From assembly GCF_000372485.1 (NCBI RefSeq), contig NZ_AQVA01000001.1, forward strand, positions 186,001 to 250,000: 64,000 nucleotides of DNA. Reading direction: 5' to 3'. The notes under the pieces are model-generated. The model searched no databases and had not been told where the DNA came from. It saw nothing but the letters and a program-made list of their open reading frames with translations. The position numbers and the translations under genes were made by a program. Every line of letters starts with the position of its first letter. The first letter of the stretch is position 1. The stretch is from Oenococcus oeni DSM 20252 = AWRIB129 (lineage in GTDB: Bacteria > Bacillota > Bacilli > Lactobacillales > Lactobacillaceae). Positions 1 to 64,000 of this stretch are shown here, one piece after another.

Positions 1-1
1 A

Positions 2-27
2 CGCAGTTTAAACGACTGTGTTTTTTT
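2..27 (+). terminator. Intrinsic terminator of an upstream gene
   Basis: Arms at 2-7 and 15-20 pair over six positions, including one G-T pair, and a run of seven T follows. It probably ends a gene lying left of the window. Confidence 0.6.
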
Positions 28-78
28 ATAATTTATTATTAGAATTTTTAGATAAAACAAAGCAGACAGAAGGGGTTA

Positions 79-900
79 ATGATGAAACAATTGAAAGTTT
101 TGGCAGCGTCGGCATTGGTTGCCGAACTTGATGGATCTGTTTTAGCGGAGAAGAATGCCCATCAGCGAGTGCCGATTGCTTCGGTTACGAAATTAATTAT
201 TATTTATCAACTTTATGCAGCTGTTGAAAGGCATCAGCTTAATTGGACCGATCAATTAACTACAACAAAAAGAATTGCTGAATTTACAAAGGGTGAAGTT
301 GTTGCTGAAATAAAATTAACCGAAGGCGAAACTTATACGGTCAAGGATGCCCTTGATGCACTTTTGATTTTATCGGAAAATACTTTCGCCTTTGTTTTCG
401 CAGAAAAACTTTTTAAAAACTTGACCAATTGGCATCGAAAAACGATTGCTCTTTTGGAATCCTGGGGTATTAATAACCCGATTATTCCCAATCCGGCTGG
501 TCTTTCCAATCAAGATCTGGAAACTTATAAAGACCCCGAGATGACCGATTCTTACGAACCGCTTTTTTCGGCCAAAGAAGTCCTGATAATTACCGAAAAA
601 ATTGTCGATCGTTTTCCGGAAGTTTTGAAGATTGCCCAAGAATGGAAATTTAATTTTAAAAGTAATCGGCAAGAATATCCTTATTTAAACCGTTTTAAAT
701 TCCTAGCAATTACCAAGCACAAATGGATTGGTTTGAAAACAGGAACTTCACCCGATACGGAATCTTTTGTCGGAATTGTTCAATCTGATCAAAAACAATT
801 TGTAACGGTATATCTTGCTGCCAAAATTGATTTTCTCGAGCCAAAGGGACGCAACTGCTATGTTGAATCAGAAAAAATGTTGTCTTCGGTACTCAAATAA
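79..900 (+). CDS. D-alanyl-D-alanine carboxypeptidase-like serine hydrolase, no signal peptide
   Basis: A penicillin-binding/beta-lactamase fold protein of 273 residues. The three active-site motifs are present: SVTK near residue 35, SEN near 107 and KTG near 222. This is the signature of S11-type carboxypeptidases, which trim the terminal D-Ala from peptidoglycan stem peptides. The catalytic domain begins almost at residue 1, and an in-frame TAG at 49-51 with no start between it and 79 excludes a signal peptide. The C-terminal PBP5-like domain and amphipathic anchor are also missing, so export is unexplained. Start ATG 79 follows an AAGGGG ribosome site; ATG 82 is equally possible. Family assignment is firm, cellular role uncertain. 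Confidence 0.8.
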   Translation: MMKQLKVLAASALVAELDGSVLAEKNAHQRVPIASVTKLIIIYQLYAAVERHQLNWTDQLTTTKRIAEFTKGEVVAEIKLTEGETYTVKDALDALLILSENTFAFVFAEKLFKNLTNWHRKTIALLESWGINNPIIPNPAGLSNQDLETYKDPEMTDSYEPLFSAKEVLIITEKIVDRFPEVLKIAQEWKFNFKSNRQEYPYLNRFKFLAITKHKWIGLKTGTSPDTESFVGIVQSDQKQFVTVYLAAKIDFLEPKGRNCYVESEKMLSSVLK

Positions 901-937
901 TAACTGATAATTTTATCTTTTTATTAAAGAATGCATT

Positions 938-1756
938 ATGAAAAAAACAAAAACCGTCATTATCACCGGGGCTTCTTCCGGTATGGGCTTCGCTGCGGCA
1001 GAATTATTTTCTAAACACGGTTGGCAGGTTTTCGCTGGTGCTCGTCGACTTGAACGAATGAAAGAATTAAAAAAATTCGGTGTTGAAACTTTTTTTCTTG
1101 ATCTTTCTAAGGATGACTCAATTGAAACTTTTTTTCGGCAGGTTCTACAAAAAAACGATGATATCGATGTTTTAATCAATAACGCCGGCTATGGAGAATA
1201 TGGCAGTCTTGAGGATACTCCAATCGAACAGGCGCGTGCACAATTCCAAGTTAATGTTTTTGCCGCGATGCAGTTGACCCAGCTACTTTTGCCGTTTATG
1301 CGAAAAAAACATAAGGGCAGAATTATCAATATCTCCTCGATTGCTGGTTTTCTCTACACTCCTCTGGGAGGTTGGTATGACGCGACGAAACATGCTTTGG
1401 AAACTTTAACCGATACCCTGCGTCTGGAGACGGAAAACTTTGGTATTCAGGCGATTTTAATTGAACCAGGCGGAACCCGCTCTGAATGGCTGGAGACAGC
1501 TTTGAAAAATGCTCGAAAAAATACGCCAAAAAATTCGATTTATTATTCTTTGATCGACGCTTTTGATAAAATGTTTTCACCAATGTCATCGAAACGAAGC
1601 AGTCAGGATTTAGCAGAATTATTCTATCAAGCGGCAACTGTCGAACATCCGAAAGCTCGTTACGCCGATGGCTTTTCCAACCGAACAGTAATCTGGGCTT
1701 TCCGTCATTTGCCCTATAGTCTTACCGATATGGTTATTAAGAAATTGATGAAATAG
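938..1756 (+). CDS. Short-chain dehydrogenase/reductase
   Basis: Classical SDR of 272 residues. The Rossmann glycine motif TGASSGMG lies near residue 10, NNAG near 80, and the catalytic Ser plus YDATK (Tyr-x-x-x-Lys) near 130-150. It should oxidise or reduce an alcohol/carbonyl with NAD(P)H; the substrate cannot be read from sequence. It sits 37 bases after the carboxypeptidase-like gene and 12 bases before cysS, so co-transcription is likely. No strong ribosome site precedes the ATG. Confidence 0.88.
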   Translation: MKKTKTVIITGASSGMGFAAAELFSKHGWQVFAGARRLERMKELKKFGVETFFLDLSKDDSIETFFRQVLQKNDDIDVLINNAGYGEYGSLEDTPIEQARAQFQVNVFAAMQLTQLLLPFMRKKHKGRIINISSIAGFLYTPLGGWYDATKHALETLTDTLRLETENFGIQAILIEPGGTRSEWLETALKNARKNTPKNSIYYSLIDAFDKMFSPMSSKRSSQDLAELFYQAATVEHPKARYADGFSNRTVIWAFRHLPYSLTDMVIKKLMK

Positions 1757-1768
1757 TAAAATGAAGAC

Positions 1769-3172
1769 ATGCTGAAAGTTTTCAATACTGCTACTTTAAA
1801 AAAAGAAGAGTTTAAACCAATCGTTCCGGGGAAAATTACCATGTATGTTTGTGGTCCAACCGTTTATAATTACATTCACGTTGGAAATGCCCGTAGTTCG
1901 ATTGCTTTCGACACGATTCGCCGCTACCTGCTCTATCGAGGCTATGATGTTAATTTTGTTTCTAATTTTACCGATGTCGACGACAAAATAATTAATCGTG
2001 CTCAAGAAGAGGGAGTTAGTGAAAACGCAATTGCATCGAAGTATATCAAAGCTTTTTATGAAGATACCAAACCGTTAAATATTATCCCAGCGACTACTCG
2101 CACGAGAGCAACCGAAGTAATTCCGGATATTATTGAATTTGTGAGTGACTTGATTGATAAAGGCTACGCATATGAATCTCAGGGGGGTGTTTATTTCCGA
2201 GTCAGAAAGGCTGGGAATTATGGTCTACTGGCTCATGAAAATTTGGAGGATTTAGAGGTTGGCGCCTCTGGTCGTTTGGATGATGGTGCGCTTGCTTTAA
2301 AAGAGGATCCTCTCGATTTCGCTCTTTGGAAGAACGAACCGCGTCAGGTTATTAAATGGGATTCTCCTTGGGGACAGGGCCGACCTGGCTGGCATATTGA
2401 ATGCTCGGTTATGTCGACTAAATATCTGGGTTACACAATTGATATTCATGGCGGCGGTATTGACCTGGCTTTTCCACACCATACTGATGAAATGGCTCAA
2501 TCCGAAGCACATACTGGCAAACAATTCGTGCATTATTGGCTTCACAATGGCTTTGTTAATGTTAACAACGAGAAAATGAGCAAATCGTTGGGAAATTTTA
2601 CCACGGTTCACGAATTATTGAGTTCCTATGATGACCCGATGGCAATTCGTTTTTTGATGACTGCCACTCATTATCGTCGGCCGATTAATTACTCTTCTTC
2701 CGAATTAGAACGAGCACGGGTCGAATTAGACCGAATCCGAACTGCCTATCGCCGTTTGAAAAACGCCGATTTTAAAATCGGCGATGATCCACAAATTGAT
2801 CAACTCGTTTCAAAACAGACCGCAGCTTTCGTTGAGGCAATGGACGATGATTTTAACGTTGCCAATGCTTTAGCTGCCATTTTCGAATTGGTCCGTTTGG
2901 CCAATTCTTATGTTGATTCCGGCGATGTGAAGGATAAAAGCGCTCAAGAAATTCTTAGACAAATTGCTGAATTAATCGGAGTTTTTGGAATCAGTGGTTT
3001 GGAAACAAAAAAAGAGTCCCTGCCAAAGAAAATTGAACTTCTGTTAAAAAAGCGTGAAACTGCTCGAATTAACAAAAATTGGCAGCAGTCTGATCAATTA
3101 CGCGACGAAATTTTTTCACTCGGTTATAAAGTGAGCGACTCGTCAAATGGACAACAGGTAAGGAAAATATGA
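1769..3172 (+). CDS. cysS: Cysteinyl-tRNA synthetase
   Basis: Class I aminoacyl-tRNA synthetase charging tRNA-Cys, 467 residues, the normal length. The N-terminus has the CGPTVYN segment with the zinc-binding Cys, then the HIGH-like HVGN. Further zinc ligands are the Cys in WHIECS and the His residues of FPHHTDE; KMSKS lies near 270. The C-terminal helical anticodon region is complete. The stop overlaps the next start in ATGA, implying translational coupling to the HAD gene. Confidence 0.97.
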
Positions 3173-4026
3173 CGAATACAAATCTGCGACTTTTTGCGGC
3201 TGATATGGATGGAACGCTGCTCGATAATGACAATGCCTTTAATCGGCGAAAGTTTGCCGAAGTTATTGGCATTTTACGGCGCCAGCAGAAAAAATTTGTG
3301 ATTGCTACTGGCAATCAGACGATTCGCATTAATAAGATGTTTCTTCCTTTTGATTCGGATGGCCAGGTAATTTCCATGGTGGCTGAGAACGGCGCTTTTA
3401 TTCAAAATGGTCAAAATTTGTTGCATCAATCAATTATTGATCCGATCAAAACCAAACGGATTTACGATCTTTTGCCAACTTTGAATCCTCGACCGACTTT
3501 AGTGGTTTTTGCCGGAAAGGATGCCGCTTTTGCTCCTACTTGGCAGGAATCGGTTCAGGTGGAAGGCACACGAATTTTTTTTGCTGGAACAATTGATGAT
3601 TTTTATCCTAATTGGGTTCCGATCAAAACTTTTGCAGAAATCAACGTTCCAATTGATAAGATTTCGCTTTCTTGGACCAATGACAGCGGTCAGGGTTTTC
3701 TTGATTTGCTGAACAGCGATCCGATCCTTTCCGGTTTAAGAAGCCCAATTTCGGGTTTTGGAGCAATCGATATTGTAAATAAAAATGCCGATAAGGCTTC
3801 CGGGTTACAGTTGTTGGCCAAAGAACTGCAAATTAAACCCGAAGAGATGGCTGCTTTCGGCGATGGGCTGAATGATTTGGAAATGTTGCAATATGTTGGT
3901 CATCCATATATTATGCCAAATTCGCAAGACGAATTGAAAAGCTATTTTAATCAAGACCAATACACAGTTTCCGACAATAATCACGACGGTGTTTTGGATA
4001 CAATTTTAAAACTGCTTGATGATTAG
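3169..4026 (+). CDS. Cof-type HAD-IIB phosphatase
   Basis: 285-residue haloacid dehalogenase superfamily hydrolase. Motif I DMDGTLLD carries the nucleophile Asp near residue 12, motif II Thr is in VIATGN, and motif IV is [10 protein letters not shown] near 228. The long cap between motifs II and III is the IIB type. These enzymes dephosphorylate sugar phosphates or flavin/PLP-type cofactors; the substrate is not predictable. It overlaps the cysS stop by four bases. Confidence 0.92.
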
Positions 4027-4093
4027 ACTGCTTTGAGTTGTATGAGCTTTTCGTTTAACATAAATTTCCAGATAGAAAAAGAGGAAAAAACCA

Positions 4094-4888
4094 ATGGCTT
4101 TTTTACAAATAAATTATCATTCGCATGTGTTGGGCAAGGCCACGATGATGAATGTTATTCTTCCTGAATTGGATACTAATAATAATAATAATAAAAGAAG
4201 GGACATCCCCGTTTTATATTTGCTCCACGGTATGGGTGATGATTTATTTTCCTGGCAGCGCGAGACTAATATCGAACGTTTGCTCATGAAAAACAATTTG
4301 GCGGTTGTGATGCCAGATACTGGTCTTGGTTGGTACACGAATACGGATTATGGCCTAAACTATTTCGATGCTTTAACGGCTGAATTATTTCAAAAAGTCG
4401 CTTTCATGTTTCCGGAAATTTCCCAAAAACGCGAAAAGTATTTCGTTGCCGGTCTTTCAATGGGCGGTTATGGTGCTTTTAAACTGGCAATGTCGACTGA
4501 TTATTTTTCTTATGCCGCTTCGTTATCCGGTGCTTTGATGCATGATTTTAATTTTCCACAAATGTTTGAAATGGCTCCAAAAAAATATTGGCAGGGTGTT
4601 TTTGGCGACTCGGACAAAGTTGTCGGTTCGAAAAACGATTTATTTGCTTTGGCAAAAAAACAGTCCGAAGGGAAAGCAGAATTACCAAAATTGTTTGCTT
4701 GGATTGGATTAGAAGATTCACTTTATCCGGCTAATCAATTTGCAATTCCAACTTTTAGAAAATTTGGATATGAGGTTAATTATCAAACATCGCATGGTCG
4801 CCATGAATGGTATTACTGGAACAAACAGATTGAAAAGGTGTTAGAATGGCTTCCGATTGATTATATTAAAGAAGAACGTCTATCATAA
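4094..4888 (+). CDS. Esterase, EstA / S-formylglutathione hydrolase-like family
   Basis: Alpha/beta hydrolase of 264 residues. LLHGMGDD forms the oxyanion side, GLSMGGYG the nucleophile elbow (Ser near residue 128), and the Asp of LEDSLYP and His of GRHEW complete the triad. Related lactic acid bacterial enzymes (tributyrin/acetyl esterases) cleave short-chain esters in the cytoplasm. Near residue 30 is a run of five Asn encoded by (AAT)5 at 4178-4192, a likely length-variable loop. Start ATG follows AAAGAGGAAAA. Confidence 0.88.
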   Translation: MAFLQINYHSHVLGKATMMNVILPELDTNNNNNKRRDIPVLYLLHGMGDDLFSWQRETNIERLLMKNNLAVVMPDTGLGWYTNTDYGLNYFDALTAELFQKVAFMFPEISQKREKYFVAGLSMGGYGAFKLAMSTDYFSYAASLSGALMHDFNFPQMFEMAPKKYWQGVFGDSDKVVGSKNDLFALAKKQSEGKAELPKLFAWIGLEDSLYPANQFAIPTFRKFGYEVNYQTSHGRHEWYYWNKQIEKVLEWLPIDYIKEERLS

Positions 4889-4916
4889 AAATCGAAAAAA
4901 GGAGGTATTGCGAATT

Positions 4917-5141
4917 ATGAACGAATATGGGATTTTTGATAAAAAAGATTTATTGGATGGATCTTCCGTTGAAAAATTGATTGTTTCCGGTGAGACTGCC
5001 AACCATATGGAATTGCAGGATCTTCCGACTAATGAGAACTACGACGAACTTTTTGACGAATATGATGAAATTACGGTCCAACCGGATGGCAAAATTATCG
5101 ATGTCTACAAGGGCGAGAAACCTAGTTACGATTGCGCATGA
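4917..5141 (+). CDS. Small acidic protein of unknown function
   Basis: A 74-residue protein rich in Asp and Glu, with no membrane segment, no recognisable domain and one Cys, at its penultimate residue. An open frame extends upstream to 4857 inside the esterase gene. ATG 4917 is preferred because a strong AAAAAAGGAGG site lies 7-8 bases before it. It follows the esterase by 28 bases and precedes lipoate ligase by 29, so it is probably in the same transcript. I do not recognise the family. Confidence 0.75.
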   Translation: MNEYGIFDKKDLLDGSSVEKLIVSGETANHMELQDLPTNENYDELFDEYDEITVQPDGKIIDVYKGEKPSYDCA

Positions 5142-5170
5142 ATTTTTGAATCTGTTTTCTAGGAGAAAAC

Positions 5171-6148
5171 ATGAAATATATAAGTTATGAAAATACTGAT
5201 GCTTTTTATAATGTTGCGATGGAACATTATTTGCTTGAAGAATATCCTTTGACCGAACCGGTCTTTTTCTTTTCTCAATATGGCAATGCTGTAATTGTCG
5301 GCAAAAATCAAAATACTTTCGCCGAAGTTAATCAGGCATTTGCAAAAGAAAACGGCATTCAAGTAGCGCGTCGAGAAACCGGTGGCGGCGCCGTTTATGA
5401 CGATTTAGGCAATATTAGTTTTTCTTTTGTTCTTCCAGTTAGCGATCCGGCCAAAGTTAATTTCAAAAAATTTGTTCAGCCAATGGTCGACGCTTTAAAT
5501 AAGCTTGGAGTTCCGGTTGTCACCGATGGCCGAAATGATTTGATTATCAATGGAAAAAAAGTTTCCGGGAGTGCCCAACGTTATGCCAATGGACGCTTAT
5601 TGCATCATGGAACCTTATTGTTTGATATCAATATGGAAGTTATGAGCCGGGTTTTGACGCCGGCTAAAGATAAATTTATTTCAAAAGCAGCCAAATCTGT
5701 GAAAAGTCGAGTTGGTTTGATAAAATCTTCACTTCCTGAGGGATTTACGATTCTAGATTTCAAAAATCAGTTGACAAAAGAACTTTCCAATGGCGACGAC
5801 GAATTAAAATTAGAAGAGCATGATTTAAAACGTGTCCAGGAATTGCGTGATAATAAATTTTCTACTTGGAATTGGAACTGGGGCAGGACGCCCAAATTCG
5901 AATTTAACAATTGGCAGCGTTTTGCCGGTGGAAGTGTTGAAATACATGCCAACGTTTCTCAAGGAAAAATTACTGTAATCAAAATTCAGGGAGACTTTTT
6001 GGGAATCAGTGATATCACTGATTTAGAAAAACTTCTGCAAGGAGTTCTCTTTACGAAAGATGCAGTTAAAGGGGTTCTACAAAAAACAAATCTTAGAAAT
6101 TATTTTGGAGACAAAATATCGCTTGAAGATCTTGAGAGCCTATTTTAA
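5171..6148 (+). CDS. lplA: Lipoate-protein ligase A
   Basis: 325 residues, the usual size for a two-domain LplA. The N-terminal catalytic domain has RRETGGGAVY near residue 73 (lipoate/AMP pocket) and NGKKVSGSAQ near 127, whose Lys contacts lipoyl-AMP. A C-terminal accessory domain begins around 245. The enzyme activates free lipoate with ATP and transfers it to the E2 or H proteins of 2-oxoacid dehydrogenase and glycine systems. AGGAG lies eight bases before ATG. Confidence 0.95.
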   Translation: MKYISYENTDAFYNVAMEHYLLEEYPLTEPVFFFSQYGNAVIVGKNQNTFAEVNQAFAKENGIQVARRETGGGAVYDDLGNISFSFVLPVSDPAKVNFKKFVQPMVDALNKLGVPVVTDGRNDLIINGKKVSGSAQRYANGRLLHHGTLLFDINMEVMSRVLTPAKDKFISKAAKSVKSRVGLIKSSLPEGFTILDFKNQLTKELSNGDDELKLEEHDLKRVQELRDNKFSTWNWNWGRTPKFEFNNWQRFAGGSVEIHANVSQGKITVIKIQGDFLGISDITDLEKLLQGVLFTKDAVKGVLQKTNLRNYFGDKISLEDLESLF

Positions 6149-6162
6149 AACTGCGAAATAAA

Positions 6163-6588
6163 TTATTTGAATAAACTTAGATATTCGCCGTAACCAGCTT
6201 TTTTCAGCTCTTTAACCGGGATGAATTTCAAAGCAGCGGAATTGATGCAATATCTCAGACCGCCTTTATCATCGGGACCGTCGTCGAAAACGTGGCCTAA
6301 ATGGCTGCCGGAATCTTTACTGCGCACTTCGGTTCTTGTCATTCCCAAAGATTGATCGATTTTTTTTACGATACTTGGGTTTTCGATTGGTTTTGTAAAA
6401 CTTGGCCATCCACAACCGGCATCGTATTTATCTTTGCTGGAAAATAGCGGTGTACCATCAACAACGTCGACGTAAATCCCTTCTTCGTAAAAGTCATCAT
6501 ATTTACCGGTGAAAGCACGTTCGGTAGCTCCCTTTTGAGTAACTTCGTATTGTTCTTTACTTAAATGTGATAAGTCTTTATCTGCCAT
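6163..6588 (-). CDS. msrB: Peptide-methionine (R)-S-oxide reductase
   Basis: 141-residue MsrB, reducing the R epimer of methionine sulfoxide in proteins. GCGWPSF near residue 58, [10 protein letters not shown] near 96 and the catalytic-Cys motif [11 protein letters not shown] near 112 are intact. The two CxxC zinc motifs of some MsrB proteins are absent, as in many lactic acid bacteria. The gene is convergent with lplA and divergent from the aldo/keto reductase. Its partner msrA is 15 kb away. Confidence 0.95.
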
Positions 6589-6640
6589 AACCTAATTTTC
6601 CCATATTCAAGTGGGATAATTATATTCATAGGAGGAACTT

Positions 6641-7492
6641 ATGTCAATTCTAACAGATACATATACTCTGAATAACGGAACAAAAATTCCCAAGGTCGCT
6701 TTTGGAACTTGGCAAACGCCTGACGGGGATGTCGCTTATCAAGCGGTTTCTTCGGCTTTAAAATTTGGATATCGTCATATCGATACCGCTAAAATTTATG
6801 GCAATGAAAAGTCGGTTGGCAGAGCCATTGCCGATTCAGATGTTAAAAGAGAAGATTTATGGGTAACAACTAAACTGCCTTCCCAAGATAAGACTCGTGA
6901 TCTTGTTTTGGCTGATTTCGAGAGTTCTCTTTCTCGTCTCGGGCTTGATTACGTTGATCTATATTTGATTCACGCTCCATGGCCACGGGGAGAAGCGGGT
7001 AGCAAGCACTTTGATGAGGAAAACGCTGAAGCTTGGAAAACTCTTGAAGAATTGCAAAAGTCCGGACGTGTTAAATCGATCGGAATTTCCAATTTTGATG
7101 TTCACGATATGGAGAATATCCTGAAAATTGCCGAAATTAAACCGGTTGTCAATCAGATCCAATATTATATTGGTTTCACCGAACCAAAAATTTCCAAATT
7201 TGCCGCAGAGCACGATATTCGTATCGAGGCATATTCGCCATTAGCGACTGGCGACATTCTGAATTCTGAAGCAATTCGCAAAATTGCTGGCAGGTATAAC
7301 GTCAGTGTTGCCCAACTGGCCTTGCGTTTTACACTTCAAAACGGAACCGTTACTCTCCCGAAAGCTATTAGTGAGAGACATATTCAAGAGAATACCCAAC
7401 TCGATTTCACAATTAATGATGATGATATGAGAACCTTAAATTCCATGCCGGATGCTGCGCCAGCTCATTTCCACAATTCTACTCAGGGTTAA
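6641..7492 (+). CDS. Aldo/keto reductase (2,5-diketo-gluconate reductase type)
   Basis: 283-residue TIM-barrel NADPH oxidoreductase. FGYRHIDTAKIYGNE near residue 43 carries the catalytic Asp and Tyr, the Lys of TTKLP and His of LYLIHAPWP complete the tetrad, and SIGISNF and the C-terminal LPKA segment form the cofactor site. Substrate unknown. Start ATG follows AGGAGG. It ends one base before the next gene, which also encodes a carbonyl/alcohol-interconverting enzyme, so the two are probably co-translated. Confidence 0.92.
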   Translation: MSILTDTYTLNNGTKIPKVAFGTWQTPDGDVAYQAVSSALKFGYRHIDTAKIYGNEKSVGRAIADSDVKREDLWVTTKLPSQDKTRDLVLADFESSLSRLGLDYVDLYLIHAPWPRGEAGSKHFDEENAEAWKTLEELQKSGRVKSIGISNFDVHDMENILKIAEIKPVVNQIQYYIGFTEPKISKFAAEHDIRIEAYSPLATGDILNSEAIRKIAGRYNVSVAQLALRFTLQNGTVTLPKAISERHIQENTQLDFTINDDDMRTLNSMPDAAPAHFHNSTQG

Positions 7493-7493
7493 A

Positions 7494-8438
7494 ATGACGA
7501 GAAAAATTGGAATTTTAGGTTGTGGGCATGTTGGTTCAACGATTGCTCACCAAATCATTATTGAAGGGATCACCGATACGTTAGTATTGATCGATCCGGA
7601 CCGAGACAAATTATCAGCCGATCTATTGGACTTCCAAGATGCTCAAGTTAATTTGAGTTATCATACTAAGCTGATCGCTAACGATTATTCGGCTTTATCC
7701 GATGCCGATGTTGTCATCAGTGCCTTTGGTAATATTACCAAAGCTTGGGAAACGCCTACTGATCGTTTCGCTGAGTTTCCTTATACGAAAAAGTATGTTG
7801 AAGAAGCCGCCCCACGTCTAAAAGCAAGTGCTTTTAAGGGTGTCCTGATTGTTGTCTCCAATCCTTGTGATGTAATTACTTCGATTTTTCAAAAAATAAC
7901 AGAACTACCGAAGGATCAAGTTATCGGCACTGGAACTCTGCTTGATTCATCGAGAATGAAGAGGGCAACAGCGGCTGCTTTGAAAATAGATCCCCGCAGC
8001 GTGATTGGCTATAGTTTGGGCGAACACGGAAATTCGCAATTTGTTGCCTGGTCGACGGTTCGTGTTTTGGGGAAACCGATTAAAAAAATTTTAAAAGAGG
8101 GAGCCTATCCAAATGCTGATTTGGAAAGAATCGATCATGATTCGAAGATGGGTGGCCATATTGTTTTCTTTGGCAAGCATTACACCAATTACGGTATTTC
8201 AGCCGCGGCGCTTCGTTTGCTGAAAGCTGTTTTGAACGATGCCCATGAGGAATTACCGGTTTCAAATTATTATCAGCCGCTTGACACTTATCTTGGCTAT
8301 CCGGCTATCATTGGTCGCAAGGGAATCATTGAGCAGCTTCAATTGGATCTGAGTGTAGACGAGCGGACAAAGTTGAAACAATCGGCTGATTTTATTAAGG
8401 ATAAAACCAAAGAGGCTCTAAAAAAGAACACTGAATAA
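7494..8438 (+). CDS. L-2-hydroxyisocaproate dehydrogenase-like enzyme (LDH/MDH superfamily)
   Basis: 314 residues. The NAD-binding GCGHVGS lies near residue 9, the catalytic His in GEHGNSQF near 180, and the substrate Arg in the GTGTLLDSSRMKR segment. The wording GTGTLLD, NSQFVAWSTVRV and YPAIIGRKG follows the Weissella confusa L-HicDH rather than canonical lactate dehydrogenase, so it probably reduces branched 2-oxo acids (from Leu, Ile, Val, Phe) to L-2-hydroxy acids. ATG 7494 is one base after the preceding stop; an in-frame extension to 7452 is less likely. A generic L-LDH role is the alternative. Confidence 0.87.
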   Translation: MTRKIGILGCGHVGSTIAHQIIIEGITDTLVLIDPDRDKLSADLLDFQDAQVNLSYHTKLIANDYSALSDADVVISAFGNITKAWETPTDRFAEFPYTKKYVEEAAPRLKASAFKGVLIVVSNPCDVITSIFQKITELPKDQVIGTGTLLDSSRMKRATAAALKIDPRSVIGYSLGEHGNSQFVAWSTVRVLGKPIKKILKEGAYPNADLERIDHDSKMGGHIVFFGKHYTNYGISAAALRLLKAVLNDAHEELPVSNYYQPLDTYLGYPAIIGRKGIIEQLQLDLSVDERTKLKQSADFIKDKTKEALKKNTE

Positions 8439-8462
8439 GTGTTTTTCTTTTATACTGGAAAC

Positions 8463-9263
8463 ATGGCAATTTACGATCCAACTAAAACTCCCGGGGATGT
8501 TTACGATACCCATACTCATTTAAACGACGATGCTTTGTATCATGATGTTGCCGCTTATGTTGGACGAGCACGCGAATTCCGCGTGATGGAAATGAATGTA
8601 GTCGGCTATGATCCAAAAGGGAACCAGCGGGCGATCCAAATTGCTCACGATTTTTCTGATAAAGGGATTCGTGCGATTGTTGGTTTCCAACCGGAAGATA
8701 CGAATAAATTCGATCAGTCGGCTGAAGAAGTTTTGCGTAAACAATTATCTGATCCAGTTGTAATTGGTGTTGGTGAAACAGGACTTGATTGGCATTGGAA
8801 AGGTTTTGACCGAGATGCTCAGATTAATTCTTTTGAAAGGCATCTTGATTTAGCGGCCGAGTTTGATTTACCAACGACTATTCATATGCGTGATTCTTTT
8901 GAGGACCTTTATCGAATTCTAAAAGAGCGTCGGCTTAGCAAATTTGAAATGCATTCTTTTGCCGGTGGACCCGAACAGGCAGAAAAATTAGTCGATCTTG
9001 GTGCCTATATTAGTTTTTCCGGGATGGTCACTTTTAAAAACGCTAAAGAAATTCATGAAGCGGCAAAGGTGGTTCCACTTGATCGGATCCTGGTTGAGAC
9101 CGATGCTCCTTATTTAGCACCGGTTCCAAATCGTGGAAAAACCAACGAACCGGCCTGGGCTAAATTCGTCGTCGATGGTTTGGCAAAGGTCCTTGAAATC
9201 GGCCGAAACCAATTGGCAAAAATAACAGTAGAAAACGCGCATCGCTTATGGCCCAAGAATTGA
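8463..9263 (+). CDS. TatD family metal-dependent deoxyribonuclease
   Basis: Amidohydrolase-fold protein of 266 residues. Metal ligands are visible in DTHTHLNDD near residue 14, GETGLDWH near 105, IHMRD near 142, MHSFAG near 165 and ETDAPYLAP near 217. TatD-type enzymes are 3'-5' exonucleases or related hydrolases. ATG 8463 is chosen over an upstream start at 8439 because family homology begins after it. It overlaps rnmV by 16 bases; the order tatD-rnmV-rsmA is the conserved Firmicutes arrangement. Confidence 0.92.
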   Translation: MAIYDPTKTPGDVYDTHTHLNDDALYHDVAAYVGRAREFRVMEMNVVGYDPKGNQRAIQIAHDFSDKGIRAIVGFQPEDTNKFDQSAEEVLRKQLSDPVVIGVGETGLDWHWKGFDRDAQINSFERHLDLAAEFDLPTTIHMRDSFEDLYRILKERRLSKFEMHSFAGGPEQAEKLVDLGAYISFSGMVTFKNAKEIHEAAKVVPLDRILVETDAPYLAPVPNRGKTNEPAWAKFVVDGLAKVLEIGRNQLAKITVENAHRLWPKN

Positions 9264-9802
9264 AAAAAACGATTTTTATTGTTGAAGGAAAGAATGATAC
9301 AGCTCGTCTGCGACTTGCTTTTGGAGATTCGATCGAAACAATTGAAACCGGTGGTTCCAAAATCAGGTCCGCTGTTTTGGACCTGATAGAGCAAAGTGCT
9401 AGGGATCACGAATTGATTTTATTAACCGATCCCGATTTCCAAGGAGAGAGAATCAGGAAGATAGTTCTTGAAAGGGTCCCCAACATCAAGCAGCTTTTTT
9501 TGAATAAAATCGATGGTAAGCCCAATCACAAGGGCTCATTGGGGGTCGAACACGCTGATCCGAAACTTTTAAAAAAACTGCTTGGCAAGTATGTCAAAGA
9601 ATTTTCTCCAACTTTAGAGATTCAACGTTCCGATTTGGTTGATTTTGGTTTGATTGATGGTGCTGGTTCAGCTGTTTTGAGAAAAAAGATATCGGATCAA
9701 TTACACTTGGGAAATACAAATGGCAAACAATTTCTTAAGCGGCTACAAATGTTTGGCATCACTAAAAAAGAATTGAAAGAAGCGATTAAAAACCTTGAAT
9801 GA
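9248..9802 (+). CDS. rnmV: Ribonuclease M5
   Basis: 184 residues. The N-terminal Toprim domain carries [10 protein letters not shown] (catalytic Glu) near residue 9 and [13 protein letters not shown] (DxD) near 59. RNase M5 matures 5S rRNA ends in low-GC Gram-positives. It overlaps tatD upstream and rsmA downstream, so the three are one transcription unit. Confidence 0.95.
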
Positions 9803-10673
9803 TATTCCAGCAATTGGCAGTCCGATCAGAACGCGGGCGATTTTAAATGAGTACGATTTGCATGCCAGCAAACGTCTTGGACAAAACTTTCTAATTGATT
9901 TAAATGTGTTGCAAGAAATTGTTCAGGGAGCAGCGATCGGGCCGGACGACACGGTTATCGAAATTGGTCCCGGAATCGGTTCTCTGACTGAACAATTGGC
10001 AAAAGCGGCCAAGCAAGTAGTCGCTTATGAAATCGACAAAAAACTAATCCCGATATTATCGGAAACTTTGCGACCTTATAAAAACGTTAAAATTGTCAAC
10101 CGAGATATTTTAAAAGCTGATTTCTCGATTTTTGCGAAAAATCAGTCTTTGAAAATCGTTGCCAATTTGCCTTACTATATTACGACACCGATTCTTTTTT
10201 ATTTACTTAATAGTTCGCTGAATTTTAAGTCAGTTACCGTGATGATGCAAAAAGAAGTTGCGGCTCGCCTGCAGGCCGGTGTTGGAAGCAAGGATTATGG
10301 GGAGCTGAGTTTAGCAATTCAGTATCGTGTTAATGTCGAAATAATTCTTCCCGTAACTCGAAAATCTTTCATGCCGTCACCGAATGTCGATTCAGCTGTT
10401 GTTCAATTAACTCCAAAAGAAAATTTTCAGTCTTTTCCACATGAGGAGGCCCTTTTTAAAATTATTAAAGCTTCTTTCGCTCATCGTAGAAAATCACTTG
10501 TTAATAATTTGCTTTATTATTTTGGAAAAAACGATGAAAATCGAACAAAAATCGAACGTTCGATTTCCGAGACTGGTTTCGATTTAAATATTCGAGGAGA
10601 ACGTTTAACTTTGGAAAATTACGAACAATTAGTTAATAATTTGTCTGAAAATATGATTTTTTCTAAAGAATGA
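9795..10673 (+). CDS. rsmA: 16S rRNA dimethyladenosine transferase (KsgA)
   Basis: 292-residue SAM-dependent methyltransferase that dimethylates two adjacent adenines in the 3' hairpin of 16S r[11 protein letters not shown] near residue 28, the SAM motif [10 protein letters not shown] near 57, and the catalytic NLPYYITTP near 118 are intact. The only start giving the full N-terminus is TTG at 9795, overlapping the end of rnmV by eight bases. Confidence 0.96.
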
Positions 10674-10684
10674 ACTGTTAAACC

Positions 10685-10713
10685 TTGTAAAAAATCGTGA
10701 TATCTGCTAAAAT
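10685..10713 (+). promoter_or_regulatory. Sigma-A promoter of veg, extended -10
   Basis: TTGTAA at 10685-10690, a 17-base spacer and TAAAAT at 10708-10713, the latter preceded by TGC (extended -10). The predicted transcript starts near 10720, just before the GAGGAGG site of veg. Confidence 0.75.
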
Positions 10714-10742
10714 TAGATAGTCTCATAATACGAGGAGGTAGT

Positions 10743-10997
10743 ATGCCAGAAGCATTACAGAATATTAAAGATAATTTAGATGAAAAAATCGGCAGTCCAA
10801 TTACAGTGATTGCCCAGGCTGGTCGAAAGAAGACGACTACTCGTAAAGGTGTCCTGATTGAGACTTATCCGTCCCTATTCATTGTTGAGCTTGACAAGGC
10901 GGAAGGGACCTTCGAACGTGTTTCCTATAGTTATACTGATATCCTAACAAAAAATATTGATGTTAATTTTAGGCAGCAACAAGTCAAAACCGCCTAA
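10743..10997 (+). CDS. veg: Veg family protein
   Basis: 84-residue Veg protein (DUF1021), recognised from the AGRKKTTTRKGVLIETYPSL core and the SYSYTDILTKNIDV tail. Bacillus subtilis Veg affects biofilm formation and spore outgrowth; its biochemical role is unknown. Location right after rsmA is conserved in Firmicutes. It has its own promoter and terminator, and a GAGGAGG ribosome site. Confidence 0.93.
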   Translation: MPEALQNIKDNLDEKIGSPITVIAQAGRKKTTTRKGVLIETYPSLFIVELDKAEGTFERVSYSYTDILTKNIDVNFRQQQVKTA

Positions 10998-11000
10998 GTT

Positions 11001-11021
11001 CTCCTTAAAAGGAGTTTTTTT
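11001..11021 (+). terminator. Intrinsic terminator of veg
   Basis: CTCCTT (11001-11006) pairs with AAGGAG (11009-11014), followed by seven T. It separates veg from the convergent thrB. Confidence 0.8.
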
Positions 11022-11022
11022 A

Positions 11023-11913
11023 TTATTCGGAAATATTTGCACCGCTTAAATTAAATTCTAATAATTTGATTTTGCAACCTCTCAGTTTTTCCGTTTTATT
11101 CAACTGATCAAGCAGAAAATCTGCTTGATCTTTTTTTGCAATTATCATGACGGTTGTCCCAGCACCGGACAGATAACTGCCAAAGATTCCCACTGAATGG
11201 CAAAGATTCCTAACCGTTTTTAATTCGGGAACCAACTTTATTCGATAGACTTCATGAAATTGGTCGGACTCCAAGAGCCTGGCTACATTATCCCAGTCGT
11301 GTTTAAAGAGGGCTGCCAGTAAAAGACTGCTTTCGGCATTATTTCTGACGGCTTTTCTTCTGTCCAAACTAGTCGGCAGAACTTCACGCGATTCGCTGGT
11401 TGCTAATTCGCGATCCGGTATTACTGCGATTGGCAAATAATCATCAGGTGTATCAATCTGATAAGTTAAAAAGTTTCCTTTCTTTTGTGGATCAGGCCCA
11501 CCAACCACAATGCCGCCAAAAATTGCTGGTGAAACGTTGTCCGGATGGCCCTCTATTTTTACTGCGCGATCAAGAATTTGTTGCTTGCTTAGATTAATTG
11601 ATTCGGACAGTTCGTTTCCCAACATTAAACCAGCGATGATTGCCGAAGACGATGAGCCTAAGCCGCGAGCCAGTGGTATTTCACTCTCAACAAAAATTTC
11701 GTGTGGCTGAATGCTGGCATCGACGGTTAGAGCTGATAAAACTATCATATTTTTTTCATCAGTGGGAACCCTTTTATCAAAAGGATGATGGACTATCCAC
11801 TGATCGCTTTGCTTGGAAATTCTGACCTTTAAATACAAGTTGACTGCGAGGCCGAGCGAATCAAAACCCGGGCCCATATTGGCGCTGGTTGCCGGAACTA
11901 TTATTTCAGGCAT
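11023..11913 (-). CDS. thrB: Homoserine kinase
   Basis: GHMP-family kinase of 296 residues that phosphorylates L-homoserine for threonine synthesis. The phosphate-binding loop PLARGLGSSSSA lies near residue 80, ATSANMGPGFDSLG at the N-terminus is the first GHMP motif, and the C-terminal LSGAGTTVM is the third. Its start overlaps the hom stop by eight bases, giving a hom-thrB operon. Confidence 0.95.
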   Translation of the reverse strand: MPEIIVPATSANMGPGFDSLGLAVNLYLKVRISKQSDQWIVHHPFDKRVPTDEKNMIVLSALTVDASIQPHEIFVESEIPLARGLGSSSSAIIAGLMLGNELSESINLSKQQILDRAVKIEGHPDNVSPAIFGGIVVGGPDPQKKGNFLTYQIDTPDDYLPIAVIPDRELATSESREVLPTSLDRRKAVRNNAESSLLLAALFKHDWDNVARLLESDQFHEVYRIKLVPELKTVRNLCHSVGIFGSYLSGAGTTVMIIAKKDQADFLLDQLNKTEKLRGCKIKLLEFNLSGANISE

Positions 11914-13204
11914 TGGTAACCTCTTTTGGCTCGATTAGGAGCTTGAATTCATGAATTATCTCAACACCCCAAGCCTTTCTGATTGTTGTTTTAACCGGAT
12001 TCAATTGGGCATCCGAGGCTGGATAGGTAATGATCACAACACGGGTATTGTCGCCAACCGGATCGTATTGACGAATATTGCGAAAATTGATATCGCTCAT
12101 TAGGAAGAAAGCCGATAGCTTGTGCATCACTCCTGGACGATTAGCGACGTTGAAAACGATATAGCGACTGGCAATTCGATCTTTTGGTTTTGCCAGCGTC
12201 AAATCGGAAGAAAAATTCGTGTTGAAGCTTTCCGGTTGGTCGATCTTTTTAGTCAGCTCTATTAAATCAGCGGCAACTGAGTTGGCTGTTGGGAATTCGC
12301 CGGCACCGGGTCCATAGAACATCAGACCACCTGAATATCGTCCGTTAACGAAAACGGCATTATTTTCATTTTGAACCGAAGCTAACGGGTGCCCTTTAGG
12401 GACAAGCGTCGGAGCAACTGATAGTTCCAATTTGTTGGAAATAACTGTCGCACTGGCTAAAAGTTTTATTTCATAACCAAGATCAGTAACATCCTGCAAA
12501 TCAGCTTGAGTAATCGTACGAATTCCACCCATTTGAATATCTCGTTGATTGATTTGTTTTCCAAAGGCAAAATCAGCTAAAATTTGCAGCTTATAAGCAG
12601 CATCGATTCCGTCGACGTCGTTGCTTGGATCTGCTTCGGCAAAACCTTTTTCTTGAGCTGTTTTTAGGGCAGCCGCATAAGAAATTTTGTTCTGGCGCAT
12701 TTGTGAAAGAATAAAATTGGAAGTTCCGTTAACGATGCCGTTGATTTGTTCGATTTCATCAGAAGCTAAGCTATTGGAAAGAGATCTTAAAATCGGGATC
12801 CCACCGGCAACAGCTGCTTCATAAAAAAGACCGACATGCTTTTCTTTGGCAAGTCGACTTAATTTTCGTCCTTCGCTGGCGATTAAATCTTTATTAGCTG
12901 TGATAACGTGTTTGCCGGTTTGAAGCGATTCTTCAATTATATTCTTAGCCACTGTCTTGCCGCCGATAAGTTCGATTACGATATCAATAGCCGGATCTTC
13001 GATAATTTTAGCCGGATCATCGGAAATATTTAATCCATCGAATTCAGGAGCGCGTTTCTTTTGGAGATCGTGAACTACTACTTGAGAAAGCTCAAAATTA
13101 ACGTTGAATCTATTTTGATAGTTGATTTTTTCTTTTTTTAGGATTTTTATCAACCCACTGGCGACTGTTCCCAAACCGAAAATTCCAATTCGATAGTTTT
13201 TCAT
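11906..13204 (-). CDS. hom: Homoserine dehydrogenase
   Basis: 432 residues: NAD(P)-binding GIFGLGTVASG at the N-terminus, the catalytic domain with NGTSNFIL near 165 and EADPSNDVDGIDA near 195, and a C-terminal ACT domain beginning near 350 (VANRPGVMHKLS) expected to sense threonine. It reduces aspartate semialdehyde to homoserine. ATG 13204 is preferred; the frame also contains TTG at 13210. No clear ribosome site is visible. Confidence 0.95.
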   Translation of the reverse strand: MKNYRIGIFGLGTVASGLIKILKKEKINYQNRFNVNFELSQVVVHDLQKKRAPEFDGLNISDDPAKIIEDPAIDIVIELIGGKTVAKNIIEESLQTGKHVITANKDLIASEGRKLSRLAKEKHVGLFYEAAVAGGIPILRSLSNSLASDEIEQINGIVNGTSNFILSQMRQNKISYAAALKTAQEKGFAEADPSNDVDGIDAAYKLQILADFAFGKQINQRDIQMGGIRTITQADLQDVTDLGYEIKLLASATVISNKLELSVAPTLVPKGHPLASVQNENNAVFVNGRYSGGLMFYGPGAGEFPTANSVAADLIELTKKIDQPESFNTNFSSDLTLAKPKDRIASRYIVFNVANRPGVMHKLSAFFLMSDINFRNIRQYDPVGDNTRVVIITYPASDAQLNPVKTTIRKAWGVEIIHEFKLLIEPKEVTNA

Positions 13205-13234
13205 GAACAAATGTTAACACGCCGGCTCGCTTTC

Positions 13235-13243
13235 TGCTATTAT
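13235..13243 (+). promoter_or_regulatory. Extended -10 promoter of thrC
   Basis: TGC-TATTAT (TATTAT at 13238-13243) lies in the 54-base gap between the divergent hom and thrC starts. A start site near 13250 would leave an untranslated leader of about nine bases holding only AGAGG before ATG 13259. No good -35 is visible. Confidence 0.5.
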
Positions 13244-13258
13244 GTCGGCAGAGGTTAT

Positions 13259-14722
13259 ATGAAATTTCAAAGTACACGCGGACAAGCAGCGATTGTTGAT
13301 GGGGCTGACGCCCTTATCAACGGATTGGCACCGGACGGCGGACTTTATGTACCGCTTGTTTTTCCAACAATTGATTTTGATTGGGAAAAATTGCAGGATG
13401 AGAATTATCTTCAGATTGGTCAATTAATTCTTTCGACTTTTTTTGACGAATTTTCAAATAACGAAATAACTGATTTTTTGAAATCGGCTTATCGGGATTT
13501 TGATGATTCAAAAATTGTTGAAATCCATCAGCTTGATGACAAACGAAATTTATTGGAATTGTTTCATGGACCGACTTTGGCTTTTAAAGATATGGCGCTC
13601 TCCCTTCTACCTTATTTATTGACTGCGGCTGTCAAAAAAAACGGCAGTTCAAAGACAATGGTTATTTTAACGGCAACTTCCGGTGATACCGGTGGTGCGG
13701 CTTTAAATGGTTTCAATGATGTCCCGCAGACAAAAATTGTTGTTTATTATCCGTCGGTTGGTGTTTCCAAATTACAACGTCAACAGATGACGACAGCTGA
13801 CGGAAAAAATACTCACGTGGTTGCTGTTACTGGCAATTTTGACGATGCTCAAAAAGCGGTTAAAAATCTTTTGACGGATCATCGGTTGGCTCAAAAAATG
13901 TCAGCAGCTTCGCTTGGTTTTTCCTCTGCGAATTCTATTAACATCGGTCGTTTGGTACCTCAAATCATTTACTATGTGTATGCTTATGCTCAATTAGTTA
14001 AGAATAATCGCCTATCGGCTGGTGAGAAATTGGATATAAGCGTTCCGACTGGTAATTTTGGTGATATCCTGGCTGCTTACTGGGCCAAAAAACTTGGTGT
14101 CCCAATTGGAAAATTGACCGTTGCTTCTAATGCCAATCATGTTCTGACCGACTTTTTTGCAACCGGAATTTACGATGCCGATCGCTCCTTTCAAGTTACC
14201 AGCAGTCCGGCAATGGATATTCTTGTTTCCAGTAATTTGGAACGGCTCTTATTTGACATTGCCGGTTCCAAAGCGGTCGCCGCTTGGATGAAAGACTTGA
14301 CCGACAAGCGTCGATATCAACTCGATGATTTTTCTTTGAGCAGACTTCAGGATTCTTTTAATGCGGCGTTTGCCGATTCCAAAACAACCGCTCAAACAAT
14401 TCAGGAAACATTTCAGCAGAATAATTATTTGTTGGACCCTCATACAGCGGTTGCTGTTTCTGTTAACAAAGATTTTCCAAGCAATAGGCAACAACTGATT
14501 GTTGCAACAGCCAGTCCCTTTAAGTTTGCCGAAACTGTTTTAAAAGCGCTCGGAAAAGAATCCGACAATGATCCACAAATGAATTTGAATCTCATATCTG
14601 ATTTGAGTGGCCAAAGAGTTCCTTTGGCGATTAGCGGACTTTTCGATAAAAAAATTATTCATACAAAAAAATTGGCAATCAAAGATTTGCTAACCGATTT
14701 GAATGAAGCTCTCGGAATTTAA
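13259..14722 (+). CDS. thrC: Threonine synthase
   Basis: 487-residue PLP enzyme converting O-phosphohomoserine to threonine. STRGQAA at the N-terminus, the PLP lysine in HGPTLAFKDMA near 104, and the TATSGDTGGAA phosphate loop near 140 are the threonine synthase signature. An upstream frame extension to 13211 lacks a ribosome site; AGAGG precedes ATG 13259. It diverges from hom-thrB and converges on aspartokinase with a four-base overlap of stops. Confidence 0.95.
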   Translation: MKFQSTRGQAAIVDGADALINGLAPDGGLYVPLVFPTIDFDWEKLQDENYLQIGQLILSTFFDEFSNNEITDFLKSAYRDFDDSKIVEIHQLDDKRNLLELFHGPTLAFKDMALSLLPYLLTAAVKKNGSSKTMVILTATSGDTGGAALNGFNDVPQTKIVVYYPSVGVSKLQRQQMTTADGKNTHVVAVTGNFDDAQKAVKNLLTDHRLAQKMSAASLGFSSANSINIGRLVPQIIYYVYAYAQLVKNNRLSAGEKLDISVPTGNFGDILAAYWAKKLGVPIGKLTVASNANHVLTDFFATGIYDADRSFQVTSSPAMDILVSSNLERLLFDIAGSKAVAAWMKDLTDKRRYQLDDFSLSRLQDSFNAAFADSKTTAQTIQETFQQNNYLLDPHTAVAVSVNKDFPSNRQQLIVATASPFKFAETVLKALGKESDNDPQMNLNLISDLSGQRVPLAISGLFDKKIIHTKKLAIKDLLTDLNEALGI

Positions 14723-16098
14723 AGCTCTTTTTTAGGATGGCCGTTTTCAAAGTGATCGTTATAGATTGCTTTAACGGCTTTTTGTTCGTCTTCCGGACGA
14801 ACGCCAAGCATAATGGAAATTTCCGAAGATCCCTGATTAACCATCGTTAAAGAAATTCCGGCATCTCTGATCGGATCAACGATGTCGGCCATTGCGCCAA
14901 CTCGATTAACCAAACCTTCGCCGACAACCATAATGATTGCGTAGTCGTTTCTCCATTGAAGATCGTCCGGTTGAATTTCGTCTTTAATTCTTTGCGTCAG
15001 TTTTTCTTTGCGACCATTTGTTAACTGGTTTTTATCCAAAATAATCGTCAAATCATCGATTCCCGAAGGCATATGCTCATAGGAAATATTCAAATCGGCC
15101 ATGATTTTTAATATTTTAGCGGTAAAACCAACTTCCCGGTTGATTAAATAACGGTGAAGATAAATGGCTTGAAAATGATGCGAGCTGGCGATCCCAGTAA
15201 TTTTATTTTTGTGGGAAACCTTGTCGCGCGGAACAATCTTTGTTCCGGGCATTTCCGGACGGTTCGTATTTTTTACGCAGATTGGAATTTTTCCTTGAAT
15301 TGCCGGCAGAATCGCTTCGTCGTGAAAGACGGCAAAACCCGCATAACTTAGTTCCCGCATTTCGTTATAGGTCATCTCTTTAATTGGTGCCGGATCGGCT
15401 ACCAAACCAGGATTAACGGCATAAATCGAATTAACATCGGTAAAGTTTTCGTATAAATCCGCTCCAAACCCGCGAGCCAAAATTGCTCCGGTAATATCGG
15501 AACCCCCACGTGAGAAGGTATTAATCAAACCGTTTTTCGTGATACCAAAAAAGCCCGGGAAAATAAGTACTTCGTTATCGGTGAATTTTGTTTTGGCGAT
15601 TTTTGCGTAGGAACCCGGCAGAATCTGTGCTTTTCTTGCTTCGCCGCTGACTGTTAAGCCGACTTCTTTTGGTGTAAGAAGACGGGCTTTTAGCCCAAGC
15701 TGTTTGAAGATAAGTGTTATCAGGTGGGCTGACATATTTTCGCCTTGGGCTGATAAAGCGGCTCTAAAAAAATCATTGGACGGGCAATCTGCCTGGGCAA
15801 CTGAATAGAGGTGTTCTTTTAGCTGCTCGATTCCCGACCTTGGGATTTTAAAGAAATCGCCAATCGCCTGATAGCGCAGAAAAATTTGTTCATAAATTTG
15901 AGCTGTTTTTTCCTCGTTTAAAATTGCTTCGGCCAATTTTAGGAGAAGATCGGTAATTTTAACATCGCCCTTAAAACGTTTTCCCGGTGCTGAAACAACG
16001 ACGATTCTTCTTTCCGGGTCGCTTTTTACAATTTGAAAAACTTTTCTGATTTGCACGCCACTGGATAACGAGCTTCCGCCGAATTTGACAATTTTCAT
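14719..16098 (-). CDS. Aspartokinase
   Basis: 459 residues. The N-terminal kinase domain begins with VKFGGSS (ATP/aspartate site); SRGGSDITGA near 198 is typical of aspartate kinases. A C-terminal regulatory part holds two ACT modules (from about 310), including GVRPEDE near the end. It catalyses the first step towards threonine, methionine and lysine, and with hom, thrB and thrC here forms most of the threonine route; aspartate semialdehyde dehydrogenase is not in the window. Confidence 0.93.
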   Translation of the reverse strand: MKIVKFGGSSLSSGVQIRKVFQIVKSDPERRIVVVSAPGKRFKGDVKITDLLLKLAEAILNEEKTAQIYEQIFLRYQAIGDFFKIPRSGIEQLKEHLYSVAQADCPSNDFFRAALSAQGENMSAHLITLIFKQLGLKARLLTPKEVGLTVSGEARKAQILPGSYAKIAKTKFTDNEVLIFPGFFGITKNGLINTFSRGGSDITGAILARGFGADLYENFTDVNSIYAVNPGLVADPAPIKEMTYNEMRELSYAGFAVFHDEAILPAIQGKIPICVKNTNRPEMPGTKIVPRDKVSHKNKITGIASSHHFQAIYLHRYLINREVGFTAKILKIMADLNISYEHMPSGIDDLTIILDKNQLTNGRKEKLTQRIKDEIQPDDLQWRNDYAIIMVVGEGLVNRVGAMADIVDPIRDAGISLTMVNQGSSEISIMLGVRPEDEQKAVKAIYNDHFENGHPKKEL

Positions 16099-16157
16099 AA
16101 GCCTTATTCTAACCGAATTATATGAAACTGCATCGAAAGTATTTTGAATAATTGACG

Positions 16158-16170
16158 AATGTTCGGAATT
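16158..16170 (-). promoter_or_regulatory. PurBox upstream of purR
   Basis: Read on the minus strand, the 13 bases fit the PurBox consensus AWWWCCGAACWWT at every position. The overlapping CGAA-TG-TTCG at 16156-16165 is a small inverted repeat. The site lies between the divergent aspartokinase and purR, about 50 bases before the purR ATG, and overlaps a TTGACG -35-like element at 16152-16157. It suggests that PurR controls its own gene. Confidence 0.65.
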
Positions 16171-16219
16171 TGCTGGTATTAATCCTTTTTTTTAGTAGAA
16201 TATTAGCGAAAGGACATTT

Positions 16220-17074
16220 ATGAAAACACCTCGAGCTGAACGTTTAGTAGATATGACCCACTATCTTGTGGAAAGGCCGCGGACACTTGTACCGTTGACT
16301 TTTTTTGCTAACCGCTATTCTTCGGCTAAGTCATCAATTTCCGAAGATTTAACAATTCTAAAAAAGACCTTAAAAGAGCGTGGCGTTGGACTCTTGGAGA
16401 CAATTCCCGGAGCTGCCGGCGGGGCCAAATTCTATCCTTATATTTTAGAAAGAGAAGCTGACGAGTTCGTCAATGATATGCTCAAACAGGTTAATGACGA
16501 GACGCGGGTTTTGCCAGGCGGTTATGTCTATCTTTCCGATCTTTTGGGCAAACCATCGGTTTTGCGCCAAGTCGGCCGTTTAGTTGCAACAGAGTACTTA
16601 AATACTGATATCCAAGCGGTTATGACTGCCGCAACCAAGGGTGTTCCAATGGCTGCAGCCGTTGCAGAACAATTAAATGTACCCTTTGTGATTGTTCGTT
16701 CCGGGGAAAACAAAGTTACCGAGGGCCCAACTGTTTCGGTCAATTATTTAACTGGTTCTTCCAAGCATGTTGAAAAGATGGAATTATCGCGGCGGAGTCT
16801 GCCAACCGGTTTGAATATTTTAATTGTCGACGATTTTATGAAGGCTGGCGGCACGATTAATGGTATGAAAACACTCGCAAAAGAATTTGATTTCGATGTC
16901 AAAGGTGTTGCGATTTTTGCCGAGGGCCGGGCTCAGGAACGCCAAGTCGACGATTTTACTTCATTACTGCATGTTGATACCAATCTTGATTCCGGAGAAG
17001 TAATCAAAGTTCAGTTTGGAAATTACAAACAGAACATTTTTCGGGGAAGGGAAAATAAGATTGTCAGAAGTTGA
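16220..17074 (+). CDS. purR: Pur operon regulator PurR
   Basis: 284-residue PurR of the Bacillus/Lactococcus type: an N-terminal winged helix (residues 1-75), then a phosphoribosyltransferase-fold domain with the PRPP motif ILIVDDFMKAGGTING near 205. The protein binds PurBoxes and senses PRPP, acting as repressor in Bacillus and activator in Lactococcus. GCGAAAGGA precedes the ATG. It overlaps glmU by 14 bases, the common Firmicutes order. Confidence 0.95.
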   Translation: MKTPRAERLVDMTHYLVERPRTLVPLTFFANRYSSAKSSISEDLTILKKTLKERGVGLLETIPGAAGGAKFYPYILEREADEFVNDMLKQVNDETRVLPGGYVYLSDLLGKPSVLRQVGRLVATEYLNTDIQAVMTAATKGVPMAAAVAEQLNVPFVIVRSGENKVTEGPTVSVNYLTGSSKHVEKMELSRRSLPTGLNILIVDDFMKAGGTINGMKTLAKEFDFDVKGVAIFAEGRAQERQVDDFTSLLHVDTNLDSGEVIKVQFGNYKQNIFRGRENKIVRS

Positions 17075-18341
17075 TGTTGTTATTTTAGCGGCCGGCAAGG
17101 GCAGCCGTATGAAGGACGATCTTTCCAAACCGCTTCATAAAGTTGCCGGCCTGCCGATGCTTGAATGGATTTGCCGGGCAGTCAGGAAATTTAATCCGAA
17201 AAATATAATTGCCGTTCAGGGAGCTGACGAAGATTTTTCTTCTTATGTCGATGAAACGGTCGTTCAAAAAGAGCAGTTGGGTTCTGCGGATGCTTTGCGG
17301 TGCGCTTTTCCAAAAATCGATGCTGAAAAACTGATTGTTATTAATGCTGATATGCCTTTAATGACCGAGAACGCCTTGGTTGATCTGGTTGAAAAAGGAG
17401 AAGGCTTCGATGCAGCTTTGCTGACAGCCGATCTTAAAAAGCCTTTTGGTTATGGCCGCGTTATACCGGTTGGCGAACGTAATGTTGTTGAACAAATTGT
17501 CGAAGAAAGGGATGCAACTGCCGACCAGGAGAAATTGCATTTGGTTAATGCCGGTGTTTATCTTTTTCGTGCCGACTATATTAAACGTGCTATCAACAAT
17601 GTGACGACCGATAATTCTCAAAGTGAGTATTATTTGACTGATGCTTTGCCCGGTGCCAAAATTGTTCAAGTTGCGGATTGGCAGGATATTCTTGGTGTCA
17701 ACACTCAACAACAATTGGCAGCTGTTAGCAAAATTGCCCGTAAACGAATTAACGATCAAATAATGGCCAACGGCGTTACAATGATCGATCCATTGACAAC
17801 CTATATTGATGCCAATGTTCTGGTTGGAACCGGAACCATCATTAAGCCGGGTACAGTCATCGAACATGATTCGGTGATCGGAGCTGAAAATGAGATTGGT
17901 CCATATGCTCACTTACGTGAAAAAACTGTGACCGGTATTGATGTTCATATTGGAAATTTTGTCGAAACAAAAAATGCCAAGATTGGTGATCATACTCATA
18001 TTGGCCATTTAACTTATGTTGGCGATGCCGAGGTTGGCCAAGCGGTCAATATAGGTGCAGGAACAATTTTTGTTAATTACGATGGCAAAAATAAACATAT
18101 GACCAAAGTTGGCGACCGGGCCTTCATTGGCAGCAACAGCAAGCTGGTCGCTCCGGTTGAAATTGCTTCTGAAGCGATTACAGCTGCCGGATCAACAATT
18201 ACCGATAATGTTGATCGGCACGCCATGGGCATTGCTCGACAACGGCAAACGAATAAAAGTGATTTTTGGCAGCGAATGCCTCACGAGGATTTTGCGACCG
18301 AATATGATGCTAAACACGATCAAAGGGATGGCCAGCCTTGA
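17061..18341 (+). CDS. glmU: Bifunctional UDP-GlcNAc pyrophosphorylase / GlcN-1-P acetyltransferase
   Basis: 426 residues. The N-terminal uridyltransferase has LAAGKGSRMKDDLSKPLHK; the C-terminal left-handed beta-helix acetyltransferase has hexapeptide repeats and the GAGTIFVNYDGKNKH active-site segment. It makes UDP-GlcNAc for cell wall synthesis. A TTG start at 17061 (Leu-Ser-Glu-Val) with AAGGGA nine bases upstream fits better than the open frame from 17016 inside purR. It is slightly shorter than the usual 450-460 residues, mainly at the C-terminus. Confidence 0.94.
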   Translation: MSEVDVVILAAGKGSRMKDDLSKPLHKVAGLPMLEWICRAVRKFNPKNIIAVQGADEDFSSYVDETVVQKEQLGSADALRCAFPKIDAEKLIVINADMPLMTENALVDLVEKGEGFDAALLTADLKKPFGYGRVIPVGERNVVEQIVEERDATADQEKLHLVNAGVYLFRADYIKRAINNVTTDNSQSEYYLTDALPGAKIVQVADWQDILGVNTQQQLAAVSKIARKRINDQIMANGVTMIDPLTTYIDANVLVGTGTIIKPGTVIEHDSVIGAENEIGPYAHLREKTVTGIDVHIGNFVETKNAKIGDHTHIGHLTYVGDAEVGQAVNIGAGTIFVNYDGKNKHMTKVGDRAFIGSNSKLVAPVEIASEAITAAGSTITDNVDRHAMGIARQRQTNKSDFWQRMPHEDFATEYDAKHDQRDGQP

Positions 18342-18440
18342 TTGCTAATATGTTTCTTTAGGCAATTAAAACGGATATTATTTTTGTTCAAAGTTTTAAA
18401 ATTAGAAAAACAAAGATTTGAAAAATGAGAGGAAGAGATT

Positions 18441-19007
18441 ATGTGGGGAAATAAAAAGAGTTTTATTAGTGTCAGAGATGTTGTTGCTATTGGAATCGGT
18501 ACAGCGGTCTTTTTTGTTCTCATGCGTTTTTTGGCAATACCGACTCCTGTCTCGAATACGACGATCAATTTGGGCGAACCCTGGCTTAGTTTAATTGGAG
18601 CTATCTTTGGTCCGATTGTTGGTTTTTTGGTTGGTTTTATCGGCCATGCTTTGAATGACACAGCCTCTGGTTGGGGCGTTTGGTGGACTTGGGTTTTTGC
18701 TGATGGAGTTCTTGGCTTGTTATTGGGTTTAACAAAATCTCGCCTAAAACTGCAAAGCGAGCATTTAACGAAGAAAAAAATTATTTTTTTCAATATTTGG
18801 CAGGTTGTTTCCAACGCAATTGCCTGGTTTTTGATTGCTCCGCTCGGAGACATTGTTGTTTACAAACAGCCCGCTGCTAAAGTATTTTTACAGGGTATTT
18901 GGGCTGGAATCGGAAATATCGTTGCAATTGCGATCGTTGGAACAATTTTATTAGTTGCTTACAGTAAGACCAGAACCAGGTCGGGATCGTTAAAGTCTGA
19001 AGACTGA
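18441..19007 (+). CDS. ECF transporter S component, UPF0397 family
   Basis: 188-residue membrane protein with about five hydrophobic segments. VVAIGIGTAVFFVLMRF, IFGPIVGFLVGFIGHALND and the WWTWVFADG segment match the UPF0397 family of substrate-binding S components. It is the first gene of a three-gene importer with the ATPase and EcfT-like permease that follow. The substrate is not established; vitamins or metals are typical of ECF systems. GAGAGGAAGAG precedes the ATG. Confidence 0.85.
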   Translation: MWGNKKSFISVRDVVAIGIGTAVFFVLMRFLAIPTPVSNTTINLGEPWLSLIGAIFGPIVGFLVGFIGHALNDTASGWGVWWTWVFADGVLGLLLGLTKSRLKLQSEHLTKKKIIFFNIWQVVSNAIAWFLIAPLGDIVVYKQPAAKVFLQGIWAGIGNIVAIAIVGTILLVAYSKTRTRSGSLKSED

Positions 19008-19012
19008 TTTCT

Positions 19013-20701
19013 ATGCCAGCTGTTACATTTAAAAACGTTAATTTCAAATATCGCGTTCAAAGCCAAGCCACATTGCATGATGTCAGCTTTGCTTTTGATT
19101 ATGGGGAGAAAATTATTATTGCCGGGCCATCCGGCTCCGGTAAGACCACGATTGGCCATTTAATTAACGGTTTGATTCCACAAAGTTTTCCCGGGAATCT
19201 CGATGGTCAGATCTTGGTTAATGATCAGGATGTTTCTAAATTGGATATTTTCAATTTATCTTTTGCCGTCGCGACTGTCCTGCAAGATACCGATGCTCAA
19301 TTTGTCGGCATGACAGTTGCTGAAGATGTTTCTTTTCTGCTTGAAAATGAAAATATCGATCATCAAACACTATTAAAAAAAACAAATCATTGGTTAACGG
19401 AACTGAATCTTCAATCGGTTAAGAATCATCATCCCCAAGAACTTTCCGGTGGACAAAAGCAGCGAGTCAGTATGGCCGGTGTTTTAAGTTCGGACAGCAA
19501 GATTCTTTTGTTTGACGAACCATTGGCCAATCTCGATCCGGCTGCTGGGAGAGCGGCAATTCAATTAATCTCCCAACTACAGAAAAAGTTGAATTTAACG
19601 GTTATTATCATTGAACACCGTTTGGAAGAAGCACTTAAAATTCAGGCCGATAAACTGGTGATTGTCAGTCGAGGAAAAATCATTGCCAACGATACGCCTG
19701 ATCGGGTCCTGCAAAGCGGGGTTGTTTCTCAAGTCGGACTTCGTGAACCGCTTTATCTGACCGCTTTAAAGAAAGCCGGTTTCGATCTGAGTTTGGAGAA
19801 ACATTTGACAGATCTTTCTTCTTTGAATCAAGAATTGGTTAGCAAAAAAATCTCGAATTGGCTTAATACTCAAATTTCTGTTAAAAAACCAAATCCTGGT
19901 CAACTGATTTTATCAATTAAAAACTTGTTTTTTTCCTATCCGAAACAAAGCGTTTTTAAAGATTTCAATTTGGATTTTTATGCTGGTCAGATTACGGCGA
20001 TTGTTGGTAAGAACGGTTCCGGAAAATCAACTTTTTCAAATTTAGTAACCGGTTTTTTAAAACAGGATTCCGGCCAGATTTTTTTCGATGGTCAAAGCTT
20101 GGACTCTCTGTCTGTCAAAGAGCGGGCTGATAAAATTGGTTACGTTTTGCAAAATCCAAATCAAATGATCAGCCAAAATATTGTCTTTGACGAAGTCGCC
20201 TACGGACTGAAATTACGCGAAGTTAATCCTGAAGAGATCAAAACAAGAGTTCGACGAGTATTGAAAATCTCTGGTCTTGATTCGATGCGTCATTGGCCGG
20301 TCTCGGCTTTAAGCTTCGGCCAAAAGAAGAGAGTGACGATTGCTTCTGTTTTGGTTTTGGAACCGCAAATTCTTTTATTGGATGAACCTACCGCTGGACA
20401 AGATTATCTGAATTATCGTTCGATCATGAATTTTGTTGCTTCTCTTAATCGTGAGCATCATACTTCGATTATTGTCATCACTCACGATATGCATTTAATG
20501 TTGGAATACGCTGATCGAGCCTTGGCTTTGGTTGACGGCAAGATTCTTGCTGATGATCGTCCAGCCGTGCTTTTGAGCAACTTGGAGCTTTTAAAAGAAG
20601 CCTCTTTGGCTCCGACCAGCCTTTATAATCTGGCCCGATTCAGTCAAGTCGATCCGATTAAATTATCGGAAAGACTTGTTGAAAGCGAGGCCGATTTATG
20701 A
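19013..20701 (+). CDS. ECF-type ABC transporter, duplicated ATPase
   Basis: 562 residues with two complete ABC domains fused in tandem. Domain 1: Walker A GPSGSGKT near 40, signature LSGGQKQR near 144, Walker B ILLFDEP. Domain 2: Walker A GKNGSGKST near 335, variant signature LSFGQKKR near 438, Walker B ILLLDEP. It energises the dedicated S and T components on either side and is co-transcribed with them (stop/start overlap with the permease). Confidence 0.92.
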   Translation: MPAVTFKNVNFKYRVQSQATLHDVSFAFDYGEKIIIAGPSGSGKTTIGHLINGLIPQSFPGNLDGQILVNDQDVSKLDIFNLSFAVATVLQDTDAQFVGMTVAEDVSFLLENENIDHQTLLKKTNHWLTELNLQSVKNHHPQELSGGQKQRVSMAGVLSSDSKILLFDEPLANLDPAAGRAAIQLISQLQKKLNLTVIIIEHRLEEALKIQADKLVIVSRGKIIANDTPDRVLQSGVVSQVGLREPLYLTALKKAGFDLSLEKHLTDLSSLNQELVSKKISNWLNTQISVKKPNPGQLILSIKNLFFSYPKQSVFKDFNLDFYAGQITAIVGKNGSGKSTFSNLVTGFLKQDSGQIFFDGQSLDSLSVKERADKIGYVLQNPNQMISQNIVFDEVAYGLKLREVNPEEIKTRVRRVLKISGLDSMRHWPVSALSFGQKKRVTIASVLVLEPQILLLDEPTAGQDYLNYRSIMNFVASLNREHHTSIIVITHDMHLMLEYADRALALVDGKILADDRPAVLLSNLELLKEASLAPTSLYNLARFSQVDPIKLSERLVESEADL

Positions 20702-21534
20702 ATAACAATTCTTTTAATCTCGCTTATCGGGATCGTGGCACCTGGTTGGACCGGGCCAGTGGAGCAACCAAACTATTAGCTTTTATATTTTTATCCGGTA
20801 TTTCGATGATTGTCTTAGATACCCGTTTTTTAATTTTCCTCGTAATTCTTTCTTTAATTGTTTTAAAAATCAGTAGAGTTAAATTTTCCGAAGTTTCTTT
20901 TTTGATTAAATTGGTCGTCTTTTTTATGATTATCAATCTGTTGATGATTTATGTTTTGGCACCTGGTTATGGTGCTCAGCTTTATCACTCCAAGGATATT
21001 ATTTTTGGTAGCGGTCCTTATGCTTTGACGAAACAGGAATTATTATATCTGGTTAATATTTCGCTCGAATATTTTGTTGCGGTTCCTTTGGCCTTGATAT
21101 TTTTGTTGACGACAAATCCCTCGGAATTTGCTTCCGGTTTGAATCGGATCGGAATTTCTTATAAGATCAGTTACGCAGTTTCTTTGGCTCTTAGATACAT
21201 TCCTGATGTCACAAAAGAGTATCAGCAAATCAGTCTTTCTCAACAAGCACGCGGCAACGAGATTTCTAAAAAAGCAGGCTTTTTTAAACGTTTAAGGGGT
21301 GCTGCTGCGATTCTTGTGCCCTTACTGCTCAGTTCGATTGATCGAATCGAATCGGTTAGCCAGGCCATGGAATTAAGGAGATTTGGGGCCAAGAAAAAAC
21401 GCAGCTGGTATTTTGCAGAACAACTCAAAGCTGTCGATTGGCTGGTCTTGTTTATAGTCTTGCTAATTATGATTGGCGGGGTTATTCTATTGGTGGTTAA
21501 TGGTGGACGTTTTTGGAATCCGTTCATCCATTAA
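20698..21534 (+). CDS. ECF transporter transmembrane (T) component
   Basis: 278-residue EcfT/CbiQ-family protein with about five membrane segments. The two cytoplasmic coupling motifs that contact the ATPases are present: QQARGNE near residue 182 and [11 protein letters not shown] near 226. ATG 20698 overlaps the ATPase stop by four bases. Confidence 0.9.
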
Positions 21535-21545
21535 AGGAGTTTATT

Positions 21546-22088
21546 ATGGCAAATGAAATACAGACAGCAATCTTTGCAGGCGGTTGTTTCTGGTGTATGG
21601 TCGAACCTTTTGACTCGCTTCCCGGAATTATTAAGGTCCGTTCCGGATATACGGGCGGCCATGTCGATCATCCAACCTATGAGCAGGTTTCATCACATCA
21701 AACCGGGCATACCGAAGCAGTGAAAATTTGGTTTGATCCAAAAAAAATATCTTATGCCGAACTAGTTGACCTTTATTGGCAGGTGACCGATCCGACTGAT
21801 GCCGGCGGTCAATTCCAGGATCATGGCGATAATTACCGGCCGGTTATTTTCGTTAACTCTGATAGCCAGTACCAGACAGCCCTTTCGTCAAAACAAAAGT
21901 TACTTGATTCGGGGGTTTTCGGAGAAGACCCAATTGTTACCAAGATTGAAAAGGCTCAGACTTTCTGGGAAGCAGAAGATTATCACCAGGACTTTTATAA
22001 ATACAACCAAGCACGAATGAAAGTTCAAGATGCTCCGCGCGAGGATTTTATCAAGGAACATTGGAACAAACAAAAAGCTGATGATTAA
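21546..22088 (+). CDS. msrA: Peptide-methionine (S)-S-oxide reductase
   Basis: 180-residue MsrA reducing the S epimer of methionine sulfoxide. The catalytic GGCFWCM is near residue 12, and [14 protein letters not shown] and [13 protein letters not shown] are conserved family segments. ATG 21546 follows AAAGGAG; the longer frame from 21513 runs into the previous gene. A terminator overlaps its last codons. Confidence 0.95.
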
Positions 22089-22104
22089 TTCATCAGCTTT
22101 TTTA
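22073..22104 (+). terminator. Intrinsic terminator of msrA
   Basis: A 12-base perfect stem (22073-22084 with 22090-22101) and a T-run. The left arm lies inside the last msrA codons. Confidence 0.88.
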
Positions 22105-22779
22105 TATTTTTGTTGGGTCGATATGCAATAGATGCTTAAAAAGATGTTTATCCCCCCAAGCGATATTGTTTCCCTGCAAAAAGAAACAATATATTGTTCC
22201 AATTCCATAACTCAGTAATTTTCCGGAAAGTGCCCAGCAAATTAAAGAAATAGTAACGGCAAAGATGAAATTGGAAAGTTGCCCAAGTGGTGCCGAACCG
22301 CGAAAAAACTTAAAACGAGCGACGTTCGTCAAATTATCGAGCGGGTGTAGTACGAAATTAGCCCTTTGAATGACCGATACTCCGATCCCGATACACCAGA
22401 TTCCAAATAAATCAACTATCAGTTTGGGAATCAAACTAAGTGGTGCAAGCAGGGGATGGAACAAATTGGCAAATTCAGCGACGAAAAGACTGAACAACAG
22501 ACCAAAAATTACATTTCCGATTGCTCGCCGCCAATTGATTTTTTCGACCATAAACAGATTTATAACAGCCGCTAAAATTGCTTCAATCGCTAAAAAAAGC
22601 ATTGTCGGCAGATGGGTTACATTGGCCAGATTAACAGCCGATGCCGACCAGGGAGCGGCTCCCAATTGGGCAGCAATCGATAATCCGTTTCCAAAAGAAA
22701 TAATTGCCAGGGAAATAAAGAAGTAGGTGATTTTCTGTTTTAAAGTCAGCTCAAAATATTCCCCGTTCAAATAATACAT
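22102..22779 (-). CDS. YczE/YitT-like integral membrane protein
   Basis: 225 residues with about five to six membrane segments. FGNGLSIAAQLGAAPWSASAVNLA near residue 38 is the family hallmark. No transport or catalytic function is established. A paralogue with the same GxALSV...SGVWTASAVNLS signature lies at 29609-30295. Confidence 0.75.
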   Translation of the reverse strand: MYYLNGEYFELTLKQKITYFFISLAIISFGNGLSIAAQLGAAPWSASAVNLANVTHLPTMLFLAIEAILAAVINLFMVEKINWRRAIGNVIFGLLFSLFVAEFANLFHPLLAPLSLIPKLIVDLFGIWCIGIGVSVIQRANFVLHPLDNLTNVARFKFFRGSAPLGQLSNFIFAVTISLICWALSGKLLSYGIGTIYCFFLQGNNIAWGDKHLFKHLLHIDPTKI

Positions 22780-22808
22780 ATTTCTATTAAAGCACTAATC
22801 ATTTATTC

Positions 22809-22836
22809 AAAAAAAGCCAAGAAATTAATTCTTGGC
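22809..22836 (-). terminator. Terminator of the MFS gene
   Basis: GCCAAGAA (22816-22823) pairs with TTCTTGGC (22829-22836); the A-run at 22809-22815 reads as a T tail on the minus strand. The stem overlaps the MFS stop codon. Confidence 0.85.
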
Positions 22837-24294
22837 GATATATTTGCTCAAAACCTGACGTCTGAGCATTCGATACAAAGTCAGCATCAGTCCGATCAAA
22901 CTGAGAATACCGGCGAAAATAAAGCAGAAATGCATCGACTTAATAAAGTATTCCGGATGGCTTGGCAGATAATTGACAACCTGCCGGCCGGCTAAGCGAC
23001 TCATACTGAGAAAAAGCATGGTTGTTGCGAAAGTATTTCCAACAATGAAGCCGACATTTCTCGCCAAAGCCATGACCGAGCCGGCGATTCCCAATAATGG
23101 CTTTGGCACAGTGCTCATTGTCAAAGCATTGTTTGGCGATTGGAAAACAGCTGATGCCAACCCATTGGCAATCAGGGTAATTATCAGCAGTATATAAGGC
23201 GATTTACCACCGATCGAAAGGTAACCGATTTGGCTGAGCGTTAAACCGGCTAAACCGATTAAAGTAATCATTTCTTTATCGAATTTGTCTCCAGCCCAAC
23301 CTGAAATTGGCGAAAAAATGAAGTTGGTAATTGGAAAGGCCATCAGAATCAGACCGGCCTGACCGGGGGTTAATTTGCGCAAATCCTGCAGATAAAAGGG
23401 CATCAAAATGTTTGTATAGGAATTAATTGCAAAAACCAGAAAGGCGGTTATCAACGAAATCGAATATAATTGATTTTTAAAAATTTCTAGTTTGATCATC
23501 GGTTCTTTAAAGGCTGGTTCGACTTTTAGGAAGGCAACTAGGAGAATGATGGAAATGATCAAACCGGCTATTACCCAGAAGTCTCCAAAACCAACTGATT
23601 CGGCTGCATTGATCGCCAGGAAAAAGCAGGCGATGAAACCGAAAAACAAAGCTGAGCCGATGTAGTCTATTTTTCCATCAGGTTGGGAAATTGTATCTTT
23701 CGGAAAATATTTAAAGCCAATAAAAATTGCCAAAATCCCAACTGGTACGTTAACCCAAAAAATATATGACCAGCTGAGAAAATTTAGAATAGCTCCGCCG
23801 AGGGCTGGTCCGGCAATCGCTCCGAGAGAGACGAACATTCCGATTACAGACATCGCCCTTGCACGAATGTTCGGCGCGAAATTTGAAGTGGTGATGCCAA
23901 AGCTTGTTGACATCGCCATCGAGGCGCCGACGGCCTGAATTGCTCGGGATGCCAAGAGGAAAATTAGACCAAATTTGGAAATCCCGGCTAAAAAGGAACC
24001 AATTGTAAAAATGATTGTTCCGATTTTGAAGATTTTAATTTTCCCGTAGACATCGCCCATACGACCGAACAAAAGCAATAATCCAGAAATAACAATCAAG
24101 TACACGATGACAGTCCAAGTTGCCTGGTTTAAAGGTATTTTTAAGTCTTTTGAAATTGAGGGCAGAGCGATATTGACGATCGAACCGTCAAGGACGCTCA
24201 TAAAAGTCAGCATGCCCAAAGCGACTAATATCCATATGTGATCTCTATCTAATTTGTTTGAACTTGTAAAGTTTGAATTTTGCACAACCAACAT
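22825..24294 (-). CDS. MFS drug exporter, DHA2 (14-TM) family
   Basis: 489 residues with fourteen predicted membrane segments. The DHA2 features are VLDGSIVNIALPSI in TM1, the motif A-like loop LFGRMGDVYGKIKIF near 77 and GPALGGAILNFLSW (motif C) near 165. Such proteins use proton motive force to expel toxic compounds. No ribosome site precedes ATG 24294, and the transcript may have a leader of under ten bases. A palindrome lies just upstream. Confidence 0.9.
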   Translation of the reverse strand: MLVVQNSNFTSSNKLDRDHIWILVALGMLTFMSVLDGSIVNIALPSISKDLKIPLNQATWTVIVYLIVISGLLLLFGRMGDVYGKIKIFKIGTIIFTIGSFLAGISKFGLIFLLASRAIQAVGASMAMSTSFGITTSNFAPNIRARAMSVIGMFVSLGAIAGPALGGAILNFLSWSYIFWVNVPVGILAIFIGFKYFPKDTISQPDGKIDYIGSALFFGFIACFFLAINAAESVGFGDFWVIAGLIISIILLVAFLKVEPAFKEPMIKLEIFKNQLYSISLITAFLVFAINSYTNILMPFYLQDLRKLTPGQAGLILMAFPITNFIFSPISGWAGDKFDKEMITLIGLAGLTLSQIGYLSIGGKSPYILLIITLIANGLASAVFQSPNNALTMSTVPKPLLGIAGSVMALARNVGFIVGNTFATTMLFLSMSRLAGRQVVNYLPSHPEYFIKSMHFCFIFAGILSLIGLMLTLYRMLRRQVLSKYIAKN

Positions 24295-24295
24295 T

Positions 24296-24310
24296 CTAAC
24301 ATTTTGTTAG
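24296..24310. promoter_or_regulatory. Palindrome between divergent MFS gene and unknown gene
   Basis: CTAACA-TTT-TGTTAG, perfect six-base arms, fills the 26-base gap between the two start codons. A minus-strand TATACT -10-like box overlaps it at 24310-24315. It could be a repressor operator; no regulator is encoded beside it. Confidence 0.4.
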
Positions 24311-24320
24311 TATAAGTTGG

Positions 24321-24782
24321 ATGACTGAAATTTTAGGACAAACAATATTGGATCAAATTGTCGATCAAAATTTTCCGCTGGCAAGTTTTCCTGCCGAAAA
24401 GTATTCTCAAGCAGTAGCTGATACTTTGGAAGGAAATTTTGATTTAGGCAAGATTAATCGCAGCGAAGTTAAGATTAATGGCGGGATTGAAAATGATGGC
24501 CAGACCATTTCTTTGGAATTGGCCCCTTATCCTTTGCCCCTTCGTTATATCAATGAATATAAAAAGTTAATTCATGTCGATCAGCAGATTGAAGTTTTCT
24601 CTTATTTGATCTTTGAATCAAATAAAATCAGCCGATCCAAACTGAAAATTGTCCAGCTTCCGGATTTAAAGGATTTGGATTCACAAATTCAAAACTTTTA
24701 TGAGATTGAAAAAAATTGGAAAGCTCCAGAAGAAGACGATAAAACAATTGAAAAAGATGCAAAAACCTCCACGAAAAAGTGA
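24321..24782 (+). CDS. Hypothetical protein
   Basis: 153 residues, soluble, acidic in the middle and Lys/Asp/Glu-rich at the C-terminus (from about 130), with no signal peptide or membrane segment. I do not recognise the family. It diverges from the drug exporter with only 26 bases between starts and has its own terminator, so it is likely transcribed alone. The ribosome site is weak. Confidence 0.65.
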   Translation: MTEILGQTILDQIVDQNFPLASFPAEKYSQAVADTLEGNFDLGKINRSEVKINGGIENDGQTISLELAPYPLPLRYINEYKKLIHVDQQIEVFSYLIFESNKISRSKLKIVQLPDLKDLDSQIQNFYEIEKNWKAPEEDDKTIEKDAKTSTKK

Positions 24783-24793
24783 AGGTTTTTATA
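24762..24793 (+). terminator. Intrinsic terminator
   Basis: AAAACCT-C-CAC pairs with GTG-A-AGGTTTT around a six-base loop, followed by T residues. It overlaps the last codons of the preceding gene. Confidence 0.8.
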
Positions 24794-24892
24794 ATTGCTT
24801 GGTGAGTATGCGAAAATTGATTAAGTGTTTTAAAACTTCTTGTATTAACTTTAATAGTTACTAAAGAAGCAGGGGAGAAAAGGGAGAAGTAT

Positions 24893-25822
24893 ATGTTAAA
24901 ACTCGAGCATGTCAGCAAAAGTTTCGATAATCTTCGCGCACTTGTCGACGAATCCTGGCAATTGGATGAAGGCCAAATTTTGGGGTTAATTGGCCAGAAT
25001 GGTGCCGGCAAATCGACGACTTTTAAGTTGATTTTAAATTTTATCGAGACCGATTCCGGACAAATTACCTGGAACCAAAAGCCGATCGATAATCAAACAA
25101 TGAATATGATTGGCTTTTTGCCGGAGGAGCGCGGGCTTTATCCGGATGTTAAGGTTGGCAATCAGATAATGTATTTTGCCGAATTGCATGGTCGTTCAAA
25201 GGCCGAAATTAAGCCGAAACTTCAAGACTGGATGGATCGTTTCGACGTTAAGGGAAGTCTTAACGATAAAGTTAAGAAGTTGTCAAAGGGAAATCAGCAA
25301 AAAGTTCAATTGATCACTGCTTTGATTCATGAGCCGAAACTGATTATTTTAGACGAACCTTTCAGTGGCTTGGATCCAGTTAATGCACAAATTCTTTTGG
25401 ATATTATTGTTGAGCAAAAAGAAAAGGGAGCAGCAATTATTTATTCTTCTCATGACATGAATAATGTTTCGTCGATTGCCGACAAAATAGTCATGCTTAA
25501 TCGTGGCCACGTTGTCTTAAATGGTCAAACGAACCAAGTCCGTCAATCCTTTGGTCGAACTAGAGTTTATTTGGAATCGCCTTTGACTGCCGCTGAATTA
25601 TCGGCAATTGAAGGTGTGGAAAAAGTCGAAAAGTTTGCTGGTGGTCTTCAAATTTCTTTGAGTGATCCTAAGGTTGGCGAACAGATTTTTAAATTGGCCA
25701 CCAAAAACGGTTATATTACGGCCTTCGATCAACAACCACCGACCCTTGACCAGATTTTTAGAATGAAGATCGGTTCCGATGCAATCAAAGAGGCGGAAAG
25801 CGAGGGATTAACCCATGAATAA
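24893..25822 (+). CDS. ABC transporter ATP-binding protein, NatA/YhaQ-like
   Basis: 309 residues: Walker A GQNGAGKST near 39, signature LSKGNQQKV near 134, Walker B LIILDEPFSGLDP near 155, and a C-terminal extension (from 225) typical of NatA/YhaQ sodium- or drug-efflux ATPases. It overlaps the permease start by eight bases. That permease is frameshifted here, so the pair may be non-functional. Confidence 0.9.
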   Translation: MLKLEHVSKSFDNLRALVDESWQLDEGQILGLIGQNGAGKSTTFKLILNFIETDSGQITWNQKPIDNQTMNMIGFLPEERGLYPDVKVGNQIMYFAELHGRSKAEIKPKLQDWMDRFDVKGSLNDKVKKLSKGNQQKVQLITALIHEPKLIILDEPFSGLDPVNAQILLDIIVEQKEKGAAIIYSSHDMNNVSSIADKIVMLNRGHVVLNGQTNQVRQSFGRTRVYLESPLTAAELSAIEGVEKVEKFAGGLQISLSDPKVGEQIFKLATKNGYITAFDQQPPTLDQIFRMKIGSDAIKEAESEGLTHE

Positions 25823-27060
25823 GACTTGGATTGTCGCCAAACATGTTTTCTTAAAAAATTTAAAAAGTCCATCTTATTATTGGATGCTTTTAGCTCCCTT
25901 TGTTTTTTGTTTTAATTGGTATCGGTGCCAGTTTTCTTATTAATAAAGCTGTTTCCGGGAATCAGCCGACAATTGGAATCGTTGGTCAGCCTCAACAGGT
26001 TTCCCTTCTTAAGACGGCTTTGAAATCCAAAGCCAGCGTTAAGTCCGAGAGCAGCTTAAAAGCAGCTAAAAATGCATTAAGTAACGAAAAAATTGATGCA
26101 TATGTTAAGACCAATGCCGGTTATACAAAAACGGAAATTGTCGCTAATTCGAAGTCTTCAGCTAATTTCGACAGCAGTTCAATTTCTCAAATTATTAGTA
26201 GCCTGAAGACAGAGTCTGCCGTCGCGAAATTGGGTCTCTCGGCAAAACAGGTTAAAAGTATCACTGCGCCAGCCAGTGTCAAAACAAAGTATGTTTCGGT
26301 CGAGAATAAAAAAGTCAGTCAAAACAGCAACAATGGTGGTCGCAGCGTTCGTTATCTTTTCGCTCAGGGAGCAACAATTATAATTTTTATGTTCCTGGCT
26401 ATTTATATTCAAATGACAGGCAGTGAAATCGGTACCGAAAAAGGTTCGCGAATTCTTGAAAGTATTCTTCCCGCTGTGCCAGCCCGTCAGCATTTTACCG
26501 GTAAGATTATCGCGATTGTTGGACTTTTTATTTTTCAATTGATTGCCTATATTTTCATTGCTCTGATAGCTTTTGCTTTGGCGAAACCATTTAATTATTC
26601 AAAATATTTGAATTTGGTTGATTGGTCCCAATTGGGAACTTCCTTCATTGTATTAACTGCCTTGATAACTTTAGGAGCAATCATTATTTATATTATTTTG
26701 GCAGCGGTTTTTGCTTCGATGGTCAGTCGGCAAGAAGATGTTGCCAAATCAACTTCGGTAGTCATGTGGATTGCAATGGTTCCGTATTTTCTCAGCTTTG
26801 CTGTTGCTTCTTCGGCCAATGCACCGGTTTTCAAAGTATTGTCTTTTATCCCTCTAATCAGTCAATCAATAATGCCGATTCGGATGGCAGTTTCTTCGGC
26901 AACAACCTTTGATGCTTTGATTGCTCTTGCATTGCAAATCTTGATAATTCTTCTATTGGTTAAATTTGCTTCGGGTATCTATGCAAGAAATTCTTTGGAC
27001 TATGGCGATGGGAAACCTTTAAAAAAGCTTCTAAAATATTTTCAAAGTAAAAATTCGTGA
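25815..27060 (+). pseudogene. NatB/YhaP-like ABC permease, frameshifted
   Basis: Frame 1 starts at ATG 25815 (MNKTWIVAKHVFLKNL) and reaches APFVF before running out of frame. The remaining 386 residues are in the +1 frame from about 25900, beginning FVLIGIGASF. A run of six T at 25903-25908 is one base too long: removing one T gives a continuous 414-residue protein (1245 bases, divisible by three) with a large extracellular loop after TM1 and five or six C-terminal membrane segments. This is the NatB/YhaP layout. It is a disabling mutation, a switchable tract or a sequencing error. Confidence 0.82.
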
Positions 27061-27066
27061 TATACT
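27058..27066 (+). promoter_or_regulatory. Extended -10 promoter of the structured RNA
   Basis: TGA-TATACT: the TG-A is the permease stop codon and TATACT is at 27061-27066. A weak TTTTCA (27039-27044) lies 16 bases upstream. Predicted transcription start is at about 27071-27073, where the first stem begins. Confidence 0.6.
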
Positions 27067-27068
27067 TA

Positions 27069-27299
27069 GTAGCTGATGCGATGAGTCGAGGAAACGTCAG
27101 CTACGGCGCGTTTTTAAACACGGACAGCTGAGTTTAATCTCAGGGAACGCATTTTCCGCTGTCGTTTGGGTCGTTGTGGAACTTCCCGGACTGCCAGACT
27201 ATTGGTACGTGGACGCAATTGGTAACAGTTGCCGTTAGCCAACTAACGTAAAAGTTGCAAAGCCAAACTAAGAGCGACCTCATGGCCGTTCTTTTTTTG
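27069..27299 (+). ncRNA. Multibranched structured RNA of unknown family
   Basis: About 230 bases without an ORF but dense in stems. Perfect stem 27069-27076/27097-27104; stem 27123-27128/27158-27163 enclosing two small hairpins (27129-27142 and 27143-27157); 27164-27169/27263-27268 (GTTTGG with CCAAAC) closing a domain that contains 27215-27221/27226-27232 capped by a GTAA (GNRA) tetraloop and 27233-27238/27243-27248; then a terminator. It has a promoter right at its 5' end. I see no T-box, RNase P, SRP, tmRNA or known riboswitch core. It is either a stand-alone RNA or an attenuator leader for the kinase gene at 27326. Confidence 0.6.
27270..27299 (+). terminator. Terminator of the structured RNA
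   Basis: AAGAGCGACC (27270-27279) pairs with GGCCGTTCTT (27284-27293) with one mismatch, loop TCAT, then T-run. CGACC of the left arm could alternatively pair with GGTCG at 27169-27173, which would free the terminator; that would be attenuator behaviour, an inference. Confidence 0.8.
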
Positions 27300-27325
27300 T
27301 TTTCAAAAACGATTAAGATGAAAGT

Positions 27326-28192
27326 ATGTTCAATTTAACGAAGGCTTTTTTAAAAGAAGTTCCAACGAATGCCGAAGTCACGGATTTTCATGAGGTTCAT
27401 GGCGGTGATATCAATAAAGCCTATTCGCTAACCGATGCTCAAGGCGGGAGATACTTTTTAAAAGTTCAGCCTAATTCTGTCCTGGCTTTCTTTCAACACG
27501 AAGCTGATGGCTTGAAACTGCTTGGTCAGGCGGCTCGAGTTCCCAAAGTTATTGCATTAGGCCACGTTGGCCAGGACCAATGGCTTTTATTAGAGTATTT
27601 AAATGCGACGAATTATGGCAATCAATATTCGCTTGGTCAGGATTTAGCGAAAATTCATTCGATTACAAGTCCTAACGGGCAGTTCGGTTTTGATAAGGAT
27701 TTTAAAGCTGGAAAGACCAGCAAAATAAATACCTGGCAATCCAGCTGGTACGAATTTTTTGTTAAACAGCGTTTGAATGTTTTACGTGAACTGTTGATCA
27801 ATGAAGGTAAGTGGAACGATGACCAAAATTATAAAAAAGCGATTGAAATTTTTCAATCGTTAATGGAAAAACATGACAGTCGACCGAGTCTGCTTCACGG
27901 TGATTTTTGGTCAGGGAATTTTATGTTTGACGCAGACAGTGGCCAACCGATATTTATCGATCCGGATGTTTATTATGGCGACCCGGAGTTTGATATTGGA
28001 ATTACGACTGTTTTTGGTGGTTTCAATCAAGATTTTTATGTTGGTTATCAGAGTACCAAGCCCTTTCAATCCGGTGCCGAAAGACGTTTAATGTTTTATC
28101 AGCTTTATTATTTGATGGTTCATGCTCATTTGTTTGCCGGTTCTTATATTCAGGCTTATCGTGGGAAGCTTGCACAAATCATTCAACAATAA
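27326..28192 (+). CDS. Fructosamine kinase family protein
   Basis: 288 residues. The aminoglycoside/fructosamine kinase fold shows LLHGDFWSGNFMFD near 188 (catalytic Asp, Asn) and FIDPDVYYGDPEFDIG near 212 (Mg-binding Asp). Bacterial members phosphorylate ketoamines (glycated amines or ribulosamines) for deglycation. It lies 27 bases downstream of the RNA terminator and converges with the next gene, overlapping its end by 14 bases. The ribosome site is weak. Confidence 0.87.
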   Translation: MFNLTKAFLKEVPTNAEVTDFHEVHGGDINKAYSLTDAQGGRYFLKVQPNSVLAFFQHEADGLKLLGQAARVPKVIALGHVGQDQWLLLEYLNATNYGNQYSLGQDLAKIHSITSPNGQFGFDKDFKAGKTSKINTWQSSWYEFFVKQRLNVLRELLINEGKWNDDQNYKKAIEIFQSLMEKHDSRPSLLHGDFWSGNFMFDADSGQPIFIDPDVYYGDPEFDIGITTVFGGFNQDFYVGYQSTKPFQSGAERRLMFYQLYYLMVHAHLFAGSYIQAYRGKLAQIIQQ

Positions 28193-28976
28193 AGACTTGA
28201 TCTTCTATTAGATCAAAACGCGACCAATTCTTATTTAAATTTTTTGCTGCTGATAATTCAGCCTGTTTCCAAAATTTTTTTGAGTTGGTAGCACCGTTTT
28301 TTTCGCCAATCACAATCAACTGGCCACCATGCTCGAAAAACTTATTGACGCGCAAATAATTTAATATCAGCCAGTCACAGTTAGAATGCTGTGGCGACCA
28401 GGCCAGCAACACAACCTCAATATCTTTTAAATAATATTCAATCGCGGCGCTGGCTTCCATCTTAACAACCTTTGTGACCGGCGATAGCGGATGGTTCATG
28501 ACCTGCCAATCGAAGTTATCAGTCGCCTTGATCGGGTAGCCTTTTTTTAGTTCTCGAATCCCAGCCGTTAAAAAGCCGTTTCCAGCCATGATTTCAAGCG
28601 TTGGCCGCCCATTCAAAAATTTTAATAAATCACGAACCCATTCTTTTGAGATATAGGCAAACATTCCATATTTTTCAATCAGGTAATCGCGGTAATCGTG
28701 TAAAAGTCCATCCAGTTCTTCGGCCGGACGGACTTTTTGCTGAATTTCCAATTCAGACATTCCCGGTCTGATTTCTTTGGACAAAAAATCTTGAATTTCA
28801 ATAATCATTGAATCGGAAAGCTCCAGTTTTGGCAGCTTATTTGGCAATCGTTTTTTGCTGATTGCCAGATCAGAAAAAAGCAGCGCATCAATTAGATCGC
28901 TGACTGAATAAAGTTTTGCAAAATAATCCCGGCAGGCTTTTAAGCGGGGAATGTAGGTTTCGAGATTAAAAGTCAT
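28179..28976 (-). CDS. Putative SAM-dependent methyltransferase-like protein
   Basis: 265 residues. The C-terminal half looks like a Rossmann methyltransferase: TLEIMAGNGFLTAGI near 126 resembles motif I, KATDNFDW resembles the acidic strand 2, and VVLLAWSP near 180 motif IV. The N-terminal half is helical and unrecognised. It overlaps the XRE regulator upstream by 11 bases, so the two are translationally coupled. Function inferred from fold motifs only. Confidence 0.6.
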   Translation of the reverse strand: MTFNLETYIPRLKACRDYFAKLYSVSDLIDALLFSDLAISKKRLPNKLPKLELSDSMIIEIQDFLSKEIRPGMSELEIQQKVRPAEELDGLLHDYRDYLIEKYGMFAYISKEWVRDLLKFLNGRPTLEIMAGNGFLTAGIRELKKGYPIKATDNFDWQVMNHPLSPVTKVVKMEASAAIEYYLKDIEVVLLAWSPQHSNCDWLILNYLRVNKFFEHGGQLIVIGEKNGATNSKKFWKQAELSAAKNLNKNWSRFDLIEDQVFIVE

Positions 28977-29394
28977 TTTGATTATTAAAAAGATCGAGTG
29001 ATTCTTGATGATCGATATTAATCACATCACCAGTCGATCGACGTCCTCTCGCATGCAGATAACCGGAAATTAATTGAAGTATTTCATATTTGTCATTGTT
29101 ATCCAAAGGAGTATCGTTATAAGTCAATTTTGACGAAGTAATCATTGCCTTGGCCAAATCGACTTGATCATTATTGTAACGTCCGACTAAATAATCCATT
29201 GAAACATCAAAATAATCGGCCAATTTCTTGACCTCTAAATAATTTGGGTTTCGTTCGCCGCGTTCCCAATTACCGATCTGGGATTCGGTATTCTTGGCTT
29301 CGCCTCTTGATATGTTTTTGTTCAAAGCTTTGGCAAGTTGTTTTAAAGTAATTCCCTTGCCTCGCCGTAATGCCCTCAATCTCTCTGGAAACAT
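28966..29394 (-). CDS. XRE-family transcriptional regulator
   Basis: 142 residues. The N-terminal Cro/C1-type helix-turn-helix (residues 4-70: LRALRRGKGITLKQLAKAL ... SQIGNWERGERNP) is followed by a short C-terminal region without a recognised sensor domain. An insertion of about eight residues (ISRGEAKN) lies between helices 2 and 3. It is coupled to the methyltransferase-like gene and has a 214-base upstream gap shared with the divergent YczE-like gene. Confidence 0.88.
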   Translation of the reverse strand: MFPERLRALRRGKGITLKQLAKALNKNISRGEAKNTESQIGNWERGERNPNYLEVKKLADYFDVSMDYLVGRYNNDQVDLAKAMITSSKLTYNDTPLDNNDKYEILQLISGYLHARGRRSTGDVINIDHQESLDLFNNQNDF

Positions 29395-29608
29395 GCCTCT
29401 ATCTTATCAGGAACGAGGATTTTATTAAACGCGCACCTCTGTTCGTCTTTTGCTTAAAATGATTTTTAATCTAATAGTAAGTTTTTTAAAACAGTTTTCT
29501 AAAATCTTTCTTCCTATTTTCAATTGCTTTTGCCAATTTTCGGGATTACCCAGTGCTATTCTACATATGTATAAGTAAAACTGTTACAGTTCCGCGGAGG
29601 CTTTGTAA
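29395..29608. other. Divergent intergenic region
   Basis: AT-rich gap between the XRE regulator and the YczE-like gene. On the plus strand TGC-TATTCT at 29554-29562 could be an extended -10, and GCGGAGG at 29594-29600 is a strong ribosome site. No gene or repeat seen. Confidence 0.4.
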
Positions 29609-30295
29609 ATTAAAAATACATCGATCGAACGTTGGTTCGGTTTAATATCGGGATTATTCTTGAATGCTTTGGGGAATGCACTCTCGGTTTCCGGAAACAT
29701 GGGGAGCGGAGTTTGGACGGCTTCTGCCGTTAATCTAAGTAAATGGACCGGACTTAGTATTGGAATCTTTTTATTTATTAATGGGTTTTTAAATGCCTTG
29801 ACCAATCAAGTTTTGATTCGTCGTTTTGATTGGAAACGTTTTTTGAATGAAATGATTTTCATATGTTTCTTCAGTTATTTTATTGATTTCTTCGTTCAAA
29901 TTTTTGATCTTCTTGGTATCGGCCGTTTGCCAATCATTTTAAGAGCCGCCATCTCCTGTTTGGGAATTACCTTTTTTTGTATGGGTATTTCTTTATATCA
30001 ACGTGCAAATATTGTTATGCATCCTAATGACGACACGACTAATATTCTTCGTTTTCTATATTTAAAAGGGAGCGCGACCAGGTCTCAATTGATTGATTTT
30101 GTTCCGCCTATATTAGTCATGATCGTTTCCTTTATTTTTACTCGGCATCTTTATTCAGTTGGCATCGCGACTCTATATTCGATTTTATTCAACGGCTTCA
30201 TTATTCGAACGGCCGACGAATTTCTTTGGCCGCATTTGGAACATAATTTTCGTCAAAAAGTCGGTCCCCAAGCAATAAATAAATTTAGAACATAA
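29609..30295 (+). CDS. YczE/YitT-like integral membrane protein, probable ATT start
   Basis: 228 residues from ATT 29609, with five to six membrane segments. NALGNALSVSGNMGSGVWTASAVNLS matches the paralogue at 22102-22779. The first ATG/GTG/TTG candidate in frame is TTG 29660, but starting there deletes most of TM1 (WFGLISGLFLNALG). A TAA at 29606-29608 closes the frame upstream. GCGGAGG ends eight bases before ATT 29609, making ATT the best-placed start. The alternative is a mutated ATG that now depends on the weak TTG. Function unknown. Confidence 0.7.
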   Translation: MKNTSIERWFGLISGLFLNALGNALSVSGNMGSGVWTASAVNLSKWTGLSIGIFLFINGFLNALTNQVLIRRFDWKRFLNEMIFICFFSYFIDFFVQIFDLLGIGRLPIILRAAISCLGITFFCMGISLYQRANIVMHPNDDTTNILRFLYLKGSATRSQLIDFVPPILVMIVSFIFTRHLYSVGIATLYSILFNGFIIRTADEFLWPHLEHNFRQKVGPQAINKFRT

Positions 30296-30372
30296 CTTTT
30301 TGGATTATTCCGAACTTATCCTTTTGACTTATTTTTTGTTTTACATTTTTGACAAATTTTCAGGAGCAAAAA

Positions 30373-31323
30373 ATTCGAAGAAAGGGTATATTAAAAAAGA
30401 TGTTGCGTTGGTTAATTAGAATTGTTGTTTTTATCCTTGTTGTTTATTTGGCAGCCTGCGCTTATTTCTTTAGTGTTGCCGAGCTTCGGAATTCCGAAAA
30501 CGATAAAAATTATACTTACACCGGTGTTCCGGCTAGCCTCAAGCCTTATGTGAAGGATTTTCAAAAACGCTATCAGGCTTCCGGCGAAAGAGTGACAATT
30601 AAAAATGACGGTTTGAAATTGGACGCTTATTATTTGCCGGCTGGAAAGGCCACCAATAAGACGGTTATTATCATTCACGGTTTTCGTCGTAACAAAACCG
30701 GCATGAAAGCTTATACCGATATGTTCGCCAATTTAGGCTACAATACGCTAACAGTCGACAATCGTGGTCATGGGAAGTCTCAGGGCCATTATGTCGGTTT
30801 TGGTTGGTTGGATAAAGGCGATGTTGAAGCTTGGATCCGTTATCTGATCTCGAAGAATAAAAATGTCGAGATCGTTCCTTTTGGTATTTCAATGGGTGGA
30901 GCGACCGTCGCGATGATGTCGGGAGATTCTTTGCCTTCGAACGTCAAAGCTTTGATCGAAGATTCTGGTTACACCAGCGTCGAGGCAGAGATTACCTATG
31001 AGGCCAAAGCAATGTATAATTTGCCGCAAAAACCCTTTGTATCAACCGTTAGCTTAATTTCAAAATTATTTGCTGGTTATTCATATACCGAGGCCAGCTC
31101 TATAAAACAGGTTGAGAAAAACACCCGACCGATGCTCTTTATGCATGGCGGGGCCGATAGTTATGTACCGACAAAAATGGTTTATCAGCTTTATAATGCC
31201 GATAAAGATCCGGAAAAACAGCTTTGGATAGCTCCAAATTCTGGTCATGTACAAGGCTTCGGCGACCATCCAAGTGCTTATACGGCTCAGATTAAGAAGT
31301 TTCTTAATCTATATTTTAAGTAA
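30373..31323 (+). CDS. Membrane-anchored alpha/beta hydrolase, possible ATT start
   Basis: An N-terminal membrane anchor (LRWLIRIVVFILVVYLAACAY) is followed by an extracellular alpha/beta hydrolase: IIHGFRRNK, NRGHGKSQG, nucleophile GISMGGA, Asp in GGADSYVP and His in NSGHVQG. Substrate unknown; related proteins are cell-surface peptidase/esterase-like. AGGAG at 30362-30366 is spaced six bases before ATT 30373; ATG 30400 is the first standard start but has only AAAGGG 13 bases away, and TTG 30349 lies before the Shine-Dalgarno. The 53-base gap after the YczE-like gene suggests co-transcription. Confidence 0.8.
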   Translation: MRRKGILKKMLRWLIRIVVFILVVYLAACAYFFSVAELRNSENDKNYTYTGVPASLKPYVKDFQKRYQASGERVTIKNDGLKLDAYYLPAGKATNKTVIIIHGFRRNKTGMKAYTDMFANLGYNTLTVDNRGHGKSQGHYVGFGWLDKGDVEAWIRYLISKNKNVEIVPFGISMGGATVAMMSGDSLPSNVKALIEDSGYTSVEAEITYEAKAMYNLPQKPFVSTVSLISKLFAGYSYTEASSIKQVEKNTRPMLFMHGGADSYVPTKMVYQLYNADKDPEKQLWIAPNSGHVQGFGDHPSAYTAQIKKFLNLYFK

Positions 31324-31378
31324 TATTTTTTTCATTTGTTTGTTAGAATAAAGAAGTTGTTCGAAAGGAAAATAATAA

Positions 31379-31744
31379 ATGTCTACTTTATGGTTAGAAA
31401 TTTTGGATTACGTTTACGTAATTCTTCAACAAATCTTATTCCTTGCTTTGAGTGTCATGTTGATCTGGGGAGGCTTTTTCATCAAGAATCACGGTCTCGG
31501 CGGTCTGCTTAACACAACAAGCGATGTTAAAGACAAGAAACCAGCTACTAAAACGACGGCCAAAACAGCTGCCAAGGCTGCTGTGAAGACTGTTACCAAG
31601 ATTAAGGGTCAATACAAGGCATATGCTTGGCTTTACATCGGTATGTGGATTTTGAGTGGTTACTTCATTATGTATCAGGTAATCTTCTCATTGGTTTCTC
31701 TATTTATTAGTGGAAGCTCATCTTCTGGTACAAGCAGCTATTAA
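31379..31744 (+). CDS. Small two-TM membrane protein with Lys/Ala/Thr-rich loop
   Basis: 121 residues. TM segment at about 10-32, then a cationic loop (residues 50-75) of KTTAKTAAKAAVKTVTK character resembling histone-H1-like tails, then TM segment at about 82-108 and a Ser/Gly tail. With both ends outside, the cationic loop would face the cytoplasm. I do not recognise the family. It has an extended -10 (TGT-TAGAAT, 31341-31349), an AAAGG ribosome site and its own terminator. Confidence 0.75.
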   Translation: MSTLWLEILDYVYVILQQILFLALSVMLIWGGFFIKNHGLGGLLNTTSDVKDKKPATKTTAKTAAKAAVKTVTKIKGQYKAYAWLYIGMWILSGYFIMYQVIFSLVSLFISGSSSSGTSSY

Positions 31745-31764
31745 TTAATGATTTGGAGATTTTA

Positions 31765-31796
31765 AAAACACCTGTTTTTTTGCGGGTGTTTTTTTG
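31765..31796 (+). terminator. Intrinsic terminator
   Basis: AACACC (31767-31772) pairs with GGTGTT (31785-31790), followed by a T-run. Confidence 0.8.
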
Positions 31797-31875
31797 TATA
31801 TTTGGATAAAACTTGCACTTTTATTTTTAAATATTTACCATATAAAAGATTATTTAAAAGACGAAAGGATCTGCA

Positions 31876-33099
31876 TTGGAACAAAATTTAATTTCAAGCA
31901 AAGGAACTTTTTTGCTTGATAAAGACGAAAAACTTTCTTTAGAACAAAAAAGACTGATTGAAAAAATCATTACTTTCAGTCAGGAAAATATTTCGTCAGA
32001 CAAGACGAGCATTTTGGTAATCGAGGGAGATGCCGGAACTGGAAAAAGTTTGATTCTTCAGCAAGCTTTCACAAAAATCCAGCAAATAGCTGAAGAGGAT
32101 CGTCAGTCTCCTCTATATCGGACAAAGAATTTTTTGCTGGTTAATCATGCTGAGATGCTAAAAATTTATCGTAAGTTGGCCGGAGAAAATCCTCATTTAA
32201 AGAAAAATAGTTTCATGAAACCGACCTCTTATATCAACCAATCGGACAAACTTCAACGGAATGGCGATATCGTTTTGATTGATGAAGCTCACTTGTTGTT
32301 GACCCAAAGTGATAATTACAATAAATTTCATCAGAACAATCAATTATTGGAAATCATTAAACGCAGTCGTATTCTTGTACTTGTCTTCGATCCTTATCAG
32401 GTTCTTAAATTCAAGAGTCTTTGGAGCAGAGGGAAATTAGCTGATTTAATAGCTGCTTATCCGCACGAAATTTTTCATTTACAGCAGCAATATCGAATTG
32501 AGGATGCTGGGAATAGCCTGGCAAACTGGATTAACCAATTGACGCGAAAACGCAAAATTGTTCCCTCGGTTGAAAGCAGACATTTTGATTTGAAGTTTTT
32601 TGAAAATCCCCGATTGATGTTTCAACAAATTAAATTGCATAATCAACAATTTGGTCTTTCTCGAATGTTGGCAACAACCGATTTTCCTTACACAGTCGGC
32701 AAGGGAGTTTGGTACGTTCAAGCAGGAGATTTTCGTCTTCCTTGGGATCAATTGGACGTTGGCAACGAACCGTGGGCTTTACGCGATGAAACAATTAACG
32801 AAGTTGGCTCAATTTATACAATCCAGGGCTTTGATTTGAATTATGTCGGCTTGATTATTGGCCCTTCAATCTCTTATGACAAAAGAAAAAAAGAGTTGAC
32901 TGTCGATCCTAGCGGCTATGAAGACCACGCTGCTTTTCGCACCCCAAAAGACCGCGATATTTCTACCGATGATCAACAACGAATTATGTTGAATGCTTTG
33001 AATGTTTTATTAAAACGCGGCCGTAAGGGCTTGTATATATACACCTGTGATGAAAAGCTGCGTCGTCGCTTGGCACAAGTCACAATTGTTAATGATTAA
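31876..33099 (+). CDS. DUF2075-family P-loop ATPase/helicase-like protein
   Basis: 407 residues. Walker A GDAGTGKS near 49, Walker B VLIDEAH near 137, the QQYRIEDAG motif near 206 and SIYTIQGFDLNYVG near 316 match DUF2075, a superfamily 1 helicase-like group. No nuclease domain is fused. The biological role is unknown; some members sit in phage-defence or repair contexts but nothing here indicates that. TTG start at 31876 is supported by GAAAGGA seven bases upstream. Confidence 0.85.
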   Translation: MEQNLISSKGTFLLDKDEKLSLEQKRLIEKIITFSQENISSDKTSILVIEGDAGTGKSLILQQAFTKIQQIAEEDRQSPLYRTKNFLLVNHAEMLKIYRKLAGENPHLKKNSFMKPTSYINQSDKLQRNGDIVLIDEAHLLLTQSDNYNKFHQNNQLLEIIKRSRILVLVFDPYQVLKFKSLWSRGKLADLIAAYPHEIFHLQQQYRIEDAGNSLANWINQLTRKRKIVPSVESRHFDLKFFENPRLMFQQIKLHNQQFGLSRMLATTDFPYTVGKGVWYVQAGDFRLPWDQLDVGNEPWALRDETINEVGSIYTIQGFDLNYVGLIIGPSISYDKRKKELTVDPSGYEDHAAFRTPKDRDISTDDQQRIMLNALNVLLKRGRKGLYIYTCDEKLRRRLAQVTIVND

Positions 33100-33106
33100 T
33101 TTATGT

Positions 33107-33132
33107 AAAAAAGACCTTCTTAGGTTTTTTTA
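33107..33132 (+). terminator. Weak terminator after the DUF2075 gene
   Basis: Short stem AGACCT/AGGTTT (33112-33117, 33122-33127) and T-run. Confidence 0.45.
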
Positions 33133-33181
33133 TTTTTCGAATAATTTCTTTTGCGTGTTCTTATTATTCTTTTGTTGAAAA

Positions 33182-34030
33182 TTATTTTCTCACACGAGTT
33201 TGTTCGATTACCCGCCGCATTGAATTGATAACCTGGTCAGTTTGTTCGTTCAGACGATGCCCAACTAAAGTAAATAGAGTATCAATAATTGTAATTTGTG
33301 CAACTAAGGAACTCATTGATTCTTGACGAAAATTAACTTCTTCGGAATAAGAATTCAAAACAATATCGGCATTTTTCGCAATTGGTGATTCCGGAAAAGC
33401 CGTGATCGCCACAATTTTTGATCCATTTTCTCGTAGTTTGTTTTCAACCAAAAGGGTATCTTGATTTCGACCGGAATGACTGATAACGATTCCTAGATCT
33501 TCACTTGTTAGATGAGCCGCCTGCATAATTTGGATGTCGTAATCCGGGTGGCTGACAATATTTAAATTAGTTCGCAAGAATTTATGGTAAGCATTGAAGG
33601 CCACGATTGACGAACCACCAATCCCGAAAAAGCCGATCTTGTTTGACGATACCAGCCAGTCAACGACCCGATCCAAATCTTTCATATTAAGGTTGGCAGC
33701 TGTTGCGGTTAAGGCAGCAATGCCGGCTGAAAAAAGTTTTTTAACGATTTGCTCACTTTGGTCGCTTTGTTTGATTTCCGTGAAGAAATCCGAACTGCTG
33801 TTTTTTTTACTAGCCGATAAAGCGATCAGAAAATCACGAAAATTTGGATAACCGAGGTGCCGGGTAAAACGGGAAATCGAAGCTGTTGAAATACCGATTT
33901 TATCCGACAGGCTTTGAATCGTTGCATCCATTACTGAATCTTGATGGGAAAGAATATAATCAGCGATTCTTTTTTCTCCGGGATGTAATTTTTCATAATA
34001 TGATCTGATTGTCTCTGTTACGTTTTGCAC
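33182..34030 (-). CDS. RpiR/MurR-family transcriptional regulator
   Basis: 282 residues: an N-terminal HTH_6 domain (residues 1-77, SLSDKIGISTASISRFTRHLGY) and a C-terminal SIS phosphosugar-binding domain (GFFGIGGSSIV near 133, ISHSGRNQDT near 185). Such regulators sense phosphorylated sugars. It diverges from gnd, so 6-phosphogluconate or a related sugar phosphate is the natural guess for its ligand. The start is GTG, with AGAGGT upstream. Confidence 0.92.
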   Translation of the reverse strand: MQNVTETIRSYYEKLHPGEKRIADYILSHQDSVMDATIQSLSDKIGISTASISRFTRHLGYPNFRDFLIALSASKKNSSSDFFTEIKQSDQSEQIVKKLFSAGIAALTATAANLNMKDLDRVVDWLVSSNKIGFFGIGGSSIVAFNAYHKFLRTNLNIVSHPDYDIQIMQAAHLTSEDLGIVISHSGRNQDTLLVENKLRENGSKIVAITAFPESPIAKNADIVLNSYSEEVNFRQESMSSLVAQITIIDTLFTLVGHRLNEQTDQVINSMRRVIEQTRVRK

Positions 34031-34045
34031 TAGGATTTACCTCTA

Positions 34046-34060
34046 TGTAAATATTTTACA
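34046..34060. promoter_or_regulatory. Candidate RpiR operator
   Basis: TGTAAA-TAT-TTTACA, a perfect six-base inverted repeat, lies 16 bases upstream of the rpiR-like start in the 91-base divergent region with gnd. Position and symmetry suggest an operator; the regulator match is inferred. Confidence 0.5.
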
Positions 34061-34121
34061 CGTAAAAACTTGATATGAGTAAAAAAATTACATAAAATAA
34101 TAACGTTAAGAAGGAGCAGAG

Positions 34122-35027
34122 ATGAAAGTTGGAATGATCGGCCTCGGTAAAATGGGCCTTAATTTAGTAAAAAATATGATCGACAACAAAATTGAAGTGG
34201 TGGGATTTGATTTAAATAGTGATTCCATTGATAAGGCAGCTTCTTATGGTGCGCAAACTGCTGTTGATACTCAGGATTTGGTTGACAAACTCGATTCGCC
34301 AAGAATTGTTTGGGTAATGGTACCTGCTGGAAAACCAACCAATTCAACAATCGATGATTTGATTGAAAAACTCGATGCCGGTGATATTTTGATTGATGGT
34401 GGAAATTCGAATTATAAGGATAATCTCGAACAAAATAAGCGGACGACGGCTGCCGGTATCAAGTTCTTCGATGCTGGTACTTCTGGCGGAATGGAAGGAG
34501 CTTTGGAAGGCGGAAACTTCATGGTTGGAGGGGATGACCCTGAGGCCTGGAAAACAATCGAGCCATTATTTAAAGCTATTTCGGTAAAGGATGGATATCT
34601 TTATACCGGCAAACTTGGTTCGGGTCACTATCTTAAAATGGTTCATAACGGTATTGAATATGGCGAAATGCAAGCGATTGCCGAAGGTTTTGAAGTTTTG
34701 GAAGGTTCACAATTCGCCTATGATTATGAAGCTGTTGCAAAATTGTGGAATCATGGCTCTGTTATCCGTGGTTGGCTGATGGAATTAGCGGAGGATGCCT
34801 TTTCCAAAGATCCAAAACTTGATCAGATAGCCGGAAGAATGCATTCTTCCGGAGAAGGTAAGTGGACACTCGAAGAGGCGATGAACATGCGGATTCCAAC
34901 ACCGGTCATTGCTCTTTCACTAATGATGCGTTATCGTTCGATGCAGGATGACACTTTTACCGGTAAGGTTGTTGCAGCACTCCGCCATGAATTTGGTGGC
35001 CATGCCGTCGACAAATGCGACAATTAA
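34122..35027 (+). CDS. gnd: 6-phosphogluconate dehydrogenase, decarboxylating (short, GntZ type)
   Basis: 301 residues, the short form of the family. The NAD-binding GLGKMGLNLVKNM is at the N-terminus, DGGNSNYKDN near 92, GTSGGMEGA near 120 and the catalytic KMVHNGIEYG near 172. It oxidises 6-phosphogluconate to ribulose-5-phosphate with CO2 release, the core step of heterofermentation. AAGGAG precedes the ATG. Confidence 0.93.
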   Translation: MKVGMIGLGKMGLNLVKNMIDNKIEVVGFDLNSDSIDKAASYGAQTAVDTQDLVDKLDSPRIVWVMVPAGKPTNSTIDDLIEKLDAGDILIDGGNSNYKDNLEQNKRTTAAGIKFFDAGTSGGMEGALEGGNFMVGGDDPEAWKTIEPLFKAISVKDGYLYTGKLGSGHYLKMVHNGIEYGEMQAIAEGFEVLEGSQFAYDYEAVAKLWNHGSVIRGWLMELAEDAFSKDPKLDQIAGRMHSSGEGKWTLEEAMNMRIPTPVIALSLMMRYRSMQDDTFTGKVVAALRHEFGGHAVDKCDN

Positions 35028-35042
35028 ATTAAATACAACTGG

Positions 35043-35082
35043 GCAGTTCAACAATTGATCTTTGTGGACTGTCTTTTTATTT
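35043..35082 (+). terminator. Probable terminator of gnd
   Basis: GGCAGTTC pairs with GGACTGTC (two G-T pairs) around a 16-base loop, followed by five T. Confidence 0.55.
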
Positions 35083-35140
35083 TCCTATGTTTGTCTATCA
35101 TTGGCTAAAACTTCTCTATAGTAAGATAAAATATGGATTG

Positions 35141-35178
35141 ACTGGTTTTAAATCAACCCAGTACCGCGCGGGTGCGGT
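35141..35178 (+). promoter_or_regulatory. Two-hairpin leader before degV pair
   Basis: Hairpin 1: ACTGG (35141-35145) with CCAGT (35158-35162). Hairpin 2: ACCGC (35163-35167) with GCGGT (35174-35178), abutting directly. A TAAAAT box at 35127-35132 would start transcription just before hairpin 1. GGACGGAG and ATG follow. It could be a small regulatory leader; no known riboswitch recognised. Confidence 0.4.
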
Positions 35179-35203
35179 GATTGTCAGGACGGAGTTGTTT
35201 TAG

Positions 35204-36091
35204 ATGAGCAAAATTGCCATTATCGTTGATAGTTCGAGTTACATTCCTAAGGACCAATTAAAAAAACATAATATTTATGTTATTGACAATCCAATCATTT
35301 TTGGAGAAACTATTTATCATGAGTTTAATTGGCCGGTCAACGCGGATTTTTATCAGCAGATGGCAACTACTCCCATCCAACCAACAACAAGCCAACCAGC
35401 TCCCGGCGATTTTGAAGCAGCCTTCCAAGCAGCCAAGGACGATGGCTACAAACAAGCACTTGTCATTACTTTGTCTTCCGGCTTTTCCGGGACCTTCCTT
35501 AATACAAGCGCGATTGCTTCAAGTCATTCCGATATCGATATTCATGTTTGGGATTCGAGAATTGCCTGCCTTGGTGCTGGGAACCAAGCCCTTTTGGCCG
35601 CCGATTTGGCCGAAAAAGGGATTGGCATTGACGAGATTTTGAGTAAATTACAGATTCTTCGCAGTCGGACCGGTGTTTTCTTTGTGGTTGATTCGATTAG
35701 CCATTTACAACGAACCGGACGTTTGTCAGGTGGCCAGGCATTGGTTGCCGGCCTCTTGAATATTAAACCGATTCTGAATATCAATACCAATAAACAAGGG
35801 AAAATCGATGCAGTTGCCAAAACACGCAAAATGTCCGGCGCTTGGCGCTATATTGAAAAACACTTTGCCAAAATCGCGGATAACTACCAACGAGCCGGCT
35901 GGCCGATGCGTGTTTCGATTCTCGATGCGGATAATCCTGAATTGGCCGATGCTTGGCTTAAAAGGGCCGAAAAGCGTTGGCCGGAAATTATTTTTGAACG
36001 TGGTATTATAGGTCCTTTGGTCGGTGTTCATATTGGTGGGAAAGCAGTTGGTTTGATCTGGGCAGAGGACTATAAAAGATTGGAGGATTGA
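35204..36091 (+). CDS. DegV family fatty-acid-binding protein
   Basis: 295 residues. DegV fold: VDSSSYIP at the N-terminus, TTSQPAPGDF near 64 (the TSQP lipid head-group motif), ITLSSGFSGT near 88 and HLQRTGRLSGGQALVAGLLNIKPIL near 166. DegV/FakB proteins present fatty acids to FakA kinase for phospholipid synthesis; no fakA is visible here. First of two tandem paralogues, one base apart. Confidence 0.92.
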   Translation: MSKIAIIVDSSSYIPKDQLKKHNIYVIDNPIIFGETIYHEFNWPVNADFYQQMATTPIQPTTSQPAPGDFEAAFQAAKDDGYKQALVITLSSGFSGTFLNTSAIASSHSDIDIHVWDSRIACLGAGNQALLAADLAEKGIGIDEILSKLQILRSRTGVFFVVDSISHLQRTGRLSGGQALVAGLLNIKPILNINTNKQGKIDAVAKTRKMSGAWRYIEKHFAKIADNYQRAGWPMRVSILDADNPELADAWLKRAEKRWPEIIFERGIIGPLVGVHIGGKAVGLIWAEDYKRLED

Positions 36092-36092
36092 A

Positions 36093-36974
36093 ATGGTAAA
36101 AAATGTTGCAGTGATCGTCGACAGTTCTTTTTATATTCCCAAAGAAGAACAGCAAAAATACAATATCTATGTCATTCCGACTCCAATTATTTTTAACGGG
36201 CGGATCAAGTATGATTCCGATTGGAGTTCGGCAGCCAAGTTTTTCAAGGATATGAATTCTGCAAAAAAAATGCCTTCGACTTCAATGGCTAGTCCGGCTG
36301 ATGTTTTAAAGGCTTTTGAGCAAGTTAGGGCCGATGGATATAGACAGGCGATTTTGATGACGATGGCCAGCGGTATTTCCGGGTTTTACAACATGGCGGT
36401 TAATTTGGCCAACGACTATCAGGAACTTGATGTTCAGGTTTGGGATTCCAAATTTACTTTAATGGTTTCCGGAGTCCAGGCTTTACTGGCAGCTGAGCTT
36501 TCGGCTCAAGGGATTACGCGTGAGGAGATTATGAAAAAAGTGGCTTTGCTTCGTGATTCGACAAGAGTCTTTATTGTCGTTGACGATATTAGTCATTTGA
36601 AACGCACCGGCCGTTTGGCCGGAGGAGCGGCTTTGGTTGCCGGCCTCTTAAATATTAAACCGATTCTGGTTTTTAATAAGGCATCGAAAATTGTCGCGAT
36701 TGGTAAAGAACGACAAATGAAACGTGCCTGGAACTGGCTTTTAAAACAGTATGCTATTGATGCTCCCGACTTTGATCGGCCAATCAGAGTCCTGTTCGCC
36801 GATGCGAATAATCGAGCTTTAACGGAAAATTGGCAGGCTGATTTCCATGAAAAATATCCCGATGTCATTACCGATTTTATTCCAATTGGGCCATTAATCG
36901 GCGTTCACACTGGTGAGAAAGCGGTTGGCTTCGTTTATATGGATGATTGGAAAGATATCGCTCGCCATCATTAA
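36093..36974 (+). CDS. DegV family fatty-acid-binding protein, second copy
   Basis: 293 residues, a diverged paralogue of the previous gene with the same motifs: VDSSFYIP, PSTSMASP near 67, MTMASGISG near 89 and HLKRTGRLAGGAALVAGLLNIKPIL near 167. The lipid motif reads TSMA rather than TSQP, hinting at different acyl-chain preference. It starts one base after the first copy's stop, so the two are co-translated. Confidence 0.92.
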   Translation: MVKNVAVIVDSSFYIPKEEQQKYNIYVIPTPIIFNGRIKYDSDWSSAAKFFKDMNSAKKMPSTSMASPADVLKAFEQVRADGYRQAILMTMASGISGFYNMAVNLANDYQELDVQVWDSKFTLMVSGVQALLAAELSAQGITREEIMKKVALLRDSTRVFIVVDDISHLKRTGRLAGGAALVAGLLNIKPILVFNKASKIVAIGKERQMKRAWNWLLKQYAIDAPDFDRPIRVLFADANNRALTENWQADFHEKYPDVITDFIPIGPLIGVHTGEKAVGFVYMDDWKDIARHH

Positions 36975-37018
36975 AATATTAATATTATTTTAATTTTGAA
37001 TTGTTACTATATATACTA

Positions 37019-37927
37019 ATGAGAAGTAAGAGGTTGTTTTTAATATTTTTTTCTCTTGCAGCGGTCTGCCTAGTATTTTTCGTTTGGAGTGACCATACCA
37101 GTGGTAAAACCACCGCAACGAATTCGAAAAAAACCTCTTTCAAAAGTATTCAAACAGATTTCAAAGAAGGTTGGAGTAAAATATTTAATCAAAAAACTTC
37201 CAGCAGTACGAATAGCAGTACGAATACGACAACGCAAAGCAATGCCAGCCCGATGATTTCTCAGGCTGAATTTACGAAAAAAATTAATGCAATTATCGGT
37301 AATTCCAAGGCCAATATTTATGTTTTGGATACAAAAACCGGAGCCAAACTAACTTATTCAAATAGCAATAAGGATTTCTGGCTGGCCAGTTCTGTGAAGG
37401 CTTCAATCCTGACACAGATTGTCAAAGACGATGGCCCTTTAACGGGCGACTTGAATGACATAGCAACGGAAATGGTTGAAATATCCGACAACCAATCAGC
37501 GATTGATTTGTTTGACGATATTGGTGGTTATCCGGCGCTTGAGTCGCTGTGGAAGAACTTGGGGATGACCTCGACGGTTGCTAATACCGAAGGTTTTGGT
37601 TTGTCGACATCGACAGCTGCTGATCAAATAAAATTACTGAAATATATTTTGACGATGCCGAGTAGCGACAAGAATTATATCTTAAATCTGATGTCCAATA
37701 TTACTTCGAGTCAGCGTTTTGGAATCGGTGTGATGAAAGACCCAGCTTTTAAAAACGGTTGGTTGAACGCTGATAATGGTACTTGGCATGTTAACACGAT
37801 TGGCTATTCGGATCACGAACGCTATCTGGTTGCGATTTTGACAAGGAACAACACTGATCAGGATAGTGGTGAGAACCTCGTCAGCAAGATTGCCGGTTAT
37901 ATTATTCCAAAAAGCAAAAACAATTAA
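37019..37927 (+). CDS. Membrane-anchored class A beta-lactamase-fold serine hydrolase
   Basis: 302 residues. An N-terminal anchor (RLFLIFFSLAAVCLVFFVW) is followed by a Ser/Thr/Asn-rich linker (residues 35-80) and the catalytic domain. SSVK near 124 and SDN near 155 are the first two class A motifs; the third reads KNGW (near 239) in place of KTG. Probably an extracellular cell-wall or beta-lactamase-like enzyme; activity unproved. No ribosome site precedes ATG 37019, and TATACT lies just upstream, so the leader may be very short. Confidence 0.8.
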   Translation: MRSKRLFLIFFSLAAVCLVFFVWSDHTSGKTTATNSKKTSFKSIQTDFKEGWSKIFNQKTSSSTNSSTNTTTQSNASPMISQAEFTKKINAIIGNSKANIYVLDTKTGAKLTYSNSNKDFWLASSVKASILTQIVKDDGPLTGDLNDIATEMVEISDNQSAIDLFDDIGGYPALESLWKNLGMTSTVANTEGFGLSTSTAADQIKLLKYILTMPSSDKNYILNLMSNITSSQRFGIGVMKDPAFKNGWLNADNGTWHVNTIGYSDHERYLVAILTRNNTDQDSGENLVSKIAGYIIPKSKNN

Positions 37928-37952
37928 GCTTTCGGCTTAGTTGTTTTTTTTT
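37918..37952 (+). terminator. Intrinsic terminator
   Basis: AACAAttAAGC (37919-37929) pairs with GCTTagTTGTT (37935-37945), followed by a long T-run; the left arm overlaps the stop codon region. Confidence 0.82.
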
Positions 37953-38020
37953 ATTTAAAATATTCATTTTTAAATTTAGAATTAAATAAGAGATATTTTT
38001 TAGAAATTCGGGGAGCAAAC

Positions 38021-39487
38021 ATGGAAGATGCAAGCAGACAAGCTGAATTGGTGAGAGAAGGTATTACCAGCAGTAGTGATTTGGTCGAACAGTCCTTAAA
38101 CAAAATCGAAAAAGGTAATTCCCAGCTCAATGCGGTTACTTATTTACGAGCCGACAGAGCGTTAGAAGAAGCCAAAGGAATAAGCGACCATGGTCAGCCT
38201 TTTTTTGGAGTTCCAATTTTATTGAAAGGTCTTGGCCAAAAATTAGCTGGTGAACCGGCGACTGCCAGTTCGCGTTTGTTAAAGAAACTTGTTGCCGACC
38301 AGACTGATTTTTATGTTCAAGCTCTACAAAAAGCCGGTTTCATTGTCATTGGGCAAACCAATGCCCCGGAATTCGGTTTCAAAAATATCACTGACCCGAC
38401 TCTTTATGGGCCAACACGCAATCCATGGAATCTTGATTATTATTCTGGTGGTTCTTCGGGAGGAGCGGCCAGCAGTATGGCGGCTGATTTTGTCAGCATT
38501 GCCAGCGGAAGTGATGGCGGTGGTTCGATTCGGATTCCGGCCTCTTTTTCTTCTTTGATTGGTTTGAAGCCGACCCGCGGACGGATTCCGGTTGGCCCGA
38601 CTGACTGGCGAACCTGGCAGGGGGCCTCGATTAGTTTTGCCTTGACGCGTTCGGTTCGGGACAATGCTCGGCTGCTTGACGCCATCCAAACGGTTCAACC
38701 AGCAGCAGCTTTTACTACGCCACTTTATGAAGCAGGATTTTTTGCCGGGATCGATCAACTTGATAGAAATCTGACAATTGCTTATACGACTAAATCTCCA
38801 GTCGGAACAGTAGTTAGCGATGAAGCAAAAACAGCAGTCGAAAACGCCGTCGATTTTCTTCGCTCGGAAGGTTTTCAGGTTGAAGAACAGGAAAATCCTT
38901 TGGACGGCAAAGAAATTATGCAGCTTTACTATCTAATGAACGCCGGGGAAACGGCTGCGATGTTTGCCGACATCGAAGAGGGGATTGGGCGACCTACAAA
39001 TATGCAGGATATGGAATTGATGTCTTGGGTTATTTATCAAGCCGGCAAACTCGTCACCGCTGGAGAATACAGCCAAGCCCTTAGTAAATGGGATATAGCC
39101 AGTTATCAAATGAATCAGTTTCACGGAAACTATAATCTTTATTTAACACCGACAACCGCTTATCCGGCGCCCAAATTGACGGATGAGTTGGTCAGCCCGG
39201 AATTACTCGGTCGGATGAAAGAGGTCACTTCGCTGAATTCGTCGTTTGAGCGTCAACAATTGATCTATGATGCTTTTTTGCCGAGTCTTGCTTTGACCCC
39301 TTTCACTCAACAAGCGAATCTGACTGGCGAACCAGCCATTTCTTTGCCGACTCATTTGACCGCGGCCGGCCTACCGCTTGGTATTCAATTTCAAGCAGCA
39401 AAAGGTCGCGAGATTGATCTTTTAAGAATTGCCCGCCTGTTTGAAAAACATAATTTGTTCCAGTTTTTGCATAAAACAGTATTTTGA
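38021..39487 (+). CDS. Amidase (amidase signature family)
   Basis: 488 residues. The Ser-cisSer-Lys triad is visible: Lys in PILLKGLG near 68, and YYSGGSSGGAASSMAA near 143 with GSDGGGSIRIPASF near 167. The C-terminal portion is complete. Substrate unknown; the family covers small amides and linear oligomers. Its own ribosome site (GGGGAG) and a strong terminator make it monocistronic. Confidence 0.92.
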   Translation: MEDASRQAELVREGITSSSDLVEQSLNKIEKGNSQLNAVTYLRADRALEEAKGISDHGQPFFGVPILLKGLGQKLAGEPATASSRLLKKLVADQTDFYVQALQKAGFIVIGQTNAPEFGFKNITDPTLYGPTRNPWNLDYYSGGSSGGAASSMAADFVSIASGSDGGGSIRIPASFSSLIGLKPTRGRIPVGPTDWRTWQGASISFALTRSVRDNARLLDAIQTVQPAAAFTTPLYEAGFFAGIDQLDRNLTIAYTTKSPVGTVVSDEAKTAVENAVDFLRSEGFQVEEQENPLDGKEIMQLYYLMNAGETAAMFADIEEGIGRPTNMQDMELMSWVIYQAGKLVTAGEYSQALSKWDIASYQMNQFHGNYNLYLTPTTAYPAPKLTDELVSPELLGRMKEVTSLNSSFERQQLIYDAFLPSLALTPFTQQANLTGEPAISLPTHLTAAGLPLGIQFQAAKGREIDLLRIARLFEKHNLFQFLHKTVF

Positions 39488-39520
39488 GGTAATTGATATA
39501 TTTTTTGAACAATTTTTTGA

Positions 39521-39552
39521 GCCAATTGATGTTACATCAATTGGCTTTTTTT
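39521..39552 (+). terminator. Strong terminator after amidase
   Basis: Perfect 11-base stem (39521-39531 with 39535-39545), three-base loop, seven T. Confidence 0.92.
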
Positions 39553-39626
39553 ATTTACAATATCGAAATATTTATTTAAAAAATAAATTTTATTAAAAAA
39601 TTATATAAAACTACTATTTTTTACAT

Positions 39627-39640
39627 TGCAAGCGTTCTCT
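39627..39640 (+). promoter_or_regulatory. cre-like site in adhesin-remnant region
   Basis: TGCAAGCGTTCTCT, preceded by T, fits the relaxed CcpA consensus WTGNAANCGNWNNCW at all fixed positions. It lies upstream of a gene remnant and may be a leftover of that gene's regulation. Confidence 0.35.
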
Positions 39641-39683
39641 AAAATGCTATATCGCGCTATGGCTTCACGTAATTAGCCTTTAA

Positions 39684-39866
39684 GAAATACACTTCACAGT
39701 CATCTTCAATCAACAGACTCCAGCCTTGGTTAAGGCTGGAAATTCGGAAAAAACCGGTTCGGTAATTCTGACGAAAACAGATGTCAACGCCGGCAAAAAG
39801 TTAGCCGGCGCGGTCTTTGATCTTTATAAGGCCAATAGAGATAAGCTAAAGACAGCGCTTCTCTAA
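39684..39866 (+). pseudogene. Remnant of a SpaA/Cna-B-type surface adhesin
   Basis: The plus-strand frame from 39684 reads EIHFTVIFNQQ, then TGSVILTKTDVNAGKKLAGA followed by VFDLYKAN. The second part is the opening of a SpaA/Cna-B prealbumin-like domain of LPxTG pilin or collagen-adhesin proteins (the xVxLTKTDxxxGKxLxGAxFxL pattern). The frame is closed by TAA at 39681-39683 and loses similarity at about 39838, where the antisense end of the PRD regulator begins. About 50 residues of a protein normally many hundreds long, so a rearrangement scar. Confidence 0.7.
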
Positions 39867-41544
39867 AATTATTTGCGTGATCTACAAAAGATATATTTGA
39901 TTTAGTAAAAATCTCTTCAAGCTTAGTATGCGAATTGTTTGTAATTTTGCTTTTATTGTTCAGAAAGTTCGTTGAAGAATTTTCAATGTATTGTTTCAAA
40001 GCTTTTTTTAGTTCGTTAACATTTTCAATCCTTGCATATTCGGAAATAATGTCTAAAAGTCCCTCGATATTCATCTTGGGATTTTTTGTTTCAACCAGGC
40101 CTTCTTTTTTTAAAGCCGATTCAATATTTTTCCAATCCTGCTTACCTGGGATTGCTGAAACTTTTAAAACATTAATTCCTTTACGATTTTTAATTTTTAT
40201 TGTTGAAACAATTAGTTTAATATCTTCCAGAGATGAATTCTCATAGCTTAATGTGTTGTAGGGTTTTGAGAAAGCAACTTCGGGAAATCTGTCCTCTAAT
40301 TGCTGCTTTAATATTCGTGATGTTCCAATTCCACTCGAACAGACAATCATGACATCGTTTTTTTGTTTTTTTAAATTCTCGGCTTCGATTGCTTTAATTT
40401 CACCTCCAAAGTAAAGTGCGATTAAAGCAAGTTCATCATCCGGAATATCTTTTTTGACGAACTCTTCAAATGGTCGTACGGAAAACCTTGTAAAAGAAAA
40501 TAGCTGTTCATATTTTTGCTTGATTAAATCCAAATCTGGGTGCTTGTAGGATATACCGTATTTTATTCGATAATAGGTGGCTAATAAATGAGTCGAAAGA
40601 TTAACCTGCAGAGAATCCAGCCTTAAGTTAACACCGGCTATTCGATTAAAACGGAAAATTATTTTCTTTGCGATTGGCAATATCTCTTGAATTCCGCCAT
40701 ACTCTTTATTTGCTTTATCGAATTGGCTTGAATGAATTGTATTGATCAAGTAACTTGCTTCGCCCAAATTGACGACATGATTTTTAAATAAAAATTTTTG
40801 TGCCCATTCCAAAGCAATTAGATTGCTCGGAATAACATTTGTATTTTCCAATCTATTCACCGGATTTTGAATTCTGTCGATATACCAATCCAAATAGGCA
40901 CTCAAACAAATAAAAGCATCATCAGTAAAAAAATTCCCGGTCATTCTTTCAAACTCTTTTAAAAGAGGGTTGATGTTTTGAACTGATTCGACTCGCTTTG
41001 CAAGTAAAGAAAATAAAATTGGATTTCCTTTTGAGAACTGTTCGTATATCCAATTTCTTTTTTGAATTTCAGGACCATTGATCGTATGGCCGCCGCTGTT
41101 TTTCGATAAAGAAAGCTGATAATCCTTTAGAATACAACTGATTTTCTTAAAATCTTTATCGGCTGTATTTCTGCTTACATCGAATTTTGTTTCGATTAGT
41201 GTCAACGACACTTTTTCCCTGTTGATTAATAACCAAATAATAGTTTCAATTCTTTGTTTTCCCGAGAAATTAAAAAATTCTTCATTTTTTTCGTTATTAA
41301 ATCTTTTTGATTTTTCTAGCGCGGATATTGTTTCTTGGTTTAAATAAAATCCCAAATTTTTAACGTTAATTACTTTGTCGAAACCTTTTTCATCCAGAAA
41401 TTGGTTCATTTTTTCGATTGAATAATAAACAGATCGACGGGATATCGATAACTGTTTTTCAAGTTCCGGGATTGTGATTAGATCTTTTGAACTAAGAAAC
41501 AAGTTCAACATCTGGTTAACACGTTTATTTTTCGAAGTGTACAT
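39784..41544 (-). CDS. PRD-containing PTS regulator (BglG/MtlR type), C-terminally truncated
   Basis: 586 residues. N-terminal HTH domains (10-130), two PRD modules (about 180-390), an EIIB-like domain with VMIVCSSGIGTSRIL near 402, and a partial EIIA-like domain. The EIIA part is entered at SNISFVDHANNFREALSLAY and then breaks into YWPYKDQRPRRLTFCRR, which is antisense to the SpaA remnant. About 100 residues including the EIIA histidine are missing. It diverges from the PTS genes it should control. Activity is doubtful or constitutive. Confidence 0.85.
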   Translation of the reverse strand: MYTSKNKRVNQMLNLFLSSKDLITIPELEKQLSISRRSVYYSIEKMNQFLDEKGFDKVINVKNLGFYLNQETISALEKSKRFNNEKNEEFFNFSGKQRIETIIWLLINREKVSLTLIETKFDVSRNTADKDFKKISCILKDYQLSLSKNSGGHTINGPEIQKRNWIYEQFSKGNPILFSLLAKRVESVQNINPLLKEFERMTGNFFTDDAFICLSAYLDWYIDRIQNPVNRLENTNVIPSNLIALEWAQKFLFKNHVVNLGEASYLINTIHSSQFDKANKEYGGIQEILPIAKKIIFRFNRIAGVNLRLDSLQVNLSTHLLATYYRIKYGISYKHPDLDLIKQKYEQLFSFTRFSVRPFEEFVKKDIPDDELALIALYFGGEIKAIEAENLKKQKNDVMIVCSSGIGTSRILKQQLEDRFPEVAFSKPYNTLSYENSSLEDIKLIVSTIKIKNRKGINVLKVSAIPGKQDWKNIESALKKEGLVETKNPKMNIEGLLDIISEYARIENVNELKKALKQYIENSSTNFLNNKSKITNNSHTKLEEIFTKSNISFVDHANNFREALSLAYLYWPYKDQRPRRLTFCRR

Positions 41545-41560
41545 CGCTTAATTCCTTTGG

Positions 41561-41598
41561 TGCACTTTTTGCACTGCCTATATTGCTATTTTTGCACT
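41561..41598. promoter_or_regulatory. Three TGCACT repeats in the divergent PTS promoter
   Basis: TGCACT occurs at 41561-41566, 41570-41575 and 41593-41598; the last two are embedded in identical TTTTTGCACT decamers 23 bases apart. They lie between the PRD regulator and the EIIA gene and are plausible regulator-binding sites. Confidence 0.45.
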
Positions 41599-41612
41599 TG
41601 TTAGCGCTTACA
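41599..41612 (+). promoter_or_regulatory. cre (CcpA) site upstream of PTS operon
   Basis: TGTTAGCGCTTACA matches the strict cre consensus TGWAARCGYTWNCW at 13 of 14 positions, with a palindromic AGCGCT core. It is placed 41 bases before the EIIA ATG, consistent with catabolite repression. Confidence 0.6.
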
Positions 41613-41652
41613 GCAAGATATAGTCTTATTTCTTGGGAAGAGAGGTGAATAT

Positions 41653-42135
41653 ATGCTTTCTAATTTATTGAATGAGAAAACAGTTAGAATCGCTGATGGA
41701 AAAAAATTAGATTGGAAAACATCTATTAAAGAAGCGTCAAAACCGCTTTTAGAGGATGGAACGATTCTAAATGGCTACGTAAGTTCAATGATTGATGTTG
41801 TTGAAAAAGAGGGTCCCTACATAAATATCGGACCGGGAATTGCATTAGCCCATGCTCAACCGAATGGTTTTGTTAATCGTGTTGGTATGGCGCTATTAAA
41901 GACTAAAGATTCAATTGCCTTGACTTCTAAAGACCACATGATAAACATCTGGTTTGTCTTGGCTGCAGTTGATTCTAACAGTCATTTGGAATCAATCAAG
42001 GAACTTACTAAGTTATTGACTGATCCAAATAATGTTGAAAAGCTACTATCCGCCAATAGTGTTTGTGATCTTCTCAATGTAATAAAGAATGTCGATTTAA
42101 ATTTCGCTGTCAAAAGAAAAGAGGATAAAAAATGA
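41653..42135 (+). CDS. PTS EIIA component, ascorbate/SgaA-like
   Basis: 160-residue EIIA of the PtsN/mannitol-like fold. GPYINIGPGIALAHAQPNG near 55 contains the phosphorylatable His (IALAHA). It passes phosphate to the EIIB encoded next. Overlap of four bases (ATGA) with EIIB. AGAGGTG precedes the ATG. Confidence 0.88.
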   Translation: MLSNLLNEKTVRIADGKKLDWKTSIKEASKPLLEDGTILNGYVSSMIDVVEKEGPYINIGPGIALAHAQPNGFVNRVGMALLKTKDSIALTSKDHMINIWFVLAAVDSNSHLESIKELTKLLTDPNNVEKLLSANSVCDLLNVIKNVDLNFAVKRKEDKK

Positions 42136-42431
42136 GACTTGCCGCTGTATGTCAATCAGGTATGGGTACTAGTTTTATGGTACAGATGAATATTCAAAAT
42201 GTACTTAATGATGAGGGGGCCGATACAGGCAATTTCGAGCTTTCCCATATGGATGTCGGTTCAGCAACACCTGATTCGGCGGATTACTTTTTTATCGAAA
42301 GTACACTTGAAACGGCTTTGGGAAATTTGCCAAAGGAGAAAGTAGTTCTGCTTAAATCCATTATCGATGCAGACGAAACCAAACAAAAAGTTAATGAAAT
42401 CCTTGATAAAAACAAAATTAATCATAAATAA
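42132..42431 (+). CDS. PTS EIIB component, ascorbate-like
   Basis: 99 residues. AAVCQSGMGTSFMVQ near residue 4 holds the phosphocysteine loop of lactose/ascorbate-type EIIB proteins. Intact, but it has no intact EIIC partner here because the next gene is interrupted. Confidence 0.9.
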   Translation: MRLAAVCQSGMGTSFMVQMNIQNVLNDEGADTGNFELSHMDVGSATPDSADYFFIESTLETALGNLPKEKVVLLKSIIDADETKQKVNEILDKNKINHK

Positions 42432-42449
42432 AAACAGGAGTCGTTAATC

Positions 42450-43820
42450 ATGAAAAAAATACTGGAATTATTTGTATCAATAGCGAGCCAACCCGCCATC
42501 CTTGTTGCCTTGATATTAATGGTTGGATTGTTGCTTCAAAAGAAAAAGGCTAATGAAGTTGTCGCAGGTACAATTAAAACCTTCGCCGGTTTTCTTGTAT
42601 TAACCGGTGGTGCAACTATTTTGAAAACTGCCTTGGCACCCTTTGCAAAAATGTTTCAATTCGCCCTACATGTTCAAGGTGTTGTTCCGTCCAATGAAGC
42701 AGTCGTTGCGATTGCTTTAGTAAAATACGGAACTCCAACTGCTTTAATTATGCTAACAGGAATGATCGTGAATATTTTGTTAGCCAGATTTACAAGATTT
42801 AAATATATTTTCCTGACCGGTCAAGCGATGCTTTATATGTCTTGCCTATCTGCAGTTATTTTAATTTCTGCAGGTATGGGTGATGGCTGGCAAACAATTT
42901 TATTCGGTGGAATATTCGAAGGAACATTGCTTACTATTACACCAGCTCTTTGCCAGCCTTTTATGCGCAAGATTACAAAAAGTGATCAAGTTGCGATGGG
43001 CCATACCGGTAATATCGGCTATGCATCAGCTGGATTGATTGGAAAACTTTTTGGGGATAAAAGTAAGAGTACTGAAGATCTTAATATCCCCAAAAGTTTA
43101 GGGTTCTTGAGAGATTCTACTGTTTAGATTGCTCTTTTAATGAGTGTTGTTTATGTCATCTTGGCAATTGCCACCGGTCCGAACTATATTGAAAGCAAAT
43201 TAAGTGGTGGCACTAACTACATTGTTTATTCAATTATTCAGGCAGGAACATTTGCTGCCGGGTTCGTTGTTGTTTTACAAGGTGTTCGTATGATTCTTGG
43301 AGAAATTGTTCCTGCCTTTCAGGGAATCGCCAAGAAACTTGTTCCAAATTCAAAGCCTGCACTTGATGTCCCGATTATCTTTCCCTACGCACCAAATGCT
43401 GTTTTGATAGGTTTCTTTGTCAGCTTTTTTGTTGGAACTCTAAGTATGTTTGCAATGATTGCACTTGGAACGACTGTTATTATTCCAGGAGTTGTTGGCC
43501 ACTTTTTCTGTGGAGCAGCTTCAGGTATTTATGGAAATTCAACTGGCGGAAGACGTGGGGCTGTTTTGGGAGCAACATTTAATAGTTTGCTGATTTCCTG
43601 GTTACCACTATTTATTCTTCCGGTTCTTGGAACTCTCAAATTAGCTGCATCGACTTTTGCCGATACGGATTACCTGATTCCAGGAATATTGGTCGGTAAA
43701 TTAGGTAGCTATGGAGCAATAACACTTGTTTCCGGAATATTGATTTTCCTGCTTGTAGTTGTTTTGACCTCAATCGTATTAAATGCAAAGGACCGCTCAA
43801 AAGTGGTTCCTGCTAAATAA
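42450..43820 (+). pseudogene. PTS EIIC (UlaA/SgaT-like) interrupted by an amber codon
   Basis: A 456-codon frame broken only by TAG at 43125-43127. The first part (225 residues) ends LGFLRDSTV; the second resumes in the same frame IALLMSVVYVILA and runs to 43820. Together they form the 10-12 TM ascorbate permease fold, with GHTGNIGYASAGLIGK in the first part and FCGAASGIYGNSTGGRRGA in the second. The position after RDSTV often holds Ser in relatives, so a TCG-to-TAG change would explain it. Reinitiation at ATG 43140 would yield only half a transporter. Confidence 0.85.
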
Positions 43821-43856
43821 TTTTTTAAATAATCAATCTATTAAAGAGGAGGACAA

Positions 43857-45896
43857 ATGATCGATACTCAATTTGAAAATATTCCACTTAAAGAATTGAA
43901 CCGTCAAGACGAACAGCAGGCAGTCAATGCGATCCGTTTTCTCAGTCTCGATATGATCCAAAAGGCTAATTCCGGCCACCCGGGCCTGCCCTTGGACGCT
44001 GCCCCGATGGCCTACACGCTTTTTCAAAAGTTCCTTAATTTTAACAATCGCGATCCATATTGGATCAACCGGGACCGTTTTGTTTTAAGTGCCGGCCATG
44101 GCTCGGCTCTGCTTTACAGCCTGCTTCATTTGAACGGATTTAAAGTCGGGATCGATGATCTAAAACGGTTTCGTCAGTTGGATTCACTAACGCCGGGTCA
44201 CCCGGAGTGGAAACACACCCCGGGAATCGATGCGACAACCGGTCCTTTGGGTCAGGGGCTGACGATGGCTGTTGGCATGGCGATGGCCGAAAAACATCTT
44301 TCGGCCATCTATAATCGCCCTGGTTTTAACATCTTCGATCACGAGACCTATGTGATCGTCGGCGATGGGGACTTAATGGAAGGGATCAGTCAAGAATCAA
44401 TGGCAATTGCCGGTGAGAAAAGATTAAGTAAATTAATCGTTCTCTTTGATTCCAACGATGTCTCCTTAGATGGCTCCTTAAAGCTTTCGACCGGCGAAAA
44501 GATTCAGGATCGGATTATCGGCAACGGCTGGGATTACCAGTTTGTCGCCGATGGCAATAATTTGTCTGATATTGATGAAGCAATCAGAGAAGCGAAAAAG
44601 AGCGACAAACCATCCTTTATCGAAATAAAGACAATCATTGGCTACGGCACGCCGCTTCAGGGCAGCAGCAAAGTCCACGGGGCGGCAATCGGCGAAGAGA
44701 ACGTGGCCAAGACCAGGGATTTCTATCACTGGCCCTATCAGCCCTTTGAAATTCCAAAAGATGTTTACGATCTTTTTAACGACAGTCATCAAGCCAAAGA
44801 CCGGTATTATAAAAGTTGGCAAGAATCCTTTCAGCTTTACGCCGAAGCTTTTCCTCGATTAGCAGAGCAGCTGGAAAATAATGATTCGACTTTAAATACC
44901 GATAATCTGAAATTGGCTGAAAATAATGATCAAGAACTAGCAACCCGTGTAAGCAGTTCTGAGGTCATGCAACAAATCGCCGATCAAAACAGGACTTTCT
45001 GGGGCGGTTCGGCCGATCTTTCGTCATCTAACAAGACCTATCTGAAAGATCAAGGCGATTTTACCGATTTAACGCCTCAGGGTTCAAACGTTTTTTATGG
45101 AGTTCGTGAATTTGCGATGGCCGCAATTACCAATGGCATTCTCCTCCATGGCAATAGTCGCGCCTTTGCTTCGACCTTCTTTATCTTCAGCGATTATATG
45201 AAGCCGGCCATTCGCTTGGCCGCCCTGCAAAAACTCGCTTCGATCTTCATTTTTTCTCATGATTCCTTAGCTGTCGGCGAAGACGGGCCGACTCATCAAC
45301 CGGTTGAACAGTTAGAGACGCTTCGGACCACGCCGGGAATCGATGTTTATCGTCCTGCCGATCAAAACGAAACCCTGGCCGCTTGGAAGGCCATTGCCAA
45401 AACAACGAATCGTCCAACGGCTTTGGTTACTTCAAGACAAAAGCTGCCTGTATTAAGAGAAACAAAGGACGCTCCAGTAGAAAGAGGAGCCTACATTGTT
45501 TCCTCAGCCAAAAAAGATCTTCCCGATGCGATTCTGATTGCCAGCGGGTCAGAACTCCATTTGGCTCTGGAAGCTAAAAGAGAACTTGAAAAAGAAGGTT
45601 ACGATCTTTCAGTTGTCTCGATGCCCAGCATGGAGGCTTTTCAAAGGCAAAGTGAAGAATATCAAGCAAGTGTCCTGCCCAAGCAGGTCGTTAACCGTTT
45701 GTCGATCGAAATGGCATCGAGTTTGGCTTGGGGACGCTATACCGGAATTTTTGGAAAGAATCTTGCCGTCGATACTTTTGGCAAATCTGGCAAGGCAAAT
45801 GATGTAATCGACGATTACGGTTTCAATCTTGCCCATATATCCCGGATGGTCAAAAAGATGATCGACGAAAATAAAAACTTACAAATAGTCAAATAA
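43857..45896 (+). CDS. tkt: Transketolase
   Basis: 679 residues, full length. The N-terminal TPP domain has SGHPGLPLDAAPMAY and GDGDLMEGISQE (TPP/Mg motif near 158); the middle domain has FGVRE-like YGVREFAMA, and SVGEDGPTHQPVEQ-like AVGEDGPTHQPVEQ near 473. It moves two-carbon units between pentose and triose/hexose phosphates. It follows the broken PTS operon by 36 bases with a strong AGAGGAGG site, consistent with a pentose-phosphate fate for the PTS sugar. Confidence 0.95.
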   Translation: MIDTQFENIPLKELNRQDEQQAVNAIRFLSLDMIQKANSGHPGLPLDAAPMAYTLFQKFLNFNNRDPYWINRDRFVLSAGHGSALLYSLLHLNGFKVGIDDLKRFRQLDSLTPGHPEWKHTPGIDATTGPLGQGLTMAVGMAMAEKHLSAIYNRPGFNIFDHETYVIVGDGDLMEGISQESMAIAGEKRLSKLIVLFDSNDVSLDGSLKLSTGEKIQDRIIGNGWDYQFVADGNNLSDIDEAIREAKKSDKPSFIEIKTIIGYGTPLQGSSKVHGAAIGEENVAKTRDFYHWPYQPFEIPKDVYDLFNDSHQAKDRYYKSWQESFQLYAEAFPRLAEQLENNDSTLNTDNLKLAENNDQELATRVSSSEVMQQIADQNRTFWGGSADLSSSNKTYLKDQGDFTDLTPQGSNVFYGVREFAMAAITNGILLHGNSRAFASTFFIFSDYMKPAIRLAALQKLASIFIFSHDSLAVGEDGPTHQPVEQLETLRTTPGIDVYRPADQNETLAAWKAIAKTTNRPTALVTSRQKLPVLRETKDAPVERGAYIVSSAKKDLPDAILIASGSELHLALEAKRELEKEGYDLSVVSMPSMEAFQRQSEEYQASVLPKQVVNRLSIEMASSLAWGRYTGIFGKNLAVDTFGKSGKANDVIDDYGFNLAHISRMVKKMIDENKNLQIVK

Positions 45897-45940
45897 ACTT
45901 ATTTTTCAATCTTACAGTCGGATTATGAAAAGTGATATTG

Positions 45941-45975
45941 AAAAGGCGTCGGTTAATAGCTGCGGCGCCTTTTTG
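45941..45975 (+). terminator. Terminator of transketolase
   Basis: AAAAGGCG (45941-45948) pairs with CGCCTTTT (45966-45973), loop with internal pairing, then T. Confidence 0.82.
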
Positions 45976-46052
45976 TTTGCAATAGTAATTCGATTATAGC
46001 CATCATTTATAATTAGGATAGATTTGAATTTTCTTGGAAGGGAGGAAAGAGA

Positions 46053-47354
46053 ATGTCAAATTCAGTTAGTTGGGTCGGGGCTTTATTGGGTTTAGCCCTG
46101 GCAATTGGATTAATTTTATGGAAATTAAATCCAGTTTATTCATTATTGCTTGGAACTATTTTTGGTGCCATTATTGGCGGCTCCAGTCTTAGCCAAACGG
46201 TTAATATAGTTGTTGCCGGAACACAAAGTGTAATGGGGACGGTTGTTAGAGTGCTGGCAGCCGGTGTCTTGGCCGGCGTCATGATGGAATCGGGAGCCGC
46301 GAATGCCATTGCAAGGGCGATCGTTACCAAATTAGGTGAAAAATGGGCAATTTTATCGCTGGCGCTCGCAACAATGATCATCACTGCTGTCGGAGTATTT
46401 ATTCCGGTTGCCGTTTTGATTGTTGCTCCAATTGCTCTTGAGGTTGGCAGCCGCATGAAAATTTCTAAATTGGCATTGTTGGTTGCTCTGTCCGGGGGTG
46501 GCAAAGCTGGTAATATCATTTCACCGAACCCTAATACAATTGCCGCTGCTCGGGGATTTAATTTAGAGCTTAGCCAATTAATGGTGGCTGATTTTATTCC
46601 GGCACTTTTCGGTTTGGCAATGGCTGTGTTGTTGGCGACTTTTCTCAGACATAGAGGGGCGATTGCCAGTATGGCTGATGTTGAAGTCAATCAAAAGCAG
46701 ACCGGCCAGACTAAGCTTGAAACACCTTCGCTCCGCTCTGCAATTGTCGCTCCACTGCTGGCGGTTATTTTGTTATTGATAAATCCGATTGGCAGCATTT
46801 TGCATGTTTCTTTTTTAGAAAAATTTCAAGTCGACGCGATGTACATTCTTCCTTTTGCCGGAATCGTCGGCATGCTGGCGATGCATAAAGGCAATAAGGT
46901 CTTGGAGTATACAAAAGCGGGAATGGAGCGAATGACCGATGTTGTTTTGATTTTGATTGGTGCCGGGGCTATCGGAGGTTTGATAACTTCTTCGACGCTG
47001 CCGGCTGAGATTGTTTCATTGATCAAAGTGTCGGGCATTTCTGGGACCTTCCTTGCCCCGATCTCTGGGATTTTAATGGCCGCAGCGACCGCTTCGACTT
47101 CGACAGGAGTTATTCTCGCTACCGGATCATTCAGTAAAGCAATCCTTTCGTTTGGAACAGCTCCATTAGCAGCAGCTGTAATGGTCCATACTGGCGCAAC
47201 AGTTATCGATCATCTTCCTCAAGGAAATTATTTTCATGTTACTGCCAATGCGATGAATATGAATTTAAAGGAACGAATGGGTTCGGTTCCTTATGAAACG
47301 GCAGTCGGTTTGACAATGACAATCGTCGGTACTTTGATATATGGATTTTTTTAA
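46053..47354 (+). CDS. GntP-family permease, probably for glycerate
   Basis: 433 residues, about twelve membrane segments. The gluconate:proton symporter family is recognised from GGGKAGNIISPNPNTIAAARG near 148 and STGVILATGSFS near 350. The family carries gluconate, glycerate and related hydroxy acids. The next gene is glycerate kinase, so glycerate is the likely substrate. A TATAAT box at 46008-46013 and a GGGAGGAAAG ribosome site precede it. Confidence 0.88.
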   Translation: MSNSVSWVGALLGLALAIGLILWKLNPVYSLLLGTIFGAIIGGSSLSQTVNIVVAGTQSVMGTVVRVLAAGVLAGVMMESGAANAIARAIVTKLGEKWAILSLALATMIITAVGVFIPVAVLIVAPIALEVGSRMKISKLALLVALSGGGKAGNIISPNPNTIAAARGFNLELSQLMVADFIPALFGLAMAVLLATFLRHRGAIASMADVEVNQKQTGQTKLETPSLRSAIVAPLLAVILLLINPIGSILHVSFLEKFQVDAMYILPFAGIVGMLAMHKGNKVLEYTKAGMERMTDVVLILIGAGAIGGLITSSTLPAEIVSLIKVSGISGTFLAPISGILMAAATASTSTGVILATGSFSKAILSFGTAPLAAAVMVHTGATVIDHLPQGNYFHVTANAMNMNLKERMGSVPYETAVGLTMTIVGTLIYGFF

Positions 47355-47382
47355 AAAATATTAAATAAGCGTGAGGTGAAAC

Positions 47383-48519
47383 ATGAAATTCGTAATCGCA
47401 CCAGATTCATTTAAAGGAAGTCTAACGGCAAAGGAAGCTGCAGACGCAATTCACGAGGGACTGCTGCGCATTTTTCCCCATGCCGAATATGAAATTATTC
47501 CAATGGCCGACGGAGGCGAAGGTACGGTTCAATCCTTGGTTGATGCGACCAATGGCGATTTTGAGACGATTGACGTTTTGGATCCCTTGGAAAAAAAGGC
47601 AAAAGCTCGTTATGGCTTATTCGGTAATCAAAAAACAGCTGTAATTGAAATGGCTGCCGCCAGTGGTATTCAGTTTGTTAATGAGGAGACGAAAAATCCT
47701 TTGATCACAACAACTTTTGGTACGGGTCAGATGATCCTGGACGCCATGCATAAGGGTGCCAGAGAAATTATTATCGGGATTGGAGGCAGTGCAACGACCG
47801 ATGGCGGACAAGGAATGGCGGAGGCACTCGGGGTTCAATTTCTGGATGCAGACGGTCATCCAATCAAGCGCGGTGGAGCTGGGTTGGCTGAACTCGACCA
47901 TATTGATCTTTCCAAAGTCGATCCACTGGTTGCTCAAACAAAAATCAGAATCGCTTCGGATGTTGTAAATCCTTTGGTTGGACCGAAAGGTTCAGCTAGG
48001 GTTTTCGGTCCGCAAAAAGGCGCAACAAGATCAATAATCGAAATCTTGGATAAAAATTTAAAACACTATGCCGATATTATTCAACATGATCTTGGCAAAA
48101 AATTGGCTGATTTTCCTGGAGCCGGAGCCGCCGGTGGCTTGGGAGCCGGCTTATTGGCCTTCACCAATTCTCAAATGGAAAAAGGAGTTGAAATTGTTGT
48201 CGAAATGACGCGTTTAAAAGAACGTTCCAAAGGGGCAGACTATGTTATTACTGGCGAAGGAGCAATCGACTCTCAAACTCAGTACGGCAAAACTCCGATG
48301 GGAACTGCACAGGCTGTTAAGGCAGCTGTTCCCAATGTGAAAGTGGTTGCCTTAGCCGGGAATGTCGGCGATGGAATCGATCAATTGTATCAACTTGGGA
48401 TTGATTCGATCTTTTGTATTTTGCCGGGGGTGGTCAGCTTGGATCAGGCAATTAAGAATGCCAAGAAAAACTTAACGCAAACCGCAGAAAATGTCGGTCG
48501 GTTAATCAGCCAACAATAA
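47383..48519 (+). CDS. Glycerate kinase (GlxK/GarK type)
   Basis: 378-residue glycerate 2-kinase family enzyme. APDSFKGSLTAKEAA at the N-terminus, PMADGGEGTV near 47, GIGGSATTDGGQG near 131 and ITGEGAIDSQTQYGKTP near 287 are family hallmarks. It phosphorylates D-glycerate into lower glycolysis. Co-transcribed with the GntP permease (28-base gap), giving a two-gene glycerate uptake and use operon with its own terminator. Confidence 0.95.
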   Translation: MKFVIAPDSFKGSLTAKEAADAIHEGLLRIFPHAEYEIIPMADGGEGTVQSLVDATNGDFETIDVLDPLEKKAKARYGLFGNQKTAVIEMAAASGIQFVNEETKNPLITTTFGTGQMILDAMHKGAREIIIGIGGSATTDGGQGMAEALGVQFLDADGHPIKRGGAGLAELDHIDLSKVDPLVAQTKIRIASDVVNPLVGPKGSARVFGPQKGATRSIIEILDKNLKHYADIIQHDLGKKLADFPGAGAAGGLGAGLLAFTNSQMEKGVEIVVEMTRLKERSKGADYVITGEGAIDSQTQYGKTPMGTAQAVKAAVPNVKVVALAGNVGDGIDQLYQLGIDSIFCILPGVVSLDQAIKNAKKNLTQTAENVGRLISQQ

Positions 48520-48547
48520 TCCAGGTATCACATTAAAAAGCAGATAA

Positions 48548-48578
48548 AAAACGCCAAAATATCAGTTTGGCGTTTTTT
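48548..48578 (+). terminator. Terminator of glycerate operon
   Basis: AAAACGCCAAA (48548-48558) pairs with TTTGGCGTTTT (48566-48576), with T-run. Confidence 0.9.
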
Positions 48579-48861
48579 AATATCGTTAATTATTTTTTGA
48601 AAATACTATTTAGGCTAAAAAGGATCCCTATTTGACTAAATATAAAATTATTATCCGGTTGTAGCTTTTTATGAAATTTATCTTAATAATTGATTTTTTT
48701 GACTCATAAGTTTTGTTTAAGAAAATAGACAATGAAATATTATTATTTATTAACTATTGACAAAAAATTATTAATATGTTAAGACTCAATAGAAGAAAAT
48801 AGAGATTAAGTTCTTTTCCTGTAGGAAAAATTATCTTATTTATATACGAGAAAGAAAAAAT
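48579..48861 (+). promoter_or_regulatory. AT-rich leader of the XrtG operon
   Basis: No gene. A consensus TTGACA at 48757-48762 is the best -35; the matching -10 is poor (TTAAGA, 16-base spacing). A perfect hairpin TTTTCC-TGTA-GGAAAA occupies 48814-48829 in the presumed 5' leader. The region is markedly more AT-rich than the housekeeping genes. Confidence 0.4.
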
Positions 48862-49458
48862 ATGAAAAAAATTATTGTATTGATAACTTGTTTTTTCGGA
48901 TTTTTTTTGCTTCCAATTGTAGTAGTTCACGCTGACAGTATTTCGAGCGGTTCCGGAATTTTAATTGATGGAAAATTCGACGATTGGTCTGGTAAGCCGA
49001 TGACGGATTTTTACGAAGAAGGAACGAATGGAAACGTTACTTATAAGCTGTCTATGTTGTCAGACGATCAATACCTGTATTTATACGTTAATATGATTCC
49101 TTACGGCGGACATCAATCCGGTCTACAAACTGCTGGATATGTTATTACTATCGGCAATAAGAAATACGATATAAGTTTTCTTAATGTTCCAGGCAACTTA
49201 TCAGCTGGTCAGACGGCCAGCTTCAGTGCAGGTGTGTGGGATGAGACAAGTTACACATATAAAACCAACGGAGTGGGCTATGTAAACGCATATAGTGAGA
49301 CTTTCCCTGCAGACACATCTTTATATCGAAAAGGAACATATACCAATAGTGTAGCTGAAGTCAAAATTCCCATAACGGATTTCAATCTCAGCACAATTTC
49401 AGGTCAATCGATAACACTTGCTAATTCGAATTTGGGTTATCAACATATTACGATTTAA
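48862..49458 (+). CDS. Secreted XrtG-associated substrate protein, lacking its sorting tail
   Basis: 198 residues as read. A signal peptide (cleavage likely after VVHA near residue 24) is followed by an extracellular domain beginning GILIDGKFDDWSG, resembling the carbohydrate-binding-like domain of secreted proteins. TAA at 49456-49458 ends it. The same frame continues for 38 more codons with a typical C-terminal sorting signal, and its original stop overlaps the xrtG start as TAATG. The protein was therefore probably 237 residues and membrane-retained; as written it would be released. Function of the ectodomain unknown. Confidence 0.8.
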   Translation: MKKIIVLITCFFGFFLLPIVVVHADSISSGSGILIDGKFDDWSGKPMTDFYEEGTNGNVTYKLSMLSDDQYLYLYVNMIPYGGHQSGLQTAGYVITIGNKKYDISFLNVPGNLSAGQTASFSAGVWDETSYTYKTNGVGYVNAYSETFPADTSLYRKGTYTNSVAEVKIPITDFNLSTISGQSITLANSNLGYQHITI

Positions 49459-49575
49459 GGTACTAGCACGGGACCTTATATTATTGTGGGAATTGGTTTT
49501 TTGCTTGCTTTGTTTGGATTTTTTGGAATTACTTATAAGAAGAAAAATAATCACGAAAAGATTGGATTTCATTAA
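49459..49575 (+). pseudogene. Detached C-terminal sorting signal (Firmicu-CTERM-like)
   Basis: In-frame continuation after the TAA: GTSTGPYIIVGIG, a hydrophobic helix, then GITYKKKNN and a stop at 49573-49575. A short motif plus TM helix plus basic cluster is the tripartite form of exosortase substrates; the family name Firmicu-CTERM (associated with XrtG) is from memory. Untranslated unless the stop is read through. Confidence 0.7.
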
Positions 49576-50177
49576 TGCTGATTACGACAATAATTTTGAT
49601 TGGGACCATTATATGGGTTTATATCCTGTCAGTTTTAAAACGCGCCAAGTTATCGGCTTTCTATTTTATAACTGGAAGCGTCGGTCTTTTCTTAATTTTG
49701 ATGGCCTTAAGCCGGCCATATGGAATCTGGCTTTTTTCAACGATTGTGACAAGGGGCATTGGTCTTTTCGGGTCTTTAAGTGGAATGTTTACTGCTTTTT
49801 ACAGAGAAAATTTAATCGAGATACAAAATACTCACGATACAATTCTGATGTTTGTCGATTATGAATGTTCCGGAATCATTGAAACGACTGCTTTTTGGAG
49901 TTTGATAGCTTTTTACCCTGTTTACAGTCGCAAAGAAAGAACTATTATAGGCGTCGCTGGAGCTTTGTGGATCTATGCTGCAAATATTTTACGTCTTTTT
50001 GTTGTCGCGACAATTGTCTTTTTTAACGGAAATAAAATATTTTTCCTGGCGCATTCTGTTTTAGGAAGACTTTTCTTTTATATTTTGGTTATAGCCTTAT
50101 ATTACAATGTTTTTACCCGTGCTCATATTATAAAAAACTTTACAGGAAAGTTGATATATAAGGGAGACGAAAAATGA
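49575..50177 (+). CDS. xrtG: Exosortase family protein XrtG
   Basis: 200-residue polytopic membrane protein with the exosortase/archaeosortase active site: Cys98 in DYECSGIIE, Arg140 in AANILRL, and His160 in FLAHSVLGR. Exosortases are predicted transpeptidases that recognise C-terminal tripartite signals and cleave or transfer the protein during surface attachment. XrtG is the Gram-positive subgroup. ATG 49575 overlaps the stop of the original substrate frame; the stop overlaps the next start by four bases. The enzyme itself is intact. Confidence 0.85.
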   Translation: MLITTIILIGTIIWVYILSVLKRAKLSAFYFITGSVGLFLILMALSRPYGIWLFSTIVTRGIGLFGSLSGMFTAFYRENLIEIQNTHDTILMFVDYECSGIIETTAFWSLIAFYPVYSRKERTIIGVAGALWIYAANILRLFVVATIVFFNGNKIFFLAHSVLGRLFFYILVIALYYNVFTRAHIIKNFTGKLIYKGDEK

Positions 50178-51517
50178 GTTTCTTGGATCAAGCATTTGCT
50201 CAAATGGGTTTTTGGATAACTTGGATGCTGATACCGATTATTTTTGAGATAGTCCCGGAATGTCTTTACTTTGTCAAATTAACATTTGAAAGCAGAAAAA
50301 AAAACGACTTAAAGAAACCGGCGAAATTGCCGATTATTTCGATTATTGTCCCTGTTTATAATTCCGAGGAGACACTTTTTAAATGCCTTGGATCAATCAG
50401 TGATTCAAGCTATCCAAACAAACTTATGCAGGTTATCGTTGCTAATAATCAAAGTACTGATAATAGCTTTCAAGTATTCAATAAGGTTCAACAGTCTTTC
50501 TCCAATTTGAGGCTTCAATGGATGAACACCGATAAAGGGAAAGCATCTGCCTTGAATTCGGCTATTTATAATAGTTCTGGCAAATATATTATTAATTTGG
50601 ACAGTGATGGTGTTTTGGAAAAGAATGCACTAATGCGGATGGTTCTTGGTTTTGAAAATAACTCTGATATTGATGCAATGACTGGCACCATTTTAACCGA
50701 AAAAGCAATTATTCAAAATAACAAAAAACCGTTATTGAGATTATTACAAAATAATGAATATTTCGAATACGCTCAGGCTTTTCTTTCAGGAAGAAGTATC
50801 GAATCATCGGCTAATAGGCTCTTCACGATGTCGGGTGCTTTCTCGGCGTTTAGAAAAGAAGTATTATTAAAAACCTATATGTACAATACTCAAACAGTGG
50901 GTGAAGACACAGATATGACTTTTCAAATTCGCAGTAAATTAAAAGGGCGGGTGGCTTTGTGTACTGATTCTTTTTTCTACGTAGACCCGATTGAAAGTCT
51001 CGATCAGCTGTATATTCAAAGACAAAGATGGCAGCGTGGCGAAATCGAAGTCTCGCGTTCCTTTATGAGCGACCAGCTGCATCTCGATAAGTTTTTTAAA
51101 AATTTTATGGTTCGACGCTTAATGATTGACCACACCTTTGTTTTTCCACGAATGATTTGGATGTTCGGAATTTTTGTTTTGGCCTACCTTGGTTACTCAC
51201 CAATTGTTTTGCTTTTATCAGTCATTTTTATGTATTTGCTATACGTCTTTGATTCATTTCTGAATTTTATCAACGTTAGAATGTTTCTAAAAAAATTTGA
51301 CGAAGAGCGATCGTTCTATAGCAGAAAATGGTGGATTATGTTTACGATGCCTTTATACAACTTAATCTGTTCTTTTATCAGGCTAATTGGAATTATAAAC
51401 AGTATCACTCTACCAATCAAATGGAAATCCAAAACGTTTAAAGAAGAATGCGCGGATATAAAAAAAGTTGTTCGGAGTGATTTTAAGGGAATGAAAGACA
51501 AAAAGGGAAACAAATAA
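50174..51517 (+). CDS. Family 2 glycosyltransferase, exosortase G-associated
   Basis: 447 residues. A short N-terminal membrane segment, then a GT-A domain with IISIIVPVYNSEETL near 54, the DSDG metal motif near 148 and the processive-type QRQRWQRGE near 277, then two to four C-terminal membrane segments. It resembles membrane synthases that build and extrude polysaccharide. In XrtG loci it is a constant partner, suggesting that it glycosylates or supplies the glycan for the exosortase substrate (inference). Confidence 0.88.
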   Translation: MSFLDQAFAQMGFWITWMLIPIIFEIVPECLYFVKLTFESRKKNDLKKPAKLPIISIIVPVYNSEETLFKCLGSISDSSYPNKLMQVIVANNQSTDNSFQVFNKVQQSFSNLRLQWMNTDKGKASALNSAIYNSSGKYIINLDSDGVLEKNALMRMVLGFENNSDIDAMTGTILTEKAIIQNNKKPLLRLLQNNEYFEYAQAFLSGRSIESSANRLFTMSGAFSAFRKEVLLKTYMYNTQTVGEDTDMTFQIRSKLKGRVALCTDSFFYVDPIESLDQLYIQRQRWQRGEIEVSRSFMSDQLHLDKFFKNFMVRRLMIDHTFVFPRMIWMFGIFVLAYLGYSPIVLLLSVIFMYLLYVFDSFLNFINVRMFLKKFDEERSFYSRKWWIMFTMPLYNLICSFIRLIGIINSITLPIKWKSKTFKEECADIKKVVRSDFKGMKDKKGNK

Positions 51518-51886
51518 ATGACACGTAAAAAATATACTTACAAAATGAGATCTTACATTAATGCCAGCCATGCAATTCGTTGGGAGGCCGGGATTGGTTC
51601 TGAGCACCCCCACACTTGGGAGATAATTTGTGAAATCGTTAGTTCTAATGATCATATGATTAAATTTGAAGATATTGAGGAAGTTATTACTGAGACAATC
51701 AGTGGCTTATCAGGCAAATTTCTCAATACAATCGCCCCTTTCGACAAAATCAATCCGACACTGGAAAATTTAACAAATTATCTCTTCGATATGATCACTG
51801 ATTCCTTGAAAAAAATAAACTGTAAATTGATAAGAATTGAAGTAGGAGAATCTCCGACACGTTTTTACTGTATATCTTTAGATTGA
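51518..51886 (+). CDS. 6-pyruvoyl-tetrahydropterin synthase-like protein, exosortase G-associated
   Basis: 122 residues with the T-fold. Metal-ligand histidines appear as NASHAIRW near 18 and HPHTWE near 30-32, the pattern of PTPS/QueD enzymes. The catalytic Cys region is not obvious, and no other pterin or queuosine genes are nearby, so the role is probably specific to the XrtG system. ATG directly follows the glycosyltransferase stop (TAAATG). Confidence 0.82.
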   Translation: MTRKKYTYKMRSYINASHAIRWEAGIGSEHPHTWEIICEIVSSNDHMIKFEDIEEVITETISGLSGKFLNTIAPFDKINPTLENLTNYLFDMITDSLKKINCKLIRIEVGESPTRFYCISLD

Positions 51887-51955
51887 TTATCAAGAAAGCG
51901 GGAAAAGTATGGTTAATTTTCCTATCGTGGAATTGCTTAAAGAGGAGATGAATTG

Positions 51956-53495
51956 ATGAAAAGAAAGGGACTATTTTCTTTGGGAAATAGAATTATTTTT
52001 TATATTTTCAATTTTTTTATTTTTTTAACGCTCTATTTTGCTATCGCATCTCCCAATTTAACACTTGGCGATACTCCTGCCGGAAATCGAACGACATGGA
52101 TTTCAGTTGTCTTTTTACTTTTTCTGTTGACAATCAGTCTTGCGATTTTCGTAAATGAAAAGTTACGCAATGTTTTTCGGTATATTTTTATCAAACGCGC
52201 TTTATTCAGTTCGATTGTTATTTTTGTTCTAGTGATCCTGTTGCAAATTATTTTTGTCGAGCTGACTCATCCCTCGATTGGTTTCGATGCAGGTGCCATT
52301 CATTCGGCATTGACGGATACTAAAAGTCGAGAACTACAAGCCTATTATAGTTTGAGCACGAACAACATTAATTTGATGCTACAGCAACACTATCTTGCGA
52401 AATTCTTCTCCAATAGTTCATGGTTGCTTTTTGATAACATTAATCTCTTTTTGGTTGATTTATCGGCAGTTTTCAACGCTTTGATTGTCGCGGTTCTGGA
52501 TAGAAGAAAAATAAGCAATGTTTTGTATATTCAGTCGATTTGGTTGGCTCTATTTCCAATGATCTTGGTTCCTTACTCTGATACTTGGGTTTTGCCATTT
52601 GTTTCGCTTTATTTGTTGAGTTATTGTATTGTTTTCCATTCAAAATTTAATGGTATCCTTCGAGTATTTTTAGCGATTAGTGGCGGGAGTGTTTTAAGTG
52701 CATCATACTTTATCAAACCGTCGGCTATTATTCCTTTTATTGCTATTTTCCTTGTTGAAATACTTTATCTATTTAAAAAAGATGATCGAAGAAAGAAAAA
52801 ATACGCGTTTATTATTTTAATTTCCTCTCTTTTTTTCATTGTTTCAACTGGAATTACTTACCGTTATCTGCAAAATGCGAATAATTCTGAAACCTATATG
52901 AAAATAGATAGAAGCAGGACGATGCCGGCAATTCATTTTATTAGCATGGGGATGGCTGGAGATGGCGGCTATAACAAAGAGGATAATTTGGCCATGGCTG
53001 CTCGACCAAGTAAAAAGGAAAAAGTTGAATACTCTAAAAGAAAGATTAATCAGCGTTTAGCAAGAATGGGTATTTTTGGATATATAAAGTTTTTATTTCA
53101 TAAACAAAATAAGAACTCATCCGATGGTAGTTTTGCTTGGTTGATAGAAGGGCATTTTATGTCAGCAAAGGTTGCTTCTAAGGGTCTTAAGGCTTTTTGT
53201 TCAAAGTTTTGTATATCCGAATGGCAAACATTTAGCGGATTTTAGATATATTGCGCAATTTTGGTGGATAATTTGGCTCTTTATAATAGCTTTTGGATGG
53301 CGATACAGAACAAAGTTTTCACAAGTTCTGCGGTTGGCAATCGTTGGTGGATTTTTGTACCTGCTCATTTTCGAAGGAGGAAGAAGCAGATACATGATCC
53401 AATTTTTACCAGTCTACATAATCGTTGCTTCACTTGCTTTAAACGATGTTGTTGAAATGATTGGAGAAAAAATGAGTTGGCTGAAGGAAGAGTGA
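51956..53495 (+). pseudogene. XrtG-associated multi-pass membrane protein, frameshifted
   Basis: The first frame covers 51956-53245 with about nine membrane segments in a glycosyltransferase-like (ArnT/mannosyltransferase-type) layout. After GLKAF it reads out of frame to a stop. The other frame resumes VQSFVYPNGKHLADFRYIAQFW and runs to 53495 with three or four more segments. Removing one T from the TTTTT at 53193-53197 gives a single 512-residue protein. Function unknown; it is the last gene of the XrtG operon. AGAGGAG lies eight bases before ATG 51956. Confidence 0.78.
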
Positions 53496-53531
53496 TTTTA
53501 TAGAACTTTATTTTTTTCATGAAATAAATTA

Positions 53532-53585
53532 AAAAACAACTAAGATTCAATTCTGATTTGATTAAATCTTGGGCTGTTTTCCTTT
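53532..53585. terminator. Bidirectional terminator between convergent operons
   Basis: An imperfect hairpin (AAACA...AAGATT with AATCTT...TGTTT) is flanked by T residues on the right and A residues on the left, so it can serve both the XrtG operon and the minus-strand kinase operon. Confidence 0.55.
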
Positions 53586-53623
53586 TTATCACTTTAAATT
53601 AAAGAACCTAATTATATTTATAT

Positions 53624-54499
53624 TTACAAACTGCCGCTCTCTTTTTCAACTACTAAACCGGAAAGCCTGTTTGCTAGTATTACAGAATCTTTGAATGACA
53701 TATCTTTGTTTAACCCCGCTAAAATACCGCCACAATGAGTATCGCCAGCTCCGATTGTGTTGATTATCTTATCCTTTTTTTCAGAAGGAATTATGTGATC
53801 ATTTCCATCATAATAATAGCTTCCGTTTGACCCCAAAGTTACAATAACGGGACTTTCTGTTTTTGCATAAATCCTTCTCGCTTTTTCTTCTAGTGAGTGG
53901 CCTTTGGGCATGAAATAATTTGCTTCTTCTTTGTTGCAATTTATAATCACGTTTTTTTTCATTATTTTTTGAATTATTGTTTTAGATATGGAAGAGATGC
54001 GAGGGGATGCATCAAATAATAGTAATGATTCTGGGATACGTTTCTGCAGTTCTTTAAGAATTACCTTGCCTGCGTTTTCATTTTCCATTTCATATCCACT
54101 TAAATAAAAATATTTGTATTCATTAATATTAATTGTCTTGAACCATTCCGTTTTCCAATCTTGTTCAATGCCCTGTATTGTTAGAAAGCTTCTTTCTCCT
54201 CCTGGTTCAATAAAGGAAATATCCCATCCATTGTCATTTCCCCTAACTGGTAATTTTATTGGAATTTTTAATTCTCTCATTTTTTCTTTGATTTGGTTTG
54301 CATAATTTCCCTCACCAACAGGTACAAATAAATCAGTATTAATTTTTTCGTGCTTTAGAGTTCCAAAAACATTAAATGCCGAACCACCTACTACATATGA
54401 TTTGAGATTTCCAGGAATGTCATCACCTGTCTTTGGCAATTTTGGCACATCAACTATTACGTCGACGAAAGCTGCTCCAATTACTAGTGTTTTATTCAT
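53624..54499 (-). CDS. PfkB-family carbohydrate/nucleoside kinase
   Basis: 291 residues of the ribokinase fold. GDDIPGNLKSYVVGGSAFNV near 27 is the N-terminal glycine signature, VTLGSNGSYYY near 222 and NTIGAGDTHCGG near 247 (catalytic Asp) the C-terminal one. Substrate unknown; its operon contains a nucleobase-type permease and an ADP-ribosyl-hydrolase-fold enzyme, which points to ribose, a nucleoside or pseudouridine. Confidence 0.88.
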   Translation of the reverse strand: MNKTLVIGAAFVDVIVDVPKLPKTGDDIPGNLKSYVVGGSAFNVFGTLKHEKINTDLFVPVGEGNYANQIKEKMRELKIPIKLPVRGNDNGWDISFIEPGGERSFLTIQGIEQDWKTEWFKTININEYKYFYLSGYEMENENAGKVILKELQKRIPESLLLFDASPRISSISKTIIQKIMKKNVIINCNKEEANYFMPKGHSLEEKARRIYAKTESPVIVTLGSNGSYYYDGNDHIIPSEKKDKIINTIGAGDTHCGGILAGLNKDMSFKDSVILANRLSGLVVEKESGSL

Positions 54500-54513
54500 A
54501 ATTAACGCTCCTT

Positions 54514-55872
54514 CTAATCACGTTTGTTCATCTTTTTAAGTAAATAAAAAATAAACATAAATAAAATTGCAGTAATTCCGGAAATGAATACTCCCAAACT
54601 GTTATTTCGGAATATACCTTTCGCGAACGGCCCGTTCCAAATTGCATTATTTGTGAATAATAGCCCTATAAGAGTAGCCAAAATCCAAGAAATTATTCCA
54701 TCCCATTTATAATGTATTGGTGAACGGTTTTCCATTAATTTAATGTCATATCCCTTTTTTCTATACATAACGCTGTCACACAAGAATATGGCAACCCAAG
54801 ATGCCAAACAAATACCGAGGAAATTAAGGAAGAGTTCGAAGCTGCTGAGAAAATTTCCGGAAACAAATAAAACATAAATCGGAATTAATATAACGATCGC
54901 ACCATGGATTACAAGTGATGATCTTTGAGATATATTTATTCCGACGGTTGATAGATTAATTCTTGCTGAGCGCAGCGATATTATGCATTGCGGGATCAAA
55001 CCACCCACTGCAACAAGAAAATAAGTAAAACCGAACCAACTTGGCAATACGTTATACATAACTGAAAATGGTTCACTTGCGTTTGCTAAGTTTGGGGAAA
55101 TTGTACTTAATAAGACGCCTCCGGACATTAGGATAAAAAGTGGAATTGATCCACCTAAAGTTGTATTCCAAAATGTGGCGGAAGGTTTAGTATTAGTCTT
55201 TACATAAGCTCCCCAATCAGCTGCAGCCATAGACCAAGAAATGCCTGATCCTGCAGCTACGATACTTATCGCTGGCAAAAAACCTTTGACCCAACTTCCT
55301 GATGGTAGTTGAAAAGCTTCGTTCCAATTAGCTTTAAAGAGGAATATAAATAAAATAACTAGTGTTAATATTCCAAAAATCCAACTTAACCAAGTTTGAA
55401 TTTTGGCCAAGACGTTTTCTTTAAGAAGACCCGAAGCAATGACTAATCCACCAAAGATAGCCAAAGCAATTGCATCAGACAAAGTAGTTTTAGGAATATT
55501 AATTGTTTTGAACATAGCCGTAAGTAAGAGCGTTCCGGTTAAAACGTTCACCGAAACCCAACCAATCATATTTATCCAGGCGATGAAATTCGGAATTTTG
55601 TTTCCGCGGGTCCCATAGGCGGCCCGACTAAGTTTAAAAGTTGTAATTCCTTCTTTTCGCCCGATCATTGCCACCCAACCAGGTGCTGTGAATGAGAGGG
55701 CTCCAATTAAAGCTGCAATAGTTGACTGTATAAATGATAAATGGTAGCTAACAATTATAGCTCCGTAGACGAATCCTAATATTCCGATGTTCGCAGCAAA
55801 CCAGTTGTAAAAAAGCTTACCCGGCGTGAGTGTTTTTTCTGAATTTTGTATCCTGATTGAATCTTCATTCAT
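54514..55872 (-). CDS. NCS1-family purine/cytosine-type permease
   Basis: 452 residues with about twelve membrane segments of the CodB/NCS1 type: WFAANIGILGFVYGA in TM1, GALSFTAPGWVAMIGRKEG near 50, SRAAYGTRG and AADWGAYVK near 217. Imports nucleobases, nucleosides or related heterocycles with protons or sodium. Fourteen bases separate it from the kinase gene. Confidence 0.85.
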   Translation of the reverse strand: MNEDSIRIQNSEKTLTPGKLFYNWFAANIGILGFVYGAIIVSYHLSFIQSTIAALIGALSFTAPGWVAMIGRKEGITTFKLSRAAYGTRGNKIPNFIAWINMIGWVSVNVLTGTLLLTAMFKTINIPKTTLSDAIALAIFGGLVIASGLLKENVLAKIQTWLSWIFGILTLVILFIFLFKANWNEAFQLPSGSWVKGFLPAISIVAAGSGISWSMAAADWGAYVKTNTKPSATFWNTTLGGSIPLFILMSGGVLLSTISPNLANASEPFSVMYNVLPSWFGFTYFLVAVGGLIPQCIISLRSARINLSTVGINISQRSSLVIHGAIVILIPIYVLFVSGNFLSSFELFLNFLGICLASWVAIFLCDSVMYRKKGYDIKLMENRSPIHYKWDGIISWILATLIGLLFTNNAIWNGPFAKGIFRNNSLGVFISGITAILFMFIFYLLKKMNKRD

Positions 55873-55947
55873 TTTCTAGCTCCTTTTCGGAATCTATAAA
55901 ATAATTTCAAAAATTCTTGCGCTGTTATTCATAAAAAATTTTTTTAT

Positions 55948-56946
55948 TTAGTTTTTAAATGAAATTATTTTGTCGCTAAGTTCCTCAATGTTGTGTTGCG
56001 GATTTTTTTTGTCTATCAATTGTTTCCATTCAATTGGAATGCTTGACGCTCCATTTTTAGCACCACAGATTGCTGTGGCCATCGCTCCGATTGTGTCTGT
56101 ATCGCCACCAAGATTTGAACATAGGATCGCACATTTTTGAACATCTTTTGTATAATATGCCGCTGAAACTGCTGCTGGAATGCTCTCCGAAATCATAGTC
56201 CCAGTTCCTAAAGTTTCATAGATTTGTTTGCTGAATTCGTCTTCGTTATTCGCATATTTGTCCGCTATATCAATTCCTATTTCCAGACGATTTTTGTTTT
56301 TGGCAGCCCAAGTGGGGGACCCAAGTTTTAGTCCTTTGTTGTTTGCTTTAATTGCATAATTGATAATGTCATCCCATGAATAATTGGCAATTCCGGCTGT
56401 TACTGCACCAGCGATCATGCTTGCTCCGCTTATTGAAACGTCACTTGAGTGAGTTATTTTTGTGACTTGATATACCATTTTTACCAAATTATCTATTTGA
56501 TTTGTTTCAAAAAGAGATCCAATTGGAGCTATTCTCATTCCAGCCCCGTTAGTCAACGCTTTTTTTGTAACTTCAGTTGGATCTTTTCCTTCTTTAATTA
56601 GAGTGAGAGCGGCTTTGCTGCTTGGTCCTAGAATATTATTTTTCCACGCCCCAACTTTATTAGCCCATTCCATAATGTGCTTAACCAGAATTTCTTGTTT
56701 GGGTTCCCAATGTGCTTCTATTAAAGCATCAAGAATCGCAAAGGCTTGATTTGTATCATCGGTGTATTCACCTCGACTGAAATTCAGCGCAATCTCATTA
56801 TCTTGTGTGCCATCCATGAAATCAGTTATTTTTCCGTCGAATTTTTTTCTAATTTTTTGAATTGGCCATAGCTCAGACGGCATTCCCATTGCATCACCGA
56901 TTGCCTGACCGTATAATGTTCCTAAAATTTTGTCTTTATCTCTCAT
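55948..56946 (-). CDS. ADP-ribosylglycohydrolase (DraG-fold) family protein
   Basis: 332 residues. GTLYGQAIGDAMGMPSE near 12, GEYTDDTNQAF near 61 (first metal Asp pair) and GGDTDTIGAMATA near 281 (second metal site) are the di-Mg centre of this family. Members hydrolyse ADP-ribosyl bonds or other N-ribosides. In an operon with a permease and PfkB kinase it more likely acts on a small riboside than on modified proteins (inference). Confidence 0.88.
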   Translation of the reverse strand: MRDKDKILGTLYGQAIGDAMGMPSELWPIQKIRKKFDGKITDFMDGTQDNEIALNFSRGEYTDDTNQAFAILDALIEAHWEPKQEILVKHIMEWANKVGAWKNNILGPSSKAALTLIKEGKDPTEVTKKALTNGAGMRIAPIGSLFETNQIDNLVKMVYQVTKITHSSDVSISGASMIAGAVTAGIANYSWDDIINYAIKANNKGLKLGSPTWAAKNKNRLEIGIDIADKYANNEDEFSKQIYETLGTGTMISESIPAAVSAAYYTKDVQKCAILCSNLGGDTDTIGAMATAICGAKNGASSIPIEWKQLIDKKNPQHNIEELSDKIISFKN

Positions 56947-56955
56947 CGATTTCTC

Positions 56956-57648
56956 CTAAATTCCAAGAGTGAATTTAAAGCGCGCTTGGTCACTGTATAT
57001 TATGCCGACTTTTTCCATGATTTCAGAATTGGAGTCATATACAAAACCGTTTACTTTCAATAAAGGATTACCTTTTGAGACCCTCAATAAATTACTGATT
57101 TCTTCTTCTGGAGCAACTGGTATGACTTCAAGATTAGCTATCGCTGGATAAGTGTTGTACTTATTTCTTAGGACGTCATATAAAGAACCCTTTTCAAAAT
57201 TATATTGATCCAATCCTGGAAAATCATCTAAACTCAAAATCGATTCGTCGAATGTCAAAGGAGCTATCTCATCATTGATTTTGATACTGCGTAAGCGCTT
57301 GAGAAGCATTTTGTGGCCATTGTCAATTTTCTTTTTTTTAATTAATTTTGTTATTGGAGTTGCCCCAATTTGATGTGCATACTCTGAAAATCCTTTAAAA
57401 TTAAACATCTCTATTTTTGGATGTTTAAATATCACAAACGATCCCTTTCCCTGAACTTTTTCGATTAACTGCATTGTTTCCAAATCTCTTAGAGCCTTTT
57501 GCACTGTCGATCTTGCTGTTCCAAAGAGATTCGCATACTCACTTTCTGATGGCAGTTTTTCTCCAATTTTTCTATTTTTTATAATGTCCATCTGAATGCT
57601 AGAAACAATTTGTTTTCTAGTTGTTTTATTTCCTTTATAAGATTCCAT
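56956..57648 (-). CDS. GntR/HutC-family repressor
   Basis: 230 residues: an N-terminal winged helix (KLPSESEYANLFGTARSTVQKALRDLE, about 37-63) and a C-terminal UTRA ligand-binding domain. It is the first gene of the minus-strand operon and lies directly behind a perfect palindromic operator, so it probably represses its own operon until a substrate-derived ligand binds. Confidence 0.92.
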   Translation of the reverse strand: MESYKGNKTTRKQIVSSIQMDIIKNRKIGEKLPSESEYANLFGTARSTVQKALRDLETMQLIEKVQGKGSFVIFKHPKIEMFNFKGFSEYAHQIGATPITKLIKKKKIDNGHKMLLKRLRSIKINDEIAPLTFDESILSLDDFPGLDQYNFEKGSLYDVLRNKYNTYPAIANLEVIPVAPEEEISNLLRVSKGNPLLKVNGFVYDSNSEIMEKVGIIYSDQARFKFTLGI

Positions 57649-57669
57649 AGATAATTTCCTAATTTGAGT

Positions 57670-57685
57670 ACTTGAGTACTCAAGT
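57670..57685. promoter_or_regulatory. Palindromic operator of the GntR operon
   Basis: ACTTGAGTACTCAAGT is a perfect 16-base palindrome, with an additional half repeat (GAGTACT) to its left at 57666-57672. It covers the predicted transcription start of the gntR operon, an ideal repressor position. Confidence 0.75.
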
Positions 57686-57687
57686 AG

Positions 57688-57725
57688 ATAATAAATCTTT
57701 ATGGTAATATTTGCAAGCGATTACA
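57688..57725 (-). promoter_or_regulatory. Promoter of the gntR operon with overlapping cre
   Basis: On the minus strand, TTGCAA (57711-57716), a 17-base spacer and TATTAT (57688-57693) form a near-consensus sigma-A promoter. The plus-strand TGCAAGCGATTACA at 57712-57725 (preceded by T) fits the relaxed cre consensus WTGNAANCGNWNNCW and overlaps the -35, predicting CcpA repression. Confidence 0.7.
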
Positions 57726-58028
57726 TAATTTTTATGGGAACTATTTATTTATAAATTATTTCAGATAGATATTGAGAATCAAAAAAATATTAATAAAAAT
57801 TTATCATTGGAAGCATCGATGCTTTTTATTTTGATGGATTTAAAAAATTGTCTTACAAGCATAAATCACAAAACAAGTAAATCACGATTAAAGACGAACA
57901 AAAACGAATAAAAATATTTTTTAAGGCTTTTTTAATACTTTTTTATGAATGATTATGGAAATTACTCTAATATAGTTCGTAAAATAGTGATATTATGAAT
58001 TAGTCGTCATTTTGGAGGGACGCAAATT
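57726..58028 (+). promoter_or_regulatory. Upstream region of the ABC/purine salvage operon
   Basis: About 300 AT-rich bases without a gene. TGA-TATTAT at 57988-57996 is an extended -10 for the plus-strand operon. CGAAC (57895-57899), CGAAT (57905-57909) and inverted GTTCG (57975-57979) resemble PurBox half-sites. GGAGGG at 58014-58019 is a strong ribosome site nine bases before ATG 58029. Confidence 0.45.
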
Positions 58029-58075
58029 ATGATTGAAAGGCTGGTATTTCTTCGTCGAAGAAAAATAAATTCGGA

Positions 58076-58879
58076 TTGATTATTCCTGGGATTGTTGTTC
58101 TGCTTATTACTTTTTTTTACCCCTTGATAATGATGGTATTGCCGACTTTTTCTTCCAGCGAAGATTCGGCTAATAGTTATTTTGGATTTTTATCCAATCA
58201 ACAAAATCAACTGGTAATTTTAAGAACGGTATCAATTGCTTTGGTTTCAACTTTTATTATTGTACTTTTAGGGATCCCAACCAGCATTTGGCTTTCTAAA
58301 CTATCCGGTTTCAAAAAGACTTTTCTACTGACTTTAGTTGTCTTTCCAATCCTAACCAATAGTGTTGTCCGGAATTACGCTTGGATTACGATCTTGGGGA
58401 ATAGTGGAATTTTAAACAATTTATTGAAATTTCTACATATTATTAATAGTCCTTTGTCTTTCCTTTATACTGATGGATCTATTATTGCCGGAATCGTTTA
58501 TCTATTTTTGCCAATTATGATAATTACTCTAATTGGCGAATCCGAAAAGCTTGATCCTGAGTTGGACAACGCAGCTTTGATGTTGGGCACTCGACCGGCA
58601 AAAATATTTTGGAAAGTAACCATTCCTCAATTGACAACTGGGATTATTACTGGAGTAACTCTGGTTTTTGTCGGAGCGTTAACGGCCTATACAACACCAC
58701 AAATTTTGGGAGGTAATCAGCGGTTGGTGATGTCGACACTTTTGTATCAGCAGGCTATGACCCTCGGGAATTGGCAAGCTGCGAGCGTTATCGCAACGAT
58801 AATGATTGTTATTGCTTTGTTTGTGACATTTCTGTTAAGGAAATTTCAAAAAAAGGTAGATAAGAGGAAAACATTGTGA
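58076..58879 (+). CDS. ABC transporter permease (PotB-like), N-terminus frameshifted
   Basis: 267 residues from TTG 58076, six membrane segments, with the EAA-type loop DPELDNAALMLGTRPAKIFWKV near 160. No ribosome site precedes the TTG. The well-placed start is ATG 58029 behind GGAGGG, but that frame stops after 16 codons. Adding one A to the AAA at 58036-58038 joins the two into a 283-residue protein starting MIEKAGISSSKKNKFGL. So this gene is probably mutated or misread near its start; if translated from TTG, it would still retain all TM segments. Pairs with the next permease. Confidence 0.78.
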   Translation: MIIPGIVVLLITFFYPLIMMVLPTFSSSEDSANSYFGFLSNQQNQLVILRTVSIALVSTFIIVLLGIPTSIWLSKLSGFKKTFLLTLVVFPILTNSVVRNYAWITILGNSGILNNLLKFLHIINSPLSFLYTDGSIIAGIVYLFLPIMIITLIGESEKLDPELDNAALMLGTRPAKIFWKVTIPQLTTGIITGVTLVFVGALTAYTTPQILGGNQRLVMSTLLYQQAMTLGNWQAASVIATIMIVIALFVTFLLRKFQKKVDKRKTL

Positions 58880-59664
58880 CAACGAATAAGCACTTACTTA
58901 CGAAAATAATTGGGATTGTGACGATTGTGTTCCTTGTTTTTCCACTGATTTTGATAGTCGTAACATCATTTGGAACTGAGCCAACTATTTCTTTTCCAAT
59001 CAAAGGCTTTACTTTTGCTTGGTATGCAAACATTTTTTCTCAGGATTCTTTTACTCAAGGTTTTATAACCAGTGTCGTGATTGCATTATTGGCATCGCTT
59101 GCTTCTGCCTTGGTTGGCCTTCCAGCTGCTTATGCTTTGACAAGGGGTGAGACAAAGTTCAGTCATTTCTTAGAAAGTGTTTTCTTGGCACCGGTTATGG
59201 TTCCTGAGGTTGTTCTTGGTTTCTCCTTGTATTCGTCTCTTGTTATATATGCCCGTTTTCCATTATTTCTCAGCCTCCTTTTTGGACATTTTCTAATTTG
59301 TATGCCGTATACGATTAGGCTGCTTATTGGCGGTTTGGAGCAATTTGATTCAAGTATAGAAGAGGCAAGTTGGGTTCTGGGAACTTCTCGTTTATCTGGA
59401 TTTTTCAAAATGGTTTTGCCAAATATTTCCACCAGTATTATTTCCGGATTTCTTTTGTCCTTTATCAATTCTTTTAATAACATTCCGGTATCTGTATTTT
59501 TAAGCGGAGCAAACGTGAATATGTTGCCGACGTCAATTCTAAATTATCTGCAAAACAATTACGATCCGACTGTTTCGGCAATTTCAACCTGCTTGATGTT
59601 GCTAACACTTATATTCATGCTGATGGCTGAAAAGAAATTAGGCCTGAAAAGCTTAATCAATTAA
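58876..59664 (+). CDS. ABC transporter permease (PotC-like)
   Basis: 262 residues with six membrane segments; the EAA loop SSIEEASWVLGTSRLSGFFKM is near 165. Second membrane subunit of a spermidine/putrescine-class (or Fe/thiamine-class) importer. GTG start overlaps the previous stop by four bases. Confidence 0.88.
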   Translation: MTTNKHLLTKIIGIVTIVFLVFPLILIVVTSFGTEPTISFPIKGFTFAWYANIFSQDSFTQGFITSVVIALLASLASALVGLPAAYALTRGETKFSHFLESVFLAPVMVPEVVLGFSLYSSLVIYARFPLFLSLLFGHFLICMPYTIRLLIGGLEQFDSSIEEASWVLGTSRLSGFFKMVLPNISTSIISGFLLSFINSFNNIPVSVFLSGANVNMLPTSILNYLQNNYDPTVSAISTCLMLLTLIFMLMAEKKLGLKSLIN

Positions 59665-59678
59665 AAAAAGGGGATCAG

Positions 59679-60731
59679 ATGGCTAGATTAGATGTCAAAC
59701 ATTTGGCAGTAAGCTATAACGGAAAAAATAAAATATTGAATGATATAAATTTAACGATTGAAGATGGTGAGTTGGTTTCGCTTCTTGGACCAAGCGGATG
59801 TGGGAAGACAACTACTCTAAGATCAATTGCAGGGCTTATTCGATCCAACCAGGGTCAAATTCTGGTTGATGGAAAAGATATCAGTAGGATTCCGGTTTAT
59901 AAAAGGAATTTTGGGATGGTTTTTCAAAGTTATGCACTTTTTCCGCAACTGACGGTGAGAGAAAATGTTGCTTTTGGTCTTAAAAATCAGCATATTCGTG
60001 AGCCCGATCTGAGTTCGAGAGTAAATGAAATGTTGGATATAGTTGGTCTTTTGGATTACGCGGCGAGATTTCCAAGCCAATTATCCGGCGGACAGCAGCA
60101 GCGTGTTTCATTAGCAAGATCTTTAGTTACCCATCCCAGTCTTCTTCTGTTGGATGAACCTTTAAGTAATCTTGATGCGAAGTTAAGGGTTGAAATGAGA
60201 GAAATGATTCGCGAAATTCAACAACGCTTAAAATTAACAATGCTTTTCGTAACACATGATCAGTCAGAATGTTTTGCTATTTCTGATCATGTAGCTGTGA
60301 TGAATAAGGGCGTGATTGAGCAATTTGACAGTTCAGAATCTATTTATCATCATCCTTTAACGGAGTTCGTTGCACATTTTATTGGTTATGAAAACTTTTT
60401 CCAAGTAAAAAAGTTCTTAAAAAATCAAAAATATTTATTAGATCATAATCTTGAGTTTACAGCGGCTGACTCATCTCCGAATGTGATCAGTTTGACGATT
60501 CGTCCAGAGGATATCGAAATAATCGAAAAAGAAACGGAAAATTCGGATAATCATAATCAATTAGAAGGAAAAATATTATTTTCCACCTATCTGGGTGATA
60601 GCTATCGCTATCAAATTGATACACCTTTAGGGATTGTGATTGCGGTTTCTGGAACGGATAAAAAATATCTTTCCGGACAGCCGATTGTTTTAAACTTTCC
60701 CAGCCAAAAGGTTTTGGGATTGAGCAAATAA
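59679..60731 (+). CDS. ABC transporter ATPase (PotA-like)
   Basis: 350 residues: Walker A GPSGCGKTT near 35, signature LSGGQQQR near 132, Walker B LLLLDEPLSNLDAKLR near 154, and a C-terminal TOBE/OB domain (from about 255, ISLTIRPEDIEII). Energises the permease pair upstream. AAAAAAGGGG precedes the ATG. Confidence 0.92.
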   Translation: MARLDVKHLAVSYNGKNKILNDINLTIEDGELVSLLGPSGCGKTTTLRSIAGLIRSNQGQILVDGKDISRIPVYKRNFGMVFQSYALFPQLTVRENVAFGLKNQHIREPDLSSRVNEMLDIVGLLDYAARFPSQLSGGQQQRVSLARSLVTHPSLLLLDEPLSNLDAKLRVEMREMIREIQQRLKLTMLFVTHDQSECFAISDHVAVMNKGVIEQFDSSESIYHHPLTEFVAHFIGYENFFQVKKFLKNQKYLLDHNLEFTAADSSPNVISLTIRPEDIEIIEKETENSDNHNQLEGKILFSTYLGDSYRYQIDTPLGIVIAVSGTDKKYLSGQPIVLNFPSQKVLGLSK

Positions 60732-60753
60732 ATTTATTTAAAAGGGAATTAAA

Positions 60754-61818
60754 ATGGGATTAAGAAAAAGTATTTTTATGCGTACGGCAATTATTACCGG
60801 AGCCTTATTAACATTTGTTTCATTAATAAACACAAATGTACAGGCTAAAAGTTCAGGAAGTTTGACGGTTTCGACTTTTGGATTAAGTACCAAACAAATG
60901 CAGAGCGATGTTTTAACTCCGTTTTCTAAAAAGACAAATGTTAAAATAAACACCCAATTTGGCGATAGTGCTACTAGATTAACTCAGATTGAAAAAAATA
61001 AAAACAGTAACGTTGACGTGGTTGAGTTATCGCAAAATAATGCATTAACTGCAAATAACGAGAAAGTCTTTCAGAAATTGGATTTTTCCAAATTGAAAAA
61101 CTTTAAATATTTATCGAAAAGTGAACAAAAACTGGCCAAAGAGACTAACAGTATTCCTTATACGATCAATAGTGTTGGAATTGTCTACAATGCAAAAAAG
61201 GTTGGCAAAATAACATCATGGAATCAATTGTGGTCTTCTAAATTAAAAAACAAAATCTCGATTCCTGATGTTACAACAACCTTTGGTCCGGCGATGTTAT
61301 ATATTGCGGCAGATGATTCCGGAAAGAGCATCACTAGCAAAAGTGGAGCATCGGCTTTTTCTGCTTTGAAATCATTAAAGCCAAACCTAGTTAAAACATA
61401 TACACAGTCATCTGATTTGGCAAATATGTTTAATTCTGGGGAAATTCAAGCTGCCGTTGTCGGTGACTATGCTGTTGGAATGTTGGAAACTTCTAATTCT
61501 AATCTTCGTTACGTTGTGCCCAACAGTGGTACTTATGCAAACTATGATACAGTTTCGATTGTTAAAGGAACCAAGAATTTGAAAGCCGCCTATAAGTATT
61601 TGGATTACCGTATTTCTAAAAGTGTTCAGAAAAAAGTCGCTAAAACAAGTTCCCTTAACAATGCACCAGTAAATACAAAAGTCAAATTAAGTGCAGCTAA
61701 CGCTAAAAATAAAACTTATGGAAAAATTGCCGATCGGGCTAAAACAATTGATTTTAAATATGTGAACGCTCATTTAAAGAATTGGATTACCCGTTGGAAT
61801 TCGCTGATTAATAATTAA
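60754..61818 (+). CDS. Extracellular solute-binding protein of the Pot-like importer
   Basis: 354 residues. Signal peptide (cleavage likely after NTNVQA, about residue 31), then a type II periplasmic-binding fold with SLTVSTFGL, FGDSATRL, IPYTINSVGIVYNAKKVGK and YVVPNSGTYANYDTVSIVKG. There is no lipobox Cys, unusual for a Gram-positive binding protein; membrane retention is unexplained. The neighbouring adenine deaminase and nucleoside hydrolase suggest a purine-related ligand rather than a polyamine (inference). Confidence 0.85.
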   Translation: MGLRKSIFMRTAIITGALLTFVSLINTNVQAKSSGSLTVSTFGLSTKQMQSDVLTPFSKKTNVKINTQFGDSATRLTQIEKNKNSNVDVVELSQNNALTANNEKVFQKLDFSKLKNFKYLSKSEQKLAKETNSIPYTINSVGIVYNAKKVGKITSWNQLWSSKLKNKISIPDVTTTFGPAMLYIAADDSGKSITSKSGASAFSALKSLKPNLVKTYTQSSDLANMFNSGEIQAAVVGDYAVGMLETSNSNLRYVVPNSGTYANYDTVSIVKGTKNLKAAYKYLDYRISKSVQKKVAKTSSLNNAPVNTKVKLSAANAKNKTYGKIADRAKTIDFKYVNAHLKNWITRWNSLINN

Positions 61819-61833
61819 GGAGACAACAATAAA

Positions 61834-63537
61834 TTGATTAAAGCTGATCTAAAAATAATCAATGGCCAAATTTATAACACTTTTACACGTCAGTTCGCTG
61901 CAAAAGAAGTTGCGATTGTCGATGGGAAATTTTTTCAAATAGCAGATAAACTATCCGATGATTTTAAATTTGAAGATATACTGGATCTCAAAGGTTCTTA
62001 TGTTATTCCTGGTTTGATTGATTCGCATATGCATATTGAAAGTTCTATGGCCACGCCAACTAATTTTAGCGAAACTGCGATTCGTTTTGGAACGACAACC
62101 GTTATTGCCGATGCTCATGAGATAGCTAACACGAGCGGCATTAAAGGCCTTAAACGTTTTATGGATCAGCCTTCTTTGATAGATACTTTTTTCGCGATTC
62201 CTTCTTCTGTTCCTTCTACAAATCCCGAACTGGAAACAACAGGTGGAATTATTGATTTAGAGGAAGTTAAGGAATTATTGGCAGATCCTAGAATTATTTG
62301 TCTGGGAGAAGCGATGAATTTTAAAGGAATCACTTCTGAGCCTAATTCTTTAATCAGAAAAATTATTGCTTTATGTCAAAAGAAACGTCCAAGAATGCCC
62401 CTTGAAGGCCATGTACCAAACATTAGTAAAGAAGATTTGGCTAAGTTCATTTTTGCCGGTATTTTATCTGATCATACTCAGCAAACGCCTGCCTTAATTA
62501 AAGAGAAAATTGAGAATGGCATGTTTATTCAGCTCCAGAAAAAATCTCTCAATAAGGAAAATATAGAAACAATCGTTAAGAACCATTTCTACGATTATTC
62601 GGCCCTGGTTACCGACGATACAATGGCCGACGATTTGATCAACGGTCACCTTAATTCTATTATCAAACTGGCAGTGAAATGTGGCTTACCGCTGGAGTGG
62701 GCAATATATATGACAACTTATACACCCGCGCAGCACATGCATTTTCAAGATCGTGGCGTGATTGCTCCCGGCAAAATTGCTGATTTTGTCGTTTTAAACA
62801 ACTTAGATGGTTTCTCTATCAAAAATGTATACAAGAGAGGCGTCCCAATAGATAAATTGTCGATTGATGATGAGAAACCGTTTGCTAGTGAAGAGTATCA
62901 TTCGATTTATGTTCCTAATCGATCAGCTAAAGATTTTACACTTAGAGTTTCAAAAGATCTAAAAAAAATTACTGCTAATGTTATTGAAATAGCTGCTAAA
63001 GGAACATTTACGAAAGCAGTCAAAAAAGAGTTGCTTGTTAAGGATGGTATTGTCGACTGGCAAAAAGCTGGTCTGGCATTATTAGCTGTTCAGGAAAGAT
63101 ATGGCAAAACAGGTCAATTGACTCTTGCTTTGGTTTCTAAATCTATTAATAAAAGTGGCGCAATAGCAACGACTTGGGCTCACGACCACCATAATTTGAT
63201 GGTTTTGGGAACGAATCCTGATTCAATGGCGATTGCTTACGATAAAGTTGCTAGTCAGCAGGGTGGTTATTTAGTTGTTAAGGATAAAGAAATTGTCGCC
63301 AATGTCCAACTGCCGATAGCAGGCATCATAAGTGATGAACCCATTGATATTATTGGTCATAAATTAAAAAAGGTAAGACTGGCAATGAAAGATTTGGGAT
63401 ATGTCAATACCAATGAAATCATGTCTTTGTCGACTCTTTCTTTATTGGTGTCACCTTCGATTAAGGTATCAGATAAAGGTATTTTTGATGTTAAAACTCA
63501 AACTAAAATACCTTTATTGCTGGCAGGGGAAGAATGA
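61834..63537 (+). CDS. ade: Adenine deaminase
   Basis: 567-residue amidohydrolase. DSHMHIESSMATP near 63 and ADAHEIAN near 90 supply metal ligands, EGHVPNIS near 190 and LSDHTQQTPA near 209 further catalytic residues, and the C-terminal TWAHDHHNLMVLG motif near 449 is characteristic of the Ade family. Converts adenine to hypoxanthine and ammonia. TTG start at 61834 behind AAGGAGA. Its TGA overlaps the next ATG. Confidence 0.95.
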   Translation: MIKADLKIINGQIYNTFTRQFAAKEVAIVDGKFFQIADKLSDDFKFEDILDLKGSYVIPGLIDSHMHIESSMATPTNFSETAIRFGTTTVIADAHEIANTSGIKGLKRFMDQPSLIDTFFAIPSSVPSTNPELETTGGIIDLEEVKELLADPRIICLGEAMNFKGITSEPNSLIRKIIALCQKKRPRMPLEGHVPNISKEDLAKFIFAGILSDHTQQTPALIKEKIENGMFIQLQKKSLNKENIETIVKNHFYDYSALVTDDTMADDLINGHLNSIIKLAVKCGLPLEWAIYMTTYTPAQHMHFQDRGVIAPGKIADFVVLNNLDGFSIKNVYKRGVPIDKLSIDDEKPFASEEYHSIYVPNRSAKDFTLRVSKDLKKITANVIEIAAKGTFTKAVKKELLVKDGIVDWQKAGLALLAVQERYGKTGQLTLALVSKSINKSGAIATTWAHDHHNLMVLGTNPDSMAIAYDKVASQQGGYLVVKDKEIVANVQLPIAGIISDEPIDIIGHKLKKVRLAMKDLGYVNTNEIMSLSTLSLLVSPSIKVSDKGIFDVKTQTKIPLLLAGEE

Positions 63538-64000
63538 ATAAACTCAAAGAGCTAATTGTAGATACCGACCCGGGGGTTGATGATGCCTTGGCTTTAGCGC
63601 TTGCTTTTAGGAACAGCAACTTAAAGATCGATTTAATCACAACTGTTTATGGGAATATTGGCGTTAAACAGTCTACTAATAATGCGCTAAAATTGTTAAC
63701 ATTTTGGGGTAAAAAAGTTCCCGTTGCCGCTGGTTCCAAAGCTTCTCTATTGGGAAGGAATTTTGAGGCGCGATCGGTCCATGGAAACAATGGTCTTGGA
63801 GATGCGAAGTTTCCTGCTCCAGACAAAGGACTGCTTTTAAATACAAATGCAGTTTCCTCCATTCATAAATTGTTAAGTAACTCTGATCACAAGATTTCAA
63901 TTTTGGCGATTGCACCATTGACAAACCTAGCAATTTTATTAAAAGAATATCCGGAAGATCGAAAAAAAATATCAGAGATCATTATGATGGGTGGATCTTG
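63534..64000 (+). CDS. Inosine/uridine-type nucleoside hydrolase, cut by window end
   Basis: The first 155 residues are present. VDTDPGVDDALALALA near residue 9 is the Ca-binding signature of the IunH family, TVYGNIG near 40 and HGNNGLGD near 81 also fit. It hydrolyses ribonucleosides to base and ribose. Starts within the ade stop (ATGA), so it is part of the same operon; the 3' end lies outside the window. Confidence 0.92.
   Translation, partial: MNKLKELIVDTDPGVDDALALALAFRNSNLKIDLITTVYGNIGVKQSTNNALKLLTFWGKKVPVAAGSKASLLGRNFEARSVHGNNGLGDAKFPAPDKGLLLNTNAVSSIHKLLSNSDHKISILAIAPLTNLAILLKEYPEDRKKISEIIMMGGS

Follow-up and report, generated by a model that had tools for sequence, protein, structure and literature searches.

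In the stretch of Oenococcus oeni DSM 20252 DNA analysed here (64,000 nucleotides, called the window), five genes are encoded in one direction at 48862-53495, and we read this locus as a decayed member of the known exosortase G (XrtG) system. With about an even chance, the intact form of this system is a cell-surface glycan system controlled by c-di-GMP, the biofilm signal of bacteria, a function which is inferred here. The co-occurrence of XrtG with GGDEF and EAL proteins in the genomes of the family Lactobacillaceae is new here and was not part of an earlier note on this DNA, which had been made from the sequence alone.

The earlier note had assigned the five genes to an XrtG system and proposed five NCBIfam models as a check. 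In a profile search, all five families (TIGR04145, TIGR03110, TIGR03111, TIGR03112, and TIGR03766) were found above their curated cut-offs in adjacent genes, confirming both the assignment and the gene composition, and comparison with related loci showed that the gene order is the usual one for XrtG systems. The features of the locus are listed in Table 1. The broken state described in the note was also confirmed, as a TAA codon cuts the substrate before its sorting signal and the TIGR03766 gene is split over two frames. The encoded substrate has no signal, yet the other defining features of XrtG systems are present, and the locus is therefore filed as a broken member. The host genome, a draft of 28 contigs rated 99.9% complete, encodes a single XrtG and a single TIGR04145 protein, so that no further XrtG substrate was found in it with this model.

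Table 1. Features of the XrtG locus in the window
Feature	Position	Strand	Evidence
XrtG substrate, cut before sorting signal	48862..49455	+	TIGR04145, 144.1 bits (cut-off 50)
TAA stop in the substrate frame, between ectodomain and sorting signal	49456..49458	+	Sequence
Sorting signal cut off by the stop, still in frame: GTSTGP motif followed by a hydrophobic stretch and a basic tail	49459..49572	+	Sequence; C-termini of relatives
Exosortase G (XrtG), open frame, Cys98/Arg140/His160	49575..50177	+	TIGR03110, 228.1 bits (cut-off 102.75)
XrtG-associated GT2 membrane glycosyltransferase, QxxRW motif	50174..51517	+	TIGR03111, 641.8 bits (cut-off 363.95)
PTPS-like T-fold protein	51518..51886	+	TIGR03112, 148.2 bits (cut-off 69.35)
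TIGR03766 GT-C-fold glycosyltransferase (split gene), N-terminal piece	51953..53245	+	543.5 bits (cut-off 500); profile positions 1-417 of 496
Same TIGR03766 gene, C-terminal piece in another frame, EGGRSRY motif	53172..53495	+	142 bits; profile positions 409-494 of 496

The substrate starts with a hydrophobic leader (read by eye). Its Firmicu-CTERM sorting signal is absent from the encoded end and present in the frame behind the TAA codon, which reads GTSTGPYIIVGIG... and matches the conserved GGSTGP-type signal of relatives. When the frame is read through with the stop as X, the TIGR04145 score climbs to 190 bits. In an AF2 model of the substrate (pLDDT 81.8), the ectodomain has a putative CBM9-like fold, with CBM9 modules among the best structural matches at Z 8.4-8.7; the first unrelated match has Z 6.0, and models that lack relatives commonly reach Z 7-8. 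A Foldseek search with this model gave a best E of 0.022 against CBM9 and none below 0.001, and Pfam CBM9_1 was found in one of 35 members of the substrate family, at E 0.03 (the alignment comprises the window and 34 of 70 ORFs). A search of the sequences of solved structures with the substrate profile gave nothing meaningful (best E 0.43).

The residues Cys98, Arg140, and His160 of XrtG, which we take to be the catalytic exosortase residues, were named in the earlier note and are invariant in the eight aligned sequences. The QxxRW motif of the GT2 enzyme is likewise invariant (7/7 aligned sequences), and a PDB search with the profile of this enzyme extends to cellulose synthase. As judged from its sequence, this enzyme is probably a processive synthase similar to PgaC and BcsA. 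The last gene had been labelled a large membrane protein that is broken. This description is corrected in one respect: the structural model of an intact relative (locus L019) has the fold of a GT-C glycosyltransferase. This model matches ArnT with Z 21.0 over 313 residues, and its 44 best matches are, by their titles, GT-C-fold proteins or complexes containing one, followed by a next match with Z 4.3. Going by this relative, as the copy in the window is split, the last gene is predicted to encode a GT-C-fold membrane glycosyltransferase. The EGGRSRY motif of its C-terminal piece is conserved in 40 relatives (40 of 73 ORFs aligned).

The assignment of the fourth gene to the PTPS-like proteins was supported by the family match and by a score of 57.4 bits against PF01242 (cut-off 22.4), and the zinc histidine triad is present in 34 of 34 aligned members (the window and 33 of 65 ORFs). 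The positions which are presumably catalytic in PTPS/QueD are lost, with the Cys found in 0/34, the Asp of the Asp-His dyad in 1/34, and its His in 0/34. This loss makes cofactor synthesis unlikely, and the cofactor-modified surface protein suggested in the note is thus not supported. A pterin-like cofactor made by this enzyme to modify a surface protein, as the PF01242 match and the kept zinc ligands might suggest, is hardly credible given the missing Cys and the lost dyad. TIGR03112 proteins above cut-off are encoded in 53 of 58 genomes with XrtG and in one of 243 others, and five loci encode a large membrane protein that carries the PTPS-like domain as an N-terminal fusion. The protein keeps a fold whose pocket takes pterin- or purine-like rings in relatives, without the catalytic residues. 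As a long shot, this degenerate zinc-binding PTPS/T-fold protein might be a c-di-GMP (guanine) receptor of a new type, signalling to the membrane glycosyltransferases.

Genes of the system are strongly linked in relatives. Among 80 XrtG loci examined, of which 44 span 20 kb or more, 79 have a same-strand GT2 gene within 3 kb, 63 a PTPS-like gene within 3 kb, and 62 a TIGR03766-like gene within 6 kb. Several of the loci without one of these neighbours are cut contigs. XrtG is encoded in 58 of 301 sampled family genomes, about one fifth, and L. plantarum and L. brevis are examples of its carriers among food and probiotic species. No XrtG match was found in the six other genomes of the genus, two of which are only 65-68% complete. 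A glycerate kinase gene lies upstream of the locus in the window, and no match to the five genes was found in the 16-18 kb around this gene in the four other genomes, of sister species, that carry it. At 48000-54600 no RNA family was found at gathering thresholds. A horizontal island was considered on account of base composition and rejected: the GC content of the locus (0.33-0.37) differs from that just upstream (0.45-0.46) but lies within the range of most of the remaining sequence of the 20 kb examined (0.29-0.40), so that composition is uninformative on island origin.

GGDEF proteins are encoded in 56 of the 58 XrtG-positive genomes and in 93 of the 243 XrtG-negative genomes, and EAL proteins are encoded in the same 56 genomes (both scored at E <= 0.001, which gave 149 GGDEF-positive genomes, 139 of them above the curated cut-off, and 134 EAL-positive genomes, 131 of them above it). 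The link with GGDEF persists within genera (p 1.5e-8) and also when each genus is divided into genome size halves (p 1e-7), both values ignoring kinship within genera and the latter omitting four XrtG-bearing genera, two with a single genome and two with GGDEF in every genome. In genus g17, GGDEF proteins are encoded in 7/7 genomes with XrtG and in 0/7 without. Several XrtG operons contain or adjoin GGDEF or EAL genes. GGDEF-family ORFs, detected with a profile built for this analysis, occur in 14 of the 80 loci, whereas about 1.4 genes would be expected from at least 3.4 per XrtG-positive genome, an assumed genome of 2.45 Mb, and about 1 Mb of flanking sequence, with the reservation that related loci are not independent. 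Six loci (L016, L052, L054, L056, L057, and L075) carry them inside the operon. All four GGDEF or EAL ORFs checked with Pfam passed. Genome-wide GGDEF and EAL coordinates cover the best matches, and distances were therefore taken from the 80 loci and a few whole genomes. EAL or GGDEF-EAL proteins lying flush with some XrtG operons could serve as c-di-GMP receptor. Pfam detected no PilZ or other known c-di-GMP receptor domain in the genes of the window, and PilZ was rejected as a general receptor of XrtG systems since it is present in only 16 of the 58 XrtG-positive genomes. No paper stating a link between XrtG and c-di-GMP was found in the PMC literature searched.

In the proposed c-di-GMP-controlled system, diguanylate cyclases (GGDEF) and phosphodiesterases (EAL) would set the level of c-di-GMP, which may promote the synthesis of a glycan by the membrane-bound GT2 enzyme. 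The GT-C enzyme would use lipid-linked sugars outside the membrane to decorate this glycan or the substrate. XrtG would cut the substrate at or near the GGSTGP signal and transfer it to a surface acceptor, and the CBM9-like domain or domains of the anchored substrate may then hold the glycan at the cell. PMC12854382 reports over-expression of an XrtG set in self-aggregating L. plantarum, which we count for this model as a correlation. Profile searches found neither GGDEF nor EAL genes in the host genome, one of two XrtG-positive genomes without GGDEF. As its substrate is also cut off and its GT-C gene split, the pathway should not work in this strain, where the substrate, if made, would be released without its signal.

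Both lesions could be sequencing or assembly errors in an intact locus, since they come from the draft genome of one strain, but this is improbable, as two separate lesions would have to fall in one locus of a nearly complete genome that also lacks GGDEF and EAL. Still less probable is a programmed stop, whether by readthrough or because a functional soluble form is released alongside an anchored one. The stop lies exactly between ectodomain and signal and no further stop follows in the signal; however, the codon is TAA, no other substrate examined has a stop at this place, and the GT-C gene is broken too. The note had put the stop in its heading; as a theme it is not special to this locus: substrates are frame-broken inside the ectodomain in four related loci (L030, L051, L052, and L066), and other loci have a broken GT2 or GT-C gene.

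With regard to the intact system, the main competitor is protein O-glycosylation, in which the GT2 enzyme makes a lipid-linked sugar, the GT-C enzyme transfers it to the substrate in the manner of a PMT, and XrtG anchors a surface glycoprotein instead of a polysaccharide. We regard this as possible, if clearly the less favoured course. The L019 model matches ArnT and protein O-mannosyltransferases (Z 18.5-21), Ser-rich stretches occur in many long substrates (as in L029, L050, L067, and L069), and Gram-negative exosortase systems are reported to sort surface proteins (PMC12188702). Against it, the GT2 enzyme resembles PgaC and cellulose synthase and carries the QxxRW motif of processive synthases, and the substrate in the window and its short relatives have little Ser-rich linker. 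It is rather unlikely that XrtG is independent of c-di-GMP and that both are merely favoured by larger genomes or free-living lifestyles. Genome G016 has an intact-looking XrtG locus (L064) with neither GGDEF nor EAL, and a GGDEF ORF is missing from the stretch examined in 66 of the 80 loci, but the persistence of the link within genus and size half and the genes in or directly beside several operons speak for a connection. Part of the co-occurrence may nevertheless be indirect, as other c-di-GMP targets such as PilZ are often present in XrtG-positive genomes.

The locus shares its five families and their order with the NCBIfam exosortase G systems, for example LP_RS09090 to LP_RS09075 of Lactiplantibacillus plantarum (PMC12854382), and differs in the cut substrate, the split TIGR03766 gene, and a genome without GGDEF or EAL. 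With the Gram-negative exosortase/PEP-CTERM systems found beside exopolysaccharide genes (PMC9850573, PMC12188702), it has in common a membrane exosortase, a C-terminal signal, and glycan neighbours, whereas XrtG systems have another signal (GGSTGP), a Gram-positive host, and GT-C and PTPS-like partners. The gts/dgcA-pdeA system of Lactobacillus acidophilus, in which c-di-GMP is linked to exopolysaccharide, is similar in its PgaC/BcsA-like GT2, its c-di-GMP turnover genes, and its exopolysaccharide and aggregation phenotypes; it is described with GtsA, GtsB, and PdeB, and the passages of PMC6123363 consulted do not mention an exosortase, substrate, PTPS-like or GT-C gene. The T-fold and zinc triad are shared with PTPS/QueD, from which the PTPS-like proteins differ in their lost catalytic residues.

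No experiments on the function of XrtG systems were found in the literature searched, and a c-di-GMP link would offer a simple handle on it, as changes of the signal could be followed in a surface glycan and in the anchoring of one substrate. The locus in the window provides a natural case of a decayed system, with the signal genes absent, the substrate cut off, and the GT-C gene split. If the proposed link is true, lactic acid bacteria would possess, in addition to the gts type, a further surface polymer tied to c-di-GMP, perhaps through a receptor that has so far gone unrecognised.

The five co-directional genes of the locus exceed the curated cut-offs of TIGR04145 (substrate), TIGR03110 (exosortase G, XrtG), TIGR03111 (GT2 glycosyltransferase), TIGR03112 (PTPS-like protein) and TIGR03766 in family scans, which confirms the coordinates, the gene calls and the membership in an XrtG system proposed in the earlier note. 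The breaks described there are also found. A TAA codon terminates the frame of the substrate, and a sorting signal is still encoded in this frame 3' of the stop, consisting of GTSTGP, a hydrophobic stretch and a basic tail and resembling the GGSTGP-type signal of relatives in sequence comparison. The TIGR03766 gene is broken in two, with a change of frame between the pieces; the EGGRSRY motif, conserved across 40 aligned relatives, lies in the second. The frames of the XrtG, GT2 and PTPS-like genes are open, and the genome has one XrtG match and one TIGR04145 match in total.

Coordinates of features in the window, in compared loci (L) and in a further genome (G)
Feature	Sequence	Position	Remark
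XrtG locus	window	48862-53495 (+)	five genes
TAA in substrate frame	window	49456-49458	
PTS EIIC-GAT permease	window	42450-43820	two consecutive ORFs (profile 2-220 and 226-394 of 394)
PfkB-type kinase, cytosine/purine permease, ADP-ribosylglycohydrolase, GntR-UTRA regulator; adenine deaminase-type protein further on	window	53624-57648 and 61834-63537	downstream of locus
PTPS-like fusion	L077	374-3421	~1000 residues
PTPS-like fusion	L085	2031-5081	~1000 residues
PTPS-like fusion	L089	655-4029	~1000 residues
PTPS-like fusion	L090	6019-9081	~1000 residues
PTPS-like fusion	L091	6157-9171	~1000 residues
TIGR03112 protein	G025	C25:17623-17961	over cut-off
XrtG-matching ORF	L086	437-1753	438 aa

Cys98, Arg140 and His160 of XrtG are invariant in 8/8 aligned sequences, as is the QxxRW motif of the GT2 protein in 7/7. 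The next-best NCBIfam family of the latter is PgaC/IcaA (127.5 bits, under the cut-off of that family), and its profile matches solved structures of chondroitin, heparosan and cellulose synthases and, more weakly, hyaluronan synthases. For TIGR03766, the protein modelled is that of L019, an intact relative from Leuconostoc (mean pLDDT 88.3). The best 44 rows of the structure comparison are, by title, GT-C-fold proteins or complexes containing one (ArnT: Z 21.0, 313 residues, 4.1 A); the next row has Z 4.3. From these matches, what had been described as a large membrane protein is an enzyme of GT-C fold, most likely using lipid-linked sugars outside the membrane.

In the PTPS-like protein, the three zinc histidines are conserved in 34/34 aligned members, while the catalytic Cys is found in none of the 34 and the Asp-His dyad positions are occupied by Asp in one and by His in none. 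Five metagenome bins, all from other Bacillota, have this domain fused N-terminally to a large protein, with the membrane domain PF10131 behind it in 3/3 fusions scanned, which points to a partnership of the PTPS-like protein at the membrane. By eye, part of the zinc motif is absent from the L085 fusion. The model of the substrate ectodomain (pLDDT 81.8) is beta for the most part. Its eight best rows, comprising CBM9 modules, a putative carbohydrate-binding protein, starch-binding Sas6 and two dehydrogenase/oxidoreductase subunits, have Z 7.6-8.9 (first other row 6.0), in a range where models without relatives commonly reach best values of 7-8. Foldseek alone gave no match with E below 0.001, and Pfam CBM9 was matched in 1/35 substrates (E 0.03). 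A CBM9-like fold is thus proposed with moderate confidence, and the ectodomain may bind sugar.

Across 80 XrtG loci (77 from genome contigs, three plasmid records), a GT2 gene lies on the same strand within 3 kb of XrtG in 79, a PTPS-like gene within 3 kb in 63, a TIGR03766-like gene within 6 kb in 62 and a blast-detectable substrate within 4.5 kb in 65, several misses being cut contigs and divergent substrates escaping the blast search. Decay of these loci is not rare: the substrate is frame-broken in L030, L051, L052 and L066, GT2 is split in L020, L033, L051 and L092, the GT-C gene is split in L026, L043, L052 and L078, and XrtG has stops or splits in genomes G085, G213 and G256. Part of these breaks may be assembly errors. 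The XrtG-matching ORF of L086 has about twice the usual length and is possibly fused to another part.

In plasmid pBV60 of Lactococcus lactis, the XrtG operon is immediately preceded by genes for a diguanylate cyclase (GGDEF) and an EAL protein. Therefore, the three families were counted in 301 Lactobacillaceae genomes (XrtG 58, GGDEF 149, EAL 134). GGDEF is present in 56/58 XrtG-containing genomes versus 93/243 others (Fisher p 8.7e-18), and EAL in the identical 56. With kinship within genera not modelled, p is 1.5e-8 after stratification by genus and 1e-7 by genus and genome-size half; within genus g17, GGDEF occurs in 7/7 genomes with XrtG versus 0/7 without. For comparison, the PilZ domain, whose role as a c-di-GMP receptor is established, is accompanied by GGDEF in 33/33 genomes. 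The PTPS-like protein exceeds its cut-off in 53/58 XrtG-containing genomes versus 1/243 others; this orphan in G025, a genome without XrtG match, could reveal the role of the protein on its own.

Physical linkage is seen in part of the loci. A GGDEF or EAL ORF occurs in 17/80 loci and a GGDEF ORF in 14, with the canonical motif in 11 of these; about 1.4 GGDEF genes would be expected, a rough figure because the loci are related. No GGDEF ORF was found in the other 66 within the stretches examined, many of them short. EAL genes follow the PTPS-like gene at 18 bp (L054, L056) or -3 bp (L057), and in L052 the GT-C gene overlaps at its end with that of a GGDEF-EAL protein, whose GGDEF motif is non-canonical. 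DGC-EAL and EAL-DGC genes lie 89 bp (L016) and 199 bp (L075) upstream, and in L019, whose XrtG comes closest among the matches listed (59% identity), a DGC-like gene (GGEEL) lies 302 bp downstream. In whole-genome coordinates, XrtG, GGDEF and EAL lie within 3.4 kb on one strand in G138, and EAL lies behind the PTPS-like gene in G318. The L075 contig (JAISTD010000016.1, 10.9 kb), with a full XrtG operon, EAL and GGDEF genes, is binned to the methanogen Candidatus Methanovirga australis, either by mis-binning or through transfer to an archaeon.

Families, folds, breaks, co-occurrence and linkage are observed, whereas the way in which control runs and every chemical step are inferred in the following model, in which c-di-GMP would most likely promote glycan synthesis by GT2. 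The GT-C enzyme would decorate the glycan or the substrate, and XrtG would cleave the substrate at or near GGSTGP and fix it at the surface, where its CBM9-like domain would hold the glycan. PilZ is absent from 40 genomes with XrtG and GGDEF; candidate receptors are the degenerate PTPS/T-fold protein and the EAL proteins flush with the operon, by analogy to PdeB of L. acidophilus (excerpt of PMC6123363).

Two of the 58 XrtG-containing genomes lack GGDEF and EAL. One is G016, whose locus (L064) looks intact, which argues against strict dependence of XrtG on c-di-GMP genes. The other is the genome of the window, in which the missing GGDEF and EAL genes, the lost substrate signal and the split GT-C gene are together best read as decay. 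In comparison with sisters, no XrtG match was found in six other genomes of the genus, two only 65-68% complete, and no traces of the locus were detected around the upstream glycerate kinase (16-18 kb) in the four of these six genomes having that gene. mutS1 exceeds its cut-off in 293/301 genomes of the family; matches are weak and below cut-off in 7/7 of this genus (G000-G006; best E 1e-40 to 1e-47), a pattern consistent with deficient mismatch repair and frequent gene decay in the genus. Loss of mutS-mutL and hypermutability have been reported for Oenococcus oeni (excerpt of PMC6498615). The PTS EIIC-GAT permease split in the window likewise gives two separate matches in a sister genome (L103), so this split may be old or natural. 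The genes downstream of the locus look like a nucleoside/purine salvage group.

Work on self-aggregation and interferon induction reports, as a correlation, that a complete XrtG set of L. plantarum was over-expressed (excerpt of PMC12854382), and an exosortase-G-associated GT2 is listed for Levilactobacillus brevis (excerpt of PMC8951740). No paper combining c-di-GMP and XrtG was found in the literature searched, most subscription journals lying outside it. The locus itself belongs, in decayed form, to a family of systems already known; what the analysis adds is the link to c-di-GMP, which renders the uncharacterised XrtG system testable.
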